DNA from: a bacterium
GTDB lineage: Bacteria > Sysuimicrobiota > Sysuimicrobiia > Sysuimicrobiales > Segetimicrobiaceae
Direction of reading: 5' to 3'
DNA: 34,706 nucleotides
NCBI GenBank assembly: GCA_035295165.1
Contig: DATGJN010000085.1
Location: forward strand, 1-34,706
Both the position numbers and the translations under genes were made by a program. Shown piece after piece: positions 1 to 34,706 of the stretch. Numbering within the stretch: position 1 is the first letter of the stretch; every line of letters starts with the position of its first letter. A model generated the notes under the pieces. The model worked only from the letters and a program-made list of their open reading frames with translations. It was not told the origin of the DNA and made no database searches.

Positions 1-411
1 CACCGCCGCGTGATCCACGTCCCGGGCCCGATCATCCCTGGAGGCAATACGCTCAGATCGCTCGCCGCAAAGAGCTCAGCGCCCAGGGGGTGACATTTTC
101 GCTGAACCGTTAGCATGACAGGATTGCTGAACTACGACATCCCGCCTTCTCCGGATGAGACGGCGGATTGCGCCGACCAACCCGCCTCCTTCGGTCACGC
201 TGAGGTAACAAACGATGCGGCCCGTCCAGGGTTCTGACGGACCGAGACGCGGTCACTCCCAGGACGTTACACGCAGGGCGGCGGGTTCCTCGTGCCGTGG
301 TCGCACGAACTGCGGGCCGAGCGTGCGATGCGGCCATCTGCCACGGGCGAGGCGCTGTCGCGCAGTGCCACCCAGATCACACATGCGGGTTCGCCCGGGG
401 GCTCCGCCCGC
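1..411. other. Non-coding or unassigned stretch with one short hairpin
   Basis: No reading frame here has a ribosome binding site with a recognisable product. The leftward gene that ends at 412 reads out into this stretch. An imperfect hairpin lies at 142-166: CCGCC pairs with GGCGG and TCTC with GAGA, with one mismatch between them and a CGGAT loop. No T-run follows on either strand, so it is not a convincing intrinsic terminator. Confidence 0.4.
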
Positions 412-1530
412 CTAACCGGTGATCGGGTACCGAGGGATCACATAGTCCCGGAACCGGTCGGGGTTCCCGTCCATCCCGGCCTCTGCCGCCTTCGCGATGT
501 TATAGGCCTCTCGTGCGGTCACGTAGTGCAGCCGGTAGGCAACGCCGTCGTTGTAGGTCTCCTCAAGATGGGAAAAGAACGCCGCGATTCCATCCCCCAA
601 GAGCAGGTCGAGCGTCGCGGGATCCTGACAGCCGTGGGTATGCACCTTCACGAAGATCCAGTTGGGCCGACCTCTGACATGCACCCCGGCGCGAATCCAA
701 TCGGCAGCGCGTCTCGACGAGGGCGGATTCTGCGAGCTGATATCGCTGCCGCCGAGGGCGGGGCCCTGGAAGATGACGAGCTCGTGCTGCGCGCGGCCGC
801 CGGCTCGGAGATCGATTCCGGTGTTGTGCGATTTCGGACGGCGTGGATCATCGCGCGCGTAGTAGATGCTGTTGATCTTGGCCGGCTGCATCGTTCCCCA
901 CGCCGGGAAGGTAAAGTCGGCGAAACACCCCGTTTGCCGTAGGATCTCCAATTCGTCGTTGACGCCGCACCACCCGTGGTAGCCGCGCATCCACCGGCTG
1001 TTGTCGAGGGCCCACGCACCGTGAATCACCGCGTAACGGGTCTCGGATGGATCGCCACTCGCATGTCGCACGCCCGCGCGCTGAAAGTCGCTCCGCGCAG
1101 CGTTCAGTAAGGCGCGAAGCTGAACGGAAGATTCCACGTTCGCAAACACGTTCCGCGCGGGTTGCCCCGCGAAGTATCCGCGCCCGTGATGCAGATGCAG
1201 TTCAATCTCTCCACAATCCACGCCGCACAACGCGTGCAGGCTGCGTAGAAGCGCCACGTTATCGGTCTCATCCGAATACAAGTAGAACCAGGTGTGCCGT
1301 GGCGGTCGGCCGTCGTAGTCTCTATGCGGCAACGCAATCTTCGGATAGGACTCAACCCAACGCGCAACCTCGCCATGCGTGAGTGTTAGCTCCCTCCCCT
1401 CAAAGTGATCGCAGAACGAGAACATGACATCCACGGGTCCCGGGACCCTCGCGAGCCTTCGTGTGACGAGGCCTGCGGAGAATCTCAAATGTTCCCACAC
1501 GTGACGCGGCGTCGCGTACCGGTTGATCAT
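412..1530 (-). CDS. Polysaccharide-deacetylase-fold protein of a glycan locus
   Basis: The 372-residue product looks like a conserved family of glycoside hydrolase/deacetylase-like proteins common in exopolysaccharide loci. Recognisable landmarks are FSFCDHFEG near residue 36, the histidine-rich ELHLHHGRG in the first third, a central HGAWALDNS segment, and GCFADFTFPAWG followed by INSIYYARDDPRRPKSHN. The Asp-His pair and the HLHHG strand could be metal-binding or catalytic in a TIM-barrel deacetylase fold, but this is inferred from family resemblance and no substrate can be named. No signal peptide is visible, so it may act in the cytoplasm. It begins directly after the stop of the upstream glycosyltransferase (TAG at 1533-1531, ATG at 1530, no gap), so the two are almost certainly co-translated. 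Confidence 0.72.
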   Translation of the reverse strand: MINRYATPRHVWEHLRFSAGLVTRRLARVPGPVDVMFSFCDHFEGRELTLTHGEVARWVESYPKIALPHRDYDGRPPRHTWFYLYSDETDNVALLRSLHALCGVDCGEIELHLHHGRGYFAGQPARNVFANVESSVQLRALLNAARSDFQRAGVRHASGDPSETRYAVIHGAWALDNSRWMRGYHGWCGVNDELEILRQTGCFADFTFPAWGTMQPAKINSIYYARDDPRRPKSHNTGIDLRAGGRAQHELVIFQGPALGGSDISSQNPPSSRRAADWIRAGVHVRGRPNWIFVKVHTHGCQDPATLDLLLGDGIAAFFSHLEETYNDGVAYRLHYVTAREAYNIAKAAEAGMDGNPDRFRDYVIPRYPITG

Positions 1531-2862
1531 CTACATCTCCGCGGTAGGTTCGGCGCACCCGTCCTCGACGGCATCACCGATCGGCCCATCTCCGTGCAAC
1601 GCGACCCGCAACCGCGGAGCCATGCCCTCCCACGAAAGTTGTTCCGCCGCGCGGCGACACCGAGTCCGCGTCGACGGGTCCCGAGTGAGAACCGCCAACC
1701 CGTCCAACGCCGCCGGCCAGGTGGAAGCGTCGTCAGGATCCACCAGAATGCCCAGCCGGTCAGTGGCCGTCAACGAGGAGTAGTCTCCAACGTACGGAGA
1801 GGTGATGACGGGAAGGCCGCAGGCAAGATACTCCGCAAACTTCACGGGCGCCGAAACGACATTGACCATGCTGTTCTTTCTGAGCAAGAACGCAGCATCC
1901 GCAAGGCGCAGATAGCGACCGACATCGGCGTGAGGCACAGCCATGACCTGGTAGTCTTGTGGGGCAAGGGTACCAAGCGTCCTGCGCCAGGTTTCAATGT
2001 CAGCCGATAGCACGAGCAAGAACGCATTGGGGAACCGTGCGCGGGCCGATCGGAAGAACTCAACGGTTTCAGAAACACACTGCCAGCGAGCCGCGCCGCC
2101 ACTGTACACAAAGACAAACCGATCCGTCAAATGCAACGCGCTGCGCATTTGCAGGCGATCGTCGTCGCTCCACTGAAACCGCCGGAGATGCACGCAACAC
2201 GGCACGAGGAGCGTGTTACGAACGCCGTATTCGCGTCGACAATACTGCGCCATCTTTTCCGAAACGACCACAACAGAACCACACCGTGGCACGAACTTCC
2301 GCTCAAGCGCCTTGTTGATCCAATACTTGATCCGGTCGCCGAGTCGCCCGGACAACAGGAATTCCTCCGCGATGCCGTGCTGAATGTATGCAAGTCGCGA
2401 ATATCTCGCCGCCAACACGGGAGCTAGGAGCAGGAGGCCAGGCCCAACAACGATGCACGCGTCACTCTTCCTGCCGTCTGCGAGGACCACCCGAAATGCA
2501 CGCCAATTGGCCCACGCCAGCTCATACATCCTCCACACGATCGCCGGGATGAATTTTGCGCAGCGGCTGCCGGGCGGCACGGAGACCGCGGTCCCGTCGA
2601 TGGTCTCCGGCGTGTTGGCAGGCCCCGGCACGATCTGCTGCAGGAAAAAGGCCCGCACGGCCTGACCGGTCTCTCGCAGGGCATCGACGAACGACAACAA
2701 ATACACGCGGGCCCCGTGCGAACGCTGGATATCCCCGAAGCCGAGAAACAAGAGACGTGGAGCCCGATCGTGTGTCCACGTAGAACGTCGCTGTTGAACG
2801 TCCATGACTTGCCGTGTCACGAGGCCGCGCCGGTGCCACACTGAGTCATCACCTTGGACCAT
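1531..2862 (-). CDS. GT4-type glycosyltransferase
   Basis: The product is up to 443 residues with a two-Rossmann GT-B layout. The N-terminal domain begins at RLLFLGFGDIQRSHGARVY, where other GT4 enzymes carry the acceptor-side loop. The C-terminal domain has a FVFVYSGGAARWQ strand-loop and the nucleotide-sugar region KFAEYLACGLPVITSPYVGD. The first glutamate of the usual E-x7-E motif is not obvious (the segment reads NSMVNVVSAPVKFAEY), so the donor site may be divergent. It probably transfers a sugar from a nucleotide donor to a growing glycan at the inner membrane. The start is uncertain: ATG at 2862 gives the longest form, but ATG at 2805 lies closer to the first conserved strand and neither has a strong ribosome binding site. 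Base composition is clearly lower in GC than the 20-34 kb region. Confidence 0.82.
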   Translation of the reverse strand: MVQGDDSVWHRRGLVTRQVMDVQQRRSTWTHDRAPRLLFLGFGDIQRSHGARVYLLSFVDALRETGQAVRAFFLQQIVPGPANTPETIDGTAVSVPPGSRCAKFIPAIVWRMYELAWANWRAFRVVLADGRKSDACIVVGPGLLLLAPVLAARYSRLAYIQHGIAEEFLLSGRLGDRIKYWINKALERKFVPRCGSVVVVSEKMAQYCRREYGVRNTLLVPCCVHLRRFQWSDDDRLQMRSALHLTDRFVFVYSGGAARWQCVSETVEFFRSARARFPNAFLLVLSADIETWRRTLGTLAPQDYQVMAVPHADVGRYLRLADAAFLLRKNSMVNVVSAPVKFAEYLACGLPVITSPYVGDYSSLTATDRLGILVDPDDASTWPAALDGLAVLTRDPSTRTRCRRAAEQLSWEGMAPRLRVALHGDGPIGDAVEDGCAEPTAEM

Positions 2863-3282
2863 CCCCTAGCGGCGTCTGCACGGGCGCCGCCCGGACGCAG
2901 GCGGCGTCCGACAGACCCCCAACGTATATACCCGTCGAGGGACGGCCACGCGACACGACGGCGGCGACACGCCAGCTCGAAGACCAGGGACCGTTGCCGT
3001 CGGAGAAAATCAGCAACCCCGCGCTTGGCTTCCGTGCTGTGGTTCGCGGCACCTCCTAGGCTGCATCAGCTGTACGGCCAAGTGCCTCCGCCGGCTCGGC
3101 CATCTACGCCGTCCACCGGATTCGGCAAACGAGATCGTGGATACCGCGTTCAGGGCACGAGTGCCAGGAGGCAAACATTTGTTCGTGTGCGCCTTATTCA
3201 AACGACCGACTGCGGCGATTGAAAACAGGAGAGGCAAACCCTTCGTTGGGATGAGGGCCGATCTGCGACAGGATCGCGATAC
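2863..3282. other. Divergent intergenic region, no gene seen
   Basis: About 420 bases separate the leftward GT4 gene from the rightward GT2 gene, so promoters for both directions should lie here. I found no convincing -35/-10 pair. Several GC-rich inverted segments occur around 2873-2912 (repeated GGCGTC/GACGC elements), but none is long or followed by a T-run. Short open frames here have no ribosome binding site and no recognisable motif. Confidence 0.45.
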
Positions 3283-3300
3283 TTGGTAACTAGGACGAAG

Positions 3301-4272
3301 ATGATGCAACCGGCAACGCGGGGCTGGAAGATGAAAGTCTCTGTTGAGTCGGCGGCTGCGGCCGCCGAAAAACGACGAGAATTCGTGCGGTATCGAAGCG
3401 ACGGGCCCCTCCCACGAATGCGTGTCATCTCCGAGCATGGCGAAAGTCGGCCGCTTGTGACCGTGGTCATTCCCACGACCGACGGCAGCCGCGGAGGCAA
3501 TCTCACGCGCCTACTCGACCAACTCGGCCAGCAGACGTTTACGGAGTTTGAGGTTGTGGTGGTCGAGGGAGATCGGAGGCAAGGCCGGGCAATTAACACG
3601 GCCGCGGCGATTGCGCGGGGCGACATCCTGATCACGATGGATGACGACTCTCGGCTGGGGCACTCCGATCTTCTTGCGCGCATCGTCGCGGCGTTCGCTG
3701 CGGATCCAACGATCGGGATCGCGGGAGTCAGCAATGTGGTCCCGCCGGATGCACCGTGGGTCGTCCGTCGCGCGATGCGGGAACTCCCGCGACGCTCCTC
3801 TCCGATCGTCGAGGCAGTGACCGACAGCGATATGGCTGAACACCCGTGTCTGGGGATCCGCAAGGGCGTGTTCTACCGGGTCGGAGGAGAACATGAGTGG
3901 ATTCCGAGGGGACTGGATCCGTATCTGAGGCGCGAAGTTCGCAAAATCGGGTATCGGGTCGTTGTCGTCCCACGCGCCTGGATCCACCACATGCTTCCCG
4001 CGACGGTCCGTGGCATCGTTCGCCAGTATTTTCGGAACGGTGTCGGCGCGGCGTACGTGGCGAAGTTCTACCCGGATTTCGTGATCGACCAAACGCTCGA
4101 CCACCGCGCGGCACCGCCGAGCGCGGACGCCCGCTTGGCGCGTGGGGTGCGTTACGTCGGTCGGCTGGCTGGTGCCGCATGCGCGATGCGGTGGATCTAC
4201 CTGGCTACCCTCGTTTCGTACGCGACGGGTTACGCGTGGGGTATGTGGCGGCTCCGATCGGATTCTCTGTGA
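3301..4272 (+). CDS. GT2-type glycosyltransferase with C-terminal hydrophobic helix
   Basis: A GT-A fold transferase of about 323 residues from ATG 3301; an upstream TTG at 3283 would add six. The nucleotide-binding strand reads VTVVIPTT, the second strand EFEVVVVEGD, and the metal-binding motif is DILITMDDDS. A later HEWIPRGLDPYLRREVRKIGYRVVVVP segment fits the acceptor-binding part of GT2 enzymes that move sugars onto lipid-linked glycans. The last 25 residues form a hydrophobic stretch (WIYLATLVSYATGY) that may anchor it at the membrane. The spacing of the first DxD-like elements is normal. The start is uncertain because no strong ribosome binding site is seen; ATG at 3331 follows GGGCTGGAAG. 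The stop overlaps the next start by one base (TGATG at 4270-4274), a sign of coupling to the CapK-like gene. Confidence 0.85.
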   Translation: MMQPATRGWKMKVSVESAAAAAEKRREFVRYRSDGPLPRMRVISEHGESRPLVTVVIPTTDGSRGGNLTRLLDQLGQQTFTEFEVVVVEGDRRQGRAINTAAAIARGDILITMDDDSRLGHSDLLARIVAAFAADPTIGIAGVSNVVPPDAPWVVRRAMRELPRRSSPIVEAVTDSDMAEHPCLGIRKGVFYRVGGEHEWIPRGLDPYLRREVRKIGYRVVVVPRAWIHHMLPATVRGIVRQYFRNGVGAAYVAKFYPDFVIDQTLDHRAAPPSADARLARGVRYVGRLAGAACAMRWIYLATLVSYATGYAWGMWRLRSDSL

Positions 4273-5609
4273 TGGCGCAGCTTCTGCCGGAGTCCGCGGA
4301 GACCACACGAGCGCTTCCCGGCGAAGCGCAGTGGTGGCCGACCGACGTGCTGCGGGCACGGCAATGGCACTGGCTCCAGGAGATCCTTCGCGTCGCCCGC
4401 GATACCAGTCCGTTCTATCGCCGCCGGATGGCGGGGATCTGTGGCCTCCCGGTCAGCCCCGAACAGCTTCGTCTCGTGCCTCCCGTGCGGCGGGAGGATC
4501 TTGCCGAACACGCCCGGGAGATCGCCCCTGCGAGGGACCGCGTGCGGCAGGGTCCCGAAGGCCGTAGTGTGCGGGTGCGGGTTCCCCTCGATCGCGCGAC
4601 GTACGACTGGTATGTGGCCGGGACTCGACGGGGGTTCCAGTGGTGGGGGGTCGATCCGAGCGACCCGGTCGTCTCGATGCTGGGGCGCTCCTGGGCCTCA
4701 CGGTTGAGCCAGGGGCTCGTGCGCAGCACGGGCTCCCAGGGCAACTGGCGCCAATTCTTGGTGGACCACGGATTTGACGACCGGATCCACCACGTGCTCG
4801 GCGAAATCGTACGATTCAAACCCGCTGTGCTGTACGGCTATCCGTCGGCGGTACACAGACTCGTGCGCGGGATACGGGAGGGCGCAGGCCCATCCCGCAT
4901 CCCGCTCAAGGCTGTCGTGCTGACCGGTGAGCCGCTCTACTTATTTCAGCGCCAAGCGATTGCCGACACGCTCCAGTGCCCCGTAATCGAGGAGTACGGT
5001 AGCGTGGAGCTTGGCTCGGTTGCGTTCGAGTGCCCCAACGGGACGCTGCACGTGGCGGCCGAAACCGTCTTCCTCGAGACGCTCCCGGGGGACGCCGGCG
5101 GCGAACGCCTGCTGGCCACGCACCTGCGCAATCGGGCGTTCCCGTTGATCCGGTATGAGATCGGAGATATCGGCGTGCTCGACTCAGAACCGTGTGGATG
5201 CGGCCGGGGCCTACCGACGCTCCGGATCCTGGGGCGCGCCAGCGATGGTCTCGCGGGCGCGCGATGGCAGAGCCCCGCTCGACCGCTCGTGGAACGGTGT
5301 CTGGGGGCCCTCCCCGCCGGCCTACAGGGCCGCACCCGGGTGCTGCACCCGAGCACGGGGCTCGTGGTGCTCGAGGTGGAACGCGCGCCGTCGGGCGAGA
5401 TCGACCGGCTCGATGATCTCCTGGCTGCAGCACGCGAGACGTTCGACCCGGAATGGCGGATCGGCGTTCGACAGGTGGAGCGATTCGTGAGGCTGCGGTC
5501 GGGTAAGCTCCCCTATTTCGTCCGCTTGGACCCGACGGCGCGAAGGCACCATCGACTGCCGGAGACGTTTCGCCGGACCCCGCAGATCCACGTCGCGTGG
5601 CCGAGGTGA
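4272..5609 (+). CDS. CapK/PaaK-like AMP-binding-fold protein
   Basis: A 445-residue relative of phenylacetate-CoA ligase of the CapK type found in capsule loci. The start is set at ATG 4272, which overlaps the previous stop; the frame is open upstream to 3897, but that part only shadows the GT2 gene. Visible motifs are FKPAVLYGYPSAV, VVLTGEPL, the adenylate-forming core EEYGSVELGSVAFEC, the ribose-binding region LIRYEIGDIGVLDSE, a CGCGRGLPTLRILGR segment, and a C-terminal RSGKLPYFVR matching the catalytic-lysine tail. The glycine-rich phosphate loop usual in the family (S/T-S-G-S/T-T-G) is not seen; the corresponding region reads QGPEGRSVRVRVPLD. It may activate an acyl group for attachment to the glycan or be a non-adenylating homologue. 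Confidence 0.83.
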   Translation: MAQLLPESAETTRALPGEAQWWPTDVLRARQWHWLQEILRVARDTSPFYRRRMAGICGLPVSPEQLRLVPPVRREDLAEHAREIAPARDRVRQGPEGRSVRVRVPLDRATYDWYVAGTRRGFQWWGVDPSDPVVSMLGRSWASRLSQGLVRSTGSQGNWRQFLVDHGFDDRIHHVLGEIVRFKPAVLYGYPSAVHRLVRGIREGAGPSRIPLKAVVLTGEPLYLFQRQAIADTLQCPVIEEYGSVELGSVAFECPNGTLHVAAETVFLETLPGDAGGERLLATHLRNRAFPLIRYEIGDIGVLDSEPCGCGRGLPTLRILGRASDGLAGARWQSPARPLVERCLGALPAGLQGRTRVLHPSTGLVVLEVERAPSGEIDRLDDLLAAARETFDPEWRIGVRQVERFVRLRSGKLPYFVRLDPTARRHHRLPETFRRTPQIHVAWPR

Positions 5610-5745
5610 TGGTGGTGGCGGGTTGCGGGCTGAGTGACCACCACGAGGACAACGGCAGGACCTCGTCACGGCGCTCCGTCGAGGCCGCGCGGACGGCCCG
5701 GGATCGCCCGCGGCGCAACGCGCGCACGGGCGGAAGCAGGGCGAG

Positions 5746-6948
5746 ATGAGGCCGGCGCGCAGGATTCGCGTGCTTCACGTCATCACGCGGATGATCGTGG
5801 GCGGGGCCCAGGAGAATACGCTCCTGACCGCCACCCGCCTGGATCCCGCGCGCTACGACATCACCCTGGCGAGCGGGCCGACGATCGGCCCCGAGGGCAC
5901 CTTGGAACCCCGCATTCCGGGCGGGCTGCGCTTCGTCCGGGTGCCGGAGCTTGTCCGGGACCCGCACCCGATCAAAGATCCGGTGGCGCTCGCGCGCCTC
6001 TACGGGCTCGTGCGGGCCGGCCGGTTCGACATCGTGCACACGCACACGACCAAAGCGGGCCTGCTCGGCCGCATCGCAGCGATCTGCGCCCGCGTGCCCG
6101 TGATCGTGCACACCCCACACGGACACGCGTTCCACGGCTATCTCGGAACGGGAGGGTCGTCGGCGCTGCGGATCGTCGAGCGCGCGCTTACCGCACGGAC
6201 CACGCGCGTCATCTGCCTCACGGACGCCGAGCGCCAGGATCATCTGCAACTCCGTATCGGCGCCCCGGAGAAGTTCAGCGTGGTGCACAGCGGAGTGGAC
6301 CTGGAGCGCTTCCGGACCCCCCGCGGCACGCCCGAGAGCGCGCGCCGCGCCCTCGGCCTCCCCGAGAACGTACCGCTGATCGGGTGTGTCGCCCGCCTGG
6401 TGCCCGTCAAGGGGGTGCAGCATCTTCTGGACGCCGTGCCCGCTGTGCGCGCCGCGGTGCCCGGAACCACCGTGGTCTTCGTCGGGGATGGACCGCTCCG
6501 TGGCAGTCTTCAACGAACGGCGGCGGCCCGGGGGCTCGATCGCGCGGTGGTGTTCCTGGGCCTCCGCGACGACGTCCCCGACATCCTGCCGTTGTTTGAC
6601 GTCGTCGCGCTGCCGTCACTGAACGAGGGCATGGGGCGAGCGGCGGTAGAAGCCCTCGCGGCGGGCCGCCCGGTCGTCGGGTCCCGCATCAGCGGAATCC
6701 AGAACGTCGTGGCGGACGGTGAGACGGGGATCCTGGTGCGGCCTGGGGACAGCGAGGCCCTCGCCGGCGCCATCGTCCGCTGCCTGCGCGACCTCGAGGG
6801 CCGGCGCGCGATGGGGGCGAGGGGCCAGCGGTCGGTGGACGGATACGGCATCGACGCGATGGTGGAAAAGATCGACCAGATCTACACGGCGCTGCTGGCC
6901 GCGCGATCGGGGCCGCGTTCGGGTGAACGAGCGAATTCGCTCGTCTGA
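5746..6948 (+). CDS. GT4-type glycosyltransferase
   Basis: A complete GT-B enzyme of 400 residues. The N-terminal acceptor domain starts RIRVLHVITRMIVGGAQENT, the usual GGA/Q-N loop of GT4 enzymes. DIVHTHTTKAGLLGR and the histidine-rich VHTPHGHAFHGY follow, a combination frequent in polysaccharide glycosyltransferases. The donor domain carries VHSGVDLERF, LIGCVARLVPVKG, and the E-x7-E region NEGMGRAAVEALAAGRPVV, so the donor site looks intact. It is likely cytoplasmic or peripheral at the inner membrane, extending a lipid-linked oligosaccharide. The 136-base gap before it holds a 7-bp inverted repeat (5612-5618 with 5638-5644) without a T-run. A weak GGGCGAG precedes the ATG at 5746. Confidence 0.9.
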   Translation: MRPARRIRVLHVITRMIVGGAQENTLLTATRLDPARYDITLASGPTIGPEGTLEPRIPGGLRFVRVPELVRDPHPIKDPVALARLYGLVRAGRFDIVHTHTTKAGLLGRIAAICARVPVIVHTPHGHAFHGYLGTGGSSALRIVERALTARTTRVICLTDAERQDHLQLRIGAPEKFSVVHSGVDLERFRTPRGTPESARRALGLPENVPLIGCVARLVPVKGVQHLLDAVPAVRAAVPGTTVVFVGDGPLRGSLQRTAAARGLDRAVVFLGLRDDVPDILPLFDVVALPSLNEGMGRAAVEALAAGRPVVGSRISGIQNVVADGETGILVRPGDSEALAGAIVRCLRDLEGRRAMGARGQRSVDGYGIDAMVEKIDQIYTALLAARSGPRSGERANSLV

Positions 6949-6995
6949 GGGTTGTTGAGCACGAGGATCCTGTGTTAGAAGGAAGGAAGAGACGA

Positions 6996-7031
6996 ATGGA
7001 CCGTAACGTGCGTTTCATGCGGAGGATCTGA
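6996..7031 (+). CDS. Possible 11-residue leader ORF coupled to the epimerase
   Basis: A very short frame encodes MDRNVRFMRRI. It has a strong purine-rich ribosome binding site (GAAGGAAGGAAGAG, about 6978-6991) and its stop overlaps the next start as TGATG at 7029-7033. The epimerase also has its own GGAGG at 7021-7025, inside this frame. Ribosomes finishing the short frame would be placed to restart on the epimerase. The peptide itself has no recognisable function, and chance occurrence cannot be excluded. Confidence 0.35.
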   Translation: MDRNVRFMRRI

Positions 7032-8035
7032 TGCGAGTGCTCGTGACCGGTGGCGCCGGATTCATCGGGTCCCATCTCGTTGACGCGCTGATGGCCCGCG
7101 GAGACGACGTGTGCGTCCTCGACCATCTTTCGACGGGCCGCATCGAGAACGTGCGCCATCACCTTCGTCAGCCGCGATTCACGCTGGTAAACGACAGCAT
7201 CCTCAACCGCGACGTCGTGAGTCGGCTGGTGGAATCGTGCGATCTGGTGTTCCATCTGGCGGCCGCCGTGGGCGTCTGGCACATCGTGGAGAATCCACTC
7301 GCGGCGATCAGCGTCAATGTCGAGGGCACCGAGAACGTCCTACGGGCCGCATTCCGTTTCTGGCGCAAAGTGGTCATCGCCTCGTCGTCCGAGGTGTACG
7401 GGAAGTCCACCAAGGCGCCGTTGAGCGAGAACGACGACCGCGTCCTCGGCCCGACGACGATCTCGCGATGGTCCTACTCGTCCTCCAAAGCCATCGACGA
7501 ACACTTCGCGTACGCGTATGCGGCACGTGGCCTCCCCGTCGTGATCCTGCGATTCTTCAACGCGTACGGACCGCGCATCCATGAAAATGGCTACGGGACG
7601 GTCGTCGCCCGGTTCACCCACCAGGCGCTGAACGGCCTCCCGCTAACGGTCCACGGCGACGGCCGCCAGACGCGCTGCTTCTGCTATGTCGAGGATATCG
7701 TGCGGGGCATCCTCCGCTCGTCAGACGTCCCCGACGCCGAAGGCCAAGTCTTCAACATCGGCAACGACTCGGAGATCACGATCTACGACCTGGCGCTGTT
7801 GATCAAGACGCTTGCGCGGTCGGGCTCTGAGGTGCAGCTCGTTGCGTACCAGGACTATTACGGTCAGCGCTTCGAGGACACCCCGCGGCGAGTCCCGGAC
7901 CTGCGGAAGGCACAACGGATCCTCGGGTACCATCCGGAGACGTCACTCGAAGACGGCCTCACGCGGACCATCGACTGGTGCCGCGCGAACCGGTTCGTGG
8001 AAACCGCCCCGGGCCACCGGGACGTGGACCCGTGA
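7031..8035 (+). CDS. NAD-dependent nucleotide-sugar epimerase/dehydratase (extended SDR)
   Basis: A 334-residue extended short-chain dehydrogenase. The dinucleotide-binding loop is TGGAGFIG (residues 6-13), followed by an acidic residue in VLDHLSTG that favours NAD. The catalytic site reads SSSEVYGKS (around 118-126) and Y149-x3-K153 in WSYSSSKAIDE. Substrate-loop elements include RFFNAYGPR, VHGDGRQTRCFCYVEDIV and FEDTPRRVPD. The family includes UDP-glucose/UDP-GlcNAc 4-epimerases and UDP-glucuronate decarboxylase-like enzymes; sequence alone does not settle the sugar. It probably makes a donor for the neighbouring glycosyltransferases in the cytosol. GGAGG lies five bases before ATG 7031. 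Its stop overlaps the GTG start of the WbqC-like gene by four bases. Confidence 0.92.
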   Translation: MRVLVTGGAGFIGSHLVDALMARGDDVCVLDHLSTGRIENVRHHLRQPRFTLVNDSILNRDVVSRLVESCDLVFHLAAAVGVWHIVENPLAAISVNVEGTENVLRAAFRFWRKVVIASSSEVYGKSTKAPLSENDDRVLGPTTISRWSYSSSKAIDEHFAYAYAARGLPVVILRFFNAYGPRIHENGYGTVVARFTHQALNGLPLTVHGDGRQTRCFCYVEDIVRGILRSSDVPDAEGQVFNIGNDSEITIYDLALLIKTLARSGSEVQLVAYQDYYGQRFEDTPRRVPDLRKAQRILGYHPETSLEDGLTRTIDWCRANRFVETAPGHRDVDP

Positions 8036-8754
8036 TCGTCGGGATCCACCAACCGCACTACCTCCCCTGGCTTCGGTACGTCGAGAAGATCGCGCGGAGC
8101 GACGTCTTCGTGTTGCTCGACGATGTGCAGTTCACGAAAAACGGCTGGCAGAATCGGACGAGAATCAAGAACGCGCAGGGGTGGATGTACCTGACCGTCC
8201 CGGTGCTCGACGCGTTCGGCAAGCCGATCAACGAGGTCGCGATCAACAACCAGCAGCGCTGGCGGGCCAAGCACTGGCACGCACTCCAAACGAACTACGC
8301 TCGGGCACCCTACTTCGAACGATACCGCGAATTACTGCGCCCGTTGTACGACCAGCCTTGGGAGTCCTTGTGCGAGTGCAGCATTCACGCTCTGCGGGTG
8401 CTCCTGCCCGCCATCGGGATCCAAACGCCCCTGGTGCGGAGCTCCGAGCTCGGGGTCGCCGGCGGCGGCACGGAACGCGTGATCGAGCTCTGCCGGACAC
8501 TGGGCGCGACCGCGTACCTCACCGGCGACTACGCTGCGACCAATCACCTCGACGTGGCCACCTTCGCGTCTTCCGGCATCGAGCTGCAGCCGCAGCGGTG
8601 GGAGGCGCCGGTCTACCGGCAGCAGTTCCCGGCGGTGCCGTTCATCCCGGACCTGTCGATCGTCGATCTGCTGTTCAACGAGGGCGAGCGGAGTCTGTCC
8701 CTGTTGTCGCGTCGCGAATCTGAGCCTGCGATCGCCGAGTCTTCGCGCGGATGA
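8032..8754 (+). CDS. WbqC-like family protein
   Basis: A 240-residue protein whose start is the GTG at 8032, inside the overlap GTGA with the epimerase stop. The N-terminus is diagnostic of the WbqC family: IHQPHYLPWLRYVEKI, then DVFVLLDDVQFTKNGWQNR, then WMYLTVPVLD. A central GTERVIELCRTLGATAYLTGDYA segment and the C-terminal RQQFPAVPFIPDLSIVDLLFNEG are also typical. WbqC proteins occur in lipopolysaccharide and capsule loci next to sugar aminotransferases. Their reaction is not well established, so I assign only a role in sugar modification. The gene lies between two overlapping genes (GTGA before it, ATGA after it) and clearly belongs to the glycan operon. Confidence 0.9.
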   Translation: MIVGIHQPHYLPWLRYVEKIARSDVFVLLDDVQFTKNGWQNRTRIKNAQGWMYLTVPVLDAFGKPINEVAINNQQRWRAKHWHALQTNYARAPYFERYRELLRPLYDQPWESLCECSIHALRVLLPAIGIQTPLVRSSELGVAGGGTERVIELCRTLGATAYLTGDYAATNHLDVATFASSGIELQPQRWEAPVYRQQFPAVPFIPDLSIVDLLFNEGERSLSLLSRRESEPAIAESSRG

Positions 8755-9980
8755 ACGTGACGAACGTTCACCCGGCGCACAGGACGGACGAGGTCAAAGG
8801 CGTAACCGACTCGACCCCGCACGTCGCAGGCGGGCGTCCCTTGATCAGCGCGATCATCCCCACGCATAACCGGTGCGAGGCGCTGCGGGATGCGATCGAT
8901 TCCGCACTCGGCCAGCAGGAGCGCGGGGTCCTATTTGACCTTGAAGTGATCGTCGTGGACGACGCGTCGACGGATGCCACGCGCGACGTCGTGGCAGCCT
9001 ACCCGAACGTGCGCTACATCCGGCATTCGACCAACCTGGGGGCCGCCAAGGCTCGGAACACGGGGATCTTCGCCAGCCACGGGCAGTTCGTCGCATTCCT
9101 TGACGATGACGATGTGTGGTTTCCCCATTGCATGCGCACGTTGCTCCCCGCGCTCATCGCGACGCCGGAGGCAGACATCGCCTACGGGCCCTTTGCCCAC
9201 GAGCTGGACGGGAAACCGACGCCGGCGCCTGACCGCGGCGATCCGTCCGGGGACATCTTCGAAGACTTGCTGCGGCTCACCGTCAGCTGCTGTTACGGGA
9301 GGATGCTGGCTCGGCGCAACGCCGTCGTCGCCGTCGGAGGGCATGAACTCCCGGTCCTCGAGGACCTCGATCTGTGGCTTCGGATGGCCTCGACACACCG
9401 GTTCACGTTTGTCCCGGCCGACCCGATCGTCGTCTACCGTGCATCGTCGGCCGGCACGTACATGAGGATGTACGCGGCGGGCGAGCTCACGTCGTACTAT
9501 CGACGGGTCGTCCAACGCGGTCTTGCGCTCCGGCCCTCGATGCCCTCGCGGGTCAAAAACGCGATCCTGGATAACATGGAGATCCTCGGACTGGAGCACT
9601 TGCGCCACGCCTCCGCGCTCTCGTGGCCGGATCGTCTCGATCGCGCCCTGGCCGCGCTGCGGGCGTGGCCGCGGCTCTCGCGTGTCCCTCGGGCCCGCCA
9701 GGTGCTGGCCCTGCTGGCGCGTGAGTTTGTACTCGCCGAAGGCCCCACACTCGCAACGGCGGTCGCGCTCACGCGTCGGATCCGCGAGGCCTGCCAACCA
9801 TCGTTCCAAGTGCGCCGGACGCTGGCCAGGGTCTGGCGTGAGATAGCCGTCGGCACCTTCCGCAAAGGGGAACGCTCCATGGCCGCCGCGTCGTTGGCAC
9901 GAGCGATCGTGCTCGATCCGACGCAGACGGTCGCTGGTCTCGGTGCGCGGTTCGCCGCCCGGCCGCGGAGGGGGACGTGA
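8751..9980 (+). CDS. GT2-type glycosyltransferase with long C-terminal extension
   Basis: A 409-residue enzyme starting at ATG 8751 in a four-base ATGA overlap with the WbqC-like gene. The catalytic GT-A domain starts near residue 29: LISAIIPTHNRCEAL, LEVIVVDDASTDAT, NLGAAKARNTGIF, and the metal-binding FVAFLDDDDVW. An acceptor-side segment LPVLEDLDLWLRMA follows, whose ED is the usual base region. Beyond about residue 260 the protein continues as an alpha-helical, alanine- and arginine-rich tail, including GERSMAAASLARAIVLDP, which resembles one TPR-like helix pair. The first 28 residues precede the fold and are poorly conserved in style, so a later start is possible but none has a better ribosome site. 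It ends in a GTGA overlap with the next GT4 gene. Confidence 0.9.
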   Translation: MNVTNVHPAHRTDEVKGVTDSTPHVAGGRPLISAIIPTHNRCEALRDAIDSALGQQERGVLFDLEVIVVDDASTDATRDVVAAYPNVRYIRHSTNLGAAKARNTGIFASHGQFVAFLDDDDVWFPHCMRTLLPALIATPEADIAYGPFAHELDGKPTPAPDRGDPSGDIFEDLLRLTVSCCYGRMLARRNAVVAVGGHELPVLEDLDLWLRMASTHRFTFVPADPIVVYRASSAGTYMRMYAAGELTSYYRRVVQRGLALRPSMPSRVKNAILDNMEILGLEHLRHASALSWPDRLDRALAALRAWPRLSRVPRARQVLALLAREFVLAEGPTLATAVALTRRIREACQPSFQVRRTLARVWREIAVGTFRKGERSMAAASLARAIVLDPTQTVAGLGARFAARPRRGT

Positions 9981-11158
9981 TCGCCAGGGCGGTGCACGTC
10001 CTGGACACCGGCGCGATGGGCGGGACAGAAGCCGCGCTCGTTCACCTTGTGCGGCACCTGGATCCCAATCGATTCCGGCCGAGCGCCATCCTGTCGCCGG
10101 ACGCACTGCACCTCCCGCTGGTCGAACAGCTCCGCGATGCGGGCATCGAGGTGCACTTCCAGACGATGCCGCGGACGAAGAGGGACGTCAGGCGGTTCGC
10201 GGGTCTGATCGGATGCCTGCGGCGCATGTCAGCCGACGTGGTGCATGTCCATTTGCCGTTCACGTTGGACAACCGCTGGGCCTTTCTCGCGGCGCGTCTC
10301 GCCGGAACCCGCGTGGTCGTGTCTACCGAACAGCTCGCGGCCGAGGAGTGGGTGTTTCGGCCCATCCGCGCGCGCGTGCTCAAGCGCGTCCTCGTCGCGT
10401 TGCAGGACCGCGTGATCGCGACGAGCGAACACGTGCGCGCGCGGCTCGCCGCGGCCGGCGTCCCGTCCGCGAAATTGATGACCGTCTACAACCCTGTCGA
10501 AATTCCAGAGCAGATGTCGCCCGAGATTCGCGCTCGTGTCCGGCGCCATCTCGGCATCGCCGCGGACACCCCGCTGGTCGGCATGGTGGCCCGCATCGAT
10601 CCCAAACAAAAACGGTACGATCAGTACTTAGCCGCCGCGAGCCGCGTCGCGACATCGGTGCCCAGCGCCCGGTTCCTGGTCGTCGGGGACGGAGCGCCAG
10701 AAGCGCGAGCGGAACTGGAGCGCACGGCGCATGCGCTAGGGCTCGCGCCGCGTGTTCGGTTTCTGGGTTATCGCGCGGACGCGCGAGACATCGTGGCTGC
10801 CCTTGACGTATTCGTGCTCGCCTCGGACAACGAAGGGTTCCCGCTCGTCACGCTAGAGGCGATGGCGGCCGAGGTTCCGATCGTCGCCACGGATCTCCCC
10901 TCCCTGCGCGAGCAGATCGCCGATACGCAGACGGGGTATTTGGTACCCCGCGGCGATGTGGAGACGCTTGCGGGCCGGGTAACGACCCTGCTGCAGGACC
11001 GCGACCGCGCACGTGACCTGGCGAGCCGCGCACGCGCCGCCGTGCGACAGTTTGACGCCCGAAGCATGGCCGCGCGCATCCAGGACGCTTACGATTCGCT
11101 GCTCGCCGGCCGGAAGGCGGCACGACACACCCCGCACGATTGCTCATCAGCGTGGTGA
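9977..11158 (+). CDS. GT4-type glycosyltransferase
   Basis: A 393-residue GT-B enzyme starting at GTG 9977, overlapping the previous stop by four bases. Landmarks are VHVLDTGAMGGTEAALVHL at the N-terminus, ADVVHVHLPFTLDNRWAF, RVIATSEHVRARL, VYNPVEIPEQ, LVGMVARIDPKQKRYDQ, FLVVGDG, and the donor-binding region DNEGFPLVTLEAMAAEVPIVA, with both glutamates of E-x7-E present. It should act as a retaining transferase on the cytoplasmic side of the membrane. The last 19 bases overlap a frame that begins like another GT2 enzyme (from TTG 11140) but quickly loses similarity. This is the last intact gene of the first rightward module; the next intact gene starts 361 bases downstream behind its own promoter. 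Confidence 0.9.
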   Translation: MIARAVHVLDTGAMGGTEAALVHLVRHLDPNRFRPSAILSPDALHLPLVEQLRDAGIEVHFQTMPRTKRDVRRFAGLIGCLRRMSADVVHVHLPFTLDNRWAFLAARLAGTRVVVSTEQLAAEEWVFRPIRARVLKRVLVALQDRVIATSEHVRARLAAAGVPSAKLMTVYNPVEIPEQMSPEIRARVRRHLGIAADTPLVGMVARIDPKQKRYDQYLAAASRVATSVPSARFLVVGDGAPEARAELERTAHALGLAPRVRFLGYRADARDIVAALDVFVLASDNEGFPLVTLEAMAAEVPIVATDLPSLREQIADTQTGYLVPRGDVETLAGRVTTLLQDRDRARDLASRARAAVRQFDARSMAARIQDAYDSLLAGRKAARHTPHDCSSAW

Positions 11159-11391
11159 TTCCGACGCCCGATCGCTCAACTGACCTCGCGATTGTACCGC
11201 CGCTTCCGCAAGACCCCTGGGAAACCGCGGACAGGCGGCCGATCAGGATCGACGGCATCCGCGCAAATGGCGCTCGCTCACGCTGGGATTTGTTCACCGC
11301 CCCGTCTGACGGATCCGTCGTTCGCGCGATGAGGTTTCCCGCAAAAAACCTGCCTCTCCGGCGAACGAATGATCGCCGTACATACGTATGA
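11140..11391 (+). pseudogene. Possible 5' remnant of a GT2 glycosyltransferase gene
   Basis: A frame opening at TTG 11140, within the 3' end of the GT4 gene, encodes LISVVIPTPDRS. This is the exact style of the first strand and loop of a GT2 catalytic domain, at the point in the operon where another coupled glycosyltransferase would be expected. After about 13 residues the similarity stops and no second strand, DxD or acceptor motif follows before the stop at 11391. I read it as the surviving start of a gene lost by deletion or recombination. A chance match to a short hydrophobic motif is the alternative. Confidence 0.45.
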
Positions 11392-11519
11392 TATAATAGA
11401 TATGCCAAATTCTCTCTTGGGGGTCCGGGCAGGATTGAAGGACAATGCGGTTTCGTCCCATTGGCGGACCGCTGAGCTATCCCATAGTTCGTATACTTGG
11501 GCATATTAAGGATCGAAAG
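11159..11519. other. Intergenic junction between two glycan modules
   Basis: The 361 bases between the GT4 and PIG-L genes start GC-rich and turn sharply AT-rich around 11380-11420, unlike any other gap in the locus. They hold the GT2 remnant frame, an extended -10 promoter, and a 35-codon frame at 11402-11509 (MPNSLLGVRAGL...) with no ribosome binding site. That frame starts only four bases after the -10 element, and I do not claim it as a gene. Confidence 0.5.
11389..11397 (+). promoter_or_regulatory. Extended -10 promoter for the PIG-L/DegT/WecA-like module
   Basis: TGATATAAT matches the extended -10 consensus (TG, one base, TATAAT) exactly, within an AT-rich island. No good -35 is seen 16-18 bases upstream, which extended -10 promoters tolerate. 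Transcription would begin near 11404, giving a leader of about 115 bases before the PIG-L start at 11520. Confidence 0.65.
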
Positions 11520-12239
11520 ATGGACCCGACGGCGAGCAAGTTTTGGGCGAACCAACGTGTGCTGGTGGTCGCACCACACGCCGACGATGAGGCCTATGGT
11601 TGCGCGGGGACGATGGCGAAGATCAAGACTATGGGCGGCGAAGTGTTCGTCATCGTCGGGTCGGTCGCCGATCTTCAACACTATAATGAAGGACAGACGA
11701 TCGTGACGGGGCAGACCCGAACCGAAGAACTGCGCGCCTCGATGGCGATCCTCCGCGTCGACGGGTACGAGATTCTCTTCACGGACGGACAGCAACACCT
11801 GCGCTTGGACGCCGTTCCCCAGCGCGACCTCATCAACCTGCTGGAGCGGGAGGCGACCTTCGCGATCGACAAGATCCATCCGACGGTCGTGCTGTTGCCG
11901 GCGCCTTCGTTCAATCAGGACCATACCGCGCTGTTCCATGCGGGGTTCGCGGCGTGTCGCCCCCATCTCCGGGCGCACAAGCCGTTTGTGAGCTACGTCT
12001 TGTCGTGCGACGCGGTGCAGCTGGGTTGGCGCGACGCGCCGTTCCACCCCCAACTGTACGTGGATATCAGCGAGCATTTGGACATCAAGCTGCGGGCGTT
12101 GCGGTGTCATGGCTCCCAGTTGCGTGACGATCCGGATTTCGGGAGCGTCGAGAACGTCGAGCGTCTCGCCCGCATCCGAGGCGCCGAGATCGGCGTGGCG
12201 GCAGCGGAGGCGTTCGAGTGCCACCGAGCCGTGCTATGA
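11520..12239 (+). CDS. PIG-L/LmbE family N-acetylglucosaminyl deacetylase-like protein
   Basis: A 239-residue zinc-dependent deacetylase of the PIG-L (LmbE) family. The first metal-binding motif is APHADDEAYGCAGTM (H20, D22, D23, E24), where Ala replaces the more usual Pro of HPDDE. The second is NQDHTALFHAG (H135, H140). The family removes acetyl groups from N-acetylhexosamines carried on nucleotides, lipids or cofactors; here the substrate is probably a GlcNAc-type sugar of the neighbouring glycan. The start is set at ATG 11520, preceded by AAGGATCGAAAG, rather than an in-frame ATG at 11445 that would add 25 unrelated residues. A four-base ATGA overlap joins it to the aminotransferase gene. 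It is expressed from the extended -10 promoter at 11389-11397. Confidence 0.9.
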   Translation: MDPTASKFWANQRVLVVAPHADDEAYGCAGTMAKIKTMGGEVFVIVGSVADLQHYNEGQTIVTGQTRTEELRASMAILRVDGYEILFTDGQQHLRLDAVPQRDLINLLEREATFAIDKIHPTVVLLPAPSFNQDHTALFHAGFAACRPHLRAHKPFVSYVLSCDAVQLGWRDAPFHPQLYVDISEHLDIKLRALRCHGSQLRDDPDFGSVENVERLARIRGAEIGVAAAEAFECHRAVL

Positions 12240-13315
12240 TCCCACACTCCCGCCCCACCGTGACACCCGCGGACGCCGCAGCGGTCAGCGCAGCGCTGCT
12301 GACGGGGCAACTCGCGCAGGGCGAGCAGGTTCGCCGGTTCGAGGAAGCCGTGGCGGCCTATGCGGGTCGAGCGGGAGCGGTTGCCACAAGCTCCGGCACA
12401 AGCGCGCTCCATCTGGCGCTCCTGGCGCTTGGCGTGGGGGCCGGCGATGAGGTCCTCATCCCGTCGTATACGTGCGTGGCCTTGGTGAACGCGATCCACT
12501 ACGTCGGGGCGGTCCCGCTGCTGGCTGAGATCGATCCGCTCACGTACAACCTCGACGCGGAGGACGCCCGGCGACGCCTCACCCCGAGCACACGGGCCGC
12601 GATCGTCCCGCACATGTTCGGCCTCCCAGCGGACATAGCACCGATGATGGACTGGGGCATCCCGCTCATCGAAGACTGCGCGCAGACGTTCGGAGCGACC
12701 TACCAGGGCCGGCCCGTCGGCGGGTTCGGGGCCGTGAGCGTCTGCTCGTTCTACGCGACCAAAGTGTTTACAACGGGCGAAGGGGGAATGCTGCTTTCGG
12801 ATTCCGAGACGGTCCTCCGACGGGCACGGGATCTGCGGGATTACGACGGACGCCCGACGCTGCAGTTGCGGTTCAACTACAAGATGACCGACTTCCAGGG
12901 TGCGTTGGGGCTCAGTCAGTTTCGCCGACTGCCGGAGTTCCTCGCTCGCCGAGGCGCGCTGGCGTCGCGCTACGACGAAGCGCTTCGCAACCTGCCCGTT
13001 CGGCTGCCGACCGTGCCGCCGGATCGAACACACATCTTCTACCGGTATGTCGTCCGCGCGAACGACGCGCCACAACTCGCCGCTCGGTTGCAGCGTCAGG
13101 GTATCGGGTGCAAGTCGCCCGTGGGCCGACCGTTGCACCAGTATCTCCAGGCGAGCGGATTTGCGCGAACGGACCACGCGATGCGCACCGCCCTTTCGCT
13201 ACCGCTCTACCCGTCGCTCTCGGACGAGGACGCTGACGCCGTCGCTCAGGCGCTGGCCGTTGATATCTCGCAGCAGGAGGACCTCCAACGCTCACCTCTG
13301 TCTTTGCCTATCTGA
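12236..13315 (+). CDS. DegT/DnrJ/EryC1/StrS family sugar aminotransferase
   Basis: A 359-residue PLP enzyme that installs an amino group on a keto nucleotide-sugar. The cofactor-binding signatures are SSGTSALHLALLALG (from residue 52), the EDCAQTFGA region (146-154), and the Schiff-base lysine K176 in SFYATKVFTTGEGGM. An arginine- and tyrosine-containing C-terminal half (HIFYRYVV, VGRPLHQYLQ) fits the substrate side. Length is near the family norm. Start is ATG 12236 in an ATGA overlap with the PIG-L gene; an ATG at 12218 is in frame but buried in that gene. Its 3' end overlaps the presumed start of the WecA-like gene by 28 bases. The amino-sugar product could be a donor for the local transferases or the target for N-acylation. 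Confidence 0.92.
   Translation: MIPHSRPTVTPADAAAVSAALLTGQLAQGEQVRRFEEAVAAYAGRAGAVATSSGTSALHLALLALGVGAGDEVLIPSYTCVALVNAIHYVGAVPLLAEIDPLTYNLDAEDARRRLTPSTRAAIVPHMFGLPADIAPMMDWGIPLIEDCAQTFGATYQGRPVGGFGAVSVCSFYATKVFTTGEGGMLLSDSETVLRRARDLRDYDGRPTLQLRFNYKMTDFQGALGLSQFRRLPEFLARRGALASRYDEALRNLPVRLPTVPPDRTHIFYRYVVRANDAPQLAARLQRQGIGCKSPVGRPLHQYLQASGFARTDHAMRTALSLPLYPSLSDEDADAVAQALAVDISQQEDLQRSPLSLPI
13275..13290 (+). promoter_or_regulatory. Consensus ribosome binding site followed by ACG instead of ATG
   Basis: AGGAGG at 13275-13280 is followed after seven bases by ACG at 13288. This is ideal spacing for the start of the WecA-like gene, and the frame from here restores its first membrane helix. There is no ATG, GTG or TTG in that frame between the in-frame stop at 13261 and GTG 13357. 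Confidence 0.6.
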
Positions 13316-14358
13316 CCGCGTGCGGCTTAACGCTGCTGCTGACGCCGCTGTGCGGCGTGTTAGCGCGCCGATGGGGCGTGCTGGATCTGCCCGCGCCCCG
13401 CAAGTTGCACGCGCAACCGACGCCGCTGCTGGGCGGGCTCGCCGTCTTCGCAGGCATCGCGGCTGCGACGATGGTGTTCGTCCGTCCAGTTGTTCCCGGA
13501 CAGACCGCCCTGCTGCTTGCGGGCGCGGCCGCGTTCGGCCTCCTGGGGCTCGCCGACGACCTGTGGGATGCCGGCGCGTGGAAACTCGTGGCCGAGGCGG
13601 CGGTCGTCGCCGCGATCGTTTGGCTCGGCGGATTTCGGATCAACCTCCCGTGGCCGGGCAGCGGCGAGATCCTGGCCATCCTCTGGATCTTGGGAGTCGC
13701 GAACGCCGTCAACTGCCTCGATTGCGCGGACGGTGTGGCTCCGGGGATCAGCGCCATCGCCGGGCTTGCGCTCATGGTGCTGGCGATCACGTTGGACCGC
13801 TGGGGTGTGGCGGTCGCCGCGGCGGCCGTCGCGGGGGCGTCGCTGGGGTTTCTCCGCTTCAACTTCCCGCCCGCCAGGATCTTCCTCGGCGACGCAGGCA
13901 GCCTCATGCTGGGGTTCCTGCTCGCGGCCCTGAGCGCGGCGCTCGTGGCGCCAAAGATCTCCACGGAGTGGGCCGCTCCGCTGCTGATCTTGAGCATCCC
14001 GGTGTTCGATTTCCTTCTCGTCCACGTGAAACGCTACCAACAGGGCATCCGGCATCCACTTCAGATCATTACATCGACCGGCAAGGACCATCTCCCGCAC
14101 CGCCTTCTGCAGGCCGGGCTCTCGACCCGCGCGACCACCGTGCGCGTCTACGCGCTGTCCGTTGTGGCCGGCGTAAGCGCCGTTTCGCTGGCGTTGTGGG
14201 GACCGATCGTCGCGGTGGTTCTGACCGTGCCGCTTCTTGCGACTCAACTGGCGTACCTCGCCTGGATGGCGGTAAGGGCCGACCGACAACTCAGGGACTC
14301 CAGCAGCCCCTCCGCGGTCGCGGTGTCGGGGAACGTTGGAGACGGAGGCTCAGCGTGA
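13288..14358 (+). CDS. WecA/MraY-type polyprenyl-phosphate sugar-1-phosphate transferase
   Basis: A polytopic membrane enzyme that moves a HexNAc-1-phosphate from UDP-sugar to a polyprenyl phosphate, the first step of lipid-linked glycan assembly. Signatures are RKLHAQPTPLLGG after helix 1, the metal-binding GLADDLWDAG, the catalytic NAVNCLDCADGVAPG, RIFLGDAGSLMLGFL, and the cytoplasmic histidine loop STGKDHLPHRLLQAG. About ten hydrophobic helices are visible. From ACG 13288 the protein is 356 residues and includes a full first helix (VFAYLTACGLTLLLTPLCGVL). From GTG 13357 it is 333 residues and loses that helix, so the upstream start is preferred although ACG is not a normal start codon. Three tandem CGTGAG-type heptamers cover the stop (14354-14374). 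Confidence 0.88.
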   Translation, partial: TLTSVFAYLTACGLTLLLTPLCGVLARRWGVLDLPAPRKLHAQPTPLLGGLAVFAGIAAATMVFVRPVVPGQTALLLAGAAAFGLLGLADDLWDAGAWKLVAEAAVVAAIVWLGGFRINLPWPGSGEILAILWILGVANAVNCLDCADGVAPGISAIAGLALMVLAITLDRWGVAVAAAAVAGASLGFLRFNFPPARIFLGDAGSLMLGFLLAALSAALVAPKISTEWAAPLLILSIPVFDFLLVHVKRYQQGIRHPLQIITSTGKDHLPHRLLQAGLSTRATTVRVYALSVVAGVSAVSLALWGPIVAVVLTVPLLATQLAYLAWMAVRADRQLRDSSSPSAVAVSGNVGDGGSA

Positions 14359-14838
14359 GCCGTGAGTCGTGAGATTGCCTCGAACCGCTCGCGGCTAGCG
14401 ACGGATAGTGCCGGCCAACAGGTCTCGTCGCTCGACATGTCGCTGTCAGATTCTTCGGACATCCGTGAAACGACGGTGCGCATGTCTCCAGCGGGCGGAT
14501 GGCCGTAAGCCGCCCGCCGAGTCTGGGCTCCAGCACCGCGTTGAGACACCTGTTCGCTCTCCGTATACTCGGGTCCGTTGCGTTTCTGTACGTTGCGGCG
14601 CCCCTGCTGTCGCACTTTTCGACCGCATACCCTGGAGGGCGCCATGTGTGGCTTGCCGCGTTGACGACCGGCCGGATGAGCAGGACGCATCAAACTATAG
14701 ACCGATACCATCCATCGGCAGGAGGACCGTTGGGATGGGCCCTGGCATAGGCTGGGTGTGGAGTTGCGCGGTTTCGGGAACCGGCAGCCTTAGGCCACGG
14801 CGTGACCGCGCCGCGGATCTTTGGAGGGTGACGCAACA
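14359..14838. other. Long intergenic gap with tandem heptamers and a perfect hairpin
   Basis: This 480-base gap contains no frame with both a ribosome binding site and a recognisable product. Three tandem heptamers (CGTGAGC, CGTGAGT, CGTGAGA) start in the WecA-like stop region at 14354 and run to 14374. A perfect 8-bp hairpin lies at 14491-14517 (GCGGGCGG with CCGCCCGC, 11-base loop). No promoter pair with standard spacing was found, although a TATAGA hexamer occurs near 14695. The next gene's ribosome binding site, GGAGGG, is at 14823-14828. Confidence 0.45.
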
Positions 14839-15747
14839 ATGGTCTTGTATTCAGTAATCGTGCCGACGCGCAACCGCGCATCAAACCTTCGTGACGCGCT
14901 GCGGCAACTGACGAATCAACACGCTGCTCCGCCCCACGAGCTCATTGTCGTCGACAACGGGTCGACGGACGACACCGCGGCGGTGACCCAATCGTTTCCC
15001 GGCGTGCGGTACGTGTACGACCCACGCGGCGGCTGTGCCAGCGCGAAGAATATCGGGATCGAACACGCGACGGGCGATGTGCTCGTCTTCACCGACGATG
15101 ATGCGGCGATTCCGGACACGTGGCTCGCGGCGTATGCCGAAGCGTACACCATGTACCCGGACGCCTGGTCGGTTGGCGGACCCGTGAAGCTCTTGCCGGA
15201 AAGCATCCCGGCATGGTACCACGGCACCGACTTGCCCCTGAAGCTGCTGTTCGGCCCGCAGATGGAGCACGAGGAGTACCAGACCGTGACGCCCTTGCAG
15301 CCTCCCCACTATCTTTCCGGCGGAAACATGTCGTTCTCACGGACCACGCTCGAGCGGGTTGGCCGGTTCCGAGAAGATCTGGGGTATCAACCGCGGCACT
15401 CAAGCGTGTACAGCGAAGACTGGGAGTTCTGCCGTCGCGTGTACAGCGCCGGGGGCACGTGCTACTACTGCCCGAAGGCGTTCATTCTCCATCCCGTCCG
15501 TGCGGACCGCCGAACATTGCGCGGCACCCGGCGGGCGCTGTTCCTCTACGGGCGAGCCGGTGCGCTCAGCGCGAGCTTGGCTCCGTGTTCGCCCGTCGTC
15601 GCCGCCAAGGACGCGATCAAGAGTTTGATCCGCTATGCCCGCGGCGATTTCGGAGGCGGGCTCCGGCATGAGCTGTTCGCGCGTCGCGCGGCGGGATACC
15701 TGTATCAACAACTGCTGGGTCCGACGCGCGGGCAGTTCCGGCAATGA
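14839..15747 (+). CDS. GT2-type glycosyltransferase
   Basis: A 302-residue GT-A enzyme starting at ATG 14839, ten bases after GGAGGG; an in-frame TTG at 14821 overlaps that ribosome site and is unlikely. Landmarks: SVIVPTRNRASNL, LIVVDNGSTDDT, GGCASAKNIGIE, the metal site VFTDDDAAIPDTW (DDD at 86-88), SGGNMSFSRTTLERVG, and the late acidic pair in YSEDWEFCRRV, which normally includes the catalytic base. It is closely similar in layout to the GT2 on the other strand at 18.7-19.6 kb: the first 90 residues of the two align without gaps. It probably adds a sugar to the lipid-linked glycan started by the WecA-like enzyme. A 93-base spacer separates it from the FemAB-like gene. Confidence 0.9.
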   Translation: MVLYSVIVPTRNRASNLRDALRQLTNQHAAPPHELIVVDNGSTDDTAAVTQSFPGVRYVYDPRGGCASAKNIGIEHATGDVLVFTDDDAAIPDTWLAAYAEAYTMYPDAWSVGGPVKLLPESIPAWYHGTDLPLKLLFGPQMEHEEYQTVTPLQPPHYLSGGNMSFSRTTLERVGRFREDLGYQPRHSSVYSEDWEFCRRVYSAGGTCYYCPKAFILHPVRADRRTLRGTRRALFLYGRAGALSASLAPCSPVVAAKDAIKSLIRYARGDFGGGLRHELFARRAAGYLYQQLLGPTRGQFRQ

Positions 15748-15840
15748 GCGCCGATCGAGTGGTGCTGGTGTGCGGTAGCTACGGAAATGCGACGGGACCG
15801 GGGAAGATCCCACCAATGAACGGAGCTGGAGCAGAACTGT

Positions 15841-17019
15841 ATGGCAACCGTTGAGATCGTGACCGATGCGCAGCGATGGATGGCCGTCCAAGACCAGTGG
15901 AACACGGCGGTAGAATCGGCGGGGGCCGGTATCTTTCTCGCGCACCAGTGGCTGTTTCCCTGGTGGACGCACACCCGAGACACCGACGAAGTTCAGCGAC
16001 ACCTGCGCATCTGCCTCGTGTGGGACCAGGACAGGTTACTGGGGATCGCCCCGTTCTTCCTGGAACGGCGGTTCCGGTGGAAATTCGAGGTCGAGCGGTG
16101 CCTCCGGCTCCTGGGGAATGGAGGCGACTCCAATCGGCATGACCTTGTCGCTATTCCGGGACACGAAGCTGAGGTCGGCGAACTCGTGGCGGAGGAGGTG
16201 CTGCGTCACCGCTTCGCGGACAGCGTCTACCTTTGGGACGTTCCGAAGGACTCGCCAACCGTCGGGCACTTCCTCGCCCTGATGAAAGGCCATAACGCCG
16301 CCGTGCTGGAGGATTGGAGCGAACAGCGTTTCGTGACCCTCGTGCCGCCCAGCTTCGAGGAGTTCCTCGCCGGGCTGTACAAGCAGAGACGGCGCGAGTT
16401 CCGACGAGCGGCGGAGGAATGCGACCGGCTGGGGGTGACGGTGGAGGTCGCCTCACGTCCCGGACAGGCGTTCGAGGCGGCGATGGACGCGCTGTTCGAT
16501 CTGCACATCAGGCGCTGGGACGCCGCCGGCCAGCGGAACAACGCCTTCTGCGAGGAAGGAAGCCGGGAGCGCACGCTCGCGCTTGCGCGGTCGCTGCATG
16601 AGCACGGGCAGGCCCATCTCGTGCTCCTTCGGCAGGGGGTGCAGGCCATCGCCGCCAGGCTGTCCTTCTTCGATCATCGGACCCAGACCGCGTATGGCCA
16701 GCTGTGTGCCCACGACCTGACGTGGAACCCGTTCGCGCCCGGCACGTTCCTGTTCATGACGGTCTTCCGCGACGTCGTCGATGCCGGCCTGAACCGATAC
16801 GACCATGGCTGGGGGGAGCAAGAGTACAAGAAACGATACAAGCCCATCGTTGCGGAGCCCCACTGGTGGCTCCGCGTCAAGCCGTCGGCCCGCCACGTAC
16901 GTCCGTTCGCGACGCTGCTGGACGGATTGCGGTCCACTCGACGGAAGCTTGCGCCAACGAGTCGCTCGGCTCGCGCCCCGGTGACGGTCGGGGCCGACTC
17001 AGCCGACGCCGACGCATAA
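15841..17019 (+). CDS. FemAB/GNAT-type acyltransferase (BioF2-like, CelD/BcsL group)
   Basis: A 392-residue protein of the double-GNAT group found in polysaccharide loci. The N-terminal half has FLAHQWLFPWWTHT, RICLVWDQDRLLGIAPFFLERR, and CLRLLGNGGDSNRHDLV. The C-terminal half has YKQRRREFRRAAEECDRLG, AHLVLLRQGVQAIAARLSFFD, and the GTFLFMTVFRDVVDAGLNRYDHGWGEQEYKKR stretch (positions 16740-16840), the usual conserved end of this family. Relatives move aminoacyl or acyl groups from a thioester or tRNA to an amine. The donor here is unknown, but free amines made by the PIG-L and DegT enzymes are plausible targets. GGAGCTGGAG precedes the ATG. It ends 111 bases from the convergent cysteine desulfurase gene. 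Confidence 0.85.
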   Translation: MATVEIVTDAQRWMAVQDQWNTAVESAGAGIFLAHQWLFPWWTHTRDTDEVQRHLRICLVWDQDRLLGIAPFFLERRFRWKFEVERCLRLLGNGGDSNRHDLVAIPGHEAEVGELVAEEVLRHRFADSVYLWDVPKDSPTVGHFLALMKGHNAAVLEDWSEQRFVTLVPPSFEEFLAGLYKQRRREFRRAAEECDRLGVTVEVASRPGQAFEAAMDALFDLHIRRWDAAGQRNNAFCEEGSRERTLALARSLHEHGQAHLVLLRQGVQAIAARLSFFDHRTQTAYGQLCAHDLTWNPFAPGTFLFMTVFRDVVDAGLNRYDHGWGEQEYKKRYKPIVAEPHWWLRVKPSARHVRPFATLLDGLRSTRRKLAPTSRSARAPVTVGADSADADA

Positions 17020-17130
17020 TCCGGCATCTGGTGCACGTGGCCGCGCTACGAGCGTCACGCGGCGCATGGCGGCGGGCATGAGCGCGCCCCAACGCCGACC
17101 CACGTCGCCGCGGAGCGGACGGGCGTCCGG

Positions 17131-18282
17131 TTAGACCCGGGAGGGCGCTTGCTTACGCAGCTGAGCCGCGACCGCGCGGAGCGCCGCGACCGCGTAGTCC
17201 ACTTCTGCCTCGGTCGTGTTTCGCCCCAACGTCAGGCGGACGGACCCCGCGGCCAGGTCGGGGGCTAGCCCCAACGCGAGCAGCACGTGGGACGGCTCCA
17301 CGCTCCCTGCGCTGCACGCGGAGCCGGAGCTCGCCGCGACGCCCTGCAGGTCCAGCCCGATCACAAGGGACTGTCCGTCCGTCCCCTCGACGGACAGGTT
17401 GACGTTGTTGGGGAGGCGGCGCTGGGAATCGCCGTTGAGCCGCACTCCGGGTATCTCCATGAGCCCGCGGGCGAGACGATCCCGGAGTGCGCTCACACGG
17501 GCGCGCTCCTCTTCCATGAGTTCGCCCGCGAGCTGCAACGCCGCGCCGAGCCCGACAATCCCCGGAACGTTTTCCGTCCCTCCCCTCCGACCGCGCTCGT
17601 GCTCGCCGCCGTGCTGCATCCGTCGGCAGCGCGTGCCGCGCCGGATATACAGCGCCCCGATCCCCTTCGGCCCGTACCGCTTGTGTCCCGAGATCGACAG
17701 AAGGTCGACGCCCACTTCGTTCACGTTGAGCGGGAGGGTCCCGACCATCTGCGTCGCGTCCGTGTGAAACGGAATCCCCCGCTCCCGTACGATCCGTCCG
17801 ATCGCTGTCAATGGTTGTACCGTGCCGATCTCGTTGTTCGCCGCCATGATCGTCACCAAGCCGGTATCCGGCCGAAGCGCCCGCCCCACTGCGTCGGGAT
17901 CGACGATCCCCCGGGTGTCCACCGGCACGTACGTGACCGCGTATCCTCGCCCTTCCAGGACGCGACAGGACTCCAAGATCGCGGCGTGCTCGATGACGGA
18001 GGTGACGATGTGCCGGTTTCGGCCCTCAGGAGCCAACGCGACCCCGAAAACGGCCAGATTGTCCGCCTCGGTCGCCCCGCTGGTGAACACGATTTCCGCA
18101 GGTTGCGCCCCGATCAGACTGGCCACCTGGGTCCGGGCGATGTCGACGGCGGCGCGCGCCTCCTGGCCGAACCCGTGCAAACTGCTCGCGTTCCCAGGTC
18201 GCTCAGAAAAGTACGGCAGCATCGCCGCGAGCACCCTACCGTCCACCGCCGTGGTCGCCGCGTGATCCAGATAGACGCGCAT
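17131..18282 (-). CDS. Cysteine desulfurase (IscS/NifS type)
   Basis: A PLP enzyme of 383 residues that removes sulfur from L-cysteine for iron-sulfur clusters or tRNA thiolation. It begins MRVYLDHAATT and has SGATEADNLAV (68-78), H99 in SVIEHAA, AANNEIGTVQP (147-157), the Schiff-base lysine K201 in SISGHKRYGPKG, GGTENVPGIVG, and the active-site loop SSGSACSAGSVEPSHVL with C323. All catalytic residues are in place. The start at ATG 18282 follows AAGGGAG with seven-base spacing; a longer in-frame start at 18345 would add 21 residues lying partly in a leader hairpin and is not favoured. No IscU, SufU, MnmA or ThiI gene is next to it, so the sulfur acceptor is not identified. It has its own promoter. 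Confidence 0.95.
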   Translation of the reverse strand: MRVYLDHAATTAVDGRVLAAMLPYFSERPGNASSLHGFGQEARAAVDIARTQVASLIGAQPAEIVFTSGATEADNLAVFGVALAPEGRNRHIVTSVIEHAAILESCRVLEGRGYAVTYVPVDTRGIVDPDAVGRALRPDTGLVTIMAANNEIGTVQPLTAIGRIVRERGIPFHTDATQMVGTLPLNVNEVGVDLLSISGHKRYGPKGIGALYIRRGTRCRRMQHGGEHERGRRGGTENVPGIVGLGAALQLAGELMEEERARVSALRDRLARGLMEIPGVRLNGDSQRRLPNNVNLSVEGTDGQSLVIGLDLQGVAASSGSACSAGSVEPSHVLLALGLAPDLAAGSVRLTLGRNTTEAEVDYAVAALRAVAAQLRKQAPSRV

Positions 18283-18342
18283 GCCCTTCTCCCTTCGATT
18301 CCGACGCACGAGACCCCGATACCTCTCGCCAGAATGACAAGA

Positions 18343-18367
18343 CACCCCCTCGGTCGCGCAGGGGGTG
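18343..18367 (-). promoter_or_regulatory. Perfect hairpin in the cysteine desulfurase leader
   Basis: On the coding (minus) strand CACCCCCT pairs with AGGGGGTG around a nine-base loop. It sits between the predicted transcription start (about 18420) and the ATG at 18282. The sequence that follows on the minus strand, TCTTGTCATTCT, is moderately T-rich. It could be an attenuator-like terminator or an mRNA-stabilising structure. T-box and other known leader consensus motifs were not found. Confidence 0.5.
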
Positions 18368-18426
18368 CGTGTGTCCTTCTAGCGGAATGAGTCTTTCACA
18401 AGCGTGTTGCCACTGGCCGCACACGG

Positions 18427-18455
18427 ACCATACCACATACCACAAACGTCGTCAA
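18427..18455 (-). promoter_or_regulatory. Sigma-70-type promoter of the cysteine desulfurase
   Basis: Read on the minus strand, TTGACG (18455-18450) is followed by a 17-base spacer and TATGGT (18432-18427). The spacer and -10 contain the direct repeat GTGGTATGTGGTAT, two copies of a heptamer that could be a repressor or activator site. Transcription should begin near 18420, giving a leader of about 138 bases. Confidence 0.6.
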
Positions 18456-18721
18456 GCGATTGCCCTGAGGCTGTAATAGTTCGACAATCCCGACCGTGAG
18501 TCTGCCACCCTGGGACTATAACCAAGGAGACGATCATCTTGACTCATCGCACAAACGGCCACCTCGAGGCGGTCATCTTGCTCGCGCAACACGGCAGAAG
18601 GACGTCGGCGGCCACCGTTCGCTCGCAGCCAGGCCGAACGGCACCTGGAGTCGCCGCAGTCTAGCACCGTTGCATGGGAATCGCTGGCGGCCCGACGCGA
18701 TCACCTCCAACCAGCCACGGT

Positions 18722-19627
18722 CTACGCGGCGGGGTGTCCGCGATCAGCGGCGAGGGACTGATGCAAACAGCCCAACTCGTACCAAAGAGCTACCTCGTCT
18801 GCAAAGCGTTGCCCCTCATTGACTGGTCTATTCAGCAGTGCCCGCATTTCGTTTTTTGCCACCAACAGCGCGGAAGAGATCACTGCCGGCCGCCTGCGTA
18901 CGCCAAGGAGAACCACTGTTCGTCCTTGCCAATAGGCGCGCTGGCGGAAGAATCGGCGTTCCAGGCGTGATGGCGGTACACGATGCGTCGCTACGGCCCG
19001 TCCATTATAGAAGACGCCTCCGCCCGCGCGCTGAATCCGCCAGCACATCTCCGTGTCTTCTCCTGATAAGAGTAAGGAACCCCGACGGCCGAGGCGGGGG
19101 AGGAACGCTCCGACGCGCGCGATCGCAGTTCTGGCGAGCGAGAAATTGGCAGCATAGAGCTCTTCCGGGTAGCGGAGTCTCACGATCTCTTCGCCCAGAT
19201 CCAGTCCGCTCAGGTAACCAGTCAGGCGCGTTATGGATGGATCAAACCAACTGGGACGCTTTTCCGGAAGATCCAGTACGATCTTCCCGCCTACGCACCA
19301 AGCGTCAGGGAACCGTTCATACACTCGCTGTAACTCCTCAAGCCAATCCGGGGCAACGGTCGCATCATCGTCCACAAAGGCAACAATCTCGCCGCTGGAC
19401 CGCTCGATGCCAGCGTTTCTCGCGAAGCTGGAACCGAGTTGCCCCTCGAAGACGTAGCGCACCCCGTCAAGACCACGCACCGTGGCTGAGGTAGCGTCGG
19501 ACGAGTTGTTGTCAACAACGATGATCTCAAAATCGCACCGAGTGTTCTGGCGAAGCAGGCTGTTCAAGGTGGCCATGATTTGATCGGCCCGGTTATGCGT
19601 GGCAACCACGATGGAAAAGGAGAGCAT
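18722..19627 (-). CDS. GT2-type glycosyltransferase
   Basis: A 301-residue GT-A enzyme. The start at ATG 19627 follows GAGGGGGTGAG; a longer frame from 19714 adds 29 residues of no visible fold. Landmarks: FSIVVATHNRADQI, FEIIVVDNNSSDAT, LGSSFARNAGIERSSGE, the metal site AFVDDDATVAPDWLEEL (DDD at 86-88), PEELYAANFSLARTA, and SGEDTEMCWRIQRAG with the late acidic pair. It is a paralogue of the GT2 gene at 14839-15747, with the same spacing of all main motifs. It lies at the end of a leftward run behind the Dph6-like gene, 144 bases after it, and is separated from the main glycan operon by the cysteine desulfurase gene. Its GC content looks lower than that of its upstream neighbours. Confidence 0.88.
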   Translation of the reverse strand: MLSFSIVVATHNRADQIMATLNSLLRQNTRCDFEIIVVDNNSSDATSATVRGLDGVRYVFEGQLGSSFARNAGIERSSGEIVAFVDDDATVAPDWLEELQRVYERFPDAWCVGGKIVLDLPEKRPSWFDPSITRLTGYLSGLDLGEEIVRLRYPEELYAANFSLARTAIARVGAFLPRLGRRGSLLLSGEDTEMCWRIQRAGGGVFYNGRAVATHRVPPSRLERRFFRQRAYWQGRTVVLLGVRRRPAVISSALLVAKNEMRALLNRPVNEGQRFADEVALWYELGCLHQSLAADRGHPAA

Positions 19628-19771
19628 GCAGCTCACCCCCTCAAGGCCGCTTCGCCAAACGTTCCGTCTTCGGCTGTCGACTCGTCTTGAGTGTCCACCC
19701 GATACCTCGTGCATCGGAAGCGTCCGCCTCGGTATCCTCCACGCGTCTGCTCAAGCGTGTTCGACGCTCCC

Positions 19772-20440
19772 TCACGCAGGGACAAGATCGCAGAAACACC
19801 ACGCGTCTCGCCGAACGACTTCGCCGCGGACGACGGGCACCGGCCGATGAAAGCGCGGCCCGTTCCAGACGAAGGTGTGGAACTCCCCGTTCTCACCGCA
19901 CGGATCGACCGCCGCAGGCAGGTCCGCGAGTAGCGCGTGATCGAAGGCCCGGCCGGCGAACGACGGCGCGAGCACCCGCGTGTCGACGCACGTGAGGATG
20001 GCCTCAAACCCGTCGTCGATGAACCGGCGGGCCAGCGCGCGCGTGTCGCGGTGCCAGATGGGGAAGACCGGCGTCATCCCCGTCCCGGCCAACCAGCGCT
20101 CGCGGTATCCGCGCACCTCGTCCAGGAACAAGTCGCCGAAGGCGATCGTCCGAACGCCCAGCCCCCGATGCCGCGCCAGCGCTGGTTCCATGCAGGCCTC
20201 GTACGCCGCGTTCGTCGCCTGCTGCGGGATGATTGCGACCTCCAGGGGGAACCGGAGCGCGTCGGCCTGCCGGCGGACCACGTCCAGGCGCACGCCGTGC
20301 ATACTCACTCGGTCGAACCCCTCGGTGATCGTCGTCAAGAGCGCAACCACGTCCCGCGTCCCGTCCGCCAGCAGCGTATCGAGCGCCAGGCAGCTGTCCT
20401 TGCCGCCACTCCAGGAAACCAGCACACGCTCGCGCACCAT
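19772..20440 (-). CDS. Dph6-type PP-loop ATP pyrophosphatase (DUF71 family)
   Basis: A 222-residue adenine nucleotide alpha-hydrolase. The PP-loop SGGKDS sits at residues 11-16 of VLVSWSGGKDSCLAL. The conserved C-terminal motif is CGENGEFHTFVWNGP. Between them lie MHGVRLDVVRRQADAL and TIAFGDLFLDEVRGYRE, both typical of the family. In eukaryotes and archaea this fold makes the last amide of diphthamide. Bacteria lack diphthamide, so bacterial members must amidate or adenylate something else, and their substrates are mostly unknown. It is 92 bases downstream of the AsmA-like gene and probably co-transcribed with it. The frame starts at an ATG next to the first strand, so this start is likely correct. 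Confidence 0.9.
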   Translation of the reverse strand: MVRERVLVSWSGGKDSCLALDTLLADGTRDVVALLTTITEGFDRVSMHGVRLDVVRRQADALRFPLEVAIIPQQATNAAYEACMEPALARHRGLGVRTIAFGDLFLDEVRGYRERWLAGTGMTPVFPIWHRDTRALARRFIDDGFEAILTCVDTRVLAPSFAGRAFDHALLADLPAAVDPCGENGEFHTFVWNGPRFHRPVPVVRGEVVRRDAWCFCDLVPA

Positions 20441-20532
20441 CTCTGCGACCGCCCCTCATACGACCGGCGCCGTGAGCTCCAGCGGTGCCGGCGTGTCCCG
20501 ACGGCACCGGCACAGCCCGGCCTCCGCCATCG

Positions 20533-22629
20533 TCAGTGGAAGATGTTCAGGAGGTTAGGCGGCAAACCGGGCAGCTGCGGCAACTGCGGCAGTTGGGGCT
20601 GTTGGGACGGCTGGGGGGACGTCGGTTGCGCCTGGTTCCGGATCAACTCGGGCGTGCCGGCGAGCGAGAACTTGGGATCGTCAAAGGTCCCCTGCAACCT
20701 GAACGGAACACGCGCGCCCGTCGTACCTGCAGCTCCGGGAATCGCCTGCCCGAGCCCCTTCCCCGCCAGCGAGAGCGCCAGCCCCAGCGCGGATCCACTA
20801 GACCCTTGGCTGTTGAGGACGCCCGTACCCGTGTAGTCCAGTGTCCTGTCGAAGCCGAAGCTCCCATGCGCCGTGCCACTGAGCGCGTCGGCGTCCAGCC
20901 GGAGCGCATTGCTGTTCCCGCGCTCCGCGGCGATCCGGAGGTCCCCTCCTACGTACCGAAAGGACGTCGCCCCTGAGGAGGCACCGGGCTGCAGCGCCTG
21001 GGTGATTCGGGCCAGACCGCCCAGCCGCCCCCCGAGGTCCAACCCCGGAAACGATCCGTCGCGCACCGCGAAGGTCCCGTTGGCGGTCAACGCCGCCAGG
21101 GGGTCGCGCCCGAGCGCGGTCGCGAGGCCGAACGCCGCCTCCAACGCGCCGGTGATCCTCGACGGCCCCGGGGCCACGGCGCCAACCAGCGCCGCTACGT
21201 CGACGCCCCGCGCCTGCGCGGTCGCGACGACCGGCAGTTGGGGGTCGGCGTAGTTGAGCGCGGCAGCGCCCTGCACCGTCCCGCCGTAGGCCGACAGCCC
21301 ATAGGGATCCGCCCGCAGGCGGCTTCCCGTCACGCTCAGCCGGCCGCGGACTTGGGACACCGTCAGCGGAGGGACCGTGAGCCTGCCCACCTCGAAAGTA
21401 CCCCCGCCGGAGAGCGCCGCCCTCGGGTCCCGCCCCAGGGCGGTCGTCAGCCTGACGTCGGCGTCCACCAACCCCGCAACCTCCGTGCGGGATGCCAGAA
21501 CCCGCACCAGCCTCGCTAGATCCACTGCATGTGCACGCGCGGTCACGAAAGCCGGCGCCCCGGCCGCGGCATAGTCCACCGCGGCGGCCCCCTGGACGGT
21601 GCCACCGTAGGCTGAGAGCGCGTAGGAATCGACCGCGACGCGGTCCGTGTATACGCTCAGCCGACCGCGCACGTGTTCGGCCTCGAACGGGGAGAACGCC
21701 AACCGGTTTACGGTGATGTCTCCACGTGCCAGCAGGCGCCGCGGTCCCGGCGCCGCCGCAACGGTCGCGGCAGACCCGTTGCTCATCAATCGCTGCAGCC
21801 GGTTCACGTCCACGTCAGGCAACTCGAGGCTGAACATCACCGACAACGGATCGAAGGCGGCCATCGTCGCGCGCCCGGTCAGTTGAAGGGTGTCGAGCGA
21901 CGCGGCGAAGGTGCTCTGGGCCGTGCCTCCCTTGACGAGGATCTCCCCGCTCTGGAACTGCACCGGTTTCAGCAGCGCGGAGACATCGAGCCGCGCGCCT
22001 TTCAAGCCCACAACCACCTGGAGCCGGTGGGGCCAGTCCGGCGCGCTCGGATCGAGCGACGTCACCCGCGCGCTGACCCCGCTCAGCGCAAACGCCTGGA
22101 TCGCGCGGCCGCGCCGGGGGTCGATCGCCGCCGACGTGAGGGAAAGGTCCGTCACGGAGATCCGGTCGATACGGCCGAGGGAAAACAGCAATCCTGGACC
22201 CCGCCTCGTCGCGGCGCGCGGTGAGGGGGCCGGCAGGTCCAGATTGGTCCGGCCGTGTGCGCCGCTGATCAGGGCGAGCCGGATGCCGCTCAGGGAAACA
22301 CCCGTCACCTCGATCCGTCGCGACAGCAGCGCCGGAAGGGCGACTCCAAGATCGACGGACCTTACGGCAAGTGCGTCCCCTTCGGGGAAGCCCTTCGGGT
22401 TTGTCACCCTAAGATTTACCGCGTGGATGTGTAACGTGGGAAGCACATAGAGCCGGAGTCCATCGATTTGCACGTCGCGGCCGGTGGCGCCTTCGAGCAG
22501 TTGAACCACCAGTGGGCGAACTCGGTCGATCGGAACGAGAAATGGCACCGCCGCGGCGACCGCAAGCACCGCGAGACACACCACGGCACCGGCACGCGTC
22601 CATCGCGACTTATACCAAGGTCTTCCCAT
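20533..22629 (-). CDS. AsmA-family envelope protein with internal duplication
   Basis: A 698-residue protein with one N-terminal membrane helix (about residues 13-32, GAVVCLAVLAVAAAVPFLV) and a large beta-rich periplasmic domain. The AsmA N-terminal signature follows: VVQLLEGATGRDVQIDGLRL, then the ALLSRRIEVTGVSLSG region. The segment at about 320-412 is repeated at about 427-520; both copies contain LSAYGGTVQGAAA and a TALGRDP...AAL motif. The C-terminal AsmA core (VRDGSFPGLDLGGRLGGLARI, LDYTGTGVLN, VPFRLQGTFDDPKF) is near 522-655. The last 30 residues are rich in Gln, Pro and Leu, with a PQL repeat. AsmA proteins are linked to lipid transport and outer-membrane homeostasis, so a diderm envelope is implied. 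It lies 167 bases after the diguanylate cyclase gene. Confidence 0.88.
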   Translation of the reverse strand: MGRPWYKSRWTRAGAVVCLAVLAVAAAVPFLVPIDRVRPLVVQLLEGATGRDVQIDGLRLYVLPTLHIHAVNLRVTNPKGFPEGDALAVRSVDLGVALPALLSRRIEVTGVSLSGIRLALISGAHGRTNLDLPAPSPRAATRRGPGLLFSLGRIDRISVTDLSLTSAAIDPRRGRAIQAFALSGVSARVTSLDPSAPDWPHRLQVVVGLKGARLDVSALLKPVQFQSGEILVKGGTAQSTFAASLDTLQLTGRATMAAFDPLSVMFSLELPDVDVNRLQRLMSNGSAATVAAAPGPRRLLARGDITVNRLAFSPFEAEHVRGRLSVYTDRVAVDSYALSAYGGTVQGAAAVDYAAAGAPAFVTARAHAVDLARLVRVLASRTEVAGLVDADVRLTTALGRDPRAALSGGGTFEVGRLTVPPLTVSQVRGRLSVTGSRLRADPYGLSAYGGTVQGAAALNYADPQLPVVATAQARGVDVAALVGAVAPGPSRITGALEAAFGLATALGRDPLAALTANGTFAVRDGSFPGLDLGGRLGGLARITQALQPGASSGATSFRYVGGDLRIAAERGNSNALRLDADALSGTAHGSFGFDRTLDYTGTGVLNSQGSSGSALGLALSLAGKGLGQAIPGAAGTTGARVPFRLQGTFDDPKFSLAGTPELIRNQAQPTSPQPSQQPQLPQLPQLPGLPPNLLNIFH

Positions 22630-22796
22630 GGTGCCGCACCGCTCCTCCGACTGCGCCTGACGCCGTCCGCGGCCTCCACGCGCCGTGGACGCCGGTGCGC
22701 GCCGCGTTCTTCCGCCCCCGCCGGGCGCGATCCTCCGTCGCGTCGGCGGCCGCGGCCCGTCGGGTACGCGTCACCACCGCCGCCGGGCGGCGACCG

Positions 22797-24887
22797 CTAG
22801 CTGGCGGCGACTTCGACCCGCGCGCGGCCGGTCTGTTTGGCTCGATACAAGGCCGCGTCGGCGGCGCGGAGCAGGCTCTCGATCGTCTGCCCATGGTCTG
22901 GAAACACGGCGACGCCGAGCGACAGGGTCACCGCGCCAAGCGACCGGCCGCGGTGGCGCACATCCAGCCAGCGCACCGCGTCCTCGAGTTCTCGGGCGCG
23001 ATTGATCGTCTCGTCCAGCGTGGCGCTCGGAAGCACGATGACAAACTCCTCTCCGCCGTACCGGCAGACGATGTCCTCGCGGCGGAAGCGGTCCCGCAGC
23101 AACCGTCCGACTTCGCGCAGCATGACGTCCCCGGCTTCGTGCCCAAACGTGTCGTTGAACTGCTTGAACAGGTCGATGTCGAACATGAGGACACCGAGCG
23201 ACTGGCCGGCTCGTTCGGCCCGGCGAAGCTCGCGGTCGAGCGTTTCCTCGAGATAGCGACGGTTGTAGAGGCCGGTGAGCGGATCCCGAATCGACTGGTG
23301 GCGGAGCGTGTCCCGCAGTCGCAGGTTGGCGATGGCAAGCCCGACCTGGTCGGCGACCGTGCGCGCCAGCCGGATCTCGTCCTCTGAGAACACCCGTGGG
23401 GACGGCGCGGTCGCGCCGTCCACGAGACACAGCACGCCGCTCGCGTCGCCCTGGGCCATCAACGACACGCACAGCGACGCGGCTGCCGGCGCGTCTGCAA
23501 GGTGGCGGCAGCGAGCGTCGGTTGAGTCGTGCCCGAAGTAATGTGGTTGCCCGCGACGCAGCGCCCAACAGTCCTCGAGGGCAAAAGCCGTGGCCCCGCC
23601 GCCCCCGCCGCCGCCCCAAGAGACCGCGGACTCGAGCAGGTCACGGGACGGACTCACCAGATAGATCGATCCTCCGCATCCGGGAAACAGTCGGGGCACG
23701 GTCCGAGCAATAACGCCGCACGCCTCGTCGATCGACAGGCTCGCCTGAAGCAGGTCACTCATCTGCCCAAGCAGGCTGCCCTCCTGCGACTGCGCGCGCA
23801 TGCGATCGGCCATCGCATTGTAGGCGCGGGCCATCGCCCCGAGTTCATCGGTTCCGCCGGCGCGCACACGACGCGAGAAGTCGCCGCCGGCCAGGGCCGC
23901 CGCCGCCTCCGCGACCTCGTGGATCGACGCAGTGACGCCCGTTGCCGCCACCATCGCCGCGATCAACAGCAGCACCAGCGCCAGCGGGACGGCCGTCGCC
24001 ACGATCCGGGCGTCGCGCGCCGTTCGCTGCGTCGCCACGAGGTTGGCGCGCAGCGTGGCCTGGGCGGTGTCCACGAACGCGAGATTGACGGCGCGGATCT
24101 GGTCGACGATCGCCTGGCCGCTGTCGGCCCCGGTCAACCGCCGGAGCCGCTCGTCCGCCCCCATGGCATCCGTCCGGATGGCGCTCACGATTGGGTCGAG
24201 CTGGACGCCGATCTCCACAAGCTTGGCGGCCGGGGTCTCCGGGCCAAACCGCGCGCCCTGATCCGCGAGCGCGTACGCTCGGCCCAAGGCGGCGACCTGG
24301 GTCGAGGACTGCTCCATGACCGTCAGCGTCTCGAGCCGGTTTCGAAGATCCGAGGCCTCCGCGATCCACTGCGTAAAGAGCCTGGGGTCCCGGCCCGCCG
24401 CATACGCCCCCGCGGTCTCCCGCATTTGGAGGACCAGCACGTAGCCACGTTGCGCGGCCTGAGCGAGGCCCGGGGGCGCCTCCCGGCGCGCGGCGATCTC
24501 GGGCGCGGCGACCTCGGCCTTCCACCGGGTGAAGAGCGTTTGGATCTGGTCGTTGCGGGTCCGCTGCTGAGGCACGAGCGTCAACCGGCGCAGATCCCCG
24601 AGCGCGGCGTCGACCGCTTCCGTACCCTCGGTGTAGGTCTGCAGGAAGCCCCGGTTCCCCGAGAGGAGGTAGCCGCGCTCCGCGGTCTCAGCGTCCACCA
24701 CCGCCTTCATGGCTTGGTTGGCCGCCTCGATGATCTGGTTTACGTACGCGACGCGCGCCCCCGCCGCCGCACTGACGCCGAGAGAACGATACACGAGCGC
24801 CGTGCCCGCCAGCGCCACCAGCACGCAGACGAGGCACGCCGCCGCCACTTTTGTTCTGAGGGACAACCCGCGCAGCCGTCTGGACAC
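22797..24887 (-). CDS. Membrane diguanylate cyclase: periplasmic sensor, HAMP, GAF, GGDEF
   Basis: A 696-residue sensor enzyme making cyclic di-GMP. Order of parts: membrane helix 1 (about 13-34), an alpha-helical periplasmic domain resembling CHASE3 (about 40-290, with ETAERGYLLSG), membrane helix 2 (295-318), HAMP (to about 368), GAF (378-525) and GGDEF (530-690). The active-site loop is RYGGEEF (611-615) and the inhibitory I-site RxxD is R602/D605, so it should be active and feedback-inhibited. The GAF domain carries several cysteines (EDCWALRRG, CRHL, LCVSL) and seven glycines in a row at 425-431. The start is GTG 24887, six bases after GGGAGG; the frame is open far upstream to 25925 but that part is antisense to the SDR gene. 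Cyclic di-GMP often controls exopolysaccharide synthesis, so a link to the glycan locus is possible. Confidence 0.93.
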   Translation of the reverse strand: MSRRLRGLSLRTKVAAACLVCVLVALAGTALVYRSLGVSAAAGARVAYVNQIIEAANQAMKAVVDAETAERGYLLSGNRGFLQTYTEGTEAVDAALGDLRRLTLVPQQRTRNDQIQTLFTRWKAEVAAPEIAARREAPPGLAQAAQRGYVLVLQMRETAGAYAAGRDPRLFTQWIAEASDLRNRLETLTVMEQSSTQVAALGRAYALADQGARFGPETPAAKLVEIGVQLDPIVSAIRTDAMGADERLRRLTGADSGQAIVDQIRAVNLAFVDTAQATLRANLVATQRTARDARIVATAVPLALVLLLIAAMVAATGVTASIHEVAEAAAALAGGDFSRRVRAGGTDELGAMARAYNAMADRMRAQSQEGSLLGQMSDLLQASLSIDEACGVIARTVPRLFPGCGGSIYLVSPSRDLLESAVSWGGGGGGGATAFALEDCWALRRGQPHYFGHDSTDARCRHLADAPAAASLCVSLMAQGDASGVLCLVDGATAPSPRVFSEDEIRLARTVADQVGLAIANLRLRDTLRHQSIRDPLTGLYNRRYLEETLDRELRRAERAGQSLGVLMFDIDLFKQFNDTFGHEAGDVMLREVGRLLRDRFRREDIVCRYGGEEFVIVLPSATLDETINRARELEDAVRWLDVRHRGRSLGAVTLSLGVAVFPDHGQTIESLLRAADAALYRAKQTGRARVEVAAS

Positions 24888-25205
24888 GCCGCGCCTCCCA
24901 GCCCCACTATGGGCCGCGAACCGAGATCCCCGGCCGTTCTTACACGATGCCCACTTGCACGCCGGAGGACGACATGCGGCGCGACGGCGGCCCGTCGCGC
25001 CGGTGTCGGAGCTGCTCGGGGCGCGAGCCACGACGCCTTCGGCCCCGGCGGTATCGGCCCAACCGGAGCGGCGGACGGCGGTCGCCGCATGGCCCGGACA
25101 GACGCGAGCCCCAGCGGATGGGGGATCTCCCAGGGGCACTCGTTCGTCTCGTCGAACTGCCCTCGGCGGCGCCGCGACAGTACGCGCGCGGCGCGGGAGG
25201 GAGTC
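24888..25205. other. Divergent gap between the diguanylate cyclase and SDR genes
   Basis: These 318 bases must carry both divergent promoters, but no clear -35/-10 pair was seen on either strand. Short open frames here lack ribosome binding sites and motifs. The SDR ribosome site, GGGAGGGAG, is at the right end. Confidence 0.4.
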
Positions 25206-25919
25206 ATGCCGCAACCGCTCGTGATCGTCACCGGGGCGAGCTCCGGGATCGGCAAGGCGGTGGCGATCGCGTTTGGACGCGAAGACTACCCGCTCCTCCT
25301 GGTGTCGCGACGGATCACGCCGCTGCCGGAACTGCCGTCGGACCGGGTCATCTACGCGCAGGTGGACGTCACCGACTACGCCGCCCTCGACGGTGCTGTG
25401 CGAAACGCCGAGTCCCGATACGGCACCGCGGGCTGCCTCGTCAACAACGCCGGCGTCGCGGACGGCCGCGCCTTCACCGAGGTCGACCCGGAGAGCTACT
25501 CGCGGGAGATCGATGTCAACCTCAAAGGTGTGTTGAACGGTACCAAGGCCGTCTTGAAGGGCATGCTCGCCCAGCGGGCCGGGACGATCATCAACATCAG
25601 CTCGATCAGCGACCGCAAGGTCGGTCCCGCCGCCGTCGCCTACGCTGCGTCGAAGCACGCGGTTCGAGCGCTCACCGAATCGCTCCGCCAGAGCGTCGCG
25701 AAGACCGGGATTCGATTCATCAACATCGCGCCGGGGTACATCCGAACGAACATCCACGCCCACATGGGCATCAGCTTCGCGCAGTATCAAGAACGGCTGG
25801 GACACCCCGACTTCATGACGGCCGAGCAACTGGCCGAGATCATCCTCTTCTGCTGGAAGCAGCCGCCGACGATCTGTATTCGCGACTTGGTGGTTGCGCC
25901 GACGAATTCCACAGTGTAG
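25206..25919 (+). CDS. Short-chain dehydrogenase/reductase (classical SDR)
   Basis: A 237-residue NAD(P)-dependent oxidoreductase with all classical motifs: TGASSGIG (9-16), VNNAGVAD (79-86), N105 in DVNLKGVL, S133 in INISSIS, and Y146-x3-K150 in YAASK. The arginine in LVSRR after strand 2 suggests NADPH preference. The PG motif region reads IAPGYIRTNIH. The substrate is unknown. The start is ATG 25206 after GGGAGGGAG; the frame is open for more than 1.6 kb upstream, but that part is antisense to the diguanylate cyclase gene and is not coding. The C-terminal 30 residues (LAEIILFCWKQPPTICIRDLVV) match the helix-strand ending of 3-oxoacyl-ACP reductase-like and serine dehydrogenase-like members. 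Confidence 0.93.
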   Translation: MPQPLVIVTGASSGIGKAVAIAFGREDYPLLLVSRRITPLPELPSDRVIYAQVDVTDYAALDGAVRNAESRYGTAGCLVNNAGVADGRAFTEVDPESYSREIDVNLKGVLNGTKAVLKGMLAQRAGTIINISSISDRKVGPAAVAYAASKHAVRALTESLRQSVAKTGIRFINIAPGYIRTNIHAHMGISFAQYQERLGHPDFMTAEQLAEIILFCWKQPPTICIRDLVVAPTNSTV

Positions 25920-26075
25920 CCTCACTTTCCGGTCTCGCGGGCCGCCGCCGACGATCGCCGAGGCGCCCCCGCCCGCACCCCACCGCGACGACCGGTCCCC
26001 GTTCAGACCGGTCGGGGCGGGTGCCTTACGCCAGGTATCGGTGCGCGTGTGGCTCCGCGGCCCGGAAACTCATCG

Positions 26076-26104
26076 TTGACGTATTCCTGGCGCTAGGCTA
26101 AAAT
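26076..26104 (+). promoter_or_regulatory. Strong sigma-70-type promoter placed for leaderless translation
   Basis: TTGACG (26076-26081), a 17-base spacer and TAAAAT (26099-26104) make one of the best promoters in the window. Six bases separate the -10 from the GTG at 26111, so transcription should start at or next to the start codon. No Shine-Dalgarno sequence fits before that GTG. Confidence 0.75.
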
Positions 26105-26110
26105 AGGCGC

Positions 26111-26266
26111 GTGGCGACGAAGAAGAGGCATCCCGCAGCGGTGGCCCTTGGCCGAAGAGGCGGAAAAGCGAGAGCGGCCCGGTTGTCCCCCAAACGGCTG
26201 ACCGAGATCGGCAGAAAAGGGGCACGGGCGCGCTGGGCCAAAGCGAAGAAGACGCGGAAGCCGTAG
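26111..26266 (+). CDS. Small, very basic protein, apparently leaderless
   Basis: A 51-residue protein reading MATKKRHPAAVALGRRGGKA and ending KAKKTRKP. About a third of residues are Lys or Arg and much of the rest Ala and Gly. It resembles a group of tiny bacterial proteins with an ALGRxGGKARAxxLxP core and an EIxRKGAxARW repeat, both visible here (GRRGGKARAARLSPKR, then EIGRKGARARW). The composition suggests nucleic-acid or ribosome binding, but the function is not established. The promoter's predicted start coincides with the GTG, so the mRNA is probably leaderless. It is too short to be found by usual length cut-offs. Confidence 0.7.
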   Translation: MATKKRHPAAVALGRRGGKARAARLSPKRLTEIGRKGARARWAKAKKTRKP

Positions 26267-26283
26267 GGGGCTGCACGCGGGCT

Positions 26284-26370
26284 TCACGAGGCCTTGAGCC
26301 ATGGAGAGTCACACCGAGGAAGCCGCCCGTGTGGCGCCGCTCCCGGTAAGTAGCCTCATGAGGCCTTGAG
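26284..26370 (+). repeat. Pair of 15-base direct repeats
   Basis: TCACGAGGCCTTGAG (26284-26298) and TCATGAGGCCTTGAG (26356-26370) differ at one base and lie 72 bases apart, start to start. The second copy is part of a 12-base palindrome GCCTCATGAGGC (26353-26364). They flank a short non-coding stretch just before the next small gene and may be operator-like sites. Confidence 0.45.
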
Positions 26371-26383
26371 AGGCGGGGGGAAG

Positions 26384-26620
26384 ATGCCCGACAACGCTTA
26401 TTGGTCGGGACCGGAGCGGCGTACCATCACCACCGCGGAAGGCCTGGCTCGGCGGGTTGCCTTTGAAGACTCCTGTGAGCTGCTCCGGGTGCTGCGCCTG
26501 TCATCGCCGGCCCTCGACTTCTACAAACAGCGTGCCCGAGAAACCGGGCTCCTGCCGCACGAGTACATGCTCCAGGTTGTCGAGAACGAAGCGCGGCGGT
26601 CATCGGCCGGCAGCGCATGA
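26384..26620 (+). CDS. Small hypothetical protein
   Basis: A 78-residue product starting at ATG 26384, with the strong purine-rich GGCGGGGGGAAG directly before it. It begins MPDNAYWSGPERRTITTAEG and ends with a helical stretch, SPALDFYKQRARETGLLPHEYMLQVVENEARRS. The helix-turn-helix-like spacing and the GLLPHEYM turn recall ribbon-helix-helix style antitoxins, but no N-terminal strand pattern confirms this and I do not assign the family. The stop overlaps the next small gene as ATGA, so the two are a coupled pair. The direct-repeat pair upstream could be its regulatory site. Confidence 0.65.
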   Translation: MPDNAYWSGPERRTITTAEGLARRVAFEDSCELLRVLRLSSPALDFYKQRARETGLLPHEYMLQVVENEARRSSAGSA

Positions 26621-26781
26621 CGCCCTCCCCTTCGCACCCGTTCCACAGTACCGAGTGGAAGATCATCGGCAAGTACTTCCTCAAGCTCTTGGTCGTCAGT
26701 TACCTCCTCATGAAACTCATCGTTTATCTCACCCGCGTCCTCGCCGATTACTTCATGTACCACGTGTGGAGGTTCGTCTAA
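26617..26781 (+). CDS. Small hydrophobic, probably membrane protein coupled to the preceding gene
   Basis: A 54-residue product beginning at ATG 26617 in a four-base ATGA overlap. After a polar start (MTPSPSHPFHSTEWKIIG) comes one hydrophobic helix (YFLKLLVVSYLLMKLIVYL), then an aromatic tail (ADYFMYHVWRFV). One membrane pass with aromatic interface residues is likely. The pairing of a small soluble protein with a small membrane protein is suggestive of a toxin-antitoxin or membrane-regulator pair, but there is no family match and this is speculation. Confidence 0.55.
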   Translation: MTPSPSHPFHSTEWKIIGKYFLKLLVVSYLLMKLIVYLTRVLADYFMYHVWRFV

Positions 26782-26842
26782 ACCCGCAGCGCCCCAGCCG
26801 CGCGCGCCGCGCGAGCGCACGGTGGCGGCGGAGGGACCACCG

Positions 26843-26881
26843 GTCCGACGTAGAACGCCCATCCTGGTACCGACGTCGGAC
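26843..26881. repeat. Nine-base inverted repeat
   Basis: GTCCGACGT (26843-26851) and ACGTCGGAC (26873-26881) are perfect inverse copies separated by 21 bases, in the 180-base gap between the small membrane protein gene and the GYD gene. No T-run follows. It may be a regulator-binding site or a weak RNA hairpin. Confidence 0.4.
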
Positions 26882-26961
26882 GTTCCCGTCGCGGCCTTCA
26901 TCATCGCGTTGAACGGCGCTACGTCCCATCCGCCCCATGTCAAATCCTGGAGGGGGGCCGT

Positions 26962-27279
26962 ATGCCGAAGTACCTGTGGACCGGCTCGTATACCGCAGAG
27001 GGGGCAAGAGGAGTGTTGAAGGAGGGCGGCGCGGGTCGGAGAGCCGCCGTGCAACAACTCGTGGAAAGCGCGGGCGGCAAACTAGAATCGTTCTATTATG
27101 CGTTTGGGGGGAGCGACTTCTTCATCACCATCGATCTCCCGAACAACGCGGCCGCGGCGAACGCGGCCATGCGCGTTGCCGCGAGCGGCGCCGCCCGGGT
27201 CCGCACGATCGTGCTCGTCGCGCCCGAAGACATCGACCACGGCGGAAGATCCGTGAAGTACCGCGCGCCCGGCCAGTAG
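26962..27279 (+). CDS. GYD-domain protein
   Basis: A 105-residue protein of the GYD family, a dimeric alpha-beta barrel-like fold of unknown role. The pattern is complete: an opening strand KYLWTGSYTAEGARGVL, a helix with GAGRRAAVQQLVESAGGKLE, a strand SFYYAFGGSDFFITIDLP (the family's GxYD-type motif reads GGSDFF here), a helix NNAAAANAAMRVAASG, and a closing strand RVRTIVLVAPEDID. GGAGGGGGG lies five bases before ATG 26962. Members are frequent in soil bacteria and are often annotated only by domain. It precedes the class III aminotransferase gene by 86 bases, but no functional link is known. Confidence 0.88.
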   Translation: MPKYLWTGSYTAEGARGVLKEGGAGRRAAVQQLVESAGGKLESFYYAFGGSDFFITIDLPNNAAAANAAMRVAASGAARVRTIVLVAPEDIDHGGRSVKYRAPGQ

Positions 27280-27365
27280 CGATCGGGTGGGGACGGCCGG
27301 CGGCTCGCCGCCCGTCCCCCGACCACCTTGTGCGGCGCCGGGCCGTGGATTGAAGGGAGGACGAG

Positions 27366-28700
27366 ATGGTTCAGGATACCCGTGCTGCGTCGCCCGTTTC
27401 GCTCGCGGTAGACCGGGCGCTGGCCGACGCCACCGCGGCCTATTCCGCGCGGAACCCGGAGAGCCGCGCGCGCTATGCCGCGGCCACGGCCGCGATGCCG
27501 GGCGGCAACACGCGAAGCGTGCTGTACTACGATCCGTTCCCGCTGAGCATCGCCCGAGGCGAGGGATGCCGCCTCTGGGACGCGGACGGGCACGCCTACA
27601 TCGACTTCCTGGGTGAGTTTACCGCCGGGATCTACGGCCACTCCCATCCGGAGATTCTCGCCGCGATCGCCTCGGCGCTGACACGCGGCATCAACCTGTC
27701 GGGACACAACCCGCTCGAGGCCGAGCTCGCCCGAATCGTGTGCGACCGGTTCCCGTCGATCGACCTGGTCCGGTTCACGAACTCCGGCACGGAAGCGAAC
27801 CTCATGGCGCTCGCGGCCGCGACCGTCTTCACGAAACGCCGCAAGATCGTGGTGTTCAACGGCGCGTATCATGGCGGGGTCCTGACGTTCACCGGCGGAG
27901 GGTCGCCGGTAAACGTGCCCCACGAATTCCTCGTCGCGGCGTACAACGATGTCGAACGCACCCGCCGCCTCATCGACGCCCACGCCCGCGAGATCGCCGC
28001 GATCCTGGTCGAGCCGATGCTCGGCTCCGGCGGCTGTGTGCCCGCGGAGGCCGAGTTCCTGCGGGCGCTGCGACAGGCTGCCCGTGAGTACGGCGCCCTG
28101 CTGATCTTCGATGAAGTCATGACGTCGCGCCTCGCTCCCGGCGGGCGGCAGGAAGCGCTTGGCATCATCCCCGACATGACGACGCTCGGAAAGTACATCG
28201 GCGGCGGGATGTCGTTCGGCGCATTCGGCGGCCGGCGCGACGTGATGGAGTTGTTCGACCCCCGCCGTCCGGACGGGCTGCCCCACGCCGGCACCTTCAA
28301 CAACAACATCCTGACGATGTCGGCGGGCGTCGCGGGCCTCACGCGGGTGTTCACGCCGGACGCGGCGCGTACGCTCAACGCGCGCGGCGACGTGCTGCGC
28401 GATCGCCTAAACGCGCTGTGCCGACGTCGAGGCGCGCGCCTCCAGTTCACCGGCATCGGGTCCCTCATGTCCGCGCACGCCACCGCCCGCGCGATCCGAA
28501 CGCCGTCCGACGCTGCGGCCGGCGACGCAAGACTTCGGGATCTTTTCTTCTTCGACATGCTCGAGCGGGGCGTGTACCTCGCGCGGCGCGGGTTCATGGC
28601 GCTCTCGCTCCCGATCGGCGACGCCGAAACCGATCACCTGGTCGCGGCCGTCCAAGGGTTCCTCGAGGATCGCCAGGCCGTGACGGCCGCCGACCGATGA
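27366..28700 (+). CDS. Class III PLP aminotransferase, glutamate-1-semialdehyde aminomutase-like
   Basis: A 444-residue fold-type I PLP enzyme. Signatures are TAAMPGGNTRS (41-51), GHSHPEI, TNSGTEANLMAL (138-149), FNGAYHGG (164-171), EPMLGSGGCVP, the cofactor aspartate in LLIFDEVMTSR (D249), and the Schiff-base lysine K276 in TLGKYIGGGM. The AMPGG opening and TLGKYIGGGM motif are shared with HemL, but no haem-biosynthesis gene is near and many soil bacteria carry several such paralogues as omega- or beta-aminotransferases. A substrate-specific function is therefore not assigned. GGGAGG precedes the ATG. It is followed after 82 bases by a methyltransferase gene. Confidence 0.9.
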   Translation: MVQDTRAASPVSLAVDRALADATAAYSARNPESRARYAAATAAMPGGNTRSVLYYDPFPLSIARGEGCRLWDADGHAYIDFLGEFTAGIYGHSHPEILAAIASALTRGINLSGHNPLEAELARIVCDRFPSIDLVRFTNSGTEANLMALAAATVFTKRRKIVVFNGAYHGGVLTFTGGGSPVNVPHEFLVAAYNDVERTRRLIDAHAREIAAILVEPMLGSGGCVPAEAEFLRALRQAAREYGALLIFDEVMTSRLAPGGRQEALGIIPDMTTLGKYIGGGMSFGAFGGRRDVMELFDPRRPDGLPHAGTFNNNILTMSAGVAGLTRVFTPDAARTLNARGDVLRDRLNALCRRRGARLQFTGIGSLMSAHATARAIRTPSDAAAGDARLRDLFFFDMLERGVYLARRGFMALSLPIGDAETDHLVAAVQGFLEDRQAVTAADR

Positions 28701-28782
28701 CATCCCGCTCGCGGCTGAGCCGGCCCGGGTCCGCGCGGGTGCCCGCACGCTCTGCTGAGCACACGGCGGGGGGCCGGGCGTC

Positions 28783-29367
28783 GTGACCCACCGGTTCCGG
28801 AAGTTCGACCCCGCGAACGCCGGACGGTTGCTCTCGAGCGCCCGAGCGGACATGCATCCGCCGGAGCACGTCCTGTCGCTCCTAGATCCGCGCCGCGGGC
28901 ACGTCGTCGCGGACGTGGGGTGCGGTCCCGGATACTTCACACTCCCAATCGCGGAACGGGTGCAACCGGCGGGCCGGGTCGTCGCGCTGGATATCGCGCC
29001 GGAGATGCTGTCGCGGCTGCGCGCGCGTGTCGCCACGGCCGGGGTGCGCAACGTGGCCCTTGTCCAGTCGGAGGAGTCACGGCTCCCCCTCGCCGCAGCC
29101 ACGTACGATCGTGTCCTGCTCGCATTTCTGATACACGAGCTCGAAGCGCCGGACGAGGTTCTGCGCGATGTCCGGCACGCGCTGCGCCCCGGGGGCCTCG
29201 GCGTGGTCGTCGACTGGATGCCCCGCGAAACGCCCGCCGGGCCTCCGCTCGAGGTGCGGGTCCCCGCCGAACGCGTCCGCGAGCGGCTCGAAAGGGCAGG
29301 TCTGGCGCCGCAGACGCCGGTCGATCTCGGCCCCCACAGCTATGCGGTCGTGTTTCGCCGGCCGTAG
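28783..29367 (+). CDS. Class I SAM-dependent methyltransferase
   Basis: A 194-residue Rossmann-fold methyltransferase starting at GTG 28783, with GGCGGGGGG upstream. Motif I is VVADVGCGPGYFTLPIA (about 41-57), motif II ends in the acidic residue of RVVALDIAPEML, the adenine-side region reads VQSEESRLPLA, motif IV is YDRVLLAFLIHEL, and motif V/post-I contains LRPGGLGVVVDW. The layout matches Methyltransf_11/25 type enzymes (UbiE/arsenite methyltransferase-like), but there is no acceptor-specific motif such as a cysteine pair. The N-terminal FDPANAGRLLSSARADMHPPE segment resembles small-molecule methyltransferases. Substrate unknown. Confidence 0.88.
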   Translation: MTHRFRKFDPANAGRLLSSARADMHPPEHVLSLLDPRRGHVVADVGCGPGYFTLPIAERVQPAGRVVALDIAPEMLSRLRARVATAGVRNVALVQSEESRLPLAAATYDRVLLAFLIHELEAPDEVLRDVRHALRPGGLGVVVDWMPRETPAGPPLEVRVPAERVRERLERAGLAPQTPVDLGPHSYAVVFRRP

Positions 29368-29479
29368 CCGTCGCGCCGGACACCGCACGAGGGTTTGCGA
29401 TCTCCCCCGGCTGGGTAACAATCACACGCAGTCGGCTGCGTATCACCTGGAACTGCCGCGACAAGGGAAGTGAACGACA

Positions 29480-29551
29480 ATGCCGCTGGTCTTATGGTTC
29501 TTGGCCGGGGCTGCCGTGACCGCAGTGGCTGTTCACGCGGCCACGCACTAA
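29480..29551 (+). CDS. Possible 23-residue hydrophobic peptide
   Basis: The frame MPLVLWFLAGAAVTAVAVHA plus ATH has a ribosome binding site (AAGGGAAG, about 29463-29470) nine bases before its ATG. It would be a single membrane helix. The product is too short to judge by composition, and the gap holds no clear promoter; a TAACAAT hexamer-like element lies near 29417. It is listed only as a candidate. Confidence 0.35.
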   Translation: MPLVLWFLAGAAVTAVAVHAATH

Positions 29552-29585
29552 CGGGGAGGCAGCGTGCAACGGTTCCGTGCAGGGA

Positions 29586-29615
29586 GGGCCCTGGACCCGA
29601 GAGGTTCCAGGGCCC
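29586..29615 (+). other. Strong ten-base hairpin upstream of a small gene
   Basis: GGGCCCTGGA (29586-29595) pairs perfectly with TCCAGGGCCC (29606-29615), with a ten-base loop that can form two further pairs. No T-run follows on either strand, so a rho-independent terminator is unlikely. It lies 73 bases before the next start codon and probably forms in that mRNA leader. Confidence 0.5.
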
Positions 29616-29688
29616 CCAGTGTCCGAGTCCCGCATGCGGCCAAGCGCGCCTGCGGGACGCCTGCACGACGCACCTGGGGGTGACAGCG

Positions 29689-29913
29689 ATGCAGCCGTTT
29701 CAGGAAGTCCTCAAGCACGGCAACTGGGTATACGGTATCGCCGCAGAGAAGGACGCCGAGGGAGACGGCACCTGGGACTGGCAGGTCTTGCGATTTCCGA
29801 TTGGCGGGTCCGGCTATGAACTCTTGGGCATGGGCAAGGCCGAGTCCCGCGAGGAAGCTGAGACGCTGGCCGGCGTCGCGCTTCAAACAGCGTGGGAGAC
29901 CGCGCGTCACTAG
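29689..29913 (+). CDS. Small hypothetical protein
   Basis: A 74-residue acidic, tryptophan-containing protein reading MQPFQEVLKHGNWVYGIAAE, then DGTWDWQVLRFPIGGSGYELLGMG, then an alpha-helical tail SREEAETLAGVALQTAWETARH. The alternating hydrophobic pattern suggests a small beta-sheet followed by one helix, like a double-stranded-RNA-binding-like or DUF-type mini fold; no family is claimed. The start at ATG 29689 follows GGGGGTGA with six-base spacing; earlier in-frame starts lie in the hairpin region and are not favoured. Confidence 0.65.
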   Translation: MQPFQEVLKHGNWVYGIAAEKDAEGDGTWDWQVLRFPIGGSGYELLGMGKAESREEAETLAGVALQTAWETARH

Positions 29914-29925
29914 AGGCATCACCGC

Positions 29926-30132
29926 TCATCGGCGGGTGGTGAACCCCACCCCGCACCGACAAACCCGGTCCCGGTAGGCGCGTCCGTATCGCAGCCCGGC
30001 TCGGTCGGGACGGCCGCACCGCCGACACGCCGTTTCCGCCGGGAAAAGCCGCGCGCAGCAGGACCGGCCGGCCCGCTCTCCGTATACCGTGCCATCACCA
30101 GCGGGCGGGACACGAGGACGGTGCCACGTGAC
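29926..30132 (-). CDS. Possible small zinc-ribbon protein (uncertain)
   Basis: The minus-strand frame contains SCCARLF, then TACRRCGRP, then RVCRCGVGFTTRR before its stop at 29926. The cysteine spacing (CxxCG ... CxCG) suggests one zinc ribbon. There is no clear start or ribosome binding site; an ATG exists at 30192 within the first codons of the opposing enolase-superfamily gene. The right boundary is therefore only approximate. It may be a decayed or chance frame. Confidence 0.3.
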   Translation of the reverse strand, partial: VTWHRPRVPPAGDGTVYGERAGRSCCARLFPAETACRRCGRPDRAGLRYGRAYRDRVCRCGVGFTTRR

Positions 30133-30190
30133 AATTCCATGGGGCGTGACCGATGGGTGCTGAGCGCGCGCACGGTCGGCGAGCGGTTGC

Positions 30191-31303
30191 ATGAGGATCG
30201 TGCGCGTCGAGATCTTCGGCTACGCGCTCCACTACGTTCACGGCAGCTACGTGATGTCGGGCGGCAGAGTCGTGACGGCCCTGCCGAGCACGGTCGTGCG
30301 GATCACGGCCGACGACGGACTGACCGGATGGGGCGAGGTCTGCCCGCTCGGCGCCACGTACCTGCCGGCGTTCGCGGAAGGCGCGCGGACAGCGCTCCGC
30401 GAGCTGGCCCCGGCCGTGCTGGGTCTTGATCCGACCAACCTCGGGGGCGTGCACGATGCGATGGACGCTGCCCTGCGGGGTCATGCCTACGCCAAGAGCC
30501 CGATCGACATGGCCTGTTGGGACGTCTTCGGCAAAGCCGTCGGGTGCTCCGTCGCGACGCTCCTCGGCGGCCGGCGGCAGACGCGTTATCCCCTGTACAT
30601 CGCCGTTCCCCTGGGATCGCCCGACGAGATGGCCGACTACGTCCGCGCTCGCCGGGCGGAGGGCATCCACCGGTTCCAACTGAAGATCGGCGGTGACCCC
30701 TCCGCCGATCGGGACCGCGTGGAGCGCGTGCTTGGCGCGACGGACGGCGCGGACATCGTGATCGCGGACGCCAACGGAGGGTGGACGTTGCAGGACGCGA
30801 TCGTCGCGGCGCGCCTTCTCACCCCCCTACCCCGTCTCTACCTCGAGCAGCCGTGCGCAACCCTCGAAGAATGTCTCCACGTGAGGCGGCACACGACGCT
30901 CCCGATGGTCCTCGACGAGGTAATTACGGATGTCGCGTCGTTCCTCCGCGCCGCTGGCGCCGGCGGCATGGAGGCGATCAACCTGAAGATCGCCAAAGTG
31001 GGGGGCCTCGCCCGCGCGAGGCTGATCCGTGACCTCGCCGAGTCGCTCGGCATCCGTGTGACCATCGAAGACATGTGGGGCGGCGACATCGTCACGGCGG
31101 CGACGAGCCACCTGGCCGGCAGTACCCGTCCCGAGTTGCTCTTCACCACGTCATTCATGAACGATTGGGTTCGCGAGCACGTCGCCGGTCACCACCCACG
31201 ATCGCAGGCAGGGTTCGGGGTGACGTCGGATGCACCCGGGCTCGGCATCGAGGTGGACGCCGGAGCCCTCGGCGCGCCGTTGTTCGGCGTCGGCGGCGGG
31301 TAG
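30191..31303 (+). CDS. Enolase-superfamily enzyme, mandelate racemase/muconate lactonizing group
   Basis: A 370-residue member of the MR/MLE group. The N-terminal capping domain runs to about 125, with WGEVCPLGATY. The barrel carries K165 in QLKIGGDP, the metal ligands D193 (IADANGG), E219 (YLEQP) and D242 (VLDEV), and K266 in INLKIAKVGG, followed by EDMWGGD. The first lysine motif reads K-I-G rather than K-x-K. This resembles 4-hydroxyproline-betaine epimerase and cis-3-hydroxyproline dehydratase-like subgroups more than mandelate racemase itself, but the substrate is not proven. All metal and general base residues appear intact. The ribosome binding site before ATG 30191 is weak. A second enolase-superfamily gene lies 3 kb away. 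Confidence 0.9.
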   Translation: MRIVRVEIFGYALHYVHGSYVMSGGRVVTALPSTVVRITADDGLTGWGEVCPLGATYLPAFAEGARTALRELAPAVLGLDPTNLGGVHDAMDAALRGHAYAKSPIDMACWDVFGKAVGCSVATLLGGRRQTRYPLYIAVPLGSPDEMADYVRARRAEGIHRFQLKIGGDPSADRDRVERVLGATDGADIVIADANGGWTLQDAIVAARLLTPLPRLYLEQPCATLEECLHVRRHTTLPMVLDEVITDVASFLRAAGAGGMEAINLKIAKVGGLARARLIRDLAESLGIRVTIEDMWGGDIVTAATSHLAGSTRPELLFTTSFMNDWVREHVAGHHPRSQAGFGVTSDAPGLGIEVDAGALGAPLFGVGGG

Positions 31304-31447
31304 ATCTGCCGCGACCGGGCCGCCGACCGTCCCGGGCCGGCCGAAGGCGCCGCGTCTAGCGACGCCCCCGAACGGGCATGAAACACACGCGCCCCCGGAG
31401 TTGGCGGGGCACGGCCCGCGGCACGCGCGGGCGATGGAGGGAACGAC

Positions 31448-31633
31448 ATGTCGCAGAAACGCTGCAAGGCATGCGGCCGAAAGAAGCCGCCGCTCGCCGT
31501 TCAGCACGGGGATGAGTTCTGCTCGACCGACTGCGCCAAACGACACTACGGGACCGTCCAAGAGAGACGGGCCGGTCGACCTGTGACGTCCTCCCGCGTC
31601 GCGCGCGTGTCGGCTATCGGCAAGGCTTCGTGA
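31448..31633 (+). CDS. Small zinc-ribbon protein
   Basis: A 61-residue protein with KRCKACGRKK, then DEFCSTDCAKRHYG: a CxxC...CxxxC arrangement fitting one treble-clef or zinc-ribbon knuckle. The remainder is basic (QERRAGRPVTSSRVARVSAIGKAS). GGAGGG lies six bases before ATG 31448. The fold is common in small nucleic-acid-associated proteins; no specific partner is seen. Its last 20 bases overlap the 3' end of the convergent protease gene. Confidence 0.75.
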   Translation: MSQKRCKACGRKKPPLAVQHGDEFCSTDCAKRHYGTVQERRAGRPVTSSRVARVSAIGKAS

Positions 31634-32441
31634 GCACGGTTCCGTCCTGCGCCCACCCGACGCTCGGTTGATCGGGGTTCCCCCACGTCCACAGCCCGAT
31701 CACTTGCGCCTGCGCGTCGAACACTGGTGATCCGGAATCCTCGGGGTCGAGCGGGCTCGCGAACTCGATCTGGAAGACGCCGGTGCCGTCGCCCGCGGCG
31801 CGCATCTGGCGTACGTGGCCGACGACGGTTCGCCGCTGGGAGAGCGGTCCGACAAATTCGTGCGCGGTCACGGATACGGCCGCGCCGATGGCCGGACGAC
31901 CGGCGATCGGTGCAATCGGAAACCTCGGGAGCGGGCCGGTGTGCGCGACCGCCCACGCAACCACAGCGCCGGTGGCGAAGTGATGATCCCACGTGCGAAA
32001 CGGGAAGTCCGACGGGCGAACCCGGAGTTCAGCGACGTCCCAACCGAACGGAACGATTGACGTGGCCACACCCGGCGGCAGCGGGCTCGCGCATACGACG
32101 TCAGCAGCATAGAACTCCGTGCCCACGATCGCCAGCAGGCGGGAGGATCCGGGGTCGCGGAGCGGCGCGGACACGACGTGGCTGCTCGTGAGCGCCGTGC
32201 CGCTCGACGAGACGAAAAACGCGGCCCCGACAGGATTCCCACTGTTCGTGCGGGTATCGACGGCGATGAGTTGAACCACCGCATCGGCGGGGTCCGCCGG
32301 TCCCCCCTGCGCCGGGGCCGCCACGACCCCGAGGCACAGGACGCCGAGCACGAGCACCTTCACGGTCCCGCAGAGGCCGCGGGGCGAGCCGCGCGTGGAA
32401 TCGACGAGACCGGCGCGTCCGGTCACGCCGCGAGACACCAT
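31614..32441 (-). CDS. Secreted trypsin-like serine protease
   Basis: A product of up to 275 residues with the chymotrypsin/trypsin-like triad: H in GTALTSSHVVS, D in FGWDVAELRV, and S in DPEDSGSPVFD (GDSGGP-like, first Gly replaced by Glu). There is no PDZ domain, so it is not a full HtrA/Deg protease. A hydrophobic signal segment, VLVLGVLCLGVVAAPAQGG, indicates export. The longest start (ATG 32441) places it after 27 residues; GTG 32363 would start directly at the signal, which is more usual for exported proteins, but neither has a clear ribosome binding site. The closing segment VIGLWTWGNPDQPSVGWAQDG is typical of the final beta-strands. Function is probably envelope or extracellular proteolysis. 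Confidence 0.8.
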   Translation of the reverse strand: MVSRGVTGRAGLVDSTRGSPRGLCGTVKVLVLGVLCLGVVAAPAQGGPADPADAVVQLIAVDTRTNSGNPVGAAFFVSSSGTALTSSHVVSAPLRDPGSSRLLAIVGTEFYAADVVCASPLPPGVATSIVPFGWDVAELRVRPSDFPFRTWDHHFATGAVVAWAVAHTGPLPRFPIAPIAGRPAIGAAVSVTAHEFVGPLSQRRTVVGHVRQMRAAGDGTGVFQIEFASPLDPEDSGSPVFDAQAQVIGLWTWGNPDQPSVGWAQDGTVLTKPCR

Positions 32442-32509
32442 CGACCCGCCCGTTCCTGCGCGCGCACTGCGCGGCGCACCCGACGCCGCCCGGTGTCCTC
32501 CCGTCGCAA

Positions 32510-33976
32510 CTAACCGACCGCCGCCATCTCGTCGAGCGCTGCGACGAACGACTTCTCGAACTCGGCGAGCCCCTTCACCTGGTCGTTGCCCTCGATCACC
32601 AGGTACTCATCGGGAGAATGCGCCCGTCCCCCATGGTTCAAACCGACCGGCAGCAACGGGATCTGAAGCGGTCGCTTCGTGAACACGTGCCACGGTGCGC
32701 TCCCGGCGTTCGTCGGCGCGATCAACGGTTCAGCGCCGCGCTGGCGGCAACTGCGCACGAGCGCCTCCACAAACGGCGATGTCGGGGACGTCCGCGCCCA
32801 CTCGTGGCTGCGGGCGTCTTCGACCGACCGACCGCCCCGCACCGCCACGATTTGGATGTCCGGATACCCGCGGCGATCCAGGTGTCGGCGCACCTTGTCG
32901 AGTACCCCCCGGTAGGTCTGGTTCGGGACGAGGCGGCACTCGAACTTGGCCCGCACGCGATGCGGCATCGACGTTTTGAAGTCGGGGCCGATGTACCCGC
33001 CGACGATCCCTTGGATGTTCAACGTGGGAGCGAAGAACAGCTTCATCAATGCGTCCCGGCCGTGTACGTCATCGATGAAACGGTCCACCGCCAGCACCTG
33101 CTTGGCGCTCTCCTCGTCGTAGTTCGGCGCCATGCGGTCGACGAGCGCGACGTCGTCCGCCGCCGGAGGCAACACGTCGTCGTAGAAGTCGTCGATGGTG
33201 ATGCGATCGGGGTGCGCGGGATCGGTCATCGTCGCGAGCGCCTGGATCAGGCGCCACGCGGGGTGATCGACCATCGCCGCGTTGCTGCTGTGGATGTCGA
33301 ATCGCCTCGGACCCCGCCCCCACAACGCGCCGGAGCACTCCAGCTCGAAGGGCGCGCTGCCCTTGCACCCCAGCGCCACCATCGGCACGCCCTTGAGGTT
33401 TTGCGACGCGGTGGGGAAAATCGCGGCCTGGGCGTCTCTCAGCCGGTCCACGTAGGCGGTCGCGAAGTCGACCAGGCGCGGGCTTCCGATCTCCTCTTCG
33501 CCGTCGCTGATGAACTTGAGGTTGACCGGAAGTTCCTGTCCGGTGGCGCGAATCGACTCGACCGCGTTCAGAAACGCGCCGAGCGGTCCTTTCTGGTTGA
33601 CGGCGCCCCGGCCGACGAGGCATCGCCGGAACGGGGACCGCTCCACGACCTGCGGATCAAACGGATCGCGAACAAGCGTCCACTCCTCGCCGGTGATCTG
33701 CTTGACATCGTACATGAAGTACACGAGCAGCGTCACCGGTTTCCCGGCGCGGTACTCTGCGTACACGACCGGCTGGCCCTTCGTCGGAACGATCTCGACG
33801 CGCTGGCATCCGAGGCCGCGGTAATAGGAAGCCAGTAGTTCCGCGCACTCGGTCATACCCCGGTTCTCCGCGGAGATGCTCGGCACGCGGATCAGCTCCA
33901 AGAGGCGATCAAGATGCTGGGGTTGATGCCGGTCGATGTGGTCGAATACGGGAGCCATCTGTAGCCGTTGCGCCAT
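32510..33976 (-). CDS. M20-family peptidase-like protein with altered metal ligands
   Basis: A 488-residue protein of the M20 dipeptidase type (CNDP/DapE fold). Landmarks are LLELIRVPSIS, LLVYFMYDVKQ (86-92), GRGAVNQKGPLGAF, SDGEEEIGSPRL, a dimerisation domain with RFDIHSSN, and the closing NHGGRAHSPDEYL. In active M20 enzymes the first motif is H-x-D, but here it is M88-Y-D90. The bridging Asp after RGA-x is Asn127, and the Asp/Glu expected near DAQAAIFPT is not seen. The Glu pair and the last His remain. Hydrolysis may be lost, single-metal or altered. GGAGGAGAG precedes ATG 33976, so the start is secure. It lies beside an enolase-superfamily dehydratase on the same strand, suggesting a shared catabolic unit. 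Confidence 0.85.
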   Translation of the reverse strand: MAQRLQMAPVFDHIDRHQPQHLDRLLELIRVPSISAENRGMTECAELLASYYRGLGCQRVEIVPTKGQPVVYAEYRAGKPVTLLVYFMYDVKQITGEEWTLVRDPFDPQVVERSPFRRCLVGRGAVNQKGPLGAFLNAVESIRATGQELPVNLKFISDGEEEIGSPRLVDFATAYVDRLRDAQAAIFPTASQNLKGVPMVALGCKGSAPFELECSGALWGRGPRRFDIHSSNAAMVDHPAWRLIQALATMTDPAHPDRITIDDFYDDVLPPAADDVALVDRMAPNYDEESAKQVLAVDRFIDDVHGRDALMKLFFAPTLNIQGIVGGYIGPDFKTSMPHRVRAKFECRLVPNQTYRGVLDKVRRHLDRRGYPDIQIVAVRGGRSVEDARSHEWARTSPTSPFVEALVRSCRQRGAEPLIAPTNAGSAPWHVFTKRPLQIPLLPVGLNHGGRAHSPDEYLVIEGNDQVKGLAEFEKSFVAALDEMAAVG

Positions 33977-34109
33977 GCTCTCCTCCGGCGTGCGTCGGGA
34001 TCCGCGTACGGGCGGTCCGTGGCGGTGATGGGTGCGTGACCACCCCGCGCGTGCCTTCGACGAGAGCGCGGACCCGCCCTCCGGAACCGCGGCCGAGGCC
34101 GTCGGCCCC

Positions 34110-34706
34110 CTACGTGATGAGGCCTCGCATTACGCCGGTGTCCCCTCGGGGTCTCCACTCGGGGAACCACCGCCGCATCACGGTTTCGTCATCACGACGG
34201 TCGGCGGGGATCACGCGGGCGATCTCCGCCAGGCGTTGCAGGGCGTCTTCGTTCACGGTGACACCCAGACCGGGGCCGCTGGGCATCGACACTGACCCGT
34301 CGTCCACATGGAACTCGAACGGCTCGTTCACGATGTCCCACCCCTGCTGCCACGGGTAGTGCGTATCGCTGGCGTAGTTGAGGTGCGGGATCGTCGCGGC
34401 CGCATGCACCATCGCGGCGAGCGAGATGCCGAGGTGCGTGTTGGAGTGCTGCGAGAGCCCAAAGCCAAAGATCTCGCACACTCGGCCGAGAAGCCGGAGC
34501 GCGTCCAGCCCGCCCCACCAGTGGTGATCGGCCAGAATCACCTGTACGGGCCGCCGCGATGCGGCGGCGGGCAGGTCCGCAAACCCGGTCACGCACATGT
34601 TGGTCGCGAGCGGCACGTTCGTGTGCCCGGCCACCTCAGCCATGGCGTCCATGCCGGTGACCGGGTCCTCGTAGTACTCGAGCCCGATCTGCTGCAGCGC
34701 GGGGAG
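34110..34706 (-). CDS. Enolase-superfamily dehydratase, glucarate dehydratase-like (partial)
   Basis: Only the C-terminal 198 residues lie in the window; the frame is open to its right edge, with LEYYEDPVTGMDAMAEVAG continuing upstream. Visible motifs are LATNMCVTGF, VILADHHWWGGLDAL, FGLSQHSNTHLGIS, and LNYASDTHYPWQ, the arrangement of the glucarate dehydratase subgroup, in which the histidine of SxHSNxHLG is catalytic. The metal ligands in YYED and ILAD are present. It is followed on the same strand, 133 bases downstream, by the M20-like gene and could be co-transcribed with it. A sugar-acid substrate is likely but cannot be fixed from the fragment. Confidence 0.88.
   Translation of the reverse strand, partial: LPALQQIGLEYYEDPVTGMDAMAEVAGHTNVPLATNMCVTGFADLPAAASRRPVQVILADHHWWGGLDALRLLGRVCEIFGFGLSQHSNTHLGISLAAMVHAAATIPHLNYASDTHYPWQQGWDIVNEPFEFHVDDGSVSMPSGPGLGVTVNEDALQRLAEIARVIPADRRDDETVMRRWFPEWRPRGDTGVMRGLIT

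Follow-up and report, generated by a model that had tools for sequence, protein, structure and literature searches.

A candidate leaderless gene for a 51-residue basic protein, and the recurrence of its start layout across a protein family

A promoter set against a forced GTG start codon

The locus described here raises two questions: whether the transcript of a small gene begins at the gene's own start codon and, if so, whether this is a habit of the organism or of the gene. The window, that is, the whole stretch of DNA that was analysed (34,706 nucleotides), is the first 34.7 kb of contig C85 of genome G000, from an uncultured soil bacterium. The 43 genomes of its phylum that were used all belong to a single order, and this may point to Sysuimicrobiota (CSP1-3; PMC11604079), which has one class and one order and includes a soil family. 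In the initial annotation, the gene was described as preceded by TTGACG, a 17-base spacer, TAAAAT and six bases, with a GTG start and no ribosome site, and this description is exact in the sequence, which holds the following elements:

26076–26081, forward strand: -35 element TTGACG, read from the sequence; matches the consensus at 5 of 6 positions and is the same in both same-genus orthologs
26082–26098, forward strand: 17-nt spacer; identical to the orthologs at 17/17 (G001) and 16/17 (G002) positions
26099–26104, forward strand: -10 element TAAAAT, which reads TAGAAT in both orthologs; the leading TAA of TAAAAT is also an in-frame stop
26105–26110, forward strand: 6-nt discriminator AGGCGC; length kept in the orthologs; the -1 position, next to the expected +1, is a C
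26111–26266, forward strand: gene for the 51-residue basic protein; GTG start at 26111–26113, TAG stop at 26264–26266; expected transcription start at 26111

A reading of the upstream sequence found no SD-like tract before GTG26111. With 10 of 12 positions matched, TTGACG/TAAAAT is the top sigma70-type match (3 matches in 18.7 kb, 1.2 expected). A strong promoter followed after 6–7 nt by a start codon that opens a reading frame of 40 codons or more is found at one place in the window; 60 block-shuffled windows gave no instance of this combination, and 400 kb of genome sequence gave two. A search of the genome for repeated or mobile copies of the promoter, allowing up to 3 mismatches, found none elsewhere.

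The choice of start codon leaves little freedom. The -10 box itself contains a stop in the same frame (TAA, 26099–26101), no other start codon stands between it and GTG26111, and the next one downstream falls within the conserved core of the protein; GTG26111 is therefore forced as the start. Its G is the expected +1 and, together with the C at -1, makes up a YR initiator. The gene has three sequence features of TANNNT-type leaderless genes: a -10 box 5–7 nt off, no SD and a fixed start.

Conservation of promoter, spacing and protein among orthologs

Orthologs of the gene were found in two genomes of the same genus (G001 and G002; one of these orthologs is also JAJPIA010000121.1), with 84% identity at the protein level. 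The 38-nt block that runs from TTGACG to GTG is identical at 36/38 and 34/38 positions in the two orthologs, whereas the 40 nt before the -35 element match at only 11–12 positions and are unalignable. Because the block and the reading frame are conserved and the flanking DNA is not, promoter, spacing and protein are, as judged from these alignments, jointly under constraint.

The pattern of change within the reading frame bears on whether it is a gene at all. A 51-codon ORF is small, genomes of 65–70% GC are rich in spurious ORFs, and a conserved gene lies downstream, so that the promoter could serve only the genes that follow or an RNA that codes for no protein. However, third codon positions carry 24 changes, as against 11 + 4 (15 in all) and 8 + 3 (11 in all) at first/second positions, and 25–26 of the codon differences are synonymous while 8 are non-synonymous. 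This excess of synonymous change argues that the gene is translated and, since homologs at the protein level also occur in many phyla, we regard a non-coding role as extremely unlikely.

The ortholog comparison also bears on the position of the promoter. The main promoter could lie further upstream and produce a leader lacking an SD, in which case TTGACG/TAAAAT would be incidental or minor and initiation would be SD-independent rather than leaderless. Many bacterial genes do lack an SD, and there are 191 nt of intergenic DNA upstream in which such a promoter could sit. Yet a scan of these 191 nt gave no further consensus promoter, conservation is limited to the stretch from the -35 element to the GTG, and the 6-nt spacing recurs in relatives whose upstream DNA is unrelated (see below), which makes an upstream main promoter very unlikely.

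The 17-nt spacer is as conserved in the orthologs as the hexamers, something that a plain promoter would not need, and this near-invariant spacer may hold an operator. An imperfect inverted repeat, CCTGGCGCTAGG, lies within it at 26086–26097; with 5 of 6 pairs it is not significant alone, and although it is a possible operator, none is claimed.

Translation starts in the rest of the genome

A leaderless layout had been taken in the initial annotation to imply that this organism has a special mode of translation, and a genome-wide search for TANNNT before start codons had been proposed. Some phyla are indeed rich in leaderless genes (PMC3160421, PMC12340547), and the organism might rely on them as broadly as Actinobacteria or Deinococcus do, the 51-residue gene being one among many. 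We ran the search on 400 kb of G000, with 239 genes of at least 100 aa, and on 202 genes of G006, from the window's taxonomic family; the gene sets were called with a simple finder of our own and have ambiguous starts. No excess of TANNNT was found 5–7 nt before candidate starts in either set (-0.9% and 0.0%). Instead, SD motifs peak 4–11 nt before the starts of the 239 genes, and G006 likewise has an SD peak and no leaderless peak. Nine other genomes showed little or no TANNNT excess, at most about 6% (G137), and the CspA and HU genes of the window's taxonomic family lack the leaderless layout. These results do not support the proposed special mode, and reliance of the organism on leaderless genes at large is highly improbable.

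The leaderless layout recurs across the protein family

If the organism does not account for the layout, the protein family might. Homologs were collected from whole genomes of the same and other phyla, from genome contigs and from 40 viral contigs, with upstream DNA ignored, and in the resulting 91 non-redundant members any in-frame start before the core was scored for TANNNT at every spacing. Members span cellular genomes of many phyla as well as viral contigs. TANNNT was found at spacings of 5, 6 and 7 nt in 9, 27 and 16 members, respectively, as against a mean of 3.25 at spacings of 12–35 nt. The same holds for cellular members (6, 20 and 10; background mean 1.9) and for viral members (3, 7 and 6; background mean 1.4). 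Taken as a union, 48 of the 91 members have TANNNT 5–7 nt before an in-frame start.

These leaderless-type starts share further features. The fraction with a -35 box matching at 4 or more of 6 positions is 62%, versus 20% in shuffles, and eight of the promoters have an exact TTGACA. An SD-like motif precedes only 3 of the 48 starts, which are ATG in 37 cases, GTG in 10 and TTG in one. A pyrimidine occupies -1 in 33 of 42 leaderless relatives (p = 0.0003), which fits the -1 position of a YR initiator. Small genes as such do not behave in this way: among CspA and HU genes from the same genomes, used as controls, about 3 of 80 have TANNNT at 5–7 nt and 65 of 80 have an SD-like motif (Fisher p about 1e-13). 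A looser promoter scan that was blind to the protein led to the same family, as both starts at exactly 6 nt in the 400-kb sample of G000 encode family members, as does one of three in G006.

The layout is common, not universal. The other 43 members have no TANNNT at 5–7 nt, and some of them carry SDs (L142, L144, L164); a tblastn search of annotated plasmids and phages yielded a single distant plasmid homolog, in Hoeflea, with an AGGAGG SD. Together, the enrichment at 5–7 nt, the ordinary genome background and the CspA and HU controls support that, at the level of sequence, the leaderless layout follows the protein family and not the organism. The expectation that the transcript begins at GTG26111 likewise draws support from the ortholog-conserved block, the YR initiator and the recurrence of the layout in the family.

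A TANNNT box beside the start of leaderless genes is well known (Zheng et al. 2011, PMC3160421), as are the '-10-motif' ORFs of Deinococcus-Thermus (PMC12340547) and the enrichment of the COG categories chromatin structure, RNA processing and transcription among leaderless genes (Zheng et al. 2011, PMC3160421). The 51-residue gene resembles these systems in the distance of about 6 nt between the -10 box and the start, in the lack of an SD and in having the start codon as its expected +1. It differs in that theirs is a genome-wide mode of certain phyla, often without a -35 box, whereas here the genome has no such mode and the layout goes with a single family of proteins, in many cases together with a -35 box. 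In the open-access literature searched, we found no earlier account of leaderless expression that follows a family of proteins across phyla in genomes that use SDs. Leaderless genes are usually described as typical of particular organisms; in this case the trait appears to track a protein family through organisms whose other genes use SDs, and the family offers a clean natural set of examples with which to study the purpose of leaderless initiation. Comparing start regions family by family can expose leaderless genes in uncultured phyla without transcript data, and can also settle the start codons of small genes.

Operator-like perfect inverted repeats were seen in the promoters of L021, L118, L121 and L122 (e.g. 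CTAAAGCGCTTTAG and GCTTAGCGCTAAGC). Perfect palindromes with 7-bp arms between the -35 and -10 elements occur in 4 of 47 other leaderless promoters, versus 0.3% in shuffles. No general palindromic operator is claimed, since beyond these four the distribution is ordinary and the window copy has only 5 of 6 pairs.

Features of the small basic protein

The initial annotation had likened the product to little-studied small basic proteins, and this fits the present results: no Pfam or NCBIfam model matched the 51-residue protein above cut-off. An AlphaFold2 model built from a 19-member alignment is a two-helix hairpin (mean pLDDT 85.5, pTM 0.48), and a fold search of the PDB with it gave no match. 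The hairpin is placed as follows:

26132–26257, forward strand: predicted helical hairpin (AlphaFold2), residues 8–24 and 27–49, with the turn at LSP

The core motif of the family reads ALGR-GGKARA...LSPERR-EIARKAARARW. In having two G-[RK]-[RK]-G-[GA]-like motifs and in being small, hydrophilic and basic, the protein resembles the KGG repeat proteins (PF10685, YciG-like). However, membership was rejected, as its score of 14 bits is under the Pfam gathering cut-off of 20.4 and only 2 of 19 family members have any match. LEA_5 was also under its cut-off.

A relationship to phage-type proteins is suggested by phrog_2384, which 16 of 19 family members match, and by L102, which combines the family match with a P63C domain (PF10546, E = 3.4e-17). 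The N-terminal basic motif GGYARA..LTPEARKEIAKRAAATRW is common to the P63C phage-type proteins (PF10546; phrog_2384) and the family. The window protein is this motif standing alone, in 51 residues and without the P63C domain, and it was rejected as a P63C-domain protein because only the N-terminal motif is in common. In the genome of L102 (G084:C2), where the P63C protein opens with the family motif, a stand-alone member of leaderless type (L013) lies about 1 kb away on the opposite strand.

Genomic neighbours and recombinase pairs

The window copy is surrounded by genes for a short-chain dehydrogenase, two small unknown proteins, a GYD-domain protein, an aminotransferase and a methyltransferase, and no serine recombinase adjoins it. 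It looks like a resident copy that has been kept vertically. The gene next downstream may be a second cistron:

26384–26620, forward strand: downstream gene, function not assigned; syntenic at the two orthologous loci; ATG preceded by a purine-rich tract, GAGAGGCGGGG

This gene has no Pfam match. It overlaps by ATGA with a gene at 26617–26781 that resembles a short membrane protein, an overlap that could reflect translational coupling.

A different setting was found for five paralogs in the window's taxonomic family, which stand head-to-head with a serine recombinase: L006 (G000:C17), L028 (G006:C6), L103 (G000:C33), L111 (G001:C76) and L185 (G006:C34). The gaps measure 86–278 nt overall and 86–101 nt in four of the five pairs. 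The divergent recombinases match Resolvase in Pfam (E = 1.3e-15), and few other serine recombinases occur in the stretches sampled. In the short-spacer pairs, a purine-rich tract that resembles an SD (e.g. CAGGGGGT) precedes the start of the recombinase gene, and the small gene is leaderless by its layout. Other members adjoin an HTH_17 gene or a tyrosine-integrase-like gene (the latter judged by eye only), or sit near tRNA genes. We found no earlier report of this pairing between family members and a serine recombinase in the open-access literature searched, and the pairing provides a first functional handle on this uncurated family.

Because several paralogs have divergent recombinase partners and the domain opens P63C phage-type proteins, the family appears to be of mobile-element ancestry. 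Its members are most likely small nucleic-acid-binding proteins, regulatory or architectural; the binding itself is suggested by their basic composition and gene neighbourhood.

Proposed mechanism and the origin of the layout

As a whole, the data are best explained by a leaderless mRNA starting at GTG26111 and a small nucleic-acid-binding hairpin protein of mobile-element ancestry, an explanation in which we place good, though not full, confidence. Sigma70 RNA polymerase would start transcription at the G of GTG26111, and a 70S ribosome would then initiate directly at the 5'-terminal GTG with no SD pairing, as on other leaderless mRNAs. The product would be a small basic helical-hairpin protein, most likely a nucleic-acid binder, which might also regulate its own expression. 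From the neighbourhoods of its relatives, a role in the control of mobile DNA may be proposed, comparable to that of CvkR, lambda cI and Tn1721 tetR.

CvkR, a repressor of type V-K CRISPR-associated transposons, is made from a leaderless mRNA (PMC9938897). Like the recombinase-paired paralogs, it is a small mobile-element gene product, leaderless and divergent from its partner across a short spacer (82 nt for CvkR; 86–101 nt in four of the five recombinase pairs). In contrast, CvkR is a MerR-type regulator of 150 residues with a characterised operator, whereas the window protein is a 51-residue helical hairpin with no mobile partner. Lambda cI and Tn1721 tetR are small DNA-binding regulators of a phage or transposon with leaderless transcripts (summarised in PMC9938897), but these proteins are unrelated to the 51-residue protein.

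Such precedents also invite a plainer account of the layout. The leaderless mRNAs of these three transposon or phage regulators, the recombinases that adjoin family members and the viral contigs that hold others are all consistent with a layout that is real but a by-product of compact promoter-gene units in mobile elements, with no need arising from the protein or its regulation. However, in the short-spacer pairs the purine-rich SD-like leader belongs to the recombinase only, and element compactness alone does not explain a leaderless partner; moreover, the resident window copy keeps the layout without a mobile partner. A by-product is a reasonable possibility, though we would not bet on it. 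On the other side, leaderless expression could be a selected trait that persisted as the family spread horizontally between phyla and that forms part of the control between small protein and recombinase, the window copy being a resident descendant. The recombinase would then be made from an SD-led mRNA and its partner from a leaderless one, so that the state of the ribosomes (70S versus 30S initiation, stress) would shift their ratio. We consider such selection rather unlikely.

Several of the recombinase pairs have direct repeats over both promoters (e.g. ATACGCGCTAACA and ATACGTGCTCA). Members were also seen beside genes for tRNA-Phe (L107), tRNA-Val (L024) and tRNA-Ser (L119), and the subfamily SIWVKLGRKGGKARAARLSAVERRRIAMLGVEARRAK with its close variants (L019, L026, L027, L099, L101 and L109, from G004, G007 and G009) occurs as neighbouring copies near tRNA-Thr(CGT).
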